A DNA stretch of 64,000 bases, taken from Siphonodentalium dalli (lineage: Eukaryota; Mollusca; Scaphopoda; Gadilida; Siphonodentaliidae). Location of the stretch: assembly GCA_032622095.1 (NCBI GenBank), contig CP136061.1, forward strand, positions 48,925,797-48,989,796. The letters are read 5' to 3'. The position numbers and the translations under genes are program-made. Positions within the stretch are counted from its first letter, which is position 1. Each line of letters begins with the position of its first letter. Under the pieces are notes generated by a model, which worked only from the letters and a program-made list of their open reading frames with translations, had not been told where the DNA came from and made no database searches. This document shows, one piece after another, positions 1 to 64,000 of the stretch.

Positions 1-139
1 TGTGGCTGAGGTGGTGTAACTTGCAGGCATATTGTAATGTGACGTAAATTTTCGTGCGAAGATTGGTTCACAACTAATAAAGCACACGGAAAATATTAAT
101 TTTATGGATAAAATTAATTTTGTTTTTTATAATTTGTCA

Positions 140-1065
140 ATATATATTATACTAGAAGGTGACCCGACTTCGTCCGGGCTTTGACCTTGAATTGTCTATT
201 TTGAAGGCCAAGGTCAAGTGGGGTAACGATTTGACCCGTCCAAAACACAGTGCCCGAACAAAAGTACCCGTCGAAATCCATCCGGTTTTACCCGATTTGA
301 CCTTGAATTGACCATTTTGAAGGTCAATGTCAGGTGGGGTCAAACACCAACACCCCAAAAATGGTGGAAATCGGCCCAGCGGATACCGGGAAATCGGCCC
401 AGCGGATACCGAGATACCCTATGCATCAAATTTCGTCCGTAAAAATCCGCCAGTTTAACCCGATTTGATTTCCACTGAAGTATATAAACGCGCCTCATAT
501 ATACACACGCTCATTAATTATCAAGTTTCAACGTAAAGATAAATTACCATCGGTGCCCGAGATATCGCCAAGACGTCTGAAACAGTCAAATGCATCGGCC
601 GGGTGAGAGTTAACGTGATCTAACTTTATGACCTCTAACGACGTCATAGAAGTTACGCATTCTTTTTACCCTGATAGAAGACCGTACCACTTCTCCTTAA
701 TAATTGAGGCAGATAACTAAAACGGATACATACATATTATATATCGTTGGAAAGATGAAACGCCACAGATTCTAACCGTGCAAATTATATGACTGGCAAT
801 TTATTATTCGCGCCTTATCGAATCGATTTGTGAGCACCGAACTGAAATATATTAGCGCAAAACAGCGTAAAAACAGATTTGACCTCTGCACGTGAAAAGT
901 TGACCTCGGATCTGAAAATAAATATGCCTATGTTCGTCTCCGGCCGAAAATACATCCAAATACCAAGTTTCATCGAAATTGGCTTAGTCGTTTTGGAGTC
1001 CATCGATTTCAAACACACACACACACACACAAACACACAGATCTTTCAAAATATATAATAGATGA
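140..1065. repeat. Interspersed repeat with internal module duplication and (CA)n end
   Basis: Two copies of a module with TTGACCTTGAATTG and AGGTCAA/CAGGTGGGGT lie at 183-225 and 299-342. A short local repeat AAATCGGCCCAGCGGATACC occurs twice at about 370-410. The block ends in a (CA)n run at 1012-1035. This looks like an old non-autonomous element. I do not recognise the family, and the open frames inside it show no protein signature. Confidence 0.45.
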
Positions 1066-1574
1066 TTCAGAAATATATAATTCAATTGGAAGAAAGTTAA
1101 ATTATTTATCCAAAGTTTTAGACACTTATTGTCAAGGTTGTTCTAAAATTAGGCATTTTTATTTGCCTTAAGACTTCATCTGTCGAACACGCCATTGTTG
1201 TACTTGTCATATTTTCTCAATAAAATATAATTTCCCATTTGCAATTGTCTCTATGCTATTTTTAGATTACGACGGTCATCAAAAATCATTCATTTCATTT
1301 TTCCCCAGGTTAATTTGCCCATTCCAGTCTAGCATAATGAATGGAATCAGTCCCCTGAGAACACAGTATCATTAGTTATTTGGCCTTATGTATATTAGTC
1401 ATGCAAGTTGAGGCCTATATAGAATTAACTTAATCAATGTATATAAATGTAAATGAGTAAAGTATATTTCGATAATGCTACCAATCTTTCATTTAATCAA
1501 CAACATAGTAATAAATTGTATTTTAAGAAGAAACAGAATGTATTTAACGCTAAGCTGAATTTATCTATAATTAC
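1066..1574. other. Intron sequence, no feature seen
   Basis: AT-rich unique-looking sequence downstream of window exon 13. No exon matching the continuation of the alpha2/delta VWA domain is visible on the minus strand. Confidence 0.5.
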
Positions 1575-1624
1575 CTGTACTTTGGCTCTGATAGCTCCCA
1601 TCGCCGGAATCTGTGAGAAGTAAC
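1575..1624 (-). CDS. CACNA2D: alpha2/delta window exon 13 (residues 379-395), end of VWA domain
   Basis: 50 bp: two bases completing the shared Gly codon and 16 codons, YFSQIPAMGAIRAKVQ. It is equivalent to GYYYEIPSIGAIRINTQ in vertebrate alpha2delta. The acceptor is TTCACTTACAG|GTT and the donor CAG|GTAATT. The gene continues beyond the left edge of the window: no exon for the expected following Y-L-V-L-RP stretch was found in 1-1574. A TTAA-flanked MITE begins 22 bp upstream of its acceptor (at 1647), so the branch-point region is very close to transposon DNA. Confidence 0.94.
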
Positions 1625-1646
1625 CTGTAAGTGAAATGATCAATTG

Positions 1647-2044
1647 TTAACCCTTTACCCAACAGAACGGCCCTGTGCCAATGCATTCTCTTATATATGC
1701 GAGTCGACCATAGGTCGCCTCGCATATATAAGAGAATGCATTGGCTTAACACATTAAAAATTATAAAATTGTTAAAGAATATAAGAAAAAATGGTAAAAA
1801 GTGTTAAAAAAAGTTTTTTTAGGCCAATGCATTCTCTTATATATGCGAGGCGACCTATGGTTGACTCGCATATATAAGAGAATGCATTGGCACAGGGCAT
1901 AACTGTAACCATCACAATGTGGTCAATGAGCCGGTTCCAATGATATCCATATTTGTATGGTTTTATTGAGACAGACCCAAGATAATTTAGGCTGTTGCAG
2001 CTTTATTTGGCCGTTTTTGGCCGGTTTGTTGGGTAAAGAGTTAA
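1647..2044 (+). mobile_element. Family A TTAA MITE, copy 1
   Basis: About 398 bp between TTAA sites, starting TTAACCCTTTACCCAACA and ending with its complement (last bases GGGTAAAGAGTTAA, one mutation). It contains two ~66-nt near-perfect hairpins with arms CCAATGCATTCTCTTATATA, separated by an AT-rich linker. No open frame for a transposase. TTAA duplication suggests piggyBac-type mobilisation (inference). Confidence 0.9.
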
Positions 2045-2129
2045 AAGCTATATCGTTTTCAATACATCACAAGTTTTTGATATCACTGCCACAATTTGGA
2101 GTTTATAACAGTGGCGTACAGCAGACGGC

Positions 2130-2937
2130 TTACACCTTTCATGACTGCAGCTTCCAGAAATTTTGTGAAAACCCTGTTCCAATGCATTCTCTTATATATG
2201 GAGTCTCCCATAGGGAGCCTCACATATATAAGAGAATACATTAGCAAAACAATATTTACCATGACCTTGTGAGCCAGTTCATTCTCTTATTTATTACATG
2301 ATCCAACCCTTATTCCATTCAATAAACCCATTCTATAAATTGTGATATTAAACGTTCGTTTAATAACAGGAAATAGTTCCAGGTGACCTTTGTCTTCCGG
2401 TTTGTCGTCTGTTTACATTATGTAAGCTACATCTCAAAATACTATGACTTCCAATATTTTTTCCAACAAACTCTGATGAATGAAGAGTTTGAAAAGTTAT
2501 TTCATTAATTATTCGCCATTAATTACGACACAGAGTCTTTATTTATCTGGGACTATTTCTTTACGCTGACAAACAACGCACAGTTACGTGAAACGTCATC
2601 GCATGCATTATAGAAGCCAATGTTAGTTTCATGTCCCATTTGTTGATTTAAGTATGGTTTATCGAAGTTTTGGATCATGTAATAAACAGAATCTACAACT
2701 CATCCCCAGTTTATAGCGGAACTTACAAAACTCGTCCAGTAAATTAGGTATGGACCTCGCCAAAGGCTCGGTCCAGACCTAATTTACTGGACTCGTTTTG
2801 TAAATTCCGCTATAAACTAGGGACTCGTTGTAGATCCTCTATATATGCGATATATTATATATGCGATATATTAGAGAATGCACTGGCACAGGGTCTTTAA
2901 TGTTGAACCAGCGCAGCTCCTGTCATGAAAGGGTTAA
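2130..2937. mobile_element. Family B TTAA MITE, interrupted
   Basis: The left part (2130-2300: CCTTTCATGACTGCAGCTTC, hairpin at 2168-2245) and the right part (about 2840-2937: GCACTGGCACAGGGTCTTTA to GTCATGAAAGGGTTAA) match the two halves of the intact family B copy at 49686-49904. About 550 bp of other DNA lies between them and includes a separate palindrome, 2690-2835. Confidence 0.6.
2690..2835. repeat. Long palindrome
   Basis: Inverted repeat with arms about 65 bp long: ATCTACAACTCATCCCCAGT on the left and ACTAGGGACTCGTTGTAGAT on the right, centred near 2762. No coding content. Confidence 0.8.
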
Positions 2938-2956
2938 TGGCTCAGAAAATTGTAAG

Positions 2957-3122
2957 TACAGTAATGCTCTAAGTAATCGACTTCTTAACCACAGCAGAAT
3001 TATGGGTAACTTATGGGTAGCTTTCCGATGAATGGCAACAAGCCATATTTCCGACTAAATCCTGAAAAGTTACCCATAATTCTGCTGTGGTTAAGAAGTC
3101 GATTACTTAGAGCATTACTGTA
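2957..3122. mobile_element. Family C palindromic MITE, internally deleted
   Basis: Begins TACAGTAATGCTCTAAG and ends with its complement CATTACTGTA. The whole element is an inverted repeat, and the left arm lacks part of the centre. TA flanks are compatible with a Tc1/mariner-type target. Confidence 0.85.
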
Positions 3123-3187
3123 CAATTGAAGACAATAAGTAATTAACTATGGAAGTATTTCTACTGATGTGCGAAGATAAAGTAATA

Positions 3188-3429
3188 TTAACCCATTCTA
3201 TACCAAATATTCATAGATGAGTAGTTATCACATCGGAAATGTTCAGATAATAAGCTCAACAAACGACCATAGCAATTATCTGAGCATTTCCCACCAATGA
3301 ATAGGATTCCTTCTGCAATTTATATTGTCTGCTCATTTTACATAAGCACTTCTCCAGGTGAACAATAGACCCTTCCAATGTATACTTTTATGACTGAATG
3401 GGAGATTCCATTTAGTATGAAAGGGTTAA
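3188..3429. mobile_element. Family F TTAA MITE
   Basis: 242 bp, TTAACCCATTCTATACC at the left and AGTATGAAAGGGTTAA at the right. It has an internal inverted segment around CAACAAACGACCATAG. Flanked by TTAA on both sides. Confidence 0.8.
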
Positions 3430-4710
3430 TATATCTCCCAGGCCTCAGCCTAGGGGTCCAGAACAGGGAGACTTGAAGTCTCCCTCCAGGAAATTTAGGG
3501 AGACTTCAGGAAATTTAGGGAGACTTCAGGGAGAAGTGGGGAGACTACCAAAAATTGACAATTTTCAAATTCGCTTTATTTTATAACATCTGACAATAAA
3601 AAATTAAAAAAGATAAAATAAGAAATAAAACTAAAAAAAATTGACTTTATCTGAAATTAGCTTAATTAATTGTTATTATACATTTAAAAATTTTGGAAAT
3701 GTTTTGTGTAACTATCATTTAAGCAAGACAATTATCAAGTTACAGTAGTAGTTAATTTTTTAACTAAATGAAAGTAGTATTATTTCCTAGACTGCAGCTT
3801 GGAAGATACGTTTGTACAGTCTGAATTATGATACATGTAACTTTGTAAGTTTAATTTGGTCACGGCTGTAATGTGGGTGTCCTCTAAAATAAACAATAAG
3901 GACTAACTAACAAAGGAGTTGCAAAAGCTTTTATTAATTAATGGCCTCCCTTAATTAATGCCAACATCACTGGTTTAATCCGATTAAAGCAATAAACTTG
4001 ACATTATTTTATTTACGGAAGCGGTCTCTTCAAAAAGTCCGACGCAGTCTCTTCAAAAAGTCTGACGCGTTACCGAAACGAACTTCCGAAGCGCCTGGTA
4101 CATACTCTGATAATGTCATATTTGTTTTATATCTGAAAAGCGGGACGGCGGTCTTTTAAGATAATTAAAACATTTATTTGTGACACTCACGATGGTCAGT
4201 AACAAAACAGATGCGAACATCTCATTGTGTTTTCAGCGTATCAAAACATTCGTGATTAACATTCATTACCGCAAAGGGATCGAACAAAGGCGACTGAATA
4301 ACAACACAAAACAATAGGTCATATTTTATTTTAAACACTTGGGTCTTTGTCTCTGCATCATCGGTTTCTTTTTGGGATGGCCGCCACAATTCATCTATAT
4401 ACGGACATGTCCGGAAAAAAAACTAGAAAAAAAATTAAGAAAAAAATAAAAAAAAATAAAATTCCCCCTAAAATTGAAGGCGACTTCGATTTCGCCTTAG
4501 AGCGACGACAGGGCGAAGTCAGCGACAGTAAGGCGACAATCTCGCCCGAGTCGCCGTGTGAGCTGAGGCCTGATATCTCCTATCATATGCGCCCCTGTGT
4601 TCCAGCAATTATTGTGCTCAAAATTTACCTATCTTATAAAATTTTATACCTGAGAACAAGGAATATTCATTTATTTGACCTGAGTGTTTAATGGTGTAGA
4701 AGATACAAAC
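3430..4710. other. Intron between exons 12 and 13: no gene seen
   Basis: A local repeat of GGAAATTTAGGGAGACTTCA occurs at about 3486-3540. The rest is AT-rich. A 114-codon open frame at 4347-4691 is mostly an A-rich lysine run and is not a convincing gene. Confidence 0.5.
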
Positions 4711-4789
4711 CTCTGTTTGCACATGCCATCCACCTTACAGCTGATACTGGGTTAGCAATAGGTCCAACAGCGTAAGTGAATACTCTGAC
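4711..4789 (-). CDS. CACNA2D: alpha2/delta window exon 12 (residues 353-378), VWA domain
   Basis: 79 bp: 26 codons plus the first base of a shared Gly codon, reading VRVFTYAVGPIANPVSAVRW then MACANR(G). It matches the vertebrate patterns [27 protein letters not shown] and VRIFTYLIG--AFADNLKWMACANKG, including the diagnostic WMAC-N. The acceptor is ATAATTCAG|GTC and the donor AGAG|GTTTGT. It directly follows exon 11 across a 939-bp intron. Confidence 0.96.
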
Positions 4790-5728
4790 CTGAATTATAA
4801 AATTATAAACGCTATGAAAGAATATTCTATGATTGTCCGTGGGTGTGCTCTCACTAAAAAGCAAAGTTAACAGACCATCTCACTTTAAGACATTTATTTA
4901 CTTACTGCAAATAAGGCTCATCACCCCTAAAATGATTGGAGCATGCTAAATGATTTTTAATTATGATCAAACAAATTTTCTTGTAAGGCCAAAATAAAAA
5001 GTTATTTGAGTCTCAGACAATTTTTTTTCAGAATCAATGAGGGAGGGAGGACTTTATTTTTATTTATTTTTGCACATTGTAAGCATGGATCATGATAGCT
5101 TCCCTTGTCTATAAATTGACACCTCTCCATTATAACAAGTGATTTCCAAATTTCCTCCAGTGCCTTTCTATTATTCTGCAGTTACAATTAGTACACCAGA
5201 CCATGATGATGAGCTAATAATTGTTTTCATTGTAGTCATCTACTTAATGTTTTATGTCACTATATGTATACATGATTGACAATCTTCACACGTTACACAG
5301 AGTTATGTTAAGAGTTAATGTATTTTACAATTAATACCAAAACAAACCAAAATAATTTTGAATTTTTTTTTTTGTATCTTTTTTTTGTCATAATATCAAA
5401 AACGAAATAAAACGTCCAATGCCGAGGTGTCTGAGACTCAAATATATTTGTTTTGGCCTAATTAATTTGATCTTGGCTGTTGGAAATTAAATAATTAACA
5501 GTCAGTTGTTTTCTGTTTATGATACATTATTCAAATATGTTATGCCAAAAATAAATACCCAGATTATCATTCCCCACCCCAACCAGATATTTCGGCCCGC
5601 CCAGATTTATTTTATTTATCACTTCATAAATGTAATAAACACAAATTAATTCTTTGCCAAAATTCATAATTCAGCCATTTCTGATGTTAAAATAGAATGA
5701 CACAAGATATCTGACATTAGTAACTCAC
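4790..5728. other. Intron between exons 11 and 12: no feature seen
   Basis: 939 bp, AT-rich, with poly-T tracts. No repeat family of this window recognised. Confidence 0.6.
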
Positions 5729-5872
5729 AGGTTTCTTTGGTGCTTTGTCCCAACTGTTCCTCTCTTTGAACACGGCCTCCGCCATGTCGGTGCCGCCGTC
5801 AGTCAGCAACATGATCATTTGGTTACAACCTGCACCCTGATTCGTGTTTTCTTCCTCCGTCTTCCTAGTAAA
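5729..5872 (-). CDS. CACNA2D: alpha2/delta window exon 11 (residues 305-352), VWA domain with TDGG
   Basis: 144 bp, 48 codons, phase 0 at both ends. It starts FTRKTEEENTNQGAGCNQMI, then MLLTDGGTDMAEAVFKERN and ends WDKAPKKP. GCNQMIMLLTDGG is a clear match to the family's CNKIIMLFTDGGE: the central VWA strand and the third MIDAS element (T328, D329). The acceptor is TATTTTAG|TTT and the donor CCT|GTGAGTTA. The insert rich in E and N before the conserved cysteine is longer than in vertebrate alpha2delta-1. The intron before it is 410 bp, the shortest here. Confidence 0.97.
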
Positions 5873-6282
5873 CTAAAATACAACAGAACAAGCAAAGTTA
5901 TATCAAGCAACAAGATAGTCTGAAAAAATTTAAATTATCATGTACTGATTTTTTCAAAATGAGCAAATTGGTTGGAATGATTATGTTTTTGCCGCAGGAC
6001 TAACAATATTACTATTAAAGAAATTTGTGTTTTACTTGATCATTTTACAATTTTAGTACCATTCGAAAAGATGTGTGTAAATTAGTTATAAAATAAACTC
6101 TTCTGCATGATGTCTGATTGGTCAGAATCGGACTAGGTATTTATGAATGTCAATGAGGGTCATTCAAAGTGGGGCTGTCCGACACATGTCAGATGCTAAC
6201 AGAAGGCTGTCTGACATATTTAAAAGTGTGCCTGACTTTGGTAACTTTAGAATCGTAATTGCCTGATATCCATGGTACTTAC

Positions 6283-6372
6283 ATTGTCAAAAGCATCAAA
6301 TGCAAACTCAAGTCCCTTTTTGAAGTCAGCCATTCCAACAGCTTTCAAACCATCAACTCCATCCGTGAGGAT
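6283..6372 (-). CDS. CACNA2D: alpha2/delta window exon 10 (residues 275-304), VWA domain loop 2
   Basis: 90 bp, 30 codons, phase 0 at both ends: ILTDGVDGLKAVGMADFKKG then LEFAFDAFDN. It aligns with vertebrate alpha2delta-1 [28 protein letters not shown]. The threonine of G-I-T-D, the loop-2 MIDAS ligand in VWA domains, is replaced by alanine (A289, codon 6328-6330). Vertebrate alpha2delta-3 and -4 are also described as having imperfect MIDAS motifs. The acceptor is TAATTTTAG|ATC and the donor AAT|GTAAGTACC. N304 with F305-T306 forms a sequon across the junction. Confidence 0.96.
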
Positions 6373-6647
6373 CTAAAATTAAGATCATATAGTCATAAAA
6401 TACATTTTCAACCTTTTTTTATTGTGAGATGAGACGCATAGTCAAATGAAATATACCATACACTCCGCTGAGGTGTTCAAACACATGATACAAAGAAAAG
6501 TGCCTCCATTGAAACTATTTTTAGTTATATAGTCAGGGTGAATGATAAAATGAGACTAACTGGCCCCTACATGTTAAGGTAAGAAAAACTCAGGCTGAGG
6601 GGGAGAGATGATCAGGGTGAGGGAGATAACCTATGTTACATAGGTAA

Positions 6648-7557
6648 AACTAGAGGTGTGACTGTCCCAATGGGACTAAGGATACCCCCTGTTTTTTAAA
6701 ATACTAAGATGTTTCACATGTCAGCAAACATTTAGTTAAAATAATAAAATAACAGTTCCCATTGCAGGTGCACAACCCTAACCCTATGTCGGACAGACGT
6801 CATAGTCGCAGGTGCACAGGTTCCCATGGTGGTTGATGTCTGTGCCAAGTTTCACGGAACCTGTGCACCTGATTTTTAATTTGACCAGGAATTTTACCGA
6901 ACACATGACTTCTTCACCACGGTAGTAATCTTTAATGTGTGCACATTGTTGCACACGAGACAGTCATTAGATTTTTAATTTGACCAGGAATTTTACCGAA
7001 CACATGACTTCTTCACCACGGTAGTAATCTTTAATGTGTGCACATTGTTGCACACGAGACAGTCATTAGAATCGGCTCCAACCCAACGGTATGCCTAGCA
7101 AAGACCGAAACTAAACCTATTGACCGAAAAATTTAGGAATAAAAGTTCTAAGTCGAAAAAGGGGAATAACTCCACAAACAAACGTCAGACAGACATCATA
7201 ATCGCAGGTGCACAGGTTCCCATGGTAATAAATATCAGTGCCAAGATTAAAAAACATTGACCTAAAAATGTAGGAATAAAAGCTCGGACAAAATTATGCA
7301 TGTTGCAAAAATATTTCTAAGTCGGAAAAGGGGAATAACTCCACCAAAAAATGTCGGACAGACGTCATAGTCGCAGGTGCACAGGTTCCCATGGTGGTTG
7401 ATGTCTGTGCCAAGTTTCACGGAAATTGATCAAAAAGCGACTGAGAAAAACTCTGGACAAATTTGTGTCCACGTACGATGAAGGACGACGGACGGACGAA
7501 CAAGCTGATTCCAGTATACACCCCCCTAACTTCATTGCGGGGAGTATAACAAGTTTA
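6648..7557 (+). mobile_element. Pearl-like modular repeat
   Basis: Starts AACTAGAGGTGTGACTGTCC and ends in a GACGGACGGACG run followed by a 3' hairpin, TATACACCCCCCTAAC to GCGGGGAGTATA. It contains modules GTCGGACAGACGTCATAGTC and GGAATAACTCC repeated at about 6785, 7180 and 7345, and a 99-bp tandem duplication at 6871-7068. Architecture: 5' end, tandem modules, ACGG run, 3' hairpin. Confidence 0.7.
6871..7068. repeat. 99-bp direct tandem duplication
   Basis: GATTTTTAATTTGACCAGGA starts at 6871 and again at 6970, identical over the whole unit (CACATGACTTCTTCACCACG and GTGTGCACATTGTTGCACAC included). A third, diverged copy lies at about 7987-8120. Confidence 0.9.
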
Positions 7558-8223
7558 TCCCCCCCCCCAGGGGAGATGTGCAGGGAGGGGAGAGATGTTG
7601 TAGAAGACTGAGCCTGAATATCTAAATTCAGTTAATTCCAGTTAATATAATTAACAGCAGACCTTGCAGCAATAAGATACATCGAGAATAAACATGCAAA
7701 AATTTCCCCCAATATTGAGTTTAATAACAATAGTTTCTTTGTCCTGTCAGGAGCCCCAGAACAATAATGTAAACAATAACATGTGCGCAGTTCCTGCTGA
7801 AACGTTTATGTTTTCATCTCACAATAATATTTCATCACAAGTGCACTAAGTCTTACTTTGTTGCCTAAAAATCAGTTATCAACAGTAATTATTGTCCAGC
7901 AAAATTAACAGTGCTGATACATCTATCTATCTCTATACTCTCACACGCCCAGCTCACGAGCATTTGAGAGGGATTAAGTAGATCCAGATTTTTAATTTTA
8001 CCAGGAATTTTGCCAAACACATGACTTCTTCACCACGGTAGTAATCTTTAATGTGTGCACATTGTTGCACACGAGACAGTCATTAGAATCGGCTCCAACC
8101 CAACGGTATGCCTAGCAAAGAGTTATACCTGGACATGACACTATGAGGAGCGGAGGTACTACTTTCACCCAGTACGTTTTTCGATGTGTCTGAGATTCTT
8201 TTGCTCCTGAAATCATTTTCAGA
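7558..8223. other. Intron between exons 9 and 10: little content
   Basis: Apart from the third copy of the 99-bp unit (7987-8120), no feature is seen. Confidence 0.5.
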
Positions 8224-8232
8224 GCACTGATC

Positions 8233-8383
8233 CAAGCCTTGAAATAGGGTGTCTGTCATTTACAGAATGAGGTCCCCAGAGGGTGAATTTAGTGATGCTA
8301 CCCCGCATAGTGGGCTAGCATCACCAAATTCACCCTCTGGGGACCTCATTCTGCAAATGACAGACACCCTATTTCAAGGCTTG
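8233..8383. mobile_element. Family E palindromic MITE with 8-bp target duplication
   Basis: 151-bp near-perfect palindrome starting CAAGCCTTGAAATAGGGTG and ending with its complement. It is flanked by the direct repeat CACTGATC at 8225-8232 and 8384-8391. An 8-bp duplication with CA...TG ends is typical of hAT superfamily elements. The core contains AGAATGAGGTCCCCAGAGGG, shared by all family E copies. Confidence 0.9.
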
Positions 8384-8461
8384 CACTGATCGTGGTACTG
8401 ATGGTCGATTTGTGATGCTCATGGTACTGGAAATTGTGAAACAAACACCGACTAATATAAT

Positions 8462-8535
8462 GTCGGATTCTAACCCCCGTCTGTCGCAAGTGCAATTCAG
8501 AGGTCGGCCCACTAACCAACTGAGCTATCCGCTCC
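8462..8535 (-). pseudogene. tRNA-like remnant or SINE head
   Basis: The minus strand reads GGAGCGGATAGCTCAGTTGG and later GGGGGTTAGAATCCGAC. The box A match (TAGCTCAGTTGG) is excellent, a four-base D stem can form (GCTC with GGGC), and a box B-like GGTTAGAATCC is present. However, the anticodon arm does not pair and the acceptor stem is not closed. It is therefore not a functional tRNA. It is more likely a tRNA-derived SINE head or a decayed tRNA copy. Confidence 0.55.
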
Positions 8536-8901
8536 AATGATCACAGCTCATTTTTAGACAACTCTCCTGTTCACTTATTTAGTGCAAATTCATAATTACT
8601 ACATAATTAACTATTATTATATAGTTAATTATAGAAACTATAATTACAATAATTACTATTGTTCCCAAGGAAATGGTATGAATCATGGGAAAGTAGATGT
8701 CTCCAGACTCAACTGGTGTTAGGTACGCAGTTCGGTTTGCACCAAATATGGAGTTGAAATCAAGGAGAGCAAGAAACCCCAGCACAATCACGTCAAGAAC
8801 GACCTATGTGTAGCCACAGTTGCCATCAATATGCGTATGATAAGTGCCATATAAGCACTATTATTATTAGTTTTAGATACCTCTAATTCCTTTATGCTTA
8901 C

Positions 8902-8970
8902 CTGTTTATTTCTGTAATTAGCTTGAACAAATGTTTGAAAGCAACTGACGAAATTGGCAGAACTTGAGAA
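8902..8970 (-). CDS. CACNA2D: alpha2/delta window exon 9 (residues 252-274), VWA domain
   Basis: 69 bp, 23 codons, phase 0 at both ends: FSSSANFVSCFQTFVQANYR followed by NKQ. It matches vertebrate [23 protein letters not shown], including the conserved VSCFQ cysteine. The acceptor is TACTTTCAG|TTC and the donor CAG|GTAAGC, both strong. The preceding intron is 1.1 kb. The following intron (2.5 kb) contains a hAT-like family E element, a pearl-like repeat and a tRNA-like remnant. Confidence 0.96.
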
Positions 8971-10105
8971 CTGAAAGTAAGAGGAAACTTTTAATTAAAT
9001 TAGTTCATAGTTAAAAAATTAATGACGTATTGATTGAAATTAGTTCACAGTTAAATGAATGACAAATTGATTTCAGATAATACATTTTAACCTCTTGGCT
9101 ACTACAGTGATTTTTTTTCTGTGGGAACGCGTGGGGACAGCGTCCCCTCACTTTTTAGCCAGAAGGGACGTATACATGTAGCCGTTGTGGCGAAATTACT
9201 CATTGTGCAGCACACGAAGCAATTTAATAGCCACATACACCAACTGTATTGTAGTCAATAGACAAGAAGTTATCTCTCAGTATTCCCACTACCCGATATA
9301 GACCTACTTGAAAATATGGGGGTGGGGTTGACAAATGAATGAATCCTGCCAGTTCTATATATATAATAAATATACAGACAATTTGTATACATACAAACCA
9401 TTTTTGACAAAAATTTATGGCAGATTTTTTGTGGACTATGATGAGGCGACGTGAGGAAATGCCTCCTTTGATGCCTTTTTTACTAAATTTTCCTGAACCC
9501 CCCTCTCGATCTCTTCTCCACGACAAGTTCCGCATCGGTCATCGCTGCGTGATGAATGGTGCAATCCCTCACTTTATATTTTAGCAATACAACACTGGGT
9601 TACTATAGGTCAGTCCTGAGTATGAACATAAAATGTCATGCTGTGTGCTGTACATCCATACTGAGTACGGACCTACTACTAGGGTTGCTCATTATTCATA
9701 ACCGGAACTAAGAAATGAGTACATCAGAACCATTGTATCTCAATGTTTGAAACAGTGTATGTTCCAGGTTTGTGAATTATAAAAGCCATTTTAGAGAGTC
9801 AGTGTTTTTTTTTAATATTTCCGCCATATTTTTCCACTAGAAAATGGCCAGAACACGTCAATGGCTCTGCACATGATGTCGTTCAGAAGTGAAGAGGTTA
9901 AGCTGCAAATATAGCATTCATTAGGTTCCGATTTCAGAATATGCAACAAACTTAGGCAATCAGTCCCAATTCAAAGATGTCTTGTTCAGGTGTCTTATTC
10001 TAAATTTTAGCAAAGAGACATACAATTAGTTATTACGATCACAATTTCTAATTGAGAAAGTTTTAGTCTGCAATTGATATAGGACACCATTAAGTATATA
10101 CTAAC
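8971..10105. other. Intron between exons 8 and 9: no feature seen
   Basis: 1.1 kb without recognisable repeats of the window's families. Open frames of up to 103 codons on the minus strand show no family signature. Confidence 0.5.
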
Positions 10106-10205
10106 ATTTGCAATGTTGACAAAATCGTTTTCACCAAGAGTATCCAGCAATGATTTTACAGCCACTTTGATGAGATTCAATGCCTGGCCATGGACACTTC
10201 CACTC
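10106..10205 (-). CDS. CACNA2D: alpha2/delta window exon 8 (residues 218-251), VWA domain
   Basis: 100 bp: the last base of the shared Thr codon and 33 codons, reading [20 protein letters not shown] and ending [11 protein letters not shown]. It supplies S219 and S221 of the DxSxS MIDAS motif and the first VWA helix. It matches the family pattern VSGSVSGLTLKL-----LETLSDDDFVNVA. The acceptor is GTTTTTCAG|GAG and the donor AAT|GTTAGT. N251 together with F252-S253 of the next exon makes a possible N-glycosylation site. The exon ends in phase 0. Confidence 0.97.
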
Positions 10206-10434
10206 CTGAAAAACATAAAATATCTATGAATTAGAGGAGAATAGTCATGATATATTAAGTATTTGAGAAGAAGAAATGGAAAAATGTGTAAAGTAACTAC
10301 TAAATACAAGAACAAATGTTTTAGAAAAAGTAGTATTAAAATTCTAATTTTATTTCATTGTGCTCAACTATTCTTGAAAATTTAACCATTTGTGCATCTT
10401 TGTGATAACAAAGAATCTAAAAATTAAGGTCAAC

Positions 10435-10922
10435 TTAAACCCTTAATTTACTAAATACTCATTGACGAGTAGTTCCCTCAGGAAATGTTCAGACAATAAG
10501 TGCAGTAATGCTCTAAGTAATCGACTCCTTAACCACAGCAGAATTATGGGTAACTTTTCAGGATTTAGTCAGAAATATGGCTTGTTGCCATTCATCGGAA
10601 AGCTCTCCCCGAGAGCTTTCCAATGAATGGCAACAAGCCATATTTCCAACTAAATCCTGAAAAGTTACCCATAATTCTGCTGTGGTTAAGGAGTCGATTA
10701 CTTGGAGCATTACTGTAGGTCGTTTGTTGAACTTATTAGTTGAACACTTCCAACCAATGAATATGAATCCTTCTGCTCTTGTATTATCTGTTACTCTGTC
10801 TGAGTGTCTGTTGTCTGCTTTTAATACATCAACACCCCACCAAATGAATAATAGACCATTCCAATTTTAACTGTTAATTTTATAACTGAATGGGAGAATC
10901 CATTCAGTATAGAAAGGGTTAA
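10435..10922. mobile_element. Family F MITE interrupted by a family C MITE
   Basis: Left part 10435-10500 (ACTAAATACTCATTGACGAG) and right part 10717-10922 (GGTCGTTTGTTGAACTTATT to GTATAGAAAGGGTTAA) are the two halves of one F element. A C element sits between them. Confidence 0.85.
10501..10716. mobile_element. Family C palindromic MITE nested in F
   Basis: 216-bp near-perfect palindrome, GCAGTAATGCTCTAAGTAAT to GAGCATTACTGTA, centre near 10611 (CTCTCCCCGAGAG). It interrupts the F copy, so it is younger than that F insertion. Confidence 0.92.
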
Positions 10923-10989
10923 ATATCTATGGGGATCAAAATTAGCATTGCGCAACAACTTGAATTATAAAAATAGACATCATATATAT

Positions 10990-11231
10990 GGAACAAGAGC
11001 ATCGCTAGGGCGTGGCAAAATATGCCTGTGGTAATTCCAAAAAAGGGCCACAAAGGACGGAACCCAAATTCAAAATTGACGTGTATTTTGGGCTAGTAAA
11101 CTCAATTACCAAATTTTATTCCATTCAGTACAGAATATCTAAAGATATCATTCGGAAACAAGTGAACAAAGTGAACTGATGGATGGACAGACAGATGGAT
11201 GGACCAATAACATAATACGTTCCGGGTGCTT
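10990..11231 (+). mobile_element. Pearl-like repeat fragment
   Basis: Starts AACAAGAGCATCGCTAGGGC, then AAAAGGGCCACAAAGGACGG, and has a decayed GATGGACAGACAGATGGATG run near its end. It matches copies at 28944 and 50713. Confidence 0.65.
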
Positions 11232-11387
11232 AAAAACTAGACATCATACATAAAATTGACTGATTTTGATTAAATTAGAATACATCTCATACATTGATAG
11301 TTTCGGTATTGAGAAATATATGACCTGTTCCCATGGAACAGAATAAGACGTTACAATGAAACCCAAAATGTTCATATTAATACTTAC

Positions 11388-11438
11388 GTGTCTATTAAAA
11401 TGAGCATGTCTTTTGGTGAACTGGAACCCTGTGTATAC
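11388..11438 (-). CDS. CACNA2D: alpha2/delta window exon 7 (residues 201-218), first VWA strand and MIDAS start
   Basis: 51 bp: one base of the shared Trp codon, 16 codons (YTQGSSSPKDMLILID), two bases of the shared Thr codon. MLILID is the first beta-strand of the VWA domain. D217 is the first residue of the DxSxS metal-ion-dependent adhesion site, and the exon boundary splits the motif between D-T and S-G-S. The acceptor is GTTTACAG|GTA and the donor ACAC|GTAAGTA. The equivalent vertebrate text is YIQGA-SPKDMLILVDVSGS, so alignment is unambiguous. Confidence 0.96.
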
Positions 11439-11939
11439 CTGTAAACATTAATTAAAAGAAAGTGTCAACACTGTAGCTCAACATTAGTCAATGGAGTTAT
11501 AAGGAATGCAGAAAGTTCATCTCTTTGGAGGTTAGAGTGATGTGAAACACTCTGCTGAGGTGTTCATAACGGAATAACAAAGAATCGTACCAAAATAAGT
11601 TATTTTCATAAATTTTATATCAAAATAACATAGAAAATAGATAGAATATATTTACATTTGTATGTAGTTGAAATGTTATGTTCTCTGAATTGATGCACTC
11701 AATGCGGTTGGAATTTTCGATAATCTTAGTTGATTGCTACATTCTCCCAGTGGAGACAGTGTTTGGATACTAACTTATCGGTTTTATTCACTGAAGTAAG
11801 TCCATAATTTGTCTTTAATGTATGACAATTTAATTCAACTTGTTCTGAATTTCATATTATTTCAGACTGCGCAATTAGCTTGTATCACTTGCCCAAGGTA
11901 AAAACATAGATAAAATATTATTTCCTTTACAATACATAC
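11439..11939. other. Intron between exons 6 and 7: no feature seen
   Basis: 501 bp of AT-rich intron sequence with no repeat recognised. Confidence 0.6.
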
Positions 11940-12003
11940 CATGGCTGTCTTCTAACATCGAACAGATCAACCTTAGCTTTTCCAAAGATGTGCCATTTTC
12001 TTG
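11940..12003 (-). CDS. CACNA2D: alpha2/delta window exon 6 (residues 180-201), gabapentin-motif exon
   Basis: 64 bp: two bases of the shared Ala codon, 20 codons, two bases of the shared Trp codon. It reads RKWHIFGKAKVDLFDVRRQP(W). It is equivalent to the vertebrate stretch NKIDLYDVRRRPWY just before the VWA domain. In alpha2delta-1/-2 the three consecutive arginines are known to be needed for gabapentin binding. Here the third is glutamine (Q199, codon at 11945-11947). The acceptor is CATTTCAG|CAA and the donor CATG|GTATGT. The intron to exon 7 is only 501 bp. Confidence 0.95.
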
Positions 12004-12073
12004 CTGAAATGAAGAGATTAATAAACATGTCATGTATTGTGTCACTGAATTACATCATACATAACATACTTGT

Positions 12074-12335
12074 TTAACCTTGAGGTTCGGGAGCTGCGGT
12101 GGTGGATCAATAAAGATCCGGTGTCATTGATTCTCTTATATATGCAAGTCTCCCTTAGGTAGCCTTGCATGTGTAAGAGAATGCACTGGCTTAAAAGATC
12201 AAGGTAAATATTGTTAGGCCAATCTATTCTCTTATATATGCGAGGCTCCCTATGGAAGACTCGCATATATAAGAGAATGCATTGGCACATGGTTTTCAAA
12301 AAATTTCAGGAAGCTCCAGTCATGGAAGAGTTATC
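12074..12335. mobile_element. Family B MITE, two hairpins, inverted orientation
   Basis: Two hairpin units (about 12123-12192 and 12218-12292), with TCTCTTATATATGCAAG and TCTCTTATATATGCGAGG arms. It ends CAGGAAGCTCCAGTCATGGA, the complement of family B's left end, so this copy is reversed relative to the copy at 49686. Confidence 0.75.
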
Positions 12336-12376
12336 CAGAAAGAATTTGAAGTGATTACAATATTGCTCAAATGTCA

Positions 12377-12642
12377 TTAACCCCTTAGAACTATACTAAA
12401 TACTCATTGATAAGTAGTTCCCTTAGGAAATGCTCAGATAATAAATTCAACAGATGACCATAGGTTGTTGAACTTATTATCTGAACATTTCCAACAAAAT
12501 AATTTGAACCATTATGCACTTGTATTAGCTTTTCGTCTGTCTGTCATCTGCTCTTATTACCTGAACACCCCTCCAATTAATAATAGACCATTCGTATAAT
12601 TTTATAACTGGGTGGGAGAGTCCATTCAGTTAAGTAAGGGAT
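12377..12642. mobile_element. Family F MITE
   Basis: Starts TTAACCCCTTAGAACTATAC and has the F core CAACAGATGACCATAGGTTG. The right end is degenerate (CATTCAGTTAAGTAAGGG). Confidence 0.75.
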
Positions 12643-13413
12643 AAAAAAGATGCAGTATCCTCATTCATCTGTCTCTTTTTCCTGAAAGATGTTAACAGCC
12701 GCATGTAAAATTGCTTCATAACGCAACACTATTAATGCATCTTACTTTGAAGTGCCACTCGCAATATATGTCATTCACACCATGTGAAATACAAGTGATT
12801 TCAGTTTGACGCAGCATCAGATGAACAAATAATAGACAAGTCAGGCATATCCTGAATCCAAGTTATCCAACTAGTTACTAGTATAGTTATATTTAAATAT
12901 AACAGTTGAATTTGACAGTGCTAAATTCACCATTTCCAAGTTTTTTTGTGGAAACTATGAGATCGTGCATCCCAGTGCACAGTCAAATTGTACTCGTAAC
13001 AACATTACAACAATGTTCATTCTCCCGATAAATTGTGTTTTAGCGCTGGCTTATTTTAGTTCCCAATGATGCCTTTCTTAATGACATTAACCTGATCACT
13101 TAATCGCGCGTTCATACCATATTTAAACCACTTGAATGTCATTTGACTTCCTTACGACGTGCCATCATGATTAATATTTGCACAGATCGAGATATGTTAT
13201 TTCGTTACATAAACAAACATGGTACTGGTTATGAATGACATTTTTTTTTTATTCTTTTTGTAAAATATGATGTTAGGTTGTTCCTCTTGTATTGAATTCA
13301 CATAAAGACGATATTCTTATTTACCTATTATAGTTGAATGTGCCTGACTTGACAGATGACATACCTCTCGCTGATGCCTGTTTTGCGACAGTAATTTTAA
13401 TGATATGCCGTAC
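12643..13413. other. Intron between exons 5 and 6: no feature seen
   Basis: No repeat family or second gene recognised. Confidence 0.5.
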
Positions 13414-13545
13414 CTGGAAAGGTTCTCATGAATCCTGTCTGACTTCCGAAGTATTGCCACAGTATCTCCTCATCAGAAAGGTAGTTCTTCTCAAATATAT
13501 CGTCCAGATCCTTAGACCACTCTAAACCATTCAAAATATCCAGAC
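13414..13545 (-). CDS. CACNA2D: alpha2/delta window exon 5 (residues 136-180), VWA_N region
   Basis: 132 bp: two bases closing the shared Ser codon, 43 codons, and one base of the next Ala codon. It reads LDILNGLEWSKDLDDIFEKN and then EEILWQYFGSQTGFMRTFP. This matches the vertebrate pattern ILNGLNWT-ALE-VF and LLWQVFGSATG--RYYPA closely, a diagnostic part of the VWA_N domain (Pfam family VWA_N). The acceptor is CGTTTCAG|GTC and the donor CCAG|GTACGG. The intron to exon 6 is 1.4 kb. Confidence 0.96.
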
Positions 13546-13649
13546 CTGAAACGAAAAGGTAAAATGATGAGGATGTAAGAGAATTAGCATATAATGAATT
13601 AGATACACGCTAAACCATTCAAAATATCCAGACCTGATGAATAAAAAGA

Positions 13650-14240
13650 AAACGAGAGGCCGATCACGATCGGCAGATGTTAACCCATCCCTTGGCGATA
13701 AAAATTTAATATGATCGGATAAATGAGAGTTTTGGTGTTGAATTATAGAGTATACTGTTATGTACTATTTTAGACAAATGTACATAACACAAATTATTGG
13801 AATTTATGGGTCACTGGCATTTATATAAGAGAATGCACTGGTACAGGATCTGTAATGCTAAACCGCCACAGCCAGCAAGTCCGTGGGTTAAATGTGTAGG
13901 TGTGCCCTGGACATGGAATACTTGGGTTAAGAGAGTCCAATTTAAGTTTACAATAATAATGTGTCCTAGTATACAGATAAGCAACCTCACCACTGACCCA
14001 TTAATATCAATTATATAGCACAGCTGTCAAAAAATCACAGGAATTGTTTATGTTGAACACTGACCTCTATTAAACCAATAACAATTATAATGATATCAGA
14101 CCATCTGAAGATATAACTCTGCACCACAGATGTCCAAGTCTACTGTTAATATCATGTGATGTTTATTGTTGAATCTTTATTTTAAATTAGATACCACAGG
14201 CTTCTTTATCAGATTATTTGCACATTATTGGCATAAGAGA
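13650..14240. mobile_element. Family G repeat copy
   Basis: Starts ACGAGAGGCCGATCACGATC and continues through TATAGAGTATACTGTTATGT and CTGACCCATTAATATCA to CACAGGCTTCTTTATC. The same order of segments occurs at 52652-53090, with shorter copies at 24783 and 43797. Part of a family B hairpin (GCATTTATATAAGAGAATGC) is embedded near 13815. Confidence 0.65.
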
Positions 14241-14539
14241 CATCAGAAAATAATATAGCTTTATCAATAGCTACTAGTAAGTAGTCCAAATGACCGATTT
14301 AATCAAATTTGGTGTGGTGATTCGGGGTACCCTTGGCAGAGTTATAATGGTTATAATTGTTTTTAATTATTTAAAAAAATTAAAGGGACACATTGGAAAT
14401 CTTTTTATCAACTTGTATCATAATCATCAATATCTAAATGAAAACGAATGACAATGTCAATGACATTTTTTTTATTATTATTATAAAAGTTAAAAAAAAA
14501 AAAAAAATTTAAATCAATTTTTTTCTTCAATTTTTTTCT

Positions 14540-14945
14540 CGAAAAACGATCACAACTCCTTTAAAATAAATCGGATCAAACCCATATTCGAACTAGATCT
14601 GTATTTTGGGCTGTGAAACTCACATTCCAAATTTGGTTCCAATCAGATAAAAAATGTTTGAGTTATGGCAGAATGTGTGAATTTTAAGTAGAAAAAGGCC
14701 ATAACTCTGTAACAAAAACTCGGATCAAACCCAAATTCGAACTCGATCTGTATTTTGGGTTGATATACCCATATACAAAATTTGCTTCTGATTGGATAGA
14801 AAATGTTTGAGTTATCGCATTACACGTGAAGTGTCTACGGACGGACAGACGGACGGACAGACGGACGGACGGACGGACGAACGACGAGTGGTCAATCCGG
14901 ACAACGACACTATGTTTACCATACATGGTATGGGTAAACATAATA
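14540..14945 (+). mobile_element. Pearl-like repeat with ACGG run and 3' hairpin
   Basis: Modules with CATAACTC(C/T), TCGGATCAAACCCA and GATCTGTATTTTGGG occur twice. They are followed by an ACGG run (14837-14880), GTGGTCAATCCGGACAACGA and the terminal hairpin GTTTACCATACATGGTATGG. The open frames here are repeat translations. Confidence 0.8.
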
Positions 14946-15280
14946 AAAGGGTCCCCCGAAACGGTGGCTTCATTTGGTAATAACTGCGATAAAAATGGGC
15001 AGACCGAACCTAAATTTGAACTTGACCTGTATTGTCATGTGAGTAATCCATATACCAAATTTAAAAACAATAAGATAACTAAATCTAAAGTCATCACCCG
15101 GAAACCAAAAAAATTGGCAAATTCTACATGTAAGTCGACAAGGACCGGAACAAAGAATATTAAATTATATAGAGAAAACATTGAGCCCATTGTGAAAGTT
15201 ATCACAAATGTTAACAACTACAACCTTTGTATATTTAGATGTATCCATATGCAATAATTAGATAAAACACACTTCAAACT

Positions 15281-15931
15281 AGAGTTGAAACTCTCCCAAT
15301 GGGACTAAGTATACCCCCACAGTGCAATAACACAAGGAATACAAGCTCGGATAAAGTTATCATATGCATGTTGCAAAAAATTTTAGGTCGCAAAACAGGA
15401 ATAACTCCATTAAAGACATATTAGTTATAATAACTGATAAGTTAGTAATCAGGCATTATGCAACCTCTAGAATGTAGCATTCTACTAACATCGTCAAAAA
15501 TTTCTAAGAAATCGACCATACCATACCATTCAATAGAAAACATCGTCAAAACTTAGCTCAATTGTAAATATTTACATCTGGATTTGGGACGCAACAATCG
15601 GCGACAAACTAACACAAATGATTTTGCCATCCAGAGTCAGTCCATTTAATTAATATATCAGAATGATGGTGTGTGTTGGCAATTTGGATTAATATTCGTA
15701 AAAAGAACAACTTTAAGCAAGATTATTGTCCATTTCTATTGGATAATACCTGAGTGTTTCACATCACTTTAAAACAAATTGGATTAAGCTCATAATCGCT
15801 GGTTTGCATAGTGGTAAATATACCAAGATTGACTGGAAAATTGTACGAGTACAATCTCGGACAAAATTATGCAAGTTGTGAAACATTTTTATGTCGAAAA
15901 GGAGGATAACTCCGCTAAGAAATTTCATACA
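15281..15931 (+). mobile_element. Pearl-like repeat, mosaic
   Basis: Begins AACTAGAGTTGAAACTCTCC and CCAATGGGACTAAGTATACC. A diverged second module (AGGAGGATAACTCCGCTAAG) lies near 15900. It runs into the large inverted repeat at 15932-16394. Confidence 0.55.
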
Positions 15932-16394
15932 GACCTCAGAATTGCAGATGCACATGTTCCGATGGTACTAAATATCTGTGCCAAGTTTCAAAGATACTGA
16001 CTGAAAAATGTTTTGTGTCAACAGACGGATGGACAGTCAGATGGACAGACAAGCTGATACCTACAGTAATGCCCTAAATAATCGACTCCTTAACCACAGC
16101 AGAATTATGGGCTATTTTTCAGGATTTAGTGCGAAATATGGCTTCTTGCCACTCAGTGAGAGCTTTCCGATGAATGGCAACAAGCCATATTTCCGACTAA
16201 ATCCTGAAAAATTACCCATAATTCTGCTGTTGTTAAGGAGTCGATTATTTAGGGCATTACTGTAGGTATCAGCTTGTCTGTCCATCTGACTGTCCATCCG
16301 TCCGTGGACACAAAACATTTTTCAGTCAGTATCTTTGAAACTTGGCACAGATATTTAGTACCATGGGAACATGTGCATCTGCAATTATGAGGTC
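15932..16394. repeat. 463-bp inverted repeat spanning two repeat families
   Basis: The central part (16072-16264) is a family C palindrome. The inverted symmetry continues about 130-140 bp beyond it on each side into pearl-like sequence: left ACTGACTGAAAAATGTTTTG and GATGGACAGTCAGATGGACA, right TGTCCATCTGACTGTCCATC and CAAAACATTTTTCAGTCAGT. Opposite strands therefore encode almost the same open frame. Confidence 0.92.
16072..16264. mobile_element. Family C palindromic MITE
   Basis: TACAGTAATGCCCTAAATAA to GGGCATTACTGTA, the core of the larger inverted repeat. The central spacer is slightly asymmetric. Confidence 0.9.
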
Positions 16395-16467
16395 ATACAA
16401 CTCATAAACTTTGTTACGGGGGGTTTAATCTTCTTATTGTTCCTGCAAAAGGGTTAATAAAACTCAC

Positions 16468-16603
16468 TGCCATCATAAATCTCCACTGGAATATGGACTG
16501 CTGACATTGAAGTGTTAACGCACTGCTTGAAGCGTTCGTTGTATTCAAAGCGAGGGTCAGAGTCATTCAGCTCATTGGCATTCAGGTAAGGGGTGTTCTT
16601 TTT
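16468..16603 (-). CDS. CACNA2D: alpha2/delta window exon 4 (residues 91-136), start of VWA_N region
   Basis: 136 bp: 45 codons plus the first base of the serine codon shared with exon 5. It reads KKNTPYLNANELNDSDPRFE and ends AVHIPVEIYDG(S). The acceptor is TATTTACAG|AAA and the donor GGCA|GTGAGTT. AVHIP-EIY-GS is the family signature equivalent to AAVHIPTDIYEGS in vertebrate alpha2delta. N103-D-S and N120-T-S are possible glycosylation sites and C118 is the first cysteine in this fragment. The intron before it (24.5 kb) is the longest in the window, and its last ~500 bp form a 53/78-bp minisatellite. Confidence 0.94.
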
Positions 16604-17125
16604 CTGTAAATACAAAATAAAAGTAGTGTCATGAAATGCCTGGAAAGTAGCGGTGAATCAAGATACAAAATAAAAGTAGTGTCATGAAATGCCTGGAAAT
16701 GAGTGGTGAATCAAGATACAAAATAAAAGTAGTGTCATGAAATGCCTGGAAATGAGTGGTGAATCAAGATACAAAATAAAAGTAGTGTCATGAAATGCCT
16801 GGAAAGTAGCGGTGAATCAAGATACAAAATAAAAGTAGTGTCATGAAATGCCTGGAAATGAGTGGTGAATCAAGATACAAAATAAAAGTAGTGTCATGAA
16901 ATGCCTGGAAAGTAGGGATGGGAGATACATGTACACTGGTGAATTGAGAGAGATACAAAATAAAAGTAGTGTCATGAAATACCTGGAAATTAGGGATGGG
17001 AGATACATGTACACTGGTGAATTGAGAGAGATACAAAATAAAAGTAGTGTCATGAAATACCTGGAAATTAGGGATGGGAGATACATGTACACTGGTGAAT
17101 CGAGAGAGATACTAAATGCTAAGAT
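16604..17125. repeat. 53/78-bp minisatellite at the acceptor side of exon 4
   Basis: Units start at 16611, 16664, 16717, 16770, 16823 and 16876 (53-bp period), then 16954, 17032 and a decaying copy at 17110 (78-bp period). On the minus strand each unit contains CTACTTTTATTTTGTAT, the pyrimidine-rich tract that precedes the real exon 4 acceptor ATTTACAG at 16604. The 78-bp units contain an extra GGGAGATACATGTACACTGG segment. The array occupies the 3' end of the same 24.5-kb intron whose 5' end carries the donor array. Confidence 0.95.
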
Positions 17126-17619
17126 ACATGTATCATATCAGTCATATAATATTGTGTATCCTGTGATGACCATTTGTAGCTTCTACTATGTTCTCTTAGG
17201 TGCCTAATAATAGTGATGGGTGAATTTTTGGTTGCAATCAATAATGGTGATGATGGCAATTTCAATCAGTCTTTTAACCAAACAATAGTGATGTTTGGAA
17301 ATGTTCTCCAACACTAATATTCGGCACCTCACCTTCTGTGCACATTGTTTCATGACTGGTTTTATTGACCTTTATAGTGATAACTGACAAGTTGACTACT
17401 TTCTGAGATTTAGAAAATAGTTAAAATGAAATTTGAAGAAAAATCAGAGGAAATTGTTTCGCTACCAAATGGTACCTAATGTACAATACCAAAGCAAGGC
17501 TCCATGGCAGAATGATATTTTTCTGATTATAATGGTGTATGAATTTTACTCATTATAATAGTTTTATAAATGGGTTATTGTATGGCATAATTTGAGACTA
17601 TATATACTTCGAAGAAGAT
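17126..17619. other. Intron sequence, no feature seen
   Basis: AT-rich, no recognised repeat. Confidence 0.5.
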
Positions 17620-17740
17620 GAGGTCTAAGCAGGATGAGGTCCCCAAAGGGTGAATTTGGTAATGCTAGCCCTAAATTCACCTTCTGGGGACCTCATTTTG
17701 CAAATGTCAGACACACTATTTCCAGACTTGAGCAGTTCTA
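17620..17740. mobile_element. Family E fragment
   Basis: AGGTCTAAGCAGGATGAGG to CTATTTCCAGACTTG, with the ATGAGGTCCCCAAAGGGTGA core and its complement. The left end is missing. Confidence 0.7.
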
Positions 17741-17765
17741 ACAAATTGGGCAGGCAATCCCAAAT

Positions 17766-17983
17766 TACAGTAATGCCCTAAATAATCGACTCCTTAACCA
17801 CAGCAGAATTATGGGTAACTTTTCAGGATTTAGTCGGAAATATCGCTTTTTGCCATTCAGCGGAAAGCTCTCATGGGGGAGATATCCGATGAATGGCAAC
17901 AAGCCATATTTTCGACTAAATCCTGAAAAGTTACCCATAATTCTGATGTGGTTAAGGAGTCGATTATTTAGGGCATTACTGTA
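17766..17983. mobile_element. Family C palindromic MITE
   Basis: 218-bp palindrome TACAGTAATGCCCTAAATAA to GGGCATTACTGTA. Open frames on both strands are its translation. Confidence 0.92.
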
Positions 17984-17987
17984 TCTC

Positions 17988-18161
17988 CAATCACTGAGAT
18001 TGACAAATGAACAATTCTTTAATATGAAGAAAAAGAGAGAATTTCTTGAGAAGTGGGGGTTCATTATTGGCCAGAACATGTCGTGCTCGCCTAATGAGTC
18101 ATATGAATTATTAAGAGAGAAATATTTGAAATCACACCAGTATTCCTCGAAACATCAATAG
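17988..18161 (+). pseudogene. Orphan coding-like fragment, function unknown
   Basis: An uninterrupted plus-strand frame of about 57 codons ending at TAG: LRLTNEQFFNMKKKREFLEK, then WGFIIGQNMSC and YELLREKYLKSHQYSSKHQ. It does not belong to the neighbouring MITE, and its composition (K, E, F, W, C spread through it) looks protein-like. No start codon outside the MITE and no clear acceptor were found. It could be a terminal exon of a gene on the other strand, a retrocopy fragment or chance. I do not recognise the family. Confidence 0.3.
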
Positions 18162-18785
18162 AAATTACTGTGAAAATGTCGTTCCTTAACTAGTCAATTC
18201 TCGCCATCCGATGATTAATGCTAAATTATCATATCACCACATGTGAATGGGCAGGGAGGGTATTTTTTTAAACATTTTTTATCATTGCCTCTGATGGATA
18301 TTAACAGGGATGTGGTGATCCCCAACTTCGGTCATAATTTTTAACAGTTGGAAATAACATGCCTGACACAACTACATGTACATGTATAGTTGGAAATTTT
18401 GTACCCAATATAGGTTGGATTTGTTCTCATTGGTTGACATTCCAACCAGTAATAAGTGGGGAATTTGTTGTTTCTAAAAACAGTATTTTCTACTTTTGGT
18501 CAAAATTTTGGTCTGAAATTGCCATCAATTGGAAATTTTCAAAACCTTATTAGGGGGTGTCAGGTAGGAAATTTTCAAGAGTTGGAAATATTTAGGTACC
18601 AATTGGAAAGTTCCAACCCAAGGACGGGGTAAAAATGGAATTCTGCAAACCTGGAAGTTTGGTCTGGTTCAGGGGGTGGGGTGCAGTTAGAAATTTCAAG
18701 ATAGACACCTCCCCCAATGGGCATCCTCTGAGAACCCATACAAACATTATTAAGCTTGTTTTTCTCTTGTAACTATAATAATTAT
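18162..18785. other. Intron sequence, no clear feature
   Basis: Several repeats of TTGGAAAT(A/T)TT-like words at 18300-18600. No known family. Confidence 0.4.
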
Positions 18786-18789
18786 TTGT

Positions 18790-18972
18790 ATCGAAGTCAA
18801 AAGTATACATTGGAAGGGTCTATTATTCATCTGGATGGGTTTTCAGGAAAAATAAGCAGATGACAGGTAATACAAGTGCAGTAGGATTCCTATTTATTGG
18901 AGGGAAATGAACTTATTATCAGAACATTTGCTAAGGCATAACTACTCGACAATGAGTATTTAGTATAGAAAG
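18790..18972. mobile_element. Family F fragment
   Basis: Right half of an F element in reverse: GTATACATTGGAAGGGTCTA to AGTATTTAGTATAGAAAGG. A further short F remnant is at about 19105-19173. Confidence 0.65.
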
Positions 18973-19299
18973 GAATAATTATATCAACTGGAATGAACTC
19001 GAAAATAGATATTCAGATCCAGTTCAGTATTATAGCAAAATATAGCGCAGCAGTCCGGCATTCTTTCAATTTCTTTGAAAACTGTACAAATGATGGTTTC
19101 CATTTGATAACTTAAAATCTGAAAATTTCCTAAGGGATAACCACTCATCAATGAGTATTTAGCATAGGAATGGTTAAACTTCATAAGCAATCTATACAAT
19201 TTTATGTGCCAGAAAGATGAATGTATTTTTTTCACACAATGATAAGAGCGTCACATATAAAATCTGTGAAATACTCATGTGTAGCAGAAAGCTAATTGC

Positions 19300-19699
19300 T
19301 TAACCCTTTACCCAACAAACCGGCCAAAACATGGCCAAATAAAGCTTCAACAGCCTAAATATCTTCGGTCTGTCTCAAGAGAACCATACAAATATGGATA
19401 TCATTGGAACCGGCTCCTTGACCACATTGTGATAGTTACAGTTATGCCCTGTGCCAATGCATTCTCTTATATATGCGAGTCGACCATAGGTCGCCTCGCA
19501 TATATAAGAGAATGCATTGGCCTAAACAAAATCTTTTTTTAACACTTTCTACCATTTTTTCTTACATTCTTTAACAATTTTATAATTTTTAATGTGTTAA
19601 ACCAATGCATTCTCTTATATATGCGAGGCGACCTATGGTCGACTCGCATATATAAGAGAATGCATTGGCACAGGGCCCTTCTGTTGGGTAAAGGGTTAA
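19300..19699 (-). mobile_element. Family A TTAA MITE, copy 2
   Basis: 400 bp between TTAA sites, TTAACCCTTTACCCAACA to TGTTGGGTAAAGGGTTAA, in reverse orientation to copy 1. Both hairpins are intact (about 19453-19521 and 19600-19671). Confidence 0.93.
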
Positions 19700-20054
19700 C
19701 AGAAACCTGGACTGATCCCGTTTATGTTCCATAACTTTGTATCTTCAAAAATATTTTTTTAAACTGGCTCATCAATCTACAATTTCTGGAAGTTTTTTTT
19801 TTCAAAAGATCTTGATAGCAGAAAATGTTTGGTTAATTGAAAAGTTTAAGGTATCGGTCGGTAAATTCCAACAAAACTGAGAGGGTTTGGTACTAATGAA
19901 TTTTCTCAGTTTATTTACTTTTATACTTCATTTTCAAGTAGAGGTGGTGCAATCAGAACAAAGTTGGACACCACCCACCCTCTCCCTTCACCCAAAAAGG
20001 ACCCACTACTCTAGACATATCCCTGCACAGCCAGCACCCTGACATTATGTGAGG

Positions 20055-20314
20055 TTAACCATTTCTATACTAAATAGATTCACCCACTTGTGTATAAAAG
20101 TATACAATAGAATGTCCTATTATTCATCTGGAGGAGTTTCAAAGAAAAATAAGCAGACAGCAGATATTGCAAGTACAGAAGGAGTCCTATTTATTGGAGG
20201 GAAATGTTTAGATAATAAGTACAACAAACGGCCAATCGTTTGTTGAGCTTATTTTCTGAACATTTCCTAAGGGATAACTACTCATCAAAGAGTACTCAGT
20301 ATAGAAAGGGTTAA
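20055..20314. mobile_element. Family F TTAA MITE
   Basis: 260 bp, TTAACCATTTCTATACTAAA to CTCAGTATAGAAAGGGTTAA, flanked by TTAA. It includes the CAACAAACGGCCAATCGTTT inner palindrome. Confidence 0.85.
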
Positions 20315-20786
20315 ACTTCACAAGAAATCTATACAATTTTCTGTATTAAAAGATGAATGTATTTTTTTCACACAATGATCGACTGTCAGAGAAAAAGTCT
20401 GAAATATTCATTTGCACCGGCAACTAAATTGCTTTACAGTAACCTGGGCTGATCCCGTTTATGTTCCATAACCAATATTGATGTTGCTTCCACCGCGGGC
20501 AATCTGACTATGTCAAATAACAAGTCATAAGAACATTTTCCCAGTTGTGCCAATCAAATTATTTTCATATAACTGCCTGCCTAACCCTGTTAACTCGAGA
20601 TTTCTTGTCATAAGAGACCGTGGATGATTATAACCAGAGCTTAATGTCAGCATATATTGATGCTTGACAGAGTGTATTGGTACTTGGCAACCCTAGAATG
20701 ATCTAATAACAGTCCCTTATCCAAGTCTCAGTCATGTGTCATACCCATGTACCACCACAAATGGAGAATACACAGATAACTGCATA
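20315..20786. other. Intron sequence, no feature seen
   Basis: The segment TTAACAGAAACCTGGACTGA near 19696 recurs here as ACAGTAACCTGGGCTGATCC near 20437, together with the following CCGTTTATGTTCCATAAC. This suggests an older duplication of F-flanking DNA. Confidence 0.4.
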
Positions 20787-21326
20787 GACCAAGTCTTCTC
20801 GGTCCACAACAACTTGGGTTGAAGCAGTTTTGGACCGAGTCACATCCCGTTCAGTCTTCTATAATGGACTTGACGCCCAGAATCGCTGTGTGGGCAGGAG
20901 ATATCTTACTTATATGTCTTCAGATGAGGTCAAATGCGTATATGAACATAGAGGGCTTTCTTTCCTAAGCATGATGATCTTAAAATGCATATATCAGAGG
21001 TCCGTTAAATGTCAAAGCAACGAGATTTATAAATAAAGCCTCGTCTTCCAGAGGATTTCGATTTGTCGCGCTATCAGAAAATGCATGTAAACAATACATT
21101 AAACAGTGTATCATCACTATACCTTTTTCTATTATGGTAAATGATATATCATTTTGAAGACAGATTAATCGCAAACATATCAGATGTTTAATCACATTCA
21201 GGGGTTTATGTGAATTCCCGGGCTCCACGTGTACGTCTTTTGAATGAAAGTCCATTATAGGAAGGCAATGGGGCATGATCATCCCAACCGAAATCCCAAG
21301 CTGTTGTGAACCAAGAAGACTTGGTC
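20787..21326. mobile_element. Non-autonomous element with ~45-bp inverted ends and TA flanks
   Basis: Left end GACCAAGTCTTCTCGGTCCA, right end AACCAAGAAGACTTGGTC. A further inner match is TTCTATAATGGACTT on the left and AAGTCCATTATAGGAA on the right. It is flanked by TA on both sides. A 134-codon minus-strand frame inside shows no transposase motif. Probably a mariner-type derivative. A related end occurs at about 53392. Confidence 0.65.
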
Positions 21327-21494
21327 TAAGTTCTGCACTGTGTGTTACTGGCCATGTCAGTTTATTTGGTGAGCTAGAGCTCAAGGCAGTCTGAATAAAA
21401 GCAATGATGACATCTAAATGGATCTAGTCTGAAGCCATTCTGACATGAAATAAATGAGAAAATAGTTGTACTGAATTATGGGAAGAAATTTAAT

Positions 21495-21958
21495 TACAGT
21501 AAAAACTCTCACAAACAAGCTTCGGACCAGCCCTTCTGTTCGGTTTATAGAGGTGTTCGTTTTACAAAAAGCGTACTACGATCGGAATGTACTGATGTCG
21601 TTGTCGAAGCACAAACAACTCATTATTGATTAATTAAAATTTATTTAATCAATACCAAACAAAATACACTACTAGTACACAAGAGCAAACACGAGCTCAG
21701 CATAAAGTATGTGAAATCTACCGCACGTGAGTTCGATTGGTATCGCTTTCCATGTTCGGATTTCGGAGGTAAAAAATTAATGTATTCGTTCACTTTTGGA
21801 CTAGAAAAGCCAACCGAAATTCGGAATAGAGAGTTTGCGGTTTACAAATGTAATTTTTAGTGAGAATGCACTTCGGTGAATTCGGGACCAGACAATTTGA
21901 TTGGTATGGAGAGTGATTAGGTTTATAGAGGGTCCGATTTGGAAGAATTTTTACTGTA
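21495..21958. mobile_element. Pogo/Tigger-like non-autonomous element
   Basis: TACAGTAAAAACTCTCACAA at the left and the complement of TACAGTAAAAATTCTTCCAA at the right, with TA flanks. It also has GTTTATAGAGGTGTTCGTTT near the left end and GTTTATAGAGGGTCCGATTT at the right. CAGTAAAAA-CTC ends are typical of Tigger/pogo. It abuts a truncated family B element. Confidence 0.75.
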
Positions 21959-22152
21959 CTACCTTATCCACAGGGAGCCTCGCATATATATTGAGAACAC
22001 ATTGGCCTAACAATATTTATCTTGACCTTGTAAGCCAGTGCATTATCTTTTATATGCTAGTCTCCCTATGGGAGACCAGCATATATAAGAGAATGCACTG
22101 GAACATGGTCTTTAATGCTGCACCAGCGCAGCTCCTGTCATCAAAGGGTTAA
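21959..22152. mobile_element. Family B MITE, left-truncated
   Basis: Starts inside the first hairpin (CAGGGAGCCTCGCATATATA) and ends AGCTCCTGTCATCAAAGGGTTAA-like. The truncation coincides with the Tigger-like element. Confidence 0.7.
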
Positions 22153-22194
22153 ATGGGTCTATGGTTGGAATCAGCCCTCTAAGAATATGAGTGT

Positions 22195-22332
22195 TCAGTT
22201 ATGCCCTAAATAATCGACTCTCACTGAGAGCTTTCCGATGAATGACAACAAGCCATATTTCCGACTAAATCCTGAAAAATTATCCATAAATCTGCTGTGG
22301 TTAAGGAGTCGATTATTTAGGGCATTACTGTA
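22195..22332. mobile_element. Family C MITE, left arm deleted
   Basis: Only TTATGCCCTAAATAATCGAC remains of the left arm. The right arm is complete to GGGCATTACTGTA. Confidence 0.8.
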
Positions 22333-22789
22333 TTACAGTGACACTGCTTCAAATGGTGGTTATGACCACAAAATGTGTACTGGGAATATAAATGGCAGAC
22401 TAAACTAGATTTCTTGCTATTACTATGCCTGTAAATGACTGCATGCCCCACAGTAAATCCTTTGAGATATCAACACAGTGCTGATTGAACAAGCTCTTAA
22501 TTGGATAGTCCTCATTTATATGAAGCAATCACTATTCTGTAGCACCTAGAATTGCCTGTAATCAGACAGGGACCAGCCTAGAGGGAGACATATACTATAC
22601 ATGGACCAGCATAGTGATTTCAAATTTGGAGGAGTCACTTCTCCCTATTTGATTATTAGGGAGAAGTGGACTGTTATCAAGGAGAAATCATAATGGCCCA
22701 AGTTCAATTTACACACCAATATCCCCATTCTACAATGTATCATCCTATTATGCAATACAATAGCCCAATCATAAAACGTGTATAAGGAG

Positions 22790-22902
22790 TACACTGAGAG
22801 CTTTCTGATGAATGGCAACAAGCCATATTTCTGACTAAATCCTGAAAAATTACCCATAATTCTGCTGTGGTTAAGGAGTCGATTACTGAGGGCATTACTG
22901 TA
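22790..22902. mobile_element. Family C MITE, right arm only
   Basis: CACTGAGAGCTTTCTGATGA to GGGCATTACTGTA. The left arm is absent. Confidence 0.8.
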
Positions 22903-22936
22903 AGTACACCATTATAATCATAAAATACAAATTAAA

Positions 22937-23152
22937 TACAGTAATGCCCTAAATAATCGACTCCTTAACCACAGCAGAATTATGGGTAACTTTTCAGGAT
23001 TTAGTCAGAAATATGGCTTGTTGCCATTCATCGGAAAGCTCTCAATGAGAGCTTTCCGATGAATGGCAACAAGCCATATTCTGACTAAATCCTGAAAAAT
23101 TACCCATAATTCCTCTGTGGTTATGGAGTCGATTATTTAGTGCATTACTGTA
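22937..23152. mobile_element. Family C palindromic MITE
   Basis: 216 bp, both arms, TACAGTAATGCCCTAAATAA to GTGCATTACTGTA. Separated by only 34 bp from the half copy to its left. Confidence 0.9.
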
Positions 23153-24782
23153 TGTTGTAGGGACATATGCATACTGGTATCTGAGAGAGAAGACACGTAC
23201 TTCTCCCTATGACGAATTTAGGGAGAAGTGACAATTTAGGGAGAAGATTTCCAAGTCACCCTCTAAGCTGGTCTATGATACTATAGGGCTTGGGCCTCAT
23301 ATTCTGGGAAGTATCTATAGTCTCGAATTAACACTGTTTTAGTTACTTTTTCCCTTCTGTTCAGTTTCCATATCCCCTAAATTGCAGGAAAAAAAATGCA
23401 TAACGAGGTGACTAATGGGCGAGATTTCTTACTGAACAAATCCCCCACCCATCCCTGTCCTCCATAACAATGCAATCCCCACCCATCTTATATACAACAC
23501 AACAACACAAATATCCCCCCCCCCCCCCCGGTACATATGTCATATTTATATATTAATGGTAAAGACAATCTCTGGATGTAAGATTGCATACATGTAATAG
23601 AGTCGTCCATCCTAATGACGACCAAACAAGGAACCTACATGTATCCAAAATGGACAAAAGTTTAGTAACCCATGCAATTTCTGACTTACATACATTAGTT
23701 CAACCTGCCATTTGGGGGTGGGGTGGGTGAACATAATGTTGATATGAATTTGCCCTCCTTAAAACCTGGCAGCGACTATAGATAAGAATTGTGATGTCCA
23801 GTTAACTGTGAACGAAATTCAGTGGCATTGAGTCAAAATTTAAGATATTTCTATGTGAGTAGAAAAAGTAATCACAACAGTAATCACTCAAGGCAAAGTA
23901 AACATTGGATATAATAAAACAAGATCGAGCTAATAGGATATATATCGAAATCGTCTAAATATATAATGTATCATATTTGACAGGATAATAGAGCAGTCGC
24001 CTCATAATGAGAGCACAATAAGGAAAACATCCATCAGGAGGTGAAACCCCCTATACAACACCATCGAAGAACATTAGTCCATTGATGTGAAGTCATCGTA
24101 TTGCATGGCATCACCAAAAAACATCAATCACGTATTTACGATAATTACATTTACGAACGTAATTACATCAGCAATGGGGAAGGATTGATTAAGTTATTGA
24201 TTATTTTCGGTAAAGTAAGATGACTGCGGTTGATTTTTCGCTCAATTGAATACTCAAAAGGGTAGCGAAGAGAATGTGACACCAAGAAAACCACTATCTG
24301 TTTGTGTTCTCATAGGAATAATATAGCACAAAAAGCCAGACTGAAAGCAGATTCTACATAACCTGAGCTGGAATATTACAGCACAATGCTGGAGTGATAG
24401 CAGATTCTATATAACCTAAGTAGATGGCATCTTTTCTGATAATCCAATCTACTTGAATATTTAATCCATCGGCACATATAAAGACTGGGATACCAGTCCA
24501 GATATTGCAGGCACTTGGTTTTTGGGATAACTAGTACTTGCGACAACGTAATAGAAAGCTCCCAAAAGTGACCAGTATAGTTTCTTGTCAAAACAGTAGT
24601 TAGTGGGATTTTAATTCATGATGTCTTCATACCAAGATGTTATATATCAAGTACATGTATGCTAACCACTGTGCTCGTGTGCCATTATAAATAAAAGCAT
24701 ATCTCTGTTGAAATCATATCGTTTTAGTATTTAGTATTTTCATCTGTGAATATAACACCTGTATGTATATATTTAGAATCAT
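23153..24782. other. Intron sequence: short repeat fragments only
   Basis: A GGGAGAAGTGAC-type repeat lies at 23160-23280 (also at 22560-22690, 41565-41660 and 50660-51020). A family E fragment is at about 23284-23390, and a C-homopolymer at about 23515-23530. Nothing else recognised. Confidence 0.5.
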
Positions 24783-24990
24783 AAAACGAGAGGCCGATCA
24801 CGATCGGCAGATGTTTAACCCATACCTTGGCGCTAGCGATTAGCTATAACTGATAATTGGTCAAAGATATGATCACAGTAATACATATATCATTACCTAA
24901 CTTAAAATCAAAAGCTCAAATAATTTGTCTTAAGAAGGGGTTAAAGTAATTGGGGTGGGGGAGGAGTCGTTTTAAATCTCAGAACTCTGT
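24783..24990. mobile_element. Family G fragment
   Basis: ACGAGAGGCCGATCACGATC and CAGATGTTTAACCCATACC, matching the first part of the copy at 13650. Confidence 0.6.
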
Positions 24991-25454
24991 CCCTATTCAC
25001 ACAAGGACCTCTCACTGTGAGATCCAATTGTTTAGCCATTAATCAATCTGACAGATAGGATAAACAATTCTCCAGCCAGCAAGCTGTTCATCTTTACCTT
25101 CATACAACCACCCACTAGAGCTATGTAACATATGTCATCACTCAATTAATAACAGATTTCGCTTGGAATGACATCTATTAAAGGTATTCTCATATACTCT
25201 GGATATTGGATGTTCACATGGCAATTTATTGATATCATTATATTACATGCAACTATTGCATAAAATCTTCACATTTTCAATACAGGACATCACACCTAAT
25301 TAATGGAATACAACTAAAACAAATTAGTGTCAATGACAAATATTTTTTTGAATTAAATAACAAAAATTATTATTATAAAAGTTTTTAAATATTTTTTTAT
25401 GTTAAATTGAGCGAGGAAATTCAATCTAAAAAAATATGAAAAATCAAAATTTCA
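24991..25454. other. Intron sequence, no feature seen
   Basis: AT-rich sequence with A/T homopolymer tracts towards its right end. Confidence 0.5.
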
Positions 25455-25715
25455 AATTAAAAAAAAAAGGGTCATAACTCCTTTAAAATAAATCGGATCG
25501 AACCCATATTCAAACTCGAACTGTATTTTGGGATGAGAAACCTATATACAAATTTGGTTCCGATCTAATAGAAAATGTTAGAGTTATCGCATTATGCCTA
25601 AAGTGTCTACAAACTGACAGACAGACAGATATAGACGGATGGAGTCGACGGACAGACGAGTGGTAAATCCGGACATTGACACTATGTGTACCATACTGTG
25701 GTATAGGTACACATA
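25455..25715 (+). mobile_element. Pearl-like repeat, single module
   Basis: GGGTCATAACTCCTTTAAAA, one module, then a degenerate ACGG run and the hairpin TGTGTACCATACTGTGGTAT. Confidence 0.75.
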
Positions 25716-26275
25716 AAAAGTTTTATCTCATGCAGTGTACAGGAAAAATATATCAAACCTGGTGTGCCCCTTTAATATTTCAATTCACATTTGTAATCAA
25801 TTGAAATCATTCAAATCAATGTCGAAAAAGCTTTCCATTAATATATAGATAAAACAAACTAGACCTACAGTTCTAAAGTGTTATGAACAATTATTTTGTT
25901 CCCATATACTGATACAGAGCTCTTAAGTTTTTAAAAGTTTGAAAACCAAAGTTGTCTTCCCATGCAACCAACACAATTCCAATGGTAATGCTATTAAACA
26001 AGGAAACCAGATTATGCTTTTAAGATGAAATTTAAATAACCATGCACATAAAATATAATAGTATAAACATTCCACCTATGATGTGGCCAGTATAAAGTAT
26101 ATATCTGATAAAGCCAACACATCTCCTAGCAGTTAATTAACTCAATACAAAAGAGAGACAACTTCATGGCATTGTAACAGGATACTATCTCTGTGTCTTC
26201 ATAGCATTGTGAACCTGATTTATTAGATACTATCTAGACAGTGCCACCTGTGTATCTTTGATATATTTTAGCGAT
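25716..26275. other. Intron sequence, no feature seen
   Basis: No repeat family or coding signature seen. Confidence 0.5.
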
Positions 26276-26664
26276 GAATAAAATAATCAAAGGGTCATAA
26301 CTCCATTCAAAAGTACCGGATCAAACCCATATTCGAACTCGATCTGTATTTTGAGTTGAAAACTCACATACAAAATTTGGTTCCTATCAGTTGAAAAATT
26401 GTTGAAGCATTCATGAATTCTATGTCAAAGGGCCATAACTCCATTAAAAAATATCGGATCAAACCCATATTCGAACTCGATCTGTATTTGGTGCTGAGAA
26501 ATTCATATACAAAATTTGGTTCCGATCAGATAGAAAATATTTCAGTTATCGCACCATGCGCAAAGTGTCTACAGACAGACAGACGGACGGACGGACTAAC
26601 GACGAGTGGTCAATCCGGACAACGACACTATGTTTACCATACTATGGTATGGGTAAACATAATA
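26276..26664 (+). mobile_element. Pearl-like repeat, two modules
   Basis: Two ~130-bp modules (GGGTCATAACTCCATTCAAA and GGGCCATAACTCCATTAAAA), then the ACGG run at 26580, GTGGTCAATCCGGACAACGA and the terminal hairpin. Confidence 0.8.
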
Positions 26665-26689
26665 ATGCTCATTATCTCATTCTGATGAG

Positions 26690-28310
26690 ATTTTAATTTT
26701 TACTAAAAATTTCATTGATTGGCCGAATGACACCAAAATTATTCGTTCCAATCTACTTGCCAATGTTAACATCCATGACAAATTCAAGATAACTGCTGAC
26801 GGCCATGATTTTTTGCCGAATGACCCCAAAATGACTCGTTCCCATCTACATGTCAATGTCAACAGCCATAACACATTTCATAATGATCCGACCAAAGGTA
26901 CGACTTGTAGCCCATGCCAAAGAATTTAGTCATACAAAGATGGCTGCCAATTGACCCCAAAATGACTCGTTCCCATCTACATGTTAATGTCAACATCCAT
27001 GACAAATTTCATGATAATCTGACCAAAGGTACGACATGTAGCCCGTGCCAAAAGATTTAGTCATGCAAAGAGTAAAATCTAAGATGGCTGCCATCCACCA
27101 TGTTTTTTGGCCGAATGGCCCCATAATGACTCATTCCATCTACATGTCAATATTAACATCCATGACAAAAATGATGATCAGACGAACACTCCGGCCTGTA
27201 ACTAGTGTTCAAACGATTAGTCGACAAATAATCGTCGACGTTGGTTTGTCGGAAAATCGACTCTAACTTCCACAGTCGACTAGTCGGAATACAGTATATA
27301 ATCTCATCAGCTGGCCTTGACAATGCATGGTTTCACTAAATGTGGGTCAGAAAAGCAGCAAAGATAGCTAGTCTATGTCCAAGAAGCTTTCCAAAGTCCG
27401 AACATATGTAATAATGTCGAGCTTGACATAGAACTACGCCGAAACGGCGAAATTGTCATGAAACGACAACCATTAACTTGCTGAGAAAATTATTCTTTTT
27501 ATATATATACTCCCAAAACCGCGGACGCAACAATTCGTAGTGCGCATTTTTAACCAACACAGGTAAAGAGGGAGGGGCTTCCACAAAAGTGTTCGTCGAT
27601 ATTAACTGAGTCTAACTCTCCGCTTGCTACGTATGCCTTACGGAAGTTATGGCAACTTATGGCCTATGTACGCATCATCGTATATATACTCATTATAATG
27701 TGTGTCACACAGTGTATGTGTTTTCTTTTGTTTTTTTTTATTTTGATCTGACTCGGGAGACTGAGTATCGTTTATTTTCTATACCCTGGCAGGGAAGTAT
27801 TTATTTGATTTCATGATTAAACAGAAAATCCCTCAATTATTTCCTCAATTATTTATTCTCATTATCATCGTAGATTCGTCGGGAACTTATTTGCGATCGG
27901 TGGGTTTCTAGAGCACCGGTTCATATGCAACAAAACCACGTGACGTGTCACGTGATTCAATTCTCCGATCACAGTAGAGTGTAAATATTGTGATGATGGC
28001 ACGGAATTTGTAATTTTCTTTCACATGTGTTTCATTAGTATAAGGTTGGTGATGTATTTGGCCGACTAGTCGACGTCGACTCGACTTTTGGGGTTCGACT
28101 AGTCGACTCCAGAATCCCAGAGTCGTTTGAACACTACCTGTAACCTGTGTTAAAGAATTGCATTTTGAAATCCAAGATGGCTGCTGATGGCCATGTTTTT
28201 TCCCGAATGACCCCAAAATGATTCATTCCCATCTACATGTCAATGTTAATAGCAATGATAAATTTCATAATGATCCTACCAAAGGTACGACATGTGGCCT
28301 GTGCTAATGG
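26690..28310. repeat. Tandem ~90-150-bp modules interrupted by a hAT-like element
   Basis: Modules contain GACCCCAAAATGACTCGTTC, CCATCTACATGTCAATGT and GACCAAAGGTACGAC. At least four copies lie left of 27195 and one to the right of 28144. The array was split by the element at 27203-28136. Confidence 0.8.
27203..28136. mobile_element. hAT-like non-autonomous transposon with 8-bp target duplication
   Basis: 934 bp, beginning TAGTGTTCAAACGATTAGTC and ending AGTCGTTTGAACACTA, with subterminal TCGACTAGTCGAC motifs at both ends. It is flanked by the direct repeat CCTGTAAC at 27195-27202 and 28137-28144. These are hAT hallmarks. No transposase frame is present. Confidence 0.93.
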
Positions 28311-28329
28311 AAATTGTTGACGCACACAT

Positions 28330-28806
28330 GCACACACACACGGGTGACAGATACCAACCCACGGCAATAGATCAAACTTTACAAGTAAAGTTGAGCTAAA
28401 AAGGGGCATCACTTCATCAAAAATCATCGGACCGTGCCCAAATTTGAACTTGGCCTGCGTCTTCTCAAAATTGAACCACGTACCAAATATCAAGAAATTC
28501 TGTTACATATTGCTCAAGTTACCATCAGGAAAACCCGAAAACAGTGATTTATAAGTCAATAAGTCAAAATAAGTCGAAACAGAGGCGTAACTTGAAGAAA
28601 AAAAAGTCGGACCGACCCGCAATTAGCATCATGCGGAGAGACCGTCCTAAGGAGATTGCATACAAAAAATTATTGAAATCAGTTCATAGTTGTTCGAGTT
28701 TTGAGGTCGGACGGACGGACGGACGGATGAACGGACGGAGAAAACGTGACGGACGGACGCAGTCAATCCAGTATACCCCCCATTTTCTTCGAAAGTGGGG
28801 GTATAA
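28330..28806 (+). mobile_element. Pearl-like repeat
   Basis: Modules AAGGGGCATCACTTCATCAA and GCGTAACTTGAAGAAAA, an ACGG run at 28705-28760 and the 3' hairpin TATACCCCCCATTTTC to GTGGGGGTATA. Confidence 0.75.
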
Positions 28807-28939
28807 AAAGGGGCTTAACTGTATAAGAAATCAGACTGTGACCAAATTCAAACTTGGCCTGTGTCTTCTGAAATGTGAACAATGTACCAGATATCAACGC
28901 ATGCAGCTGATTGCAATAATACTCCAAAATTTTTGGGGA

Positions 28940-29372
28940 AAAAAAGAGCATCGCTGGGGCATGGCTAAATATGCCTGTTAGTGTACTTGTAATATTTTTT
29001 ATTTAATCAGGTGAATTCTAATTTGAAAAAAAGGCCCGTAAAAATAATTGTCGGAACCCATATTTGCACATTACCTGTATTTTTGGCTGAGAAACACACA
29101 TACCAACTTTGGTTCAGCAATCAGAAACCAAAATGTAATGTAATTGGGTAAATTCCATGTCGATAAGGGCCGTAACTCATGTAAAAATAATTGGACAGGA
29201 CCCATAATAGAACTTGGCCTGTATTTGTATTTTTGGCTAAAAAAATACACATACCAACTTTGGTTCAAACCGAATAATCCAAACAGAAGTTATCTTTCAG
29301 ATACCAAACTGTAAACGGATGGATGGACAGACAGCTGGACAACATAATACCACCATTTTTTCAATGGGGCAT
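28940..29372 (+). mobile_element. Pearl-like repeat
   Basis: Starts AAAGAGCATCGCTGGGGCAT. It has two modules with ACCTGTATTTTTGGCTGAGA and GGCCTGTATTTGTATTTTTG, then a decayed run ATGGATGGACAGACAGCTGG. Confidence 0.65.
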
Positions 29373-29414
29373 ACAAAAATATATGTAGATTAAGGGAGGA
29401 AATACAGTTGGCAT

Positions 29415-29831
29415 CCTTGAAATAGTTTATCTGTCATTTGCCGAATGAGGTCCCCACATGGTGGGATAGCTTCACTAAATTCACCATCTGGGAACCTCAT
29501 TCTCCGAGGCCCCAACTGCTATGGGAGACCTAGTGTCAGATTGAAGTTCCCCAGTTGATGTTGGTGATGTTCACCCATTAGTCAACTTGATTATGCATTT
29601 TATCTTTCCAAATTTAATAGGGGATATATAAACTGAACAGAAGGGAAAAAGTAACTAAAAACAATGTTAAGTTGAGGCTATAGATACTACCCAGAAGATG
29701 AGGCCTAAGCAGAATGAGGTCCCCAGAGAGGCGAATTTAGTTATGCTAGCCCTCTGTGTGGGATAGTGTCACTAAATTCACCTTCTGGGGACCTCATTAT
29801 GCAAATGACAGGCACACTACATCAAGGCTTG
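29415..29831. mobile_element. Family E composite element
   Basis: Starts CCTTGAAATAGTTTATCTGT and ends ACTACATCAAGGCTTG. It contains two family E hairpins (GAATGAGGTCCCC cores at about 29443 and 29711) separated by a shared spacer with CCCCAGTTGATGTTGGTGAT. Confidence 0.8.
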
Positions 29832-30062
29832 CGTGTTGGCCCTTTATATTTGTTTCTAGATACATTAGTGTATCACTGAGTTGATATTGATTAAAATCTG
29901 TAAATATTAATGAGCACATTGCTGCCGGTAATATCCAATCATTTTGTGCCGTTCATATATTATGAATAATTTATTAAATGGAATGAATCAACTGGCAGAC
30001 TAAATAAGAATCCGTCTATAGTAATCCCAGCAGATTTAGAATATGACGACATTAACCTAGCT

Positions 30063-30389
30063 TTAACCATTTACCCAACAAACCGGCCAAAACCGGCCAA
30101 ATAAAGCTTCAACAGCCTAAAATATCTTGGGTCTATCTCAATAAAACCATACAAATATGGATATCATTGGAACAGGCTCATTGACCACATTGTGAGGTCG
30201 CCTCGCATATATAAGAGAATGCATTGGCCTAAAACTTTTTACCATTTTTTCTTACATTCTTTAACAATTTTATAATTTTTAATGTGTTAAGCCAATGTAT
30301 TCTCTTATATATGCGAGGCGACCTATGGTCGACTCGCATATATAAGAGAATGCATTGGCACAGGGCCGTTCTGTTGGGTAAAGGGTTAA
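30063..30389 (-). mobile_element. Family A TTAA MITE, copy 3 (deleted)
   Basis: 327 bp. It begins TTAACCATTTACCCAACA and ends TGTTGGGTAAAGGGTTAA, with one arm of its first hairpin deleted near 30195. Confidence 0.9.
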
Positions 30390-30598
30390 CCCTTTCGATA
30401 CTCAATGCATTCTCCCTTTCACCTATAAAAGTATACATTGGAATGGTCTATTGCTCATTTAGAGGGATGTTCAGGTAATAAAAGCCTCAATGATTCATAT
30501 TCATTGGTGGGAAATGTTCAGATTATAAGTTCAAAAAATGTTGAACTTATTATTTGAACATTTTCTAAGGGAACTACACATCAATGAGTATTTATAGA
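30386..30598. mobile_element. Family F MITE sharing a TTAA with copy 3 of family A
   Basis: Begins at the same TTAA that ends the A element (GGGTTAACCCTTTCGATACT). The right end decays at GAGTATTTATAGATG. Confidence 0.75.
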
Positions 30599-31280
30599 TG
30601 TGGCAACATCACTAGTTTTTATCCCATAGATATCCCATTTTTAGCCAAGGCTAATTTCAGCTACAGACACCAATATTTTGTTAAAAAATTTAAGAAATGT
30701 CTGTGAGCAATACATAAGTATCGAATTGTAGTAGGCAATTCTTTAGTCTAAGAAAATTGCTATTTCTAGTAATTCACAGGGCTGTAGCATAAGAGAGTTA
30801 AAACAATTGTCTAGATAAGGATGTCATGATCTCTAGAATTTATGTTATCAGTCGTTTGTCTGGCGGAAAAAATTACTTCCGAGTTGGTATATCAATAACA
30901 GATTTCTTTATAGCCATATATCGTGAGTTAAGAGCCATAAAAATTGACAAAATATAGATTAACTTTTCAATCCCAGAAAGTCTTTAGCTTGAAACGATCA
31001 GCTCGATCAGATTTACTTATTCCTTCATTGCTGGAATCTGGTGAAATTGGACAAATGCTGCCGTCAAAGGCTATCGAGACGCTGCCGTCAAAGGCTATCG
31101 AGAGGCGGCGGAATAAGTGGTAAAATAAAAATCAATGGAAGGGCTCTATAGATACCAAGCTTGTGCCGGTAAGGGGACTTTATCATTTGAAGATGGTCCA
31201 TATCTTCCTAGAAAGTTTATACAATTTCCAGGGTATCAAATAATAGATATGAATCGAGGACGACCGATTGCCTAAATATG
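30599..31280. other. Intron sequence, no feature seen
   Basis: Apart from a short duplicate GCTGCCGTCAAAGGCTATCG at 31051 and 31080, nothing is recognised. Confidence 0.5.
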
Positions 31281-31282
31281 CA

Positions 31283-31541
31283 ACAGTTTCTATATCCTCT
31301 AATTTGCAGAAGATACAATGCATAATCAAGGTGACTAATTGGTGAACATCACCAACTTCAACTGGGGAACTACAATATGATCCTACAATGTAGATGACAG
31401 TTCTCCCATAGCAGTGGAGACCTCAGCAGAATGAGGTTCCCATAGGGTGAATTTGGTGATGCTATGGCGGAATGGCATCACTAAATTCACCCTCTGGGGA
31501 CCTCATTCTGCAAATGACAGACACACTATTTCAAGGCTTGC
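31283..31541. mobile_element. Family E element, left part missing
   Basis: Spacer segment AACTTCAACTGGGGAACTAC, then the hairpin core at 31420-31510 and the right end CACTATTTCAAGGCTTG. Confidence 0.75.
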
Positions 31542-31845
31542 TTTAAAAAGCCGATAGAAATCATAACATATTTTGTCTCTTGATTTGTGTTTCAGTTTTG
31601 CTTTCAGTATTTATGTGATTCCATTGGTTATGGTTCATAGCATGCGCGATTTCATTGGTTAGTGGATTAACAGATCATTTTTTAAGGCGGAATATAATCT
31701 CTATAAAAATCCAATAACAATTACAAACACTGCTTCGTGGTTGGTTATATTTAAATTGTATGATCCGAGGTCAATGACATTTTGACAATTTTCCCACAAT
31801 AGCGGAACACAACAACTTTTATAATAAAGAATAGAACAGGCGACA

Positions 31846-31931
31846 TACAGTAATGCCCTAAATAATCGACTCTTTAAGTTACCCATAATTCTGCTGTGGT
31901 TAAGGAGTCAATTATTTAGGGCATTACTGTA
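31846..31931. mobile_element. Family C MITE, 86-bp deletion form
   Basis: TACAGTAATGCCCTAAATAA and GGGCATTACTGTA with most of the palindrome deleted. Flanking DNA at 31740-31840 recurs inverted next to the C copy at 52392 (ATAAAGAATAGAACAGGCGA). Confidence 0.85.
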
Positions 31932-32106
31932 TTCATAATTCCTTATATTCATCGCAATCTAGTAGACATCATATCGAGTTTATCAGTCAATGATATTTAT
32001 TACTGATTATAATTTTGAATTTTGTTGGTTTTATAACTACTACTAAAGACTATGATTCTTACAAACGTGCACCACGCCATACATCCATTTGGAAACTATT
32101 ATCATT

Positions 32107-32534
32107 TACAGTAATGTCCTAAATAATCGACTCCTTAACCCTTTCAGTGCCAAGTCCGATTTTTGTATCAACCCATATTTCCTTGATCATTTTTCAAATT
32201 TATTGATTATAATAATGTGATACATTGATGGAAAGAGCTCTCTCAGAGCTCTTTCCATCAATGTATCACATTATTATAATCAATAAATTTGAAAAATGAT
32301 CAAGGAAATATGGGTTGATACAAAAATCAGACTTGGCACTGAAAGGGTTAACCACAGCAGAATTATGGGTAACTTTTCAGGATTTAGTCGGAAATATGGC
32401 TTGTTGCCATTCATCGGAAAGCTCTCACAGAGCTTTCAGATGAATGGCAATAAGCCATATTTCCAACTAAATCCTGAAAAGTTACCCATAATTCTGCTGT
32501 GGTTAAAGAGTCGATTATTTGGGGCATTACTGTA
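32107..32534. mobile_element. Family C MITE interrupted by family D
   Basis: Left arm TACAGTAATGTCCTAAATAA stops at CTCCTTAA, and the rest resumes at TTAACCACAGCAGAATTATG after 213 bp of foreign palindrome. Confidence 0.93.
32139..32351. mobile_element. Family D palindromic element inserted at TTAA
   Basis: Near-perfect palindrome, CCCTTTCAGTGCCAAGTCCG to its complement GACTTGGCACTGAAAGGG, centre near 32244 (GAGCTCTCTCAGAGCTC). TTAA is present on both sides (32135-32138 and 32348-32351), while uninterrupted C copies have a single TTAA at this place. Confidence 0.95.
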
Positions 32535-33098
32535 TTTCGTCATCTTGGGAAATGCTGCATCATCCTAGCAAATGAAAACTGAATCACAGATCTTGAGACG
32601 TAAATCTCTTAGGATTTCCATGGGCTTTTGAACGAGACTGGTAAGATACCAGATGATGATAGTTCATTTCCAGGGATGACTAAATACTGGGACTTCCAGT
32701 GTTCCATGTGATTATAAGACAACCAGCTCACAGTGACCCTCAAGTGTCAATTAGTGGAGTGATGAGCCCGTGATTAATGAGTAACTCCAGGAATAAGTGT
32801 ATGTTATTACCCAGTGATGAAGACTGGTTATATTGTTACTAGGTTATCCTAGCAATCAATGTCCCATATGATCCACTTCGATGGCTGAAGACAGTATTCT
32901 ATTTTATTATCATCTTTGGTCCTATAAAATTGTAGATTCTAAATCTATTGCTGCAAGGTTTTATAATCTGTTATCAACTTATAATGTTCATCCAATATTA
33001 TATTACACATAGCATATACCAGGGTTTCCACTAGGGGGGGGGGGGCAGCAGGTCCCTTTTAAGGTCCCTTTCCCCTCACCCATCTTTTCCTTCCAAAT
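32535..33098. other. Intron sequence, no feature seen
   Basis: A G homopolymer at about 33036-33046. Otherwise unremarkable. Confidence 0.5.
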
Positions 33099-33318
33099 TA
33101 CAGTAATGCCCTAATCGACTCCTTAACCACAACAGAATTATGGCTAACTTTTCAGGATTTAGTCAGAAATATGGCTTGTTGCCATTCATCGGAAAGCTCT
33201 CGGCGAGAGCTTTCTGATGAATGGCAACAAGCCATATTTCCAACTAAAGTCTAAATCCTGAAAAGTTACCCAAAATTCTGCTGTGGTTAAGGGGTCGATT
33301 ATTTAGAGCATTACTGTA
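33099..33318. mobile_element. Family C palindromic MITE
   Basis: TACAGTAATGCCCTAATCGA to GAGCATTACTGTA, both arms present, with small indels. Confidence 0.9.
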
Positions 33319-33353
33319 TGTTCCTACCTGATTTGCGGATTAATGCCTACAAT

Positions 33354-33814
33354 CAAGCCTGAGTTTAGTGTGCCTGCCATTTGCAGAATGAGGTCCCCAG
33401 AGGGTGAATTTAGTGACGCTATCCTGCATAGTGGGCTAGCATCACCAAATTCACCCTCTGGGGACCTCATTCTGCATGGTCTCATCTGCTACATGTATGG
33501 GAGACATAAATTCAGATTGAAGTTCCCAAATGGTGAATATTGTGATGTACACCAATTGGTAACCTCGATTATGCAATGTGTCGTCTGCCATTTTGGGGGA
33601 AAAAGAAACTAAAACAAATTAGAATCTATGTGAAGAAGTTTCTATATAGAAATTTGATAATAAAGAAACTTTCCAGAGAAGATTAGGCCTAAGCAGAATG
33701 AGGTCCCCAGAGAGTGAATTTAGTGATGCTAGCCCACTCAGTGGAATAGCGTCACTAAATTCACCCTCTGGGGACCTAATTCTGCAAATGACAGGCACAC
33801 TAAACTCAGACTTG
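33354..33814. mobile_element. Family E full element with 8-bp target duplication
   Basis: 461 bp, CAAGCCTGAGTTTAGTGTGC to CACTAAACTCAGACTTG, with two hairpins near its ends. Flanks CCTACAAT (33346-33353) and CCTACAAC (33815-33822) are an 8-bp duplication with one difference. The 89- and 71-codon frames here are translations of the hairpins. Confidence 0.9.
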
Positions 33815-33822
33815 CCTACAAC

Positions 33823-34257
33823 ACATGTGTACATGTATATCTGCCACTAAATAAAACCAACATTGAGTAATAAACGAAGATAATTTTATTTCCCCTAGAA
33901 TTATCGCTGACCACTAGTGAACCATTTGGCAGGAAACGAAAGCCTTTCAGGGCTACGAACATTGCAATTATTATTTCCATATTCTAAAAGATATCGGAGC
34001 GGACATCATGAAAAGTGACATGGTTGATTCTGTCTGGATACATCGCGATTACGTTCTCAACTAACACTCTGTTCTGACTGGTTCTCATTAATGATTATGT
34101 AGATGAGGTCCAGATGTTAGCCACTGAAGGGGGAATATTTCATGGTATATGTTGTCATGAATGTAGTGAAATCGGACATCAAAATAAATTGCGAATTTTA
34201 ACAATTTCCTCTATCATTGTTGGTAGCGGTACAAATAAATAATCAGTACACTTATTG
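33823..34257. other. Intron sequence, no feature seen
   Basis: No repeat or coding signature recognised. Confidence 0.5.
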
Positions 34258-34376
34258 TACAGTAATGCCCTAAGTAATCGACTCATTAACCACAGCAGAA
34301 TTATGGGTAACTTTTCACAATTTAGTCAGAAATATGGCTTGTTGTCATTCATCAGAAAGCTCTCGGGGAGCTTTCC
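34258..34376. mobile_element. Family C MITE, left arm only
   Basis: TACAGTAATGCCCTAAGTAA to GAAAGCTCTCGGGGAGCTTTC. It is truncated at its centre, where the minisatellite region begins within a few bases. Confidence 0.85.
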
Positions 34377-34386
34377 ATGGGGGGAA

Positions 34387-37300
34387 CTTGATATTTGCCA
34401 TGAATCAGTGGGCACTAGATATAATCGCTTGATATTTTCAATGAGGTGATCACTTGATATTTGCCATCAGGTGGCCTTTGATATTTGCCATAAGGGGCGA
34501 CTTGATATTTGCCACAAGGGAGGGGGCATTGTCCATGAGGTTGTCACTTGATACTTGCCATGGGGTGGTCATTTGATACTTTCCATGAGGTGGTCACTTG
34601 ATATTTGCCATGAGGTGGTCACGTGATATTGTCCATGAGGTGGTTACTTGATACTTGCCATGGGGGGGTAACTTAATAATTATATTTCATGAGGTAGTCA
34701 CTTGCTATTGCCATGCGGTCACTTGATAATGTCCATGAGGTTGCCACTTGATATTATCCATGAGGTTGTCACATGATATTATCCATGAGGTGGTCACTTG
34801 ATATTTGCCATGAGGTGGTCACTTAATATTAGTCATGATGTGACCATTTGATATTTACCATTATAAGGTGCTGACTGGTGGTCACTTGATATTCACCATG
34901 AGGTTGTCACTTGATAATTGAGATATGGGGGTCACTTGATATTATCCATGAGGTGGTCACTTGATACGTCGATATATGCCATGATGTGCCCATTTGATAT
35001 TTACCATAAGGCGGCCACTTGATATTGTCAAGGAGGTGGTCACTTCATAATTGCCATGATATTTGCCATGAGGGGTTAATTTACTGATACTAACATTGGG
35101 GTGGTCACTTAATATTTGCCGTAATATTTAACATGAGGGGGTACTTTACTGAATCTTACATTGAGGTGACTTGATATTTATCATAATATTTACCATGAGG
35201 GGGTGATTTACTGATACTAACATTGAGGTGGTCAATTAATATTTGCCGTGATATTTGCCATGAGGGGGTAATTTATTAATACTTACATTGAGGTGGTCAC
35301 TAGATATTCGCCATGAGGGGGTAATTTACTGATAACAACATTGAGGTGGTCACTTGATATTTGCCGTAATATTTGCCATTCGGGGGTAATTTACTGATAC
35401 TTACATTGAGGTAGTCACTTGATATTTGCTGTGATAATTGCCATGAGGGGGTAATTTACTAATACTAACATTGAGGTGGTCACTTGATATTTGCCGTTAT
35501 ATTTGCCATTCAGGGGTAATTTACTGATACTTACATTGAACTGACTTGATATTTATGATAATTGCCATGAGGGGGTAATTTACTGATACTAACATTGAGG
35601 TGGTCACTTGATATTTACCGTGATATTTGCCATTCGGGGGTAATAATACTTATACTTACATTGACGTGGCCACTTGATATTGCCATGAGAGGGTAATTTA
35701 CTGATACTTACCTTGTGGTGGTCACTTGATATTTGCCGTGATATTTGCCATGAGGGGACAATTTACTGATACATACATTGAGGTGGTCACTTGATATTTG
35801 CCGTGATATTTGCAATGCGGGGGTAATTTACTGATAGATACATTGAAATTACTTCATATTTACAATATTTGCCATGAGGGGGTAATTTATTGATATTAAC
35901 ATTAAGGTGTTCACTTGATATTTAACGTGATATTTGCCATTCGGGGGTAATTTACTGATACTTACATTGAGGTAGTCACTTGATATTTGCTGTGATAATT
36001 GCCATGAGGGGGTAATTTACTAATACTAACATTGAGGTGGTCACTTGATATTTGCCGTTATATTTGCCATTCAGGGGTAATTTACTGATACTTACATTGA
36101 ACTGACTTGATATTTATGATAATTGCCATGAGGGGGTAATTCACTGATACTAACATTGAGGTGGTCACTTGATATTTACCGTGATATTTGCCATTCGGGG
36201 GTAATAATACTTATACTTACATTGACGTGGCCACTTGATATTGCCATGAGAGGGTAATTTACTGATACTTACCTTGTGGTGGTCACTTGATATTTGCCGT
36301 GATATTTGCCATGAGGGGACAATTTACTGATACATACATTGAGGTGGTCACTTGATATTTGCCGTGATATTTGCAATGCGGGGGTAATTTACTGATAGAT
36401 ACATTGAAATTACTTCATATTTACAATATTTGCCATGAGGGGGTAATTTATTGATATTAACATTAAGGTGTTCACTTGATATTTAACGTGATATTTGCCA
36501 TGAGGGGGTAATTTACTTATATTACCTTTGAGGTGGTCACTTGATATTTGCCATGAGGGGTAATTTACTAATACTAACATTGAGGTGGTCACTTGATATT
36601 TGCTGTTATATTTGCCATTCAGGGGTAATTTAATAATACTTACATTGAACTGACTTGATATTATGATAATTGTCATGAGGGGGTAATTTACTGATACTAA
36701 CATTGAGGTGGTCACTTGATATTTACCGTGATATTTGCCATTCGGGGGTAATAATACTTATACTTACATTGACGTGGAACCTTGATATTTGCCATGAGGG
36801 GGTAATTTACTGATACTTACCTTGTCGTGGTCACTTGATATTTGCCGTGGTATTTGCCATGAGGGGGCAATTTACTGATAGATACATTGAGGTGGTCACT
36901 TGATATTTGCCGTGATATTTGCAATGTGGGGGTAATTTACTGATAGATACATTGAAATTACTTCATATTTATGATATTTGCCATGAGGGGGTAATTTACT
37001 GATACTAAACATTAAGGTGTTCACTTGATATTTAACGTGATATTTGCCATGAGGGGGTAATATACTTATACTATCTTTGAGGTGGTCACTTGATATATGC
37101 CATGAGAATAATTTACTGATACTTACATTGAGGTGGTCACTTGATATTTGCCATGAGAATAATTTACTGATACTTACATTGAGGTGGTCACTTGTTATTA
37201 GTAGTGAGGGGTTAATTTACTGATACTTACATTGAGGTGGTCACTTGTTATTAGCAGTGAGGAGATAATTTACTGATACTTACATTGAGGTGGTCACTTG

Positions 37301-40300
37301 TTATTAGCAGTGAGGAGATAATTTACTGATACTTACATTGAGGTGGTCACTTGTTATTAGCAGTGAGGGGTTAATTTACTGATACTTACATTGAGGTGGT
37401 CACTTGTTATTAGCAGTGAGGGGTTAATTTACTGATACTTACATTGAGGTCGTCACTTGTTATTAGCAGTGAGGGGTTAATTTACTGATACTTACATTGA
37501 GGTGGTCACTTGTTATTAGCAGTGAGGGGTTAATTTACTGATACTTACATTGAGGTGGTCACTTGTTATTAGCAGTGAGGGGTTAATTTACTGATACTTA
37601 CATTGAGGTGGTCACTTGTTATTAGCAGTGAGGAGATAATTTACTGATACTTACATTGAGGTGGTCACTTGTTATTAGCAGTGAGGGGTTAATTTACTGA
37701 TACTTACATTGAGGTGGTCACTTGTTATTAGCAGTGAGGGGTTAATTTACTGATACTTACATTGAGGTGGTCACTTGTTATTAGTAGTGAGGGGTTAATT
37801 TACTGATACTTACATTGAGGTGGTCACTTGTTATTAGCAGTGAGGGGTTAATTTACTGATACTTACATTGAGGTGGTCACTTGTTATTAGCAGTGAGGGG
37901 TTAATTTACTGATACTTACATTGAGGTGGTCACTTGTTATTAGCAGTGAGGGGGTTAATTTACTGATACTTACATTGAGGTGGTCACTTGATATTAGCAG
38001 TGAGGAGATAATTTACTGATACTTACATTGAGGTGGTCACTTGTTATTAGCAGTGAGGGGTTAATTTACTCGATACTTACATTGAGGTGGTCACTTGTTA
38101 TTAGCAGTGACGGGTTAATTTACTGATACTTACATTGAGGTGGTCACTTGTTATTAGCAGTGAGGGGTTAATTTACTGATACTTACATTGAGGTGGTCAC
38201 TTGTTATTAGCAGTGAGGGGTTAATTTACTGATACTTACATTGAGGTGGTCACTTGTTATTAGCAGTGAGGAGATAATTTACTGATACTTACATTGAGGT
38301 GGTCACTTGTTATTAGCAGTGAGGAGATAATTTACTGATACTTACATTGAGGTGGTCACTTGTTATTAGCAGTGAGGGGTTAATTTACTGATACTTACAT
38401 TGAGGTGGTCACTTGTTATTAGCAGTGAGGGGTTAATTTACTGATACTTACATTGAGGTGGTCACTTGATATTAGCAGTGAGGAGATAATTTACTGATAC
38501 TTACATTGAGGTGGTCACTTGTTATTAGCAGTGAGGGGTTAATTTACTGATACTTACATTGAGGTGGTCACTTGTTATTAGCAGTGAGGGGTTAATTTAC
38601 TGATACTTACATTGAGGTGGTCACTTGATATTAGCAGTGACGGGTTAATTTACTGATACTTACATTGAGGTGGTCACTTGTTATTAGCAGTGAGGGGTTA
38701 ATTTACTGATACTTACATTGAGGTGGTCACTTGTTATTAGCAGTGAGGGGTTAATTTACTGATACTTACATTGAGGTGGTCACTTGTTATTAGCAGTGAG
38801 GGGTTAATTTACTGATACTTACATTGAGGTGGTCACTTGATATTAGTAGTGAGGAGATAATTTACTGATACTTACATTGAGGTGGTCACTTGTTATTAGC
38901 AGTGAGGAGATAATTTACTGATACTTACATTGAGGTGGTCACTTGTTATTAGCAGTGAGGGGTTAATTTACTGATACTTACATTGAGGTGGTCACTTGTT
39001 ATTAGCAGTGAGGGGTTAATTTACTGATACTTACATTGAGGTGGTCACTTGATATTTGCCATGAGGAGATAATTTACTGATACTTACATTGAGGTGGTCA
39101 CTTGTTATTAGCAGTGAGGGGTTAATTTACTGATACTTACATTGAGGTGGTCACTTGATATTAGCAGTGAGGAGATAATTTACTGATACTTACATTGAGG
39201 TGGTCACTTGTTATTAGCAGTGAGGGGTTAATTTACTGATACTTACATTGAGGTGGTCACTTGTTATTAGCAGTGAGGGGTTAATTTACTGATACTTACA
39301 TTGAGGTGGTCACTTGTTATTAGCAGTGAGGAGATAATTTACTGATACTTACATTGAGGTGGTCACTTGTTATTAGCAGTGAGGGGTTAATTTACTGATA
39401 CTTACATTGAGGTGGTCACTTGTTATTAGCAGTGAGGGGTTAATTTACTGATACTTACATTGAGGTGGTCACTTGTTATTAGCAGTGAGGAGATAATTTA
39501 CTGATACTTACATTGAGGTGGTCACTTGTTATTAGTAGTGAGGGGTTAATTTACTGATACTTACATTGAGGTGGTCACTTGTTATTAGTAGTGAGGGGTT
39601 AATTTACTGATACTTACATTGAGGTGGTCACTTGTTATTAGCAGTGAGGGGTTAATTTACTGATACTTACATTGAGGTGGTCACTTGTTATTAGCAGTGA
39701 GGAGATAATTTACTGATACTTACATTGAGGTGGTCACTTGTTATTAGCAGTGAGGGGTTAATTTACTGATACTTACATTGAGGTGGTCACTTGTTATTAG
39801 CAGTGAGGGGTTAATTTACTGATACTTACATTGAGGTTGTCACTTGTTATTAGCAGTGAGGGGTTAATTTACTGATACTTACATTGAGGTGGTCACTTGT
39901 TATTAGCAGTGAGGGGTTAATTTACTGATACTTACATTGAGGTGGTCACTTGTTATTAGCAGTGAGGGGTTAATTTACTGATACTTACATTGAGGTCGTC
40001 ACTTGTTATTAGCAGTGAGGGGTTAATTTACTGATACTTACATTGAGGTGGTCACTTGTTATTAGCAGTGAGGGGTTAATTTACTGATACTTACATTGAG
40101 GTGGTCACTTGTTATTAGCAGTGAGGGGTTAATTTACTGATACTTACATTGAGGTGGTCACTTGATATTAGCAGTGAGGAGATAATTTACTGATACTTAC
40201 ATTGAGGTGGTCACTTGTTATTAGCAGTGAGGGGTTAATTTACTGATACTTACATTGAGGTGGTCACTTGATATTAGCAGTGAGGAGATAATTTACTGAT

Positions 40301-41138
40301 ACTTACATTGAGGTGGTCACTTGTTATTAGCAGTGAGGGGTTAATTTACTGATACTTACATTGAGGTGGTCACTTGTTATTAGCAGTGAGGAGATAATTT
40401 ACTGATACTTACATTGAGGTGGTCACTTGATATTAGCAGTGAGGAGATAATTTACTGATACTTACATTGAGGTGGTCACTTGTTATTAGCAGTGAGGAGA
40501 TAATTTACTGATACTTACATTGAGGTGGTCACTTGATATTAGCAGTGAGGAGATAATTTACTGATACTTACATTGAGGTGGTCACTTGTTATTAGCAGTG
40601 AGGGGTTAATTTACTGATACTTACATTGAGGTGGTCACTTGATATTAGCAGTGAGGAGATAATTTACTGATACTTACATTGAGGTGGTCACTTGTTATTA
40701 GCAGTGAGGGGTTAATTTACTGATACTTACATTGAGGTGGTCACTTGTTATTAGCAGTGAGGGGTTAATTTACTGATACTTACATTGAGGTGGTCACTTG
40801 TTATTAGCAGTGAGGAGATAATTTACTGATACTTACATTGAGGTGGTCACTTGTTATTAGCAGTGAGGGGTTAATTTACTGATACTTACATTGAGGTGGT
40901 CACTTGTTATTAGCAGTGAGGGGTTAATTTACTGATATTTACATTGAGGTGGTCACTTGATATTTGCCATGAGGAGATAATTTACTGATACTTACATTGA
41001 GGTGGTCACTTGATATTTGATGTGAGGAGGTAATTTACTGATACTAACATTCAGGTGGTAATTTATAAATACTTAAGTTGAGTCGTCTTGATATTTGCCA
41101 TGATATTTGCCGTCAGGAGGTAATTTACTGATACTTAC
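34387..41138. repeat. 6.7-kb minisatellite seeded on the exon 3 donor splice site
   Basis: A tandem array fills the first 6.7 kb of the intron after exon 3 (gene orientation is minus). It has three zones. From 37083 to about 41030 there are about 74 nearly identical units of 53 bp. From about 35090 to 37083 the units are longer and more diverged. From 34387 to 35090 the units are short (about 25-35 bp) and degenerate. On the minus strand each 53-bp unit contains GACCACCTCAATGTAAGTAT, the last exon 3 bases with one change followed by the intron's real 5' splice site. Units differ mainly by GGGGTTAAT versus GGAGATAAT and by TTGTTATT versus TTGATATT. The array stops exactly at the functional donor at 41138/41139. 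There are no unique spacers, so it is not a CRISPR array, and 53 is not a multiple of three, so it is not a coding repeat. Confidence 0.97.
35367..36488. repeat. 561-bp higher-order tandem duplication inside the minisatellite
   Basis: The block 35367-35927 is repeated at 35928-36488 with an offset of exactly 561 bp and almost no differences (one clear change is near 36138). A third, more diverged copy, with an offset of about 548-551 bp, runs from about 36530 to 37010. The duplication includes several basic units, so this is a higher-order repeat. Confidence 0.9.
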
Positions 41139-41198
41139 ATTGCGGTGGTCACTCCACGTGTATTTTGCTGCAGCTTCCTCAGCTTTTGCCACTGATTT
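41139..41198 (-). CDS. CACNA2D: alpha2/delta window exon 3 (residues 71-90), 60-bp micro-exon between two minisatellites
   Basis: 60 bp, 20 codons, phase 0 at both ends, reading KSVAKAEEAAAKYTWSDHRN. The acceptor is TTTTGTTGCAG|AAA and the donor AAT|GTAAGTATCAG. It continues the helix of exon 2 and ends near the point equivalent to AAHQW in vertebrate alpha2delta-1. Both flanks are unusual. The upstream intron begins immediately with a ~33-bp array carrying the acceptor's pyrimidine stretch. The downstream intron begins with a 6.7-kb array repeating the last 13 exon bases plus the donor. The exon length is a multiple of three, so skipping would keep the reading frame; alternative inclusion is therefore possible, but that is inference. 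Confidence 0.88.
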
Positions 41199-41475
41199 CT
41201 GCAACAAAATAGATATCACACATGTTATCAACAAAATAGATATCACACATGTTAACATAATAGATACCGATATCACACATGTTAACAACAAAATACATGT
41301 AGATATCACACATGTTAACAACAAAATACATGTAGATATCACACATGTTAACAACATAATAGATACCGGTATCACACATGTTAACAACATAATAGATACC
41401 GGTATCACACATGTTAACAACAAAATACATATAGATATCACACATCTTAACAACATAATAGATATCACATGTCAG
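41199..41475. repeat. ~33-bp tandem array at the acceptor side of exon 3
   Basis: About nine units of 27-33 bp start at 41212, 41239, 41269, 41302, 41335, 41369, 41402, 41434 and 41461. Each contains GATATCACACATGTTAAC or a close variant, followed by AACA(A/T)AATA. On the minus strand the segment next to exon 3 reads GATATCTATTTTGTTGCAG, and the units repeat the CTATTTTGTTG part, so the array repeats the pyrimidine stretch of the real acceptor. The open frames here on both strands are products of the repetition. Confidence 0.93.
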
Positions 41476-42640
41476 CATATTTAAACCATATTATTGGGCT
41501 ATTGTGCTATTGTATTGCATAATACATATTGGTTCAATGGATTGTGATGTGTAACTTGAGCCATTGTGTCTTCTCCCTGATAACAGCCCACTTCTCCCAA
41601 ATTATCAAATAGGTAGAAGTGACTTACAGGGAGAAGTGACTTCTCCAAATTTGAAACCTCTAGGCTGCATGGTCCAGTGTTCGTTTTGGCCAAACATTTT
41701 TTTTACTCCAAATGGAGACGGAATGCTAATTCAAAAGCGCTGAATAGATCGACAGTGCCGTCGAAGTTAGGCAAAGAAAGTATCGTGGGTTTCATACTTC
41801 GGAAGTATCGTACCGTGAAAACCCAGATTTATTTTGTAATGAGAGCATTTGAAGAGAGTTGTTATCAGTGAGCGCAATGAATATTGGATATAAAACACTA
41901 TTATCAAAATGCTTAATCTATACATTGTATGATAAAATGGTTAAATGCATTATCCCATAATTGGATGAATATCTCAATGGCATGTGGGTTATGCAAAGTG
42001 TTATAAACCGCCTCCCGTCTAATGACAACAACCTGACTTCACATCATAAAAGGTTTGAATACAATAGATATTCAACAGCTCACATTAATGAGCAACATTT
42101 GTTTATATCTCGGCGAAAATAGTGATTACAACTAACACAGCTTATTACTTGATTAGTTGGCGACCATGGTGTCAGCGAGTTATTGCACAGGGTTAAGCAG
42201 ACTAATACAATTATAATTATATTAAATGTTAGTTTCATTGTTTGCATTAAAGGCCCAGCGATTTCTGACTGATTTCCACAATACTTTTCTATATGGTCAG
42301 ATATGAAATCTCGTCGTATTTTGCATTATTAATATTGACTTAATTGAATTGATCTGCTTAACGTGTGACATAATCATACCTATATCTTCATATAATATTA
42401 TGTTTGTAAAGTTGTTTTTGTGTTGTTTTAATTATGTTTTCATTCTGAGTAACAAATAAAGTTTAAAAAAAATAATTTAGTCATCAAGTGTGAACCGCCC
42501 AGTAAATGAGGATTTAATTTGGCCAATTTTTTTTTCCAATTTGGCCCAAGTTTTTTTAATTTGGCCAATAAAATTTTCATTTGGCCAAACTTTTGGCCAA
42601 AAGTTTTTTCGGTTCAGCGCGAACACTGGGCTGGTCCCTA
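41476..42640. other. Intron between exons 2 and 3: no clear feature
   Basis: A GGGAGAAGTGACTT-type repeat lies at 41565-41660. A low-complexity T-rich segment with repeated TTTGGCCAA words occurs at 42520-42610. No gene seen. Confidence 0.5.
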
Positions 42641-42700
42641 ATTTACATTCTGGGGACCTCATTCTGCAAATATCAGACAAACTATTTCCAGACTTGGCAA
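42641..42700. mobile_element. Family E fragment
   Basis: TCTGGGGACCTCATTCTGCA to CTATTTCCAGACTTG, the right end only. Confidence 0.6.
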
Positions 42701-43499
42701 CCACACTGTTCACACTGCTCTGGACAGAACGTTTGAGAGGCTCATGATTTGTTAATGCTATAGACTGTCTGCCGCTCAGCAGCTCAGTGTGGGCTCGATC
42801 GATAGGGCTATCATTATCAGAGTTTTTTTTATTTGTAATAATTGAAAGTGGGTGGAAGCAAATTTGGTAGGAGTGAAGTGGGTGTCAAGAAAAATACTCA
42901 AATTGTTAGATGTCTGATATGCAGTACAAATGAGGGACTGGGGAAGCATGAATAATCTTTTATTGCTTTAGATTATGGACTGGTTTTGAGTTCTAACTTA
43001 AAGGTACACAATCCGGTTCGATGGTCACGATATCATCAGATTCCAACAATAACATTTCTTTAATTAACAAGATGCTTTAATTATCAGAATCGATGAAAAC
43101 GTGTTATATATCAATATTTTGTAACTTTTTGTTCAATGCAATTTGGTATCGAGAGTATGTCAGTAGACTCGTTGAATAGTTGTTAGGCCGCCAAATATTC
43201 CAGGCTGCCAAATATTCCAGTTGGTAAAAAAATAACAGATTTCAAAAATAGATATCTGATAACTCTTGAGCTTTGATGGGTGGGTTCCTCGAATCAAATA
43301 TTTGTTTTTCCCCAAAGCCAAAGAAATAGTAATTTAGGAGTATTAATTCAGATTAATTATCTTTAAAGTTACTTTGAGTATGGTATGAGCCACAATCATG
43401 TTACATTTTAGGAATTTACTGGATCAACTGAAAACACTCTTTCGGAATTTAGATACTTCTGGGGCTATCTGACAGGGAGGACCATTCACCATGTCGAGC
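42701..43499. other. Intron sequence, no clear feature
   Basis: The stretch around 43020-43340 (ATCATCAGATTCCAACAA, CTTTGATGGGTGGGTTCCTC) recurs inverted at about 51180-51500 (TTGTTGGAATCTGATTATAT), so an unnamed interspersed repeat of about 300 bp is present. Confidence 0.5.
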
Positions 43500-43715
43500 A
43501 AGCCTTGAAATAGTGAGTCTGTCATTTTCAGAATGAGGTTACCAGAGGGCTAGCATCACCAAATTCACCCTCTGAGGACCTCATTCTGCATAGGCCTCAT
43601 CTTCTTGGTAGTATATATAGTCTCAAATCAACATTGTTTTTAGTTACTTTTTATCCTTCTGGGAAGTTTCTATATCCCCTAATTTGCAGAAGATAAAATA
43701 CATAATCTGAATTGA
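43500..43715. mobile_element. Family E element, partial
   Basis: GCAAGCCTTGAAATAGTGAG, a shortened hairpin, then the spacer AGTCTCAAATCAACATTG to AATTTGCAGAAGATAAAAT. Confidence 0.7.
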
Positions 43716-43796
43716 CTAATGGTAAAATTAAGCATGTTGCAAAAAATTTCAAAGTAAAAATATGAGGATACATGTAATTCCACGTAATTCCATGTA

Positions 43797-44000
43797 AAAA
43801 CGAGAGGCCGATCAGGATCGGCAGATGTTTAACCCATCCCTTGGCGATAGTAAATTGTTATGATCAGAATCATAATCTTTTAATGTTGAATTATAGAGTA
43901 TACTGTTATGATCTAAAGTAGTATATGACAAATGTACATAATAACCAGTAATAACACAAATTATTGGAATGTATGAGTCAATATAGAAGGGTTAATATAA
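43797..44000. mobile_element. Family G copy
   Basis: ACGAGAGGCCGATCAGGATC to ACACAAATTATTGGAATGTA. Confidence 0.7.
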
Positions 44001-44394
44001 CATCTAATCTCTAGAGCCTGTCACCACTATCATAGTGTAAGCAGTTCTATTCATGTTGTTGCAAATTGCCATGTGAGATATCAAAATAATATAATTATTT
44101 ATTTAATGGAAAAGGTGAAAAGACATGGAATGGGTAAAAGGGGTTAAATCACCTATCTCTGCCCTGTTTCATCCAATGTAGTCCCATCATCCAAGGACTT
44201 AAATAAATTCACATGGCTAAGTTGTGGTTAAAAAGATAGCTAAATCAATTTATCCAATAATTCAATAACTGTGTCTCTTATACAGAGCTAACATATGAGG
44301 GCTATAAATAACTCTCAATAAACCATATTGTCTTTTTATCTCTCTATCACAGAGAAGCAGGTATTCATTAATTGTAAGTTACTTGGGTTATAAT

Positions 44395-45580
44395 TGGATA
44401 ATTCTTAGTTGAAAAAGGGCCATATCTCTGGTATAACAAATTGGATCTAACCCATATTCTAACTCGTTCTGTATTTTGAGTTGAGAAACTCACATACCAA
44501 ATTTGGTTCCTATCAGATGAAAAATGGTTGATTTATCGAAGTATGTGTGAATTATATGTCAAAGGACCATAACTCCATTAAAAAAAATCCGATCAAACTC
44601 ATATTAGAAGTCAACCTGTATGTTGGTCTGAGAAAATCATATACCAAATTTGGTTCCAATTAGATAAAAAATGTTTGAGTTATGGCAGAATGCATGAATT
44701 CTAAGTCGAAAAAGGGCCATAACTCCGTAAAAAAAAAGTAGGATCAAACCCATATTCGAACTCGATCTGTATTTTGGGCCGAGAAACTCACATACCAAAT
44801 TTGGTTCCGATCAGATAAAAAATGTTTGAGTTATGGCAGAATGCGTGAATTCTAAGTTGAAAAAGGGCCATAACTGTAAAAAAAGTCGGATCAAACCCAT
44901 ATTCGAACTCGATCTGTATTTTGGTTTTGATCAGGTAGAAAATGTTTGAGTTATCGCATCACACCTAAAGTGTCTACTGGACGGACGGACAGACGGACGA
45001 ACAAATGGGTAGATATGTGGCTCCGACCTATGTGGCTAGAAATGGTAATGTGGCTTTAGTTTTTATGTGGCTTCTGAAGTAGCCATAAAATTTTATGTGG
45101 CTATCAAGTAGTAGATAGTGATAAAACTCCAGATTATGGATTCATAACATGTTGGAATTATAGCAGAAGAAGCTGATTAAATCTCAAAAACTTGCTCACA
45201 GCAACTGGGACAGTGGAATAGGAGAAACTGACAGGTCCGTGATTGGGTGGCTAGCCACATAAATGTCAGTCAGTGTCCAACATCTCCTATTGACAGGTCA
45301 TGGATGTCTAAATCGATGGACTTTTTTTTCCAAATTTTGAGTGACTACAAAATTAAATAAGCTGATTAGGCCAATTAGATCATTTTTGAACGTCCATCTG
45401 AAAGCTGTTACGTGGCTAGCCACGCAACGGAAGTTATGCACATAAATATCCATTTTACACAATCTTAGCCACATAAGTAGTCATTAGTAAACACGGACGG
45501 ACGGACGGACACACGACGAGTGGTCAATCCGGACAATGACACTATGTTTACCAGACATGGTATGGGTAAACATAAAAAGT
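44395..45580 (+). mobile_element. Pearl-like repeat with four modules, split by another insertion
   Basis: Four modules of about 145-170 bp, each with a CATAACTC-like word, TCGGATCAAACCCATATTC and a GATCTGTATTTTGGG-like word, start near 44405, 44565, 44710 and 44860. They are followed by the ACGG run (44980), which resumes at 45494 and leads to the terminal hairpin GTTTACCAGACATGGTATGG. About 480 bp of unrelated DNA separates the two parts of the run. Confidence 0.8.
45010..45485. mobile_element. Unnamed insertion inside the ACGG run
   Basis: Contains repeated TATGTGGCT words (45013, 45035, 45050, 45063, 45095) at the left and AGCCACATAAGTAGTCATT at the right, giving short inverted ends. It interrupts an ACGG microsatellite. 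Confidence 0.55.
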
Positions 45581-45755
45581 CGGACAAACCTGCACAGGGG
45601 TTCCCGTGTTACTAAACTAAATATCTGTGCCAAGTTTTTTTTTTAAATGAAAAATGTGGAAAACAAGCTCAGACAAAGTCGCGTCCAAGGACGGACGAAT
45701 GCACAACAAGCTGATTACTTTATATACCCCATAACTTTGTTATGGGGGTATAAAA
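45581..45755 (+). mobile_element. Pearl-like 3' fragment
   Basis: GTCGGACAAACCTGCACAGG to the terminal hairpin TATACCCCATAACTTTGT with its GGGGGTATAAAAA end. Confidence 0.6.
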
Positions 45756-45925
45756 ACTGACTATATCCCACTGGGAAAGAGGCCCATAATCGGCTCCTGT
45801 CCCATACAGAATTGTGGTCCAGGATACATTATGACTGGGTTGATATGATGATTGTAGAGGTTAGAAGCAGTGTGAAATCATTGAGGGCTAATTATCTGAA
45901 CTCAGTACCATAGGATGATATACGG

Positions 45926-46143
45926 TACAGTAATGCCCTAAATAATCGACTCCTTAACCACAGAAGAATTATGGGTAACTTTTCAGGATTTAGTCGGAAA
46001 TATGGCTTGTTGCCATTCATCGGAAAGCTCTCAATGAGAGCTTTCCGATGAATGTCAACAAGTCATATTTCCGACTAAATCCTGAAAAGTTACCCATAAT
46101 TCTGCTGTGGAAAAGGAGTCAGATTATTTAGGGCATTACTGTA
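45926..46143. mobile_element. Family C palindromic MITE
   Basis: 218-bp palindrome TACAGTAATGCCCTAAATAA to GGGCATTACTGTA. Confidence 0.92.
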
Positions 46144-46336
46144 GCATAATTACCACACAGTAGCTTCCAGCTGCAATCATCTTCAGATGACCAACAGCCT
46201 GCATGGGGGATTTGATTAGTTCAACATTAAGAATTGGTGGACAATTTTGCAATTTAATAGACCCTTGGGGAAATTATTCCAAAGAAGAAAAAGACTAAGC
46301 CCAAAGCACTAAGATCCCAAACTGAATACTGGGCAG

Positions 46337-46731
46337 CAAGCCAGAGTTTAGTGTGTCTATCATTTGCAGAATGAGGTGTCATTCTGCATGGCGTCAGCTG
46401 CTATAGGAGACATAGACTCAGATTGAAGTTCCCAATTGGTGAATATTGTGATGTACATGTAAACCCATTGGGATGCTCGATTATGCAATGTGTCATCTGC
46501 CAATTTGGGGATATAGAGAAACTAAACTAAAAAACAAATAGAATCTATGTGAAGAAGTTTCTATAGAAATTTGATAATAAAGAAACTTTCCAGAGAAGAT
46601 GATGCCTTAGCAGAATGAGGTCCACAGAGGGTGAATTTGGTGATGCTAGCCCACTATGCGGGATAGCATCACTAAATTCAACCTCTGGGGACCTCATTCT
46701 GCAAAGGACAGGCACACTAAACTCAGACTTG
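46337..46731. mobile_element. Family E element with 8-bp target duplication
   Basis: CAAGCCAGAGTTTAGTGTGT to CACTAAACTCAGACTTG. Flanks CTGGGCAG (46329-46336) and ATGGGCAG (46732-46739) match at seven of eight bases. The first hairpin is internally deleted. Confidence 0.85.
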
Positions 46732-46799
46732 ATGGGCAGGCCTGATAATATATTCGAAGGCCTGATACATGGATGCCTATTTTGATTGAAAGAATAATT

Positions 46800-46966
46800 T
46801 CTACTGACTACTGGTATTTACAGGCATATTAAGCGCAGAAGGATTACTATTCATTGGTGGGAAATGTTCAGATAATAAGTTCATTGGCCATTTGTTGAAC
46901 TTATTATCTGAACATTTCCTAAGGGAACTACAGTAATCTTAGAATTTAGTAAAGAAAGGGATAAAG
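46800..46966. mobile_element. Family F fragment
   Basis: GAAGGATTACTATTCATTGG, the inner inverted TTGTTGAACTTATTATCTGA and a degenerate right end AGTAAAGAAAGGGAT. Confidence 0.6.
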
Positions 46967-47343
46967 CATTAAATAGACAACGCTCCTTTGAACCCCAAAA
47001 TTATGTTTGGTAAGAGGTATCAAAACACCTACCTACACCAAAGATTTCCAAACAAATTTGTTAATATAGCGATATCAGTTTTGTTTATTAAATTTTTTTA
47101 TAAATTTGAGATAATTTTGTTTGTGCAGGTTCAATTTTAAAAGTTAGCTGTAAAAATTGCAATTATGGGAAGAAAATCTAGAGCTGTTGTCACTCTGAAA
47201 AGTTTATGGTACATGTACTACCCAGTACATAATTTTGATGATTAACACACAGAGAAAGCAGTGTGTGAAGTTTATAAATAGTTTCATGTTAAGATAATGC
47301 AATGTACATTTTTCAGATATTCTGTTTCCTATTCCAGAATATC

Positions 47344-48813
47344 AACAAGAGCTACGCTGGGCGTGCAATATACGCCCTCTCTTGGGTCGGCGGAAACTGG
47401 TAAAAAAAGGGGCATAACTCTGGTAAAAATTGGCGGACGGAACTCAAATTTGAACTTGACCTGTGTTTTGGTGGGAGAAAGTAATATACCAAATTATCAT
47501 TGAATCCGATAAGCTCTAGTAAAGTTATCATCCGGACAACAAATTTCAGGGATTTTCTAAGTCAAATTACTTCAAATAAGGGGCATAACTCCAGTGTAAA
47601 TTGGCAGACGGAACCCAAACTTGAGCTGTCTTTTCTCCTAATAAACCCACATACCAAATTTGATTGAAATCGGTTCACTCTAACTAAAGTTATCATCCGG
47701 ACAACAAATTTCAGGGATTTTCTAAGTCAAATTACGTCAAAAAAGGGGCCATAACTCTCGCAAAAATTATCGGATTAAAACGAAATTCGGACTTGATCTG
47801 TATTTTGATATATGTAATCCACAAAAAAACGGGTTTTGCGTATAAACATTCCAAAATCGAGTTATCATCCGGAAACCAAAAAACATAAGAAAAACTGAAT
47901 TTTCTGAGTCGAAAAAGGGGCATAACTCTGCCAAAAATGGTCGGACAGAACCCAAGTTCGAACTTGACCTGTGTTTTGGTGGGAGAAAGTAATATACCAA
48001 ATTATCATTGAATCCGATAAGCTCTAGTAAAGTTATCATCCGGACAACAAATTTCAGGGATTTTCTAAGTCAAATTACTTCAAATAAGGGGCATAACTCC
48101 AGTGTAAATTGGCAGACGGAACCCAAACTTGAGCTGTCTTTTCTCCTAATAAACCCACATACCAAATTTGATTGAAATCGGTTCACTCTAACTAAAGTTA
48201 TCATCCGGACAACAAATTTCAGGGATTTTCTAAGTCAAATTACGTCAAAAAAGGGGCCATAACTCTCGCAAAAATTATCGGATTAAAACGAAATTCGGAC
48301 TTGATCTGTATTTTGATATATGTAATCCACAAAAAAACGGGGTTTTGCGTATAAACATTCCAAAATCGAGTTATCATCCGGAAACCAAAAAACATAAGAA
48401 AAACTGAATTTTCTGAGTCGAAAAAGGGGCATAACTCTGCCAAAAATGGTCGGACAGAACCCAAGTTCGAACTTGACCTGTGTTTTGGTGGGAGAAAGTA
48501 ATATTCCAAATTTGGATTCATTCCGATAAACTATACTAAAGTTATCATCCGGACAACAAATTTCAAGGATTTTCCAAGTCAAAAAATGTTAAATAAGGGG
48601 CATAACTCCAGTGAAAATTGGCGGGCGGAACCCAAATTCGAACTTGAACTTACTTTTCGGCTAATAAACCCACATACCAAATTTTACTAATTTTGGTTCA
48701 CTCTAACTAAAGTTATCATCCGGACAACAGGTTAACGGACGGACGGACACCCGCCCGCCCGGACGGACGGACCAATACTATAATACGGCCTTTTTTTCAA
48801 AAGGGCGTATACG
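47344..48813 (+). mobile_element. Long pearl-like repeat with 508-bp duplication
   Basis: Starts AACAAGAGCTACGCTGGGCG. It has about nine modules of 150-175 bp marked by GGGGCATAACTC or GGGGCCATAACTC. A (GGAC)n run lies at 48735-48772, with the 3' hairpin GCCTTTTTTTCAAAAGGGC. Blocks at about 47461-47968 and 47969-48476 are an almost identical direct duplication with an offset of 508 bp. Confidence 0.85.
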
Positions 48814-49055
48814 GTATAATGAATACAAATTGCATACCGTTAGTTTGTGTTTGGGGCATTAACATTGTGATCAAAGTTGTAATATTTCTTGTAATATTTA
48901 TGACTTCAAAGTGTCTTTCTGTGACACATAATGCTCATTGAAAGGTGGTTCAGGTATTTATCTACCTATTTTGTTTCCATGGAAACTTCAAAAGCGAATG
49001 ATATTATGTCTATTCTGAAACGTAAAACCGCCCAGTGGCTTTAAACTCAACAAAC

Positions 49056-49184
49056 CTTGAGAGCTGCCATTTTCTGGACGAGTATTCCATGGAGAGTAGC
49101 GGACATGTTGTTCACCATATTAAGCAGTTTGTTTTCTTGGATCTTGATTTTCATATGTTCATTATCAGCGAGCTTCTTATACTC
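49056..49184 (-). CDS. CACNA2D: alpha2/delta window exon 2 (residues 28-70)
   Basis: 129 bp, 43 whole codons, phase 0 at both ends. It reads EYKKLADNEHMKIKIQENKL and later NNMSATLHGILVQKMAALK. The acceptor is TCTCTTACAG|GAG and the donor AAG|GTTTGT, a weaker 5' splice site than most in this gene. It corresponds to the vertebrate segment around IYEKYQDL and ARDIEKLLSNRSKALVRLA, an amphipathic, charged helical region ahead of the VWA_N domain. N53-M-S is a potential N-glycosylation site. The following intron is 7.9 kb and carries a short tandem array against the next acceptor. Confidence 0.88.
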
Positions 49185-49227
49185 CTGTAAGAGAATAATA
49201 CATTAATTAACATCATTAAACCTGTGA

Positions 49228-49677
49228 TTAACCTATTCAGTGCCAGGGGGCGATCTCATCGGCCCTAATTTACAGTCTGTAAAATCAGCCCTAAAAAAAA
49301 TAAAAATATTGGGTTGAATTGTTTTGGGGTAAGCTTAAGCATGCTATAGCGAATTTAATAACAAACTGGATAAAACGTTAGGGGCATGTTATAACTCAAA
49401 ACTATCACCAAGTAATCATAGTAATAATTTTGATGCCCATGAAAAACGTAAGATTCCCTGGCACTAAACCTACAAAATAAGTCTGTTAAAGAATATAAGA
49501 AAAAATTATTAAAATTGTAAACAATTGTAAAAAAAAAATAACAAATGATGAAAAATTGTTAGGCCAATGCATTCTCTTATATATGCGACCTATGGTCAAC
49601 TCACATATATAAGAGAATGCATTGGCACAGGGTTTATGGGTTGATAACAAAATCGGACCTGGCACTAAAAGGGTTAA
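49228..49677. mobile_element. Chimeric TTAA element (D-type ends, A/B-type hairpin)
   Basis: 450 bp, TTAACCTATTCAGTGCCAGG to CTGGCACTAAAAGGGTTAA, flanked by TTAA. The ends resemble family D (CAGTGCCAAGTCCG). The interior carries a family A/B hairpin at about 49562-49625. Confidence 0.75.
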
Positions 49678-49685
49678 ACCTGTGA

Positions 49686-49904
49686 TTAACCCTTCCATGA
49701 CTGGAGCTTCCTGAAATTTTGCAAAAATCCTGTGCCAATGCATTCTCTTATATATGCGAGTCTCCTATAGGGTGCCTCGCATATATAAGAGAATGGATTG
49801 GTCTAACAATATTTACATTGATCTTGTAAGCCAGTGCATTCTCTTATATATGCGAGGCTTCCTTTAATGCTGCACCAGCACAGCTCCCGTCATGAATTGG
49901 TTAA
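49686..49904 (+). mobile_element. Family B TTAA MITE
   Basis: 219 bp, TTAACCCTTCCATGACTGGA to GTCATGAATTGGTTAA. It has one complete hairpin (about 49735-49802) and a second one reduced to a single arm. Confidence 0.85.
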
Positions 49905-50019
49905 GGCATTGAGTTTCCCCATCTTGGTAATTGGGAGGTTATCATAGAGTCTGCATGAAGCACAGCTTCATTATGTAGTGTACAGATTATACCAGATTTT
50001 CATAAAATTGGATAACTTA

Positions 50020-50616
50020 TAAGCCAGTGCATTCTCTTATGGTATATATTCGAGGCTTCCTACAGCTTCCTACAGGAATCACTGAACTAAATGTTTTCCC
50101 ATACATGTACCGGTAGGTGACAGTGTTAACGTTTTGGCCAAATTCACTGAATTGAAGCCTGTATGCCATACCAGTGATGTTTACCCAGCTAGATTGTCAC
50201 CAGTTATTCACGAAGATGCAAGAAAAATCATAGGTCATGTGTTTACTTTTAAAAATAAATCCCCAAGTGTACGACAGGGTTATCCCACAGCCAAATTTGA
50301 TCTGGAAAAACCCAGAACTACAGCAGCTAGTTAAAAAAAATTCCCGCTCACAAAAAACCATTCCCCCATTAATTCACCAGTTTAAATTATTTAGATACAT
50401 GTATGATGTACAAATCAAATAAACATGATGTCATCCTTTTATAACATGTCGCATGTATCAGGTGAAGGTCATTCTTAAGTTACCTTCACCTTTAACATTC
50501 AACGGTGTACTCGCTCATCGACACTGGAACATATTTAGCTCCCTAATTCCTATAGTCTGGCACAGGATCTTTAATGCTGCATCAGTGAGCGCGACTCCCG
50601 TCATGAAAGAGTTAAA
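50020..50616. mobile_element. Family B remnants flanking unrelated DNA
   Basis: Left piece GCCAGTGCATTCTCTTATGG at 50023 and right piece CTGGCACAGGATCTTTAATG to GTCATGAAAGAGTTAA at 50557-50616. The ~500 bp between has short open frames with no recognisable protein. Confidence 0.5.
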
Positions 50617-50712
50617 CTAGTTACATGTATACTTAAAATATGCTGTGTGAACATACATGTACCGGTATGCATACTGGTATATGAGAGGGAAGTCACTTCT
50701 CCCTTGGACAAC

Positions 50713-50987
50713 AAAAGCAGCGCTTGGGCGTGACAAAATATGACTTTAATCATTCCAACAAAGGGCGATAACGCTGGTGAAAATTGGCGGGCTGAACCCA
50801 AATTCGAACTTGACCTGTATTTTTGGCTAGTAAACTCACATACCAAATTTCAGTCCATCCAGTTCAGACTTACTAAAGTTATAATTGAAACGAAAAAAGC
50901 GAACAGCCAACCGACCGTCGGATGGACCAATAATATACATGTAACATGTCCCATTTTATAAAACAGGCGTATAAAAATAGGGAGAAG
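50713..50987 (+). mobile_element. Pearl-like repeat inserted in another repeat
   Basis: ACAAAAGCAGCGCTTGGGCG, one module, then GTCGGATGGACCAATAATAT and AGGCGTATAAAAA. It lies between GTCACTTCTCCCTTGG and TAGGGAGAAGAGACACATCT, two halves of the GGGAGAAGTGAC repeat. Confidence 0.7.
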
Positions 50988-51593
50988 AGACACATCTCCC
51001 AAGTCACCTTCTAGGCTGGTTCCTCATTTGAGAGTTTGACAGCCCAGTGGCTAGCCCGTTTGGCTTGTGATACTGTCAACTCAGTAATATGAATTTAGCC
51101 GTGCACCAGTGAATTATTATAATGCATAATCCGATTAAGTGTCCATTAATTGCTATTTAGTTGGATTCGGGGTAAAAAATATCGATGATTCAAAGACAAT
51201 GTCGAGTCGAGGAACCCACCTATCAAAGCTCAGAGTTATTAGATATAGATTTTTGAAATCTATTATTTTTCACCATTGAGAATTATTAGTAACCCAGTAA
51301 AAATCAGGAGGCTTTCTGTTGACAATAAGGCCAAATTTCATTGAACAACATGTTGATAAATAACACATTTCGGGCAATTTTATACTATAGTTGACAGTGG
51401 TGAGCATTATTTTTGGGCAAATTAATCGATTCTTATTTATAACTGAAGCAGCATTTCTAAAAATGTTGTCGTTGTTGGAATCTGATTATATGGAGACCAT
51501 CAAATCAGATTGAGTGCCGGTACCTTTAAGTTTGCCAAGCGACGTGAGACTGTAGAGTCATACTCTGTTCAAATCTTGCTCTAAATTATGACA

Positions 51594-51982
51594 TTAACCC
51601 TTTACCCAACAGAACGGCCCTGTGCCAATGCATTCTCTTATATATGCGAGTCGACCATAGGTCGCCTCGTATATATAAGAGAATGCATTGGCTTAACACA
51701 TTAAAAATTATAAAATTGTTAAAGAATGTAAGAAAAAATGGAAAAAGTGTTAAAAAAAGATTTTTTTTAGGCCAATGCATTCTCTTATATATGCGAGGCG
51801 ACCTATGGTCGACTCGCATATATAAGAGAATGCATTGGCACAGGGCATAACTGTAACTATCACAATGTGGTCAAGGAGCCGGTTCCAATGATATCCATAT
51901 TTGTATGGTTCTATTGAGACAGACCGAAGATATTTTAGGCTGTTGAAGCTTTATTTGGCCGGTTTGTTGGGTAAAGGGTTAA
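51594..51982 (+). mobile_element. Family A TTAA MITE, copy 4
   Basis: 389 bp, TTAACCCTTTACCCAACA to TGTTGGGTAAAGGGTTAA, with two hairpins (about 51625-51693 and 51769-51840). Confidence 0.95.
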
Positions 51983-52182
51983 GCAAGGTCACTTGTACTG
52001 TGATGACTACATTATACTTAGAAGCAAAATAAAGACCTGGCTTCTTGGGTAAGTGTAAGGCGCTCTAGTGTTAAAAAATGGCAGTGCTCAGACATAAGAC
52101 TCGGCATTGCTCAACAACTGAGATAATGGTAATAACGTTAAGTGTTTAGGTTGCCTTATGTTAGAGAGATAAGCACTACATG

Positions 52183-52392
52183 TACAGTAATGCCCTAAAT
52201 AATCGACTTCTTAACCACAGCAGAATTATGGGTAATTTTTCAGGATTTAGTTGGAAATATGGCTTGATCCATTCATCGGAAAGCTCTCAGTGAGAGCTTT
52301 CCGATGAATGGCAACAAGCCATAATTCCGACTAAATCCTGAATAGTTACCCATAATTCTTCTGTGGTTAAGGAGTTTTAGGGCATTACTGTA
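52183..52392. mobile_element. Family C palindromic MITE
   Basis: TACAGTAATGCCCTAAATAA to GGGCATTACTGTA, with small deletions in the right arm. Confidence 0.9.
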
Positions 52393-52651
52393 TGTCGCCT
52401 GTTCTATTCTTTATTATAAAATTTGTTGTGTTCCACTATTGTGGGAAAATTGTCAAAATTTCATTGACTTCCAATCTCGCAAATTATATATAACTAACCA
52501 CGAAGCAGTGTTTGTAATTGTTATTGGAATTTTATATATATTATATTCCGCCTTAAAAAATTATCTGTTACACCACTACTTACTGTACAAGTGTTTATGT
52601 ACTCATGGCTAGTTAACCCATTCTATACTAAATGAATTCTCCCAGTCAGTT

Positions 52652-53090
52652 AACGAGAGGCCGATCACGATCGGCAGATGTTAACCCATCCCTTGGTGAT
52701 AGTAAATTACTATGATCGGAATCATAAATGATAGTTTTGATGTTGAATTATAGAGTATACTGTTATGTACTATTATAGACAAATGTACATAACACAAATT
52801 ATTGGAATTTACTAACAACAGCCATCAAGATAAAGACACCTCACTGCTGACCCATTAATATCAAGTATATAGCAGAGATGTCAACAAATCACAGGGCATT
52901 GTTTATGTTGAAGTCTGGCATCTCTATTAAACCAATAACATTTATAATGACCTCAGACCATCTGTAGAGTGATATACTCAGCTGTGGAATGCGGCACAGA
53001 TATTCTAGTCTACTGTTCATATCATGTGATGTGTATTGTTGAAACTTTTTTTTAAATTAGATACCATAGCTTTCTTTATCTGCACACTAA
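52652..53090. mobile_element. Family G repeat copy
   Basis: ACGAGAGGCCGATCACGATC through CACTGCTGACCCATTAATAT to TACCATAGCTTTCTTTATC, collinear with the copy at 13650-14240. Confidence 0.7.
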
Positions 53091-53099
53091 GGTATGGGT

Positions 53100-53262
53100 A
53101 TTAAAACATAAAAAGTGTACATCGGAATAGTCTATTATTGTACATGTACAGGTAATATAAGCAGACGATAGATAAATAAAAGTTCAGAAGGAGTCCTACA
53201 TGTATTTATTGAGGGAAATGTTAACTACTCATCGATGATGTGTTAGTATAGAAAGGGTTAAA
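53100..53262. mobile_element. Family F fragment
   Basis: AGTGTACATCGGAATAGTCT to AGTATAGAAAGGGTTAA, with the left end lost. Confidence 0.6.
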
Positions 53263-53582
53263 AGATTACTTGTTCCCAATACAAAGTCATACAAGCAAGA
53301 TAACTCCAACCCACGATTCTGGGTGTAAAGTTAGTTATACAAGGGTAACGGGACGGGACTCAGTCGAAAACAGCCCAACTGATATCCCGAACTGTTCTCG
53401 ACCGAGAAGACTTGGTATATTTATAAAGTACAGTGTTGAGGAGTAAAGGTCAATATTCTATGAATTGAAACAAGCTGAAATCAATGCAAGTGATTGAAGT
53501 TGATTGACGGTAACATGGTGTGACACCTCTGGGAATCTGTGTTCATTAGAGTTCGAGTCGACATACAGGCAGGGTTTCTGCA

Positions 53583-53980
53583 TTAACCCTTTACCCAACA
53601 GAAGGGCCCTGTGCCAATGCATTCTCTTATATATGCGAGTACCATAGGTCGACTCGCATATATAAGAGAATGCATTGGCTTAACACATTAAAAATTATAA
53701 AATTGTTAAAGAATGTAAGAAAAAATGGTAAAAAGTATTAAAAAAAGATTTTTTTTAGGCCAATGCATTCTCTTATATATGCGAGGCGACCTATGGTCGA
53801 CTCGCATATATAAGAGAATGCATTGGCACAGGGCATAACTGTAACTATCACAATGTGGTCAAGGAGCCGGTTCCAATGATATCCATATTTGTATGGTTCT
53901 ATTGAGACAGACCGAAGATATTTTAGGCTGTTGAAGCTTTATTTGGCCGGTTTTGGCCGTTTTGTTGGGTAAAGGGTTAA
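53583..53980 (+). mobile_element. Family A TTAA MITE, copy 5
   Basis: 398 bp between TTAA sites with both terminal inverted repeats and two hairpins (about 53614-53679 and 53758-53827). Confidence 0.95.
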
Positions 53981-55380
53981 GTCAATAAATATAGGTATCT
54001 ACCGGTATGTGTGAATCCTTGAATGAATAGAATTATTTTTTCAATAAAATGGTTCACTGGTGGTCAACGGTGGCAAATAGAACTAGAGGTGGGCTGTCCC
54101 AATGGGACTAAGGATACCCCCCATTGTTTTACGCACTCAAGTTACATGTATGCTCTGGAAGGTACATGTACATGTAAGTCGGACTGGCAAAACAATACAA
54201 ATTTGAACAAAATTACGTTGTGAAAATTTTTAATTCAATTTTCTTATGTATAATTGCATTCAATCCCTATTACACGTAAATTGTAATCCGGGAAAAAGTG
54301 TTGGACTCCCGAATGTCATATTGGACTCCCCAAGTGTGCAAAATGACTTTTTTATCGGGACTCTGTGACGTCACGAATTAACTCTATTGCGAAATGAATC
54401 GATGAAGTTGTGATGCACGCGCAACACTGGTGGATTTAGCAGACGTTTCACTTCCGCATTGATTTTTTTTTCAATTTTTTTACTGTTCCTAATCATGCTT
54501 TCTGATGAACAATTATAGACTTTTATAGAGAATCGAGTGCCGACAAATACCAAAAATAACCACAAAATTTTGGTAAACATACAGATGGATAATATAAATG
54601 TCATTGGCTGTACGGTATTTGTGTACAAATCAAGTAATTCCGAAGTTCAGGTTCAAAGGTCGCCTGTAAGACGTGATAACTCTATTTCATCAGGTGTCGC
54701 TTGTTTAATTAATTATGCATGAATCAACACCGATATGATTGGCTTCTGATCTGGTAAAGGCACCCAATTACTAGTAGTTAGCGCGCCAAAATTCTATTAT
54801 GGATCACTTTTGACTTGTCCAGCCTGCGAAGCGGCAATATAGACTTTTGAAGAATTATTTTTCCTCACCCACCCAGAAATTTTTCTAGTCAAAATGATAG
54901 GGTATGCATATGCTACATATGGTCCTATTGTTAATGAATTAACATACTCACAAGTATATCATTGCAGTGGTTTTTATCAAGCCTTAATAGAACCAATCTA
55001 GTAATACTTGGTTTTGATAGTCATTAAGGTGGCTAGAATGCTTATTAAACTATTCCATAATATTCATCAAACAGTTGTAGGCTTGGCCTCCCTTCTAATT
55101 AAACAGTCACTTAATCTTCCATCATTTGAGTAGAAGTAAAATTTTACACTTGAGTCTGCATGGATCTATTATTTGTTTGATTTGTTTATACATGTTGTCT
55201 GCATGTGTATGCATGTTCTTGTTTACATGTGTCTTTGTAATGTATTCATCATATTATGTTTGCATGTATTTTATGTCATGCTAGTCTTATGTCTGTATGT
55301 TTGTCACTTTGCATGCTTACAAGTCAACCCGCAATAAATCATTAAGTGTCATTTGTGTTTCTCTGAACCCAAATTCCGGA
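53981..55380. other. Intron sequence: no gene seen
   Basis: A short pearl-like 5' end (AACTAGAGGTGGGCTGTCCC at about 54081) and a run of GTATGTATGCATG-like words at 55200-55300. No exon or MITE recognised. Confidence 0.5.
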
Positions 55381-55381
55381 A

Positions 55382-55545
55382 TTATACAATGTTGTGTACA
55401 GTATGTGTTTTTCTTGTTCTCGTCCAGGTTGTGGTGAAAAAGTCATATTGGACTCGACACTGCATGTATCGTCCAATATGACTATTCACCACAACCTGGA
55501 CTCGTACAAGAAAAACACATACTGTACACAACATTGTATAATAAC
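55382..55545. repeat. ~160-bp inverted repeat
   Basis: Left arm TACAATGTTGTGTACAGTAT and CCAGGTTGTGGTGAA, right arm TTCACCACAACCTGG and ATACTGTACACAACATTGTA, centre near 55462. Confidence 0.9.
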
Positions 55546-55779
55546 TTTATAATCAACTACATTTTCTTCTTATAAAATAAAACCTACAGCCAGGTACCCA
55601 AGGTCACAGAGGTTAATTAAGTCTATAGCCCTAGATACTAGTACCACAATATACAGTGTACATGTAAATCCAATGTTATATTGATTTATAAAGGGAAGAA
55701 AGAAGCTGATGGAATCATCTAAACTCCCAGCCATCCCCCAGGTCACAGGTCAATAGAATCCAATCAACCCATATTGACT

Positions 55780-56127
55780 TACCGCTATACTTAAAGTAAT
55801 TGACCACCAATAACGTGGTGTCACCCCGTTAATACCGCGGTACTATACCGCAGTATCCTCCAATACCGCGGTACTGATACCGCTTGTTAACTCGAACAAG
55901 TATGTGGGAGTAAATACCTCCCCTCAAAGAGTTCCATGAAAATCACTGCGCTATTCAAAAAAATTAATGCGGTGCCCGCTAAAAGACTGCGGTATCATTA
56001 TCGCCCAATACCGTAATTCCACTGCTGTGACCACCTCGATACAGCTACCGTTTATTACCGGTATCACCGCGGTCGAGACCGGGGTATCACCCCGTTTTTC
56101 TAGTCAATTACTTTGAGAATAGCGGTA
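55780..56127. mobile_element. Family H element, complete
   Basis: 348 bp. TACCGCTATACTTAAAGTAA at the left, TTACTTTGAGAATAGCGGTA at the right. The interior is rich in ACCGCGGTA words. A second copy starts at 63791. Confidence 0.85.
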
Positions 56128-56284
56128 TTAATAAAATGTAGATCATGCCATGAATCTCTACTCTAGCTAATCTGTAGAGAATATACTCCACCAGTACAAA
56201 ACCTGGGATCTTTTGTGACAGGGAAGTTTATAACATAGAAAAAAACAGTGCTGGTCAGTGTGCAGGTAATAATAGTTTTAGACG

Positions 56285-56416
56285 TACAGTAATGCCCTAA
56301 ATAATCACTGAGAGCTTTCCGATGAATGGCAACAAGCCATATTTCTGACTAAATCCTGAAAAGTTACCAAAAATTCTGCTGTGGTTAAGGAGTCGATTAT
56401 TTAGGGAATTTCTGTA
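56285..56416. mobile_element. Family C MITE, left arm deleted
   Basis: TACAGTAATGCCCTAAATAA joins directly to CACTGAGAGCTTTCCGATGA, and the right arm is complete. Confidence 0.85.
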
Positions 56417-56424
56417 GTTAATAC

Positions 56425-56878
56425 CAGGCCTGAGAATAAAGTGCCTGTCATTTGCAGAATGAGGTCCCCAGAGGGTGAATTTAGTGATTCTATCCCCCAT
56501 AGCAGGCCAGCATCACTAAATTCACCCTCTGGGGACCTCATTCTGCTTAGGCCTCATCTTCTCTGGAAAGTTTCTTTATTGTCAAATTTCTATAGAAACT
56601 TCTTCACATAGATCTATTTCTTTTTTAGTTTAGTTTCTCCAAATTAGCAGAGAACACAATGTTGCTTCCCATTGGGTGTACATCACAATATTCACCATTT
56701 TGGAACTTCAATCTGAGTCTTATGTCTACCACAGCAGATGAGGCCATGCAGAATGAAGTCCCCAGAGGGTGAATTTGGTGATGCTAGCCCACTATGCAGG
56801 ATAGCGTCACTAAAATTAGTAAATTCACCCTCTGGGGACTTCATTCTGCAAATGACAGGCACCCTGAACTCAGGCTTG
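56425..56878. mobile_element. Family E full element with perfect 8-bp target duplication
   Basis: 454 bp, CAGGCCTGAGAATAAAGTGC to CCCTGAACTCAGGCTTG, flanked by GTTAATAC on both sides (56417-56424, 56879-56886). Two hairpins, reversed relative to the spacer of the copy at 33354. Confidence 0.92.
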
Positions 56879-56898
56879 GTTAATACGGTACCTGTTCT

Positions 56899-57297
56899 TT
56901 AACCCTTTACCCAACAGAACGGCCCTGTGCCAATGCATTCTCTTATATATGCGAGTCGACCATAGGTCGCCTCGCATATATAAGAGAATGCATTGGCTTA
57001 ACACATTAAAAATTATAAAATTGTTAAAGAATGTAAGAAAAAATGGTAAAAAGTGTTAAAAAAGTTTTTTTTTAGGCCAATGCATTCTCTTATATATGCG
57101 AGGCGACCTATGGTCGACTCGCATATATAAGAGAATGCATTGGCACAGGGCATAACTGTAACCATCACAATGTGGTCAAGGAGCCGGTTCCAATGATATC
57201 CATATTTGTATGGTTCTATTGAGACAGACCGAAGATATTTTAGGCTGTTGAAGCTTTATTTGGACGGTTTTGGCCGGTTTGTTGGGTAAAGGGTTAA
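56899..57297 (+). mobile_element. Family A TTAA MITE, copy 6
   Basis: 399 bp, TTAACCCTTTACCCAACA to TGTTGGGTAAAGGGTTAA, with both hairpins intact. Confidence 0.95.
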
Positions 57298-57665
57298 ATA
57301 ATGCATTTCATTGTAAGTGAAGGTTCCAACTCGAAAAATTTGCACGAATTGTGAGCAATTTTGCTTTGAGTCGCTTACAATCATGGAATTTCTCCCGGTT
57401 AATTAATTCAATGTTTATTGCGATATCGGCTCACAAAAGTCAGTAAAAAGCATGCAATCTCCAGCCGAGACCACCCCCTACTGTTAAGAACAAGTGTTAA
57501 CAGAGAATTATATACCCTGCCTTGTTTGTTCAATGTTATTATGTTCCCTGTCAGAATGGATCAGAGCATCAAAAAGTTTCCAGGTTTTGAATTGGTGTAG
57601 CATAATTTCTATGGGCATAGCTACGGTATTGAGTAGAGGTTTATGGCATGATCTAATATAAATGC

Positions 57666-57795
57666 CTCAGTGAGAGCTTTCCGATGAATGGCAACAAGCC
57701 AATTTCCGACTACATGTACTAGTACATGTAAATCCAGAAAAGTTACCCATAATTCTGCTGTGGTTAAGGAGTCAATTATTTAGGGCATTACTGTA
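57666..57795. mobile_element. Family C MITE, right arm
   Basis: TCAGTGAGAGCTTTCCGATG to GGGCATTACTGTA, with a short ACATGTACTAGTACATGTA insertion. Confidence 0.8.
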
Positions 57796-58690
57796 CAGGT
57801 CCAGTTTTTAATTTGATTTCGGATCACCGGTCACTAATGCCACAAACCGCAGCAGATCACAGGAAAGCGGCTGTCCGCATTTACTGTTGACTATTTAAAT
57901 TTTGTCCAAAACAAATTCAAAGAGTCATTCCTTAAAATGATCGAAATGAAAAAATATCAGGCATCAGGGTATGGTATAACGGCAAATAGGGCTGCAACAA
58001 TTCATCGTGAATTAAATGTATAATGATACACTTTCACACTTTCAAACGATATGTGTATCATGTCATGTGTATCGCAGCTCTCGGTGGTCCGGTATTCTTG
58101 CCTGGACCAGTCTGGTCATTATAAAATACCTTAAATGGAGGGAAATGTGTTAAATCTTACTTTAGTATAAGCGTTTGTGTTACAGAATGCATCAAGTTAC
58201 TGCCGGGGAAGCTTGTATTAAACTCTGGATGTCATATATTATACATTGTACGCACATTGTGGAAATGTGTAGTGTACTTTCTTATCTCCATCATTGTATA
58301 GAAGTTAGAGAATGAATAAATGTGCTTAAAACTTGAGACTGACTCAATGTAGAGTATGTAGTTCAATTTCCGCTACCCCCCACATGATTTGCTTGGGTGA
58401 AGTTCATATACTCCAAGTCATTCATCACTCATAACGTTTTGTTCTTAGCTTTGCCAAATGACATATTCCAGATACATGTACATGTACCCCGGTAGATTGG
58501 TCAATTTCCGACATTCAGTAATGCATACCACCATGCCGGTATTGGATGTAGTTACTTGGAGTTAGATATTGCCAAGTTACAATACTATAGTACATGTATA
58601 TCGTGATTCGCGACCAATGTTGAAGCTCTATCACATGCTGTATTTTAAACAAAAGACCGGTGTGTATAGTTACAGAATTACAAATGATTT
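57796..58690. other. Intron sequence, no feature seen
   Basis: No repeat or exon recognised. Confidence 0.5.
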
Positions 58691-58699
58691 ATTTGGAAC

Positions 58700-58910
58700 C
58701 ATCTGACCTCATTATGCTTAGGCCTCATCTTCTGGGAAGTATCCAACTATCCATCATCCATTAACATTGTTTTTAGTTACTTCTTCCCTTCGATTCAGTT
58801 TCTGTATCCCCTAATTTGCAAAAAATAAATTGCATAATGGGTGAACATCACCAACTTCAACTGGGGAACTTCAATCTGATCCTACCGGTAGGTCTCCCAT
58901 AACAGTAGAA
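58700..58910. mobile_element. Family E fragment
   Basis: CTCATTATGCTTAGGCCTCA and ACTTCAACTGGGGAACTTC, the spacer region of the composite family E element. Confidence 0.65.
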
Positions 58911-58911
58911 C

Positions 58912-60132
58912 AAGAGATGGACTGTTGTCCGGTGCATACCCCCTCGTGGCATACCGCCTAGTGTGGGCATATCTATAACTTATGATGGCTATACTCAGAC
59001 ATATGGACCCAGAAATCAGCATTTCATATAAACAAAGATGAATAACTATAGAACAAAAAACCAAAACAAACATTTGAATGTGCCATTAAATGTCCTCATA
59101 GTGGTGAACATCCATACAAAATTTCATTGAGATCCGAGCATTACTGTTCAAGTTATGAGCTGAACAGACATCGGATGGATCAAACAGCCAACATTTCCAG
59201 ATAAACAAAGATGAATTACTCTAGAATGGAAAAGCAGAACAGAACAATGGAACCCCCTATTGAATGTCCTCATAGCAGTGAACATCTATACCAAATTCCA
59301 TTGAGATCCCAGCACAACAGTTGAAGTTACGACATGAACAGACACCAGACGGACCAAAAAGCCAACATTTCCAGATGAACAAAGATAAATAACTCTAGAA
59401 TGGAAAAGCGGAACAAAACGATGGAACCCTCCTTTTCATGTCATCATAGTAGTGAACATCCATACCAAATCCCATTGAGATCCCAGTACAACTGTAGAAG
59501 TTACGACATGAACAGACACCAGACGAACCAAAAAGCCAACATTTCCAGATGAACAAAGATGTATAACTCTAGAATGGAAAATCCGAACAAAACGATGGAA
59601 CCCTCTATTGAATGCCCTCATAGTAGTGAACATCCATACAAAATGTCATTGAGATCCGAGCACTACTGTTCAGGTTATGACATGAACAGACACCAGATGG
59701 ACCAAAAATCCAACATTTCGAGATAAACAAAGATGAATAACTCTAGATTGGAAAATCCAAACAAAACGATGGAACCCTCTTTTTAATGTCCTCATAGTTG
59801 TGAACATCCACACCAAATTTGGTTGAGATCCCAGCACAACTGTTGAAGTTACGACATGAACAGACACCAGACGAACCAAAAAGCCACTATTTCCAGATAA
59901 ACAAAGATGAATAACTCTAGAATGGAAAATCCAAACAAAATGATGGAACCCTCTATTTAATGTCCTCATAATAGTGAACATCCATACCTAATTTCATTAA
60001 GATCCGAGCACTACTGTTCAAGTTATGACACGAACAGACATCGGACGGACGTACGGACTCACGCACGCACGGACGGACGGACAGACAGGTGCAAAACAGT
60101 ATACCCCCTTTTTTTTTTTTAAAGGGGGTATA
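58912..60132 (+). mobile_element. Pearl-like element with ~174-bp tandem modules
   Basis: 5' end ACAAGAGATGGACTGTTGTC, then about six tandem modules of about 174 bp marked by AACTCTAGAATGGAAAA at about 59042, 59215, 59391, 59564, 59738 and 59911. An ACGG/ACGC run follows at 60045-60082, then the 3' hairpin TATACCCCCTTTTT with AAAAGGGGGTATA. This is the clearest example of the architecture in the window. The 103-codon minus-strand frame is the module translated. Confidence 0.88.
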
Positions 60133-60245
60133 ATGAGGTTCCCAGAGGGTAAATTTGGTTATGATAGACTGCCATGTGGGATGGTGTCAATAAATTCACC
60201 CTCTGGGGACCACATTCTGCAAATGGCAGACACACTATTCAGCCT
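60133..60245. mobile_element. Family E fragment
   Basis: AATGAGGTTCCCAGAGGGTA to GCAAATGGCAGACACACTAT, one hairpin. Confidence 0.75.
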
Positions 60246-61246
60246 TCATAATTGGCTACGGCAATCAGCATTGCCGAAGCAATTTGCTGAAGCAAACTTG
60301 GCCATGGCATACTGTTGCCGTAGCGGATTGCCGAAGCCAAACAATCTGAATTAAGAGGACTGCACTATTTCACAGCTTGAACACAAAACCTCCATCCAGG
60401 CACCCCAAGTCACCCAGGTTAATGGAGTAAATAGATAACAGAATATAAACCCAATCCAATTATATTGATTTATAATCCAGAGAAACCAAGACAGTGGTAC
60501 CATCTGGGGCAGTGTATATATGATATTATACTGTATGCAATAGGTTAGCACATGCTAATTACAGCATACACACTTAGGGTAATTACCACCCTACAGAATG
60601 CAGTACTCTGTAGAAACAAATGTATCCTAGGATTCCAGGCACATATTAATGACTGATACACCAGGCTCTATACCACTAGCTTTTGTATCTGTGTCAAGCC
60701 TTGAGAGTCAATGATATCAGGGTTTTCTGTTCAGGGATGGGGGCTACAGGGGGGATGTCTCATACACACTTAGCTGACTTAGGATAATTTATCACTGTGC
60801 AGTACTCAGTTGAAACACATGTATCATAGGATTCCATATATATTACTCACTAATACAACGTACATTTGTATGTCACTCTTTATACTAGTACCTCATCATT
60901 TGTATCTATGTCGCGGTCAAGTCCTGAGAGTATGATATCAGGCCTATCCATGCAGGGATGGGGCTACGTGGGATGAATGGACGGGTGGGTCTTATTCACA
61001 CTAAAGGTAAGTTATTACCATGTACAGAATGCAGTACTTATTAAGTGGAAATACATGTATCGTATAATTCCATAGGAACAGTACATGTTAAACTGTTAAT
61101 GATTAATACACCATGCTCTTTTGTACATGTATCTGTATCATGCCTATAAAACAATGAAATCAAGCACTAAGAGTAAATGTTGATTAGGCCTATCCATAGG
61201 GACATACTACATGTACATGTAGTAGCAACAGTGAATGGTTTGGGTC
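60246..61246. other. Intron between exons 1 and 2: weak local repeats
   Basis: Segments around CAGTACTCTGTAGAAACAAA, CAGTACTCAGTTGAAACACA and CAGTACTTATTAAGTGGAAA (about 60600, 60800 and 61030) suggest three diverged copies of a ~210-bp unit. No coding signal. Confidence 0.5.
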
Positions 61247-61336
61247 TCGCCGAGAGCTTTCCGATGAACTAAATCCTGAAAAGTTAACCATAATTATGTT
61301 GTGGTTAAGGAGTCAATTAATTAGAGCATTACTGTA
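61247..61336. mobile_element. Family C MITE, right arm, just downstream of exon 1
   Basis: GCCGAGAGCTTTCCGATGAA to GAGCATTACTGTA, ending 45 bp from the exon 1 donor (in the intron). Confidence 0.8.
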
Positions 61337-61380
61337 GCTGTTCTTAAACAGCTGAGCAATAACAAAGTATTAACACTCAC

Positions 61381-61462
61381 CGCCTTCATTATGCTGTGCC
61401 AGTCGTCAGTTACAACAAAATTATTCAGGTCCCCTGCCAAAGTATTCGCATAGTTTTTGAGG
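61381..61462 (-). CDS. CACNA2D: alpha2/delta window exon 1 (residues 1-27), N-terminal helix
   Basis: 82 bp: one base completing a codon from an upstream exon, then 27 codons, beginning LKNYANTLAGDLNNF and ending WHSIMKA. The acceptor is a T-rich tract ending TTTTTTAG at its upper edge and the donor is GTGAGTG. The sequence aligns by eye with the start of mature vertebrate alpha2delta proteins, the stretch just after the signal peptide where a helix of the SWVDKMQEDL type occurs. The preceding exon should therefore encode the signal peptide, and I do not see it between 61463 and 64000. The exon ends in phase 0 and joins cleanly to window exon 2 across a 12.2-kb intron. Short length and modest conservation make this one of the less certain exons, but phase and splice sites fit. 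Confidence 0.8.
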
Positions 61463-61607
61463 CTAAAAAATAAGAAAATTGTATGATAGCAAATTGGCAA
61501 TGAATATTTAATGATGGCGTACCACCAGCCAGATCATAGCTTTAACTTGTGCCAAGTTGTGGGCACATTTATATTTTATCATGGCATTTTCAAGGTCACA
61601 AAATAAA

Positions 61608-62065
61608 TTAACCATTTCTATACAAGTACTAAATGGATTCTACCACTCAGTCATAAAAGTATACACAGTAATAACCTAAGTAATCGACTCTTTAACTACA
61701 GCAGAATTATGGGTAACTTTTCAGGATTTAGTCGGAAATATGGCTTGTTGCCATTCATCGGAAAGCTCTCCCCGAGAGCTTTCCGATGAATGGCAACAAG
61801 CAATATTTCCGACTAAATCCTGAAAAGTTACCAATAATTCTGCTGGAGTTAAAGAGTCGATTACTTACCGGTAGGGCTTTACCGTACATTGGAAGGGTCT
61901 ATTATTCATCTGGAGTAAGTGCAGAAGGAATCGTATTCATTAGGAGGAAATGTTCAGATAATGAGTTCAACAAACAACCTACCGTAGGGTACTTATTATC
62001 TGAACACTTCCTAAGGGGTACCGGTAACTAATCGTCAATGAGTACATGTATTTAGAAAGGCTTAA
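61608..62065. mobile_element. Family F MITE interrupted by a family C MITE
   Basis: TTAACCATTTCTATACAAGT at the left, TTTAGAAAGGCTTAA at the right. The F sequence AAAGTATACA is split from CATTGGAAGGGTCTATTATT by the C insertion. Confidence 0.85.
61665..61886. mobile_element. Family C MITE nested in F
   Basis: ACAGTAATAACCTAAGTAAT to GGGCTTTACCGTA, a palindrome with more substitutions in its last 20 bp than other copies. Confidence 0.85.
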
Positions 62066-63228
62066 TTATGCCGGTACCGTACTAGATTGTCATCCATTTT
62101 CTTGGTATAATTCCAAGTTATTCAGGTGGCCAAATGTTATACTGGTATGCCTTTTATACTAGTACTAGTATGCAGGGTTGGCTGATTTAAATCATTGATT
62201 TAAATCAAAAAAATTGAAATGATTGCATATGTCAAGAATTTGCAATATCTAACAAGGTTTTTTTGTAAACTATAACATGATTATGATTAAACAATATACA
62301 AAATTGGATAATAGATATGAAATTGTGCAGTAATTGTCAACCCTATAGAAACAGGCATACTGCATGGTACGGTGATTACTGCTCCAGCAATGGCCTGTTC
62401 CGCTTATTTGTAACTACAATCAGATTCAGCACTCCTCATTACACTATTATATTTCCTTTCCTTTTCTGATAGCCATACATGTAAATGCCAACCAAGTAAT
62501 TCTACCATATACTCTGCCATCTAAACTACTCTAGTTGTCTAACGTCCATACTTGATATATGTTGAACACTGTAATATACAGTAAGCTAAAAATACATGTA
62601 TAATTTCATTATTGATTCTGATATGTTCAGTTATGAAAATGTATATTTCCAGGCATTGCAGTTTGACGGGACCTACAGTATTTATTACGTATACATGTAG
62701 GCCCAACTTCCAGCAAGCAGCATGTGTGGAATTCGTGGGGGCCTTCTTTTATCTTAAAACCCTGTTAAGCCTACAGCTGAAGTTGAATCGTGAACATGTG
62801 AAGAGTAAACAATGAAAATAAATTCCAAAGGCAAATTTCTCTATTATAGATTCAAGTTTCAAGATTTATTGAACAAATAGAAAGCTCCAATTGGAACGTT
62901 GTCTATGAACAGCTGGTTACATTTTAAAGTTAATATATACAGTATAATAGTTGTATTAATATAGGCTTATAAGTAATTTATATAATAGCATAAAATATGA
63001 AAGAATGAACAACAGATACCCCGGTAGTAATATTGTTGAAATGTTGCATGCATGGATGTACCGGTATGTAATGTACACTGTACATAATGTACATACATGT
63101 ACATACATGTATGGTATAAAGCATGTACATGTATACATGCATATTAATGTCAACACCAATACTCAAAAATATTTATTTTGTTATGATTTGCGTACATGTA
63201 CAAACATTTTCTCTTAAGTAAATTGCCT
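62066..63228. other. Upstream intron, no exon seen
   Basis: A short TGATTTAAATCATTGATTTA palindrome lies at 62183-62210. ACATGTACATGTA words are frequent at 63060-63140. No signal-peptide exon for the alpha2/delta gene recognised. Confidence 0.5.
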
Positions 63229-63362
63229 GATAACCCTTTCTACACTAAATACTCAATGATGAGTAGTTCCATTAGGAAATGTTAACATAATAAGTTCAAC
63301 AAACGACCATAAGGTTTGTTGAACTTGTTATCTGAACATTTCCCACCAATGTATATTAATAT
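63229..63362. mobile_element. Family F fragment
   Basis: ATAACCCTTTCTACACTAAA and the inner palindrome CAACAAACGACCATAAGGTT. The right half is missing. Confidence 0.7.
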
Positions 63363-63790
63363 GACCAAGGGTTCTGAAAATGTCCAAACAAATTCCCAAA
63401 TAGCCTTAAAATTTACCAAAAGAGTTTTCCGGTCACCCCAAATAGAACTTTGGATTATAGTTGACATAAAAATATCTTGGTTTGGCAGGAGATATACCGG
63501 TAAATTGAAGTGTGGAGTGCAGACGAGCATAATTGTATTCACAAGTACCGGTACGTGTACCCGGCTCCTGGGAAGGACTGCCCATTTGGCTGAGGATGAG
63601 AATCTAGCTGTATATGATGAAGCTTGATTTGGTTTGAGGGACATCTCAATGTACATGTACCATTCCGATTGACACATGGCAATTTCGATAAGAAATGAGA
63701 ATTTGTTCATGCTCACTGAGTTCAGCAAATATGAAGCAATGCATGACCTCTCATACTGAGTCTGTGCTCCATAACTCTGACATGTACATG
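63363..63790. other. Upstream intron, no exon seen
   Basis: A minus-strand open frame covers 63282-63821 (179 codons) but starts in family H and ends in family F sequence. No domain recognised. Confidence 0.4.
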
Positions 63791-64000
63791 TACCGCTATA
63801 CTTAAAGTAATTGACCACCAATAACGTGGTGTCACCCCGTTAATATGGCGGTACTATACCGCGGTATCCTCCAATACCGCGGTACTGATACCGCTTGTTA
63901 ACGCGAACAAGTATATGTGAGTAAATACCTCCCCTAAAAGAGTTCCATGAAAATCACCGCGGTATTCAACAAAATTAATGTGGTGCCCGCTAAAAGACCA
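63791..64000. mobile_element. Family H element, cut by the window edge
   Basis: TACCGCTATACTTAAAGTAA and CACCAATAACGTGGTGTCAC, collinear and nearly identical with 55780-55990. Confidence 0.85.

Follow-up and report, generated by a model that had tools for sequence, protein, structure and literature searches.

A 6.7-kb array of donor-like units at the exon 3–intron 3 junction of an alpha2delta gene in Siphonodentalium dalli

In a voltage-gated calcium channel alpha2delta gene of the scaphopod Siphonodentalium dalli, intron 3 begins with a 6.7-kb minisatellite in which 85 donor-like sites follow the authentic 5' splice site of exon 3. The array is very probably a recently expanded and passively tolerated mirage, i.e., a tandemly repeated exon-intron boundary, with the first donor still in use. 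The gene lies on the minus strand of the window, by which is meant the whole stretch of 64,000 nucleotides that was analyzed; the genome assembly comprises 2.23 Gb in 9 contigs and the array is located inside a contig of 277 Mb.

The gene, the array and its origin

The gene model used here consists of exons 3–8, exons 1 and 2 being outside the identified set. Spliced together, these exons read in one frame with AG/GT borders and specify 181 aa, and this product matched alpha2delta-1 chains in the PDB (E = 2.4e-44) as well as the VWA_N family (E = 5.3e-33). The following features were assigned:

41139..41198, minus strand: exon 3, 60 nt, phase 0, KSVAKAEEAAAKYTWSDHRN, an in-frame part of the 181-aa match
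41131..41138, minus strand: authentic 5' splice site of exon 3, GTAAGTAT, with AAT on the exon side; complementary to the U1 5' end ATACTTACCTGG
16468..16603, minus strand: exon 4, 136 nt, from the spliced reading and homology
13414..13545, minus strand: exon 5, 132 nt, from the spliced reading and homology
11940..12003, minus strand: exon 6, from the spliced reading and homology
11388..11438, minus strand: exon 7, from the spliced reading and homology
10106..10205, minus strand: exon 8, with the donor AAT/GTTAGT, from the spliced reading and homology

Intron 3 extends over positions 41138 to 16604 and has the length of 24.5 kb that a first-pass annotation of this DNA had given for it. A signal-peptide-like open reading frame near 42.2 kb is at best a doubtful candidate for exon 2, as it sits in an interspersed repeat; about 950 bp around it are 82% identical to another copy of the repeat, and among 136 matches at E up to 10 one was the region of exon 3 itself. 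Exon 3 aligns with alpha2delta-1 without gaps across the junction, from AEEAAAKYTW through YLNA, and its tail is thus likely to be ancestral sequence. A second alpha2delta locus, a paralogue, is found at C1:215.86 Mb. Its exon 3, sought as an outgroup, did not turn up within the 9.9 kb upstream, and its exon 4 apparently starts three residues nearer the shared YxNA motif, so that the exact ancestral boundary of exon 3 is only tentative.

The array has three parts:

34428..41138, minus strand: the whole putatively junction-derived array (mirage), 6.7 kb, with 85 further donor-like sites
37050..41059, minus strand: homogeneous core; 53-bp unit in 75.7 copies with 96% matches (TRF)
35033..37105, minus strand: older-looking part; periods of 65 and 189 bp (TRF) and an internal duplication of 561 bp
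34428..35059, minus strand: distal part; units of 25 bp, aligned collinearly with the junction and lacking the donor GT in their consensus

TRF and motif counts thus bear out the minisatellite of 6.7 kb with a 53-bp unit that the first-pass annotation had placed after exon 3. The array starts directly at the exon 3 donor with a few degenerate units, which are followed by the core, the older-looking part and the 25-bp units. The core is homogenised and the units are degenerate at both ends of the array. When the core was cut at CACCTCAA, 70 pieces of only 14 types were obtained, which suggests that the core is young. In the older-looking part the donor core is frequently GTTAGT, GTATCT, or GTATGT. 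At the authentic junction the sequence is CACCGCAAT/GTAAGTATCAG, in the array units CACCTCAAT/GTAAGTATCAG, and the unit therefore repeats the junction with one change, as had been claimed. The exon 3 tail at the junction is AGTGACCACCGCAAT/GTAAGTATCAG, and a unit spans 14–15 nt of exon 3 together with the donor. Chance was rejected as the origin of the repeats because the 15-mer CAATGTAAGTATCAG has 77 exact occurrences, all on the minus strand and with the authentic junction counted, compared to 0 in 100 shuffles. A dispersed satellite was rejected as well, since two whole-genome DNA searches matched this array only (at least 49 and at least 54 matches).

Similarity to the junction extends to all parts of the array. 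The 25-bp distal unit AAGTGACCACCTCATGGCAAATATC is identical to the junction AGTGACCACCGCAATGTAAGTATCA at 18 of 25 positions in an ungapped, collinear alignment, the score of which was reached by none of 2000 doublet-block shuffles and by none of 641 pieces of the window outside the array. As even this distal unit is collinear with the junction, every unit class contains the exon tail and the donor region. Judged by its units, the array appears to descend from the exon 3–intron 3 junction itself. In the proposed course of events about 25 bp spanning the junction (AGTGACCACCGCAAT and the first bases of the donor) would have been duplicated in tandem to give a minisatellite, the donor would have decayed in the 25-bp units, and a compound 53-bp unit would later have formed from a donor-bearing 28-bp half and a decayed 25-bp half. 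This unit would then have expanded recently to about 75 copies, which lie past the authentic donor in the intron.

Donor-like sites and their expected effect on splicing

The minus strand was scored for 5' splice sites, as the first-pass annotation had proposed, with an approximate weight matrix written from general knowledge. Between 34387 and 41141 this matrix gave 86 sites, the authentic donor included, with a score at least as high as that of the authentic donor, compared to 3.8 such sites per equal length on the coding strand in the rest of the window. The sites comprise 83 copies of AATGTAAGT and three of the higher-scoring AAGGTAAGT; the latter are located in the older-looking part and, on the same approximate matrix, score far above the authentic donor. 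GTAAGTAT is read at all 86 sites, 74 of them (the authentic one included) at or above position 37050 and 12 in the older part, and the earlier figure of about 74 donor sites accordingly holds from 37050 onwards and becomes 86 over the whole array. One 9-mer is shared by 82 of the 85 further donors, and the spacing is mostly a regular 53 bp. The best-scoring U1 gene of the genome starts with ATACTTACCTGG and is fully complementary to GTAAGTAT, in agreement with the complementarity to U1 that had been pointed out before. Predicted accessibility ranged from 0.16 to 0.49 for the first 11 array donors compared to 0.24 for the authentic donor, i.e., the authentic one was not singled out by predicted accessibility among the first 12 donors.

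Continued reading from exon 3 into the intron runs into a stop codon 63 nt after the authentic donor:

41073..41075, minus strand: in-frame TAA

The other 85 donors that score as high as the authentic one or higher are all located past this TAA, the nearest of them by 78 nt, and between the authentic donor and the TAA there are two weak GTs only. Because the in-frame TAA precedes each of these 85 donors, none of them could yield a longer protein. Use of any of the 85 would place a premature stop further than 50 nt ahead of the following junction, which is what nonsense-mediated decay usually requires. The spliceosome most likely keeps the first, authentic donor, since exon 3 would be defined by its acceptor together with the donor that comes first after it. 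If a later donor were used on occasion, the extended exon would contain a stop, and the transcript would probably be lost by nonsense-mediated decay. In our reading the array is more likely tolerated than of any use to the gene.

Nowhere in the core or in the older part was the donor core detectably better conserved than the rest of the unit, as would be expected of an array selected to bind U1. Among 64 units of the young core, rare variants were found in 1 of 704 donor-column cells and in 8 of 2688 cells elsewhere (p = 0.70), and constraint on the donor columns was thus not detectable in these units. When 18 distinct units of the older part were compared to the core consensus, 21 of 108 cells in the GTAAGT columns differed as opposed to 25 of 288 cells elsewhere (p = 0.0045), in a count where the 18 sequences are non-independent, the 25-bp-type units are left out and the ancestral core may be either GTAAGT or GTTAGT. 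The donor core of the older units would thus have diverged more than the rest of the unit, with no sign of maintenance, which argues against selection for U1 binding.

Repeats at other junctions of the gene and the genome

The alpha2delta gene carries repeats on the acceptor side as well, the acceptors of exons 3, 4, and 5 being duplicated or adjoining arrays:

41199..41473, minus strand: 33-bp array at the exon 3 acceptor (TRF 41209-41465), 9 units, of which the final two are exact copies of the motif and the last is the acceptor region
16610..17117, minus strand: 53/78-bp array at the exon 4 acceptor, 8 copies, the last being the polypyrimidine region of the acceptor
13610..13637, minus strand: duplicate of the exon 5 acceptor, one exact 28-nt copy with the AG and the exon start, 88 nt upstream

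A near copy was found for 4 of the 12 junctions of alpha2delta exons 3–8, a proportion that is descriptive as the gene was picked for its array. Junction zones with a near copy numbered 2 of 60 at 30 myosin loci and 1 of 4 at two alpha2delta-paralogue loci, compared to 19 of 192 random intronic zones of the same 32 loci; many of the myosin loci resemble recent paralogues and the zone edges there are ends of matches, i.e., unproved splice sites. The idea that junctions are prone to arrays in general was rejected on these counts.

Arrays at junctions are also found elsewhere in the genome. An exon of NOTUM (PDB match, 3.2e-19) ends in a 60-bp array of 7 units made of its own tail and donor, and on its acceptor side there is a 73-bp array of 2.6 units that includes its acceptor. 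Arrays of AGGTAAGT occupy at least 16 places on C1 among the listed matches. Open reading frames of 9 of these places were tested in Pfam, and 3 gave exon tails in front of donor arrays with matches over the cut-off, i.e., LEM (8.9e-9), USP47_C (1.6e-12), and plexin PSI (6.2e-8); in each of them the exon tail is part of the repeat unit. Within the same test L060, L061, L064, L065, and L069 were candidates with no Pfam match over the cut-off and L058 gave none. L069, which we take to resemble a protein tyrosine phosphatase, gave nothing significant in homology searches. Outside the Pfam test were L056, L057, and L059, which are like L058, and L055, L063, L067, and L068, where the stretches ended before a clear upstream end. 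Arrays of GTAAGTAT were listed at 5 places in the first 26 Mb of C1, of which NOTUM was confirmed. The arrays at 20.2 and 25.8 Mb are segmental copies behind one candidate exon without homology, the array at 21.5 Mb has an open reading frame without a Pfam match, and for the array at 14.0 Mb there was no exon candidate. In a control with the reversed motif, for which 12 of 13 listed places were fetched, none of 10 open reading frames from 8 places exceeded the Pfam cut-off, the best match being a retrotransposon zinc finger slightly below it. Real exons at 3 of 9 donor arrays compared to 0 of 8 control places are suggestive and not significant.

Triplets of GTAAGTAT at a spacing of 33–63 bp numbered 7597 compared to 5508 for the reversed motif (1.4x), those at a spacing of 12–42 numbered 5025 compared to 4819 (1.0x), and the tandem motif AGGTAAGT numbered 2253 compared to 2548 (0.9x), all of these being counts of matches and not of arrays, which large arrays can dominate. 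A special genome-wide enrichment of arrays of U1 sites is not supported in general, as the three ratios give no consistent excess over the reversed motif, and a donor-specific mechanism is therefore not needed. The genome is rich in minisatellites of every sort and junctions are one of their seeds. With smaller versions present in several other genes, mirages seem to be more than an occasional oddity of this genome.

Known systems and competing explanations

The alpha2delta array is best taken as a genuine mirage of large size and neat build, and its role is likely to be passive. The first-pass annotation knew of nothing of the kind in any described gene; as a sign of novelty this does not stand, since human IFI6 and the mirages of lancelets are of the same kind, as described below. 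The splice-donor minisatellite of IFI6 was reportedly described by Turri in 1995. The IFI6 unit is 12 bp, compared to 53 bp in the alpha2delta array. Both are minisatellites of donor-like units from an exon end. As far as the available account goes, two downstream units of IFI6 (6-16, G1P3) serve as donors and give isoforms (PMC4526556), whereas at the sequence level each of the 85 alpha2delta units would add a stop.

Lancelet mirages are described as minisatellite-like tandem duplications of exon-intron boundaries and occur in Adh3 and the globins BflGb6 and BflGb9 (PMC3087553) as well as in PGBD5 and troponin C (PMC3902484), and the available descriptions report them without disturbance of splicing (PMC3087553, PMC3902484). 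As described there, they share with the alpha2delta array the tandem duplication of a 5' or 3' boundary, units with splice signals, and a homogenised middle with diverged ends; mirages are further characterised by a length that varies between haplotypes. In S. dalli the repeat unit spans the exon-intron boundary of an exon verified by homology, 5' and 3' boundaries are both affected (in alpha2delta, and on both sides of the NOTUM exon), AG/GT signals are present in many units (86 sites, the authentic one among them, with no score below that of the authentic donor), and evolution has been concerted inside the cluster with the exception of the boundary units (14 types among 70 pieces). The alpha2delta array differs in scale, with 85 further donors over 6.7 kb compared to 6 and 3 units in the two described haplotypes of BflGb6 (PMC3087553, PMC3902484), and in that, unlike in the lancelet cases as described, three acceptors of the gene are affected too. 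Tandem repeats across exon-intron boundaries are also reported from human segmental duplications, where they may alter splicing (PMC2812944). These comprise few units, on average four of 30 bp, and come with novel introns; the alpha2delta array is far larger, and the available text of that report describes no donor array of its size (PMC2812944). A report of an array this large was not found in a literature search that covered few subscription papers.

Other explanations concern what the array does. The downstream donors could compete with the first one so that some transcripts reach the stop, in which case the number of units would set the output of the gene. The 9-mers downstream score as high as or higher than the authentic one and all yield a premature stop, and IFI6 does use two downstream units as donors (PMC4526556); such a rheostat is nevertheless unlikely, as lancelet mirages are reported to leave splicing undisturbed (PMC3087553, PMC3902484). 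It is also conceivable that numerous U1 snRNPs are bound to the copies where the 24.5-kb intron begins, which would strengthen the donor or suppress premature polyadenylation. All 85 further sites read GTAAGTAT and fit the genome's own U1, the predicted accessibility is 0.16–0.49 in the first 11 compared to 0.24 at the authentic donor, and GTAAGTAT at 33–63 bp spacing is 1.4 times as frequent as the reversed control. Against this, the donor columns are without detectable constraint, two of the three pattern scans gave no excess over the reversed motif, and arrays and duplicates are present on the acceptor side of the same gene, which makes a functional U1 array very unlikely.

The direction of descent could be the opposite, exon 3 having taken its present end from a unit of a minisatellite that was already there. 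The two halves of the compound unit, 25 and 28 bp long, do resemble variants of a single repeat. On the other hand the alignment of exon 3 to alpha2delta preserves the spacing to YxNA and is ungapped, the genome searches matched this array only (at least 49 and at least 54 matches), and the arrays of NOTUM, LEM, USP47, and plexin hold recognisable exon coding sequence, which suggests that the direction in this genome is from exon to array; capture of an exon end from an older minisatellite is accordingly given little credence. Tandem arrays are error-prone in assemblies and the animal might have far fewer units than the assembly. This is extremely improbable, since the different unit types are interspersed with no recurring pattern, both ends are degenerate and the array lies inside a contig of 277 Mb. 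It is conceivable, though very improbable, that junctions are a standing source of minisatellites in this genome, of which the alpha2delta array is an extreme case, and that its length tunes output, more units binding more U1 and sending a copy-number-dependent share of transcripts to the stop path.

It has long been asked how the spliceosome chooses between equivalent 5' splice sites, and the array is a natural test of this, with donor choice among 86 after one 60-nt exon. Junction reads across such arrays would show first, last or mixed donor use, and would also gauge to what extent additional U1 sites are overridden by exon definition. With one donor facing 85 near-identical neighbours, this is a case worth an RNA test.

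Repeats near exon 3 and elsewhere in the window

Upstream of exon 3 of the alpha2delta gene lies an interspersed repeat carrying a signal-peptide-like ORF (MQTMKLTFN...), with a GT at the end of the ORF:

41684-42628, minus strand, interspersed repeat of about 950 bp

The genome search with this repeat returned 136 rows at E <= 10, one of which is exon 3's own region, and many of the best-scoring matches are stop-free. In the copy at locus L005, part of the repeat is present as tandem 48-bp copies.

A fold-back element with the core GTAACTTTTCAGGATTTAGTCGGAAATATGGC has 10 plus-strand and 12 minus-strand matches within the window, for example at:

10550-10668
16111-16215
17815-17934
34307
45975-46093
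52232-52349
61713-61831

Copies are found at the distal end of the junction array and some 250 bp beyond exon 4; outside the window, they also occur near exons (L008, L045).

An exon and a candidate exon with tandem arrays elsewhere in the genome

Three further loci lie on contig C1 of the same animal's genome (G000):

10.788 Mb, L043, NOTUM exon with mirages (minisatellite-like duplications of the exon-intron boundary) at both borders
20.2 and 25.8 Mb, L045 and L053, two segmental copies of one candidate exon, each with a 33-bp donor array after it

Read-through of the NOTUM exon donor meets TAA immediately, and in one of the two segmental copies there is a stop within the candidate exon.

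U1 snRNA and myosin genes

Among the matches listed for the genome, 42 to U1 exceeded the cut-off. Groups of U1 genes and of myosin exons lie at:

C1:103842444-103879156, tandem U1 snRNA genes, spacing about 2,150 bp
C4:274.2-275.5 Mb, many muscle-type myosin head exons

The many myosin head exons have similar scores and sit close together, suggesting that the myosin genes were recently amplified.
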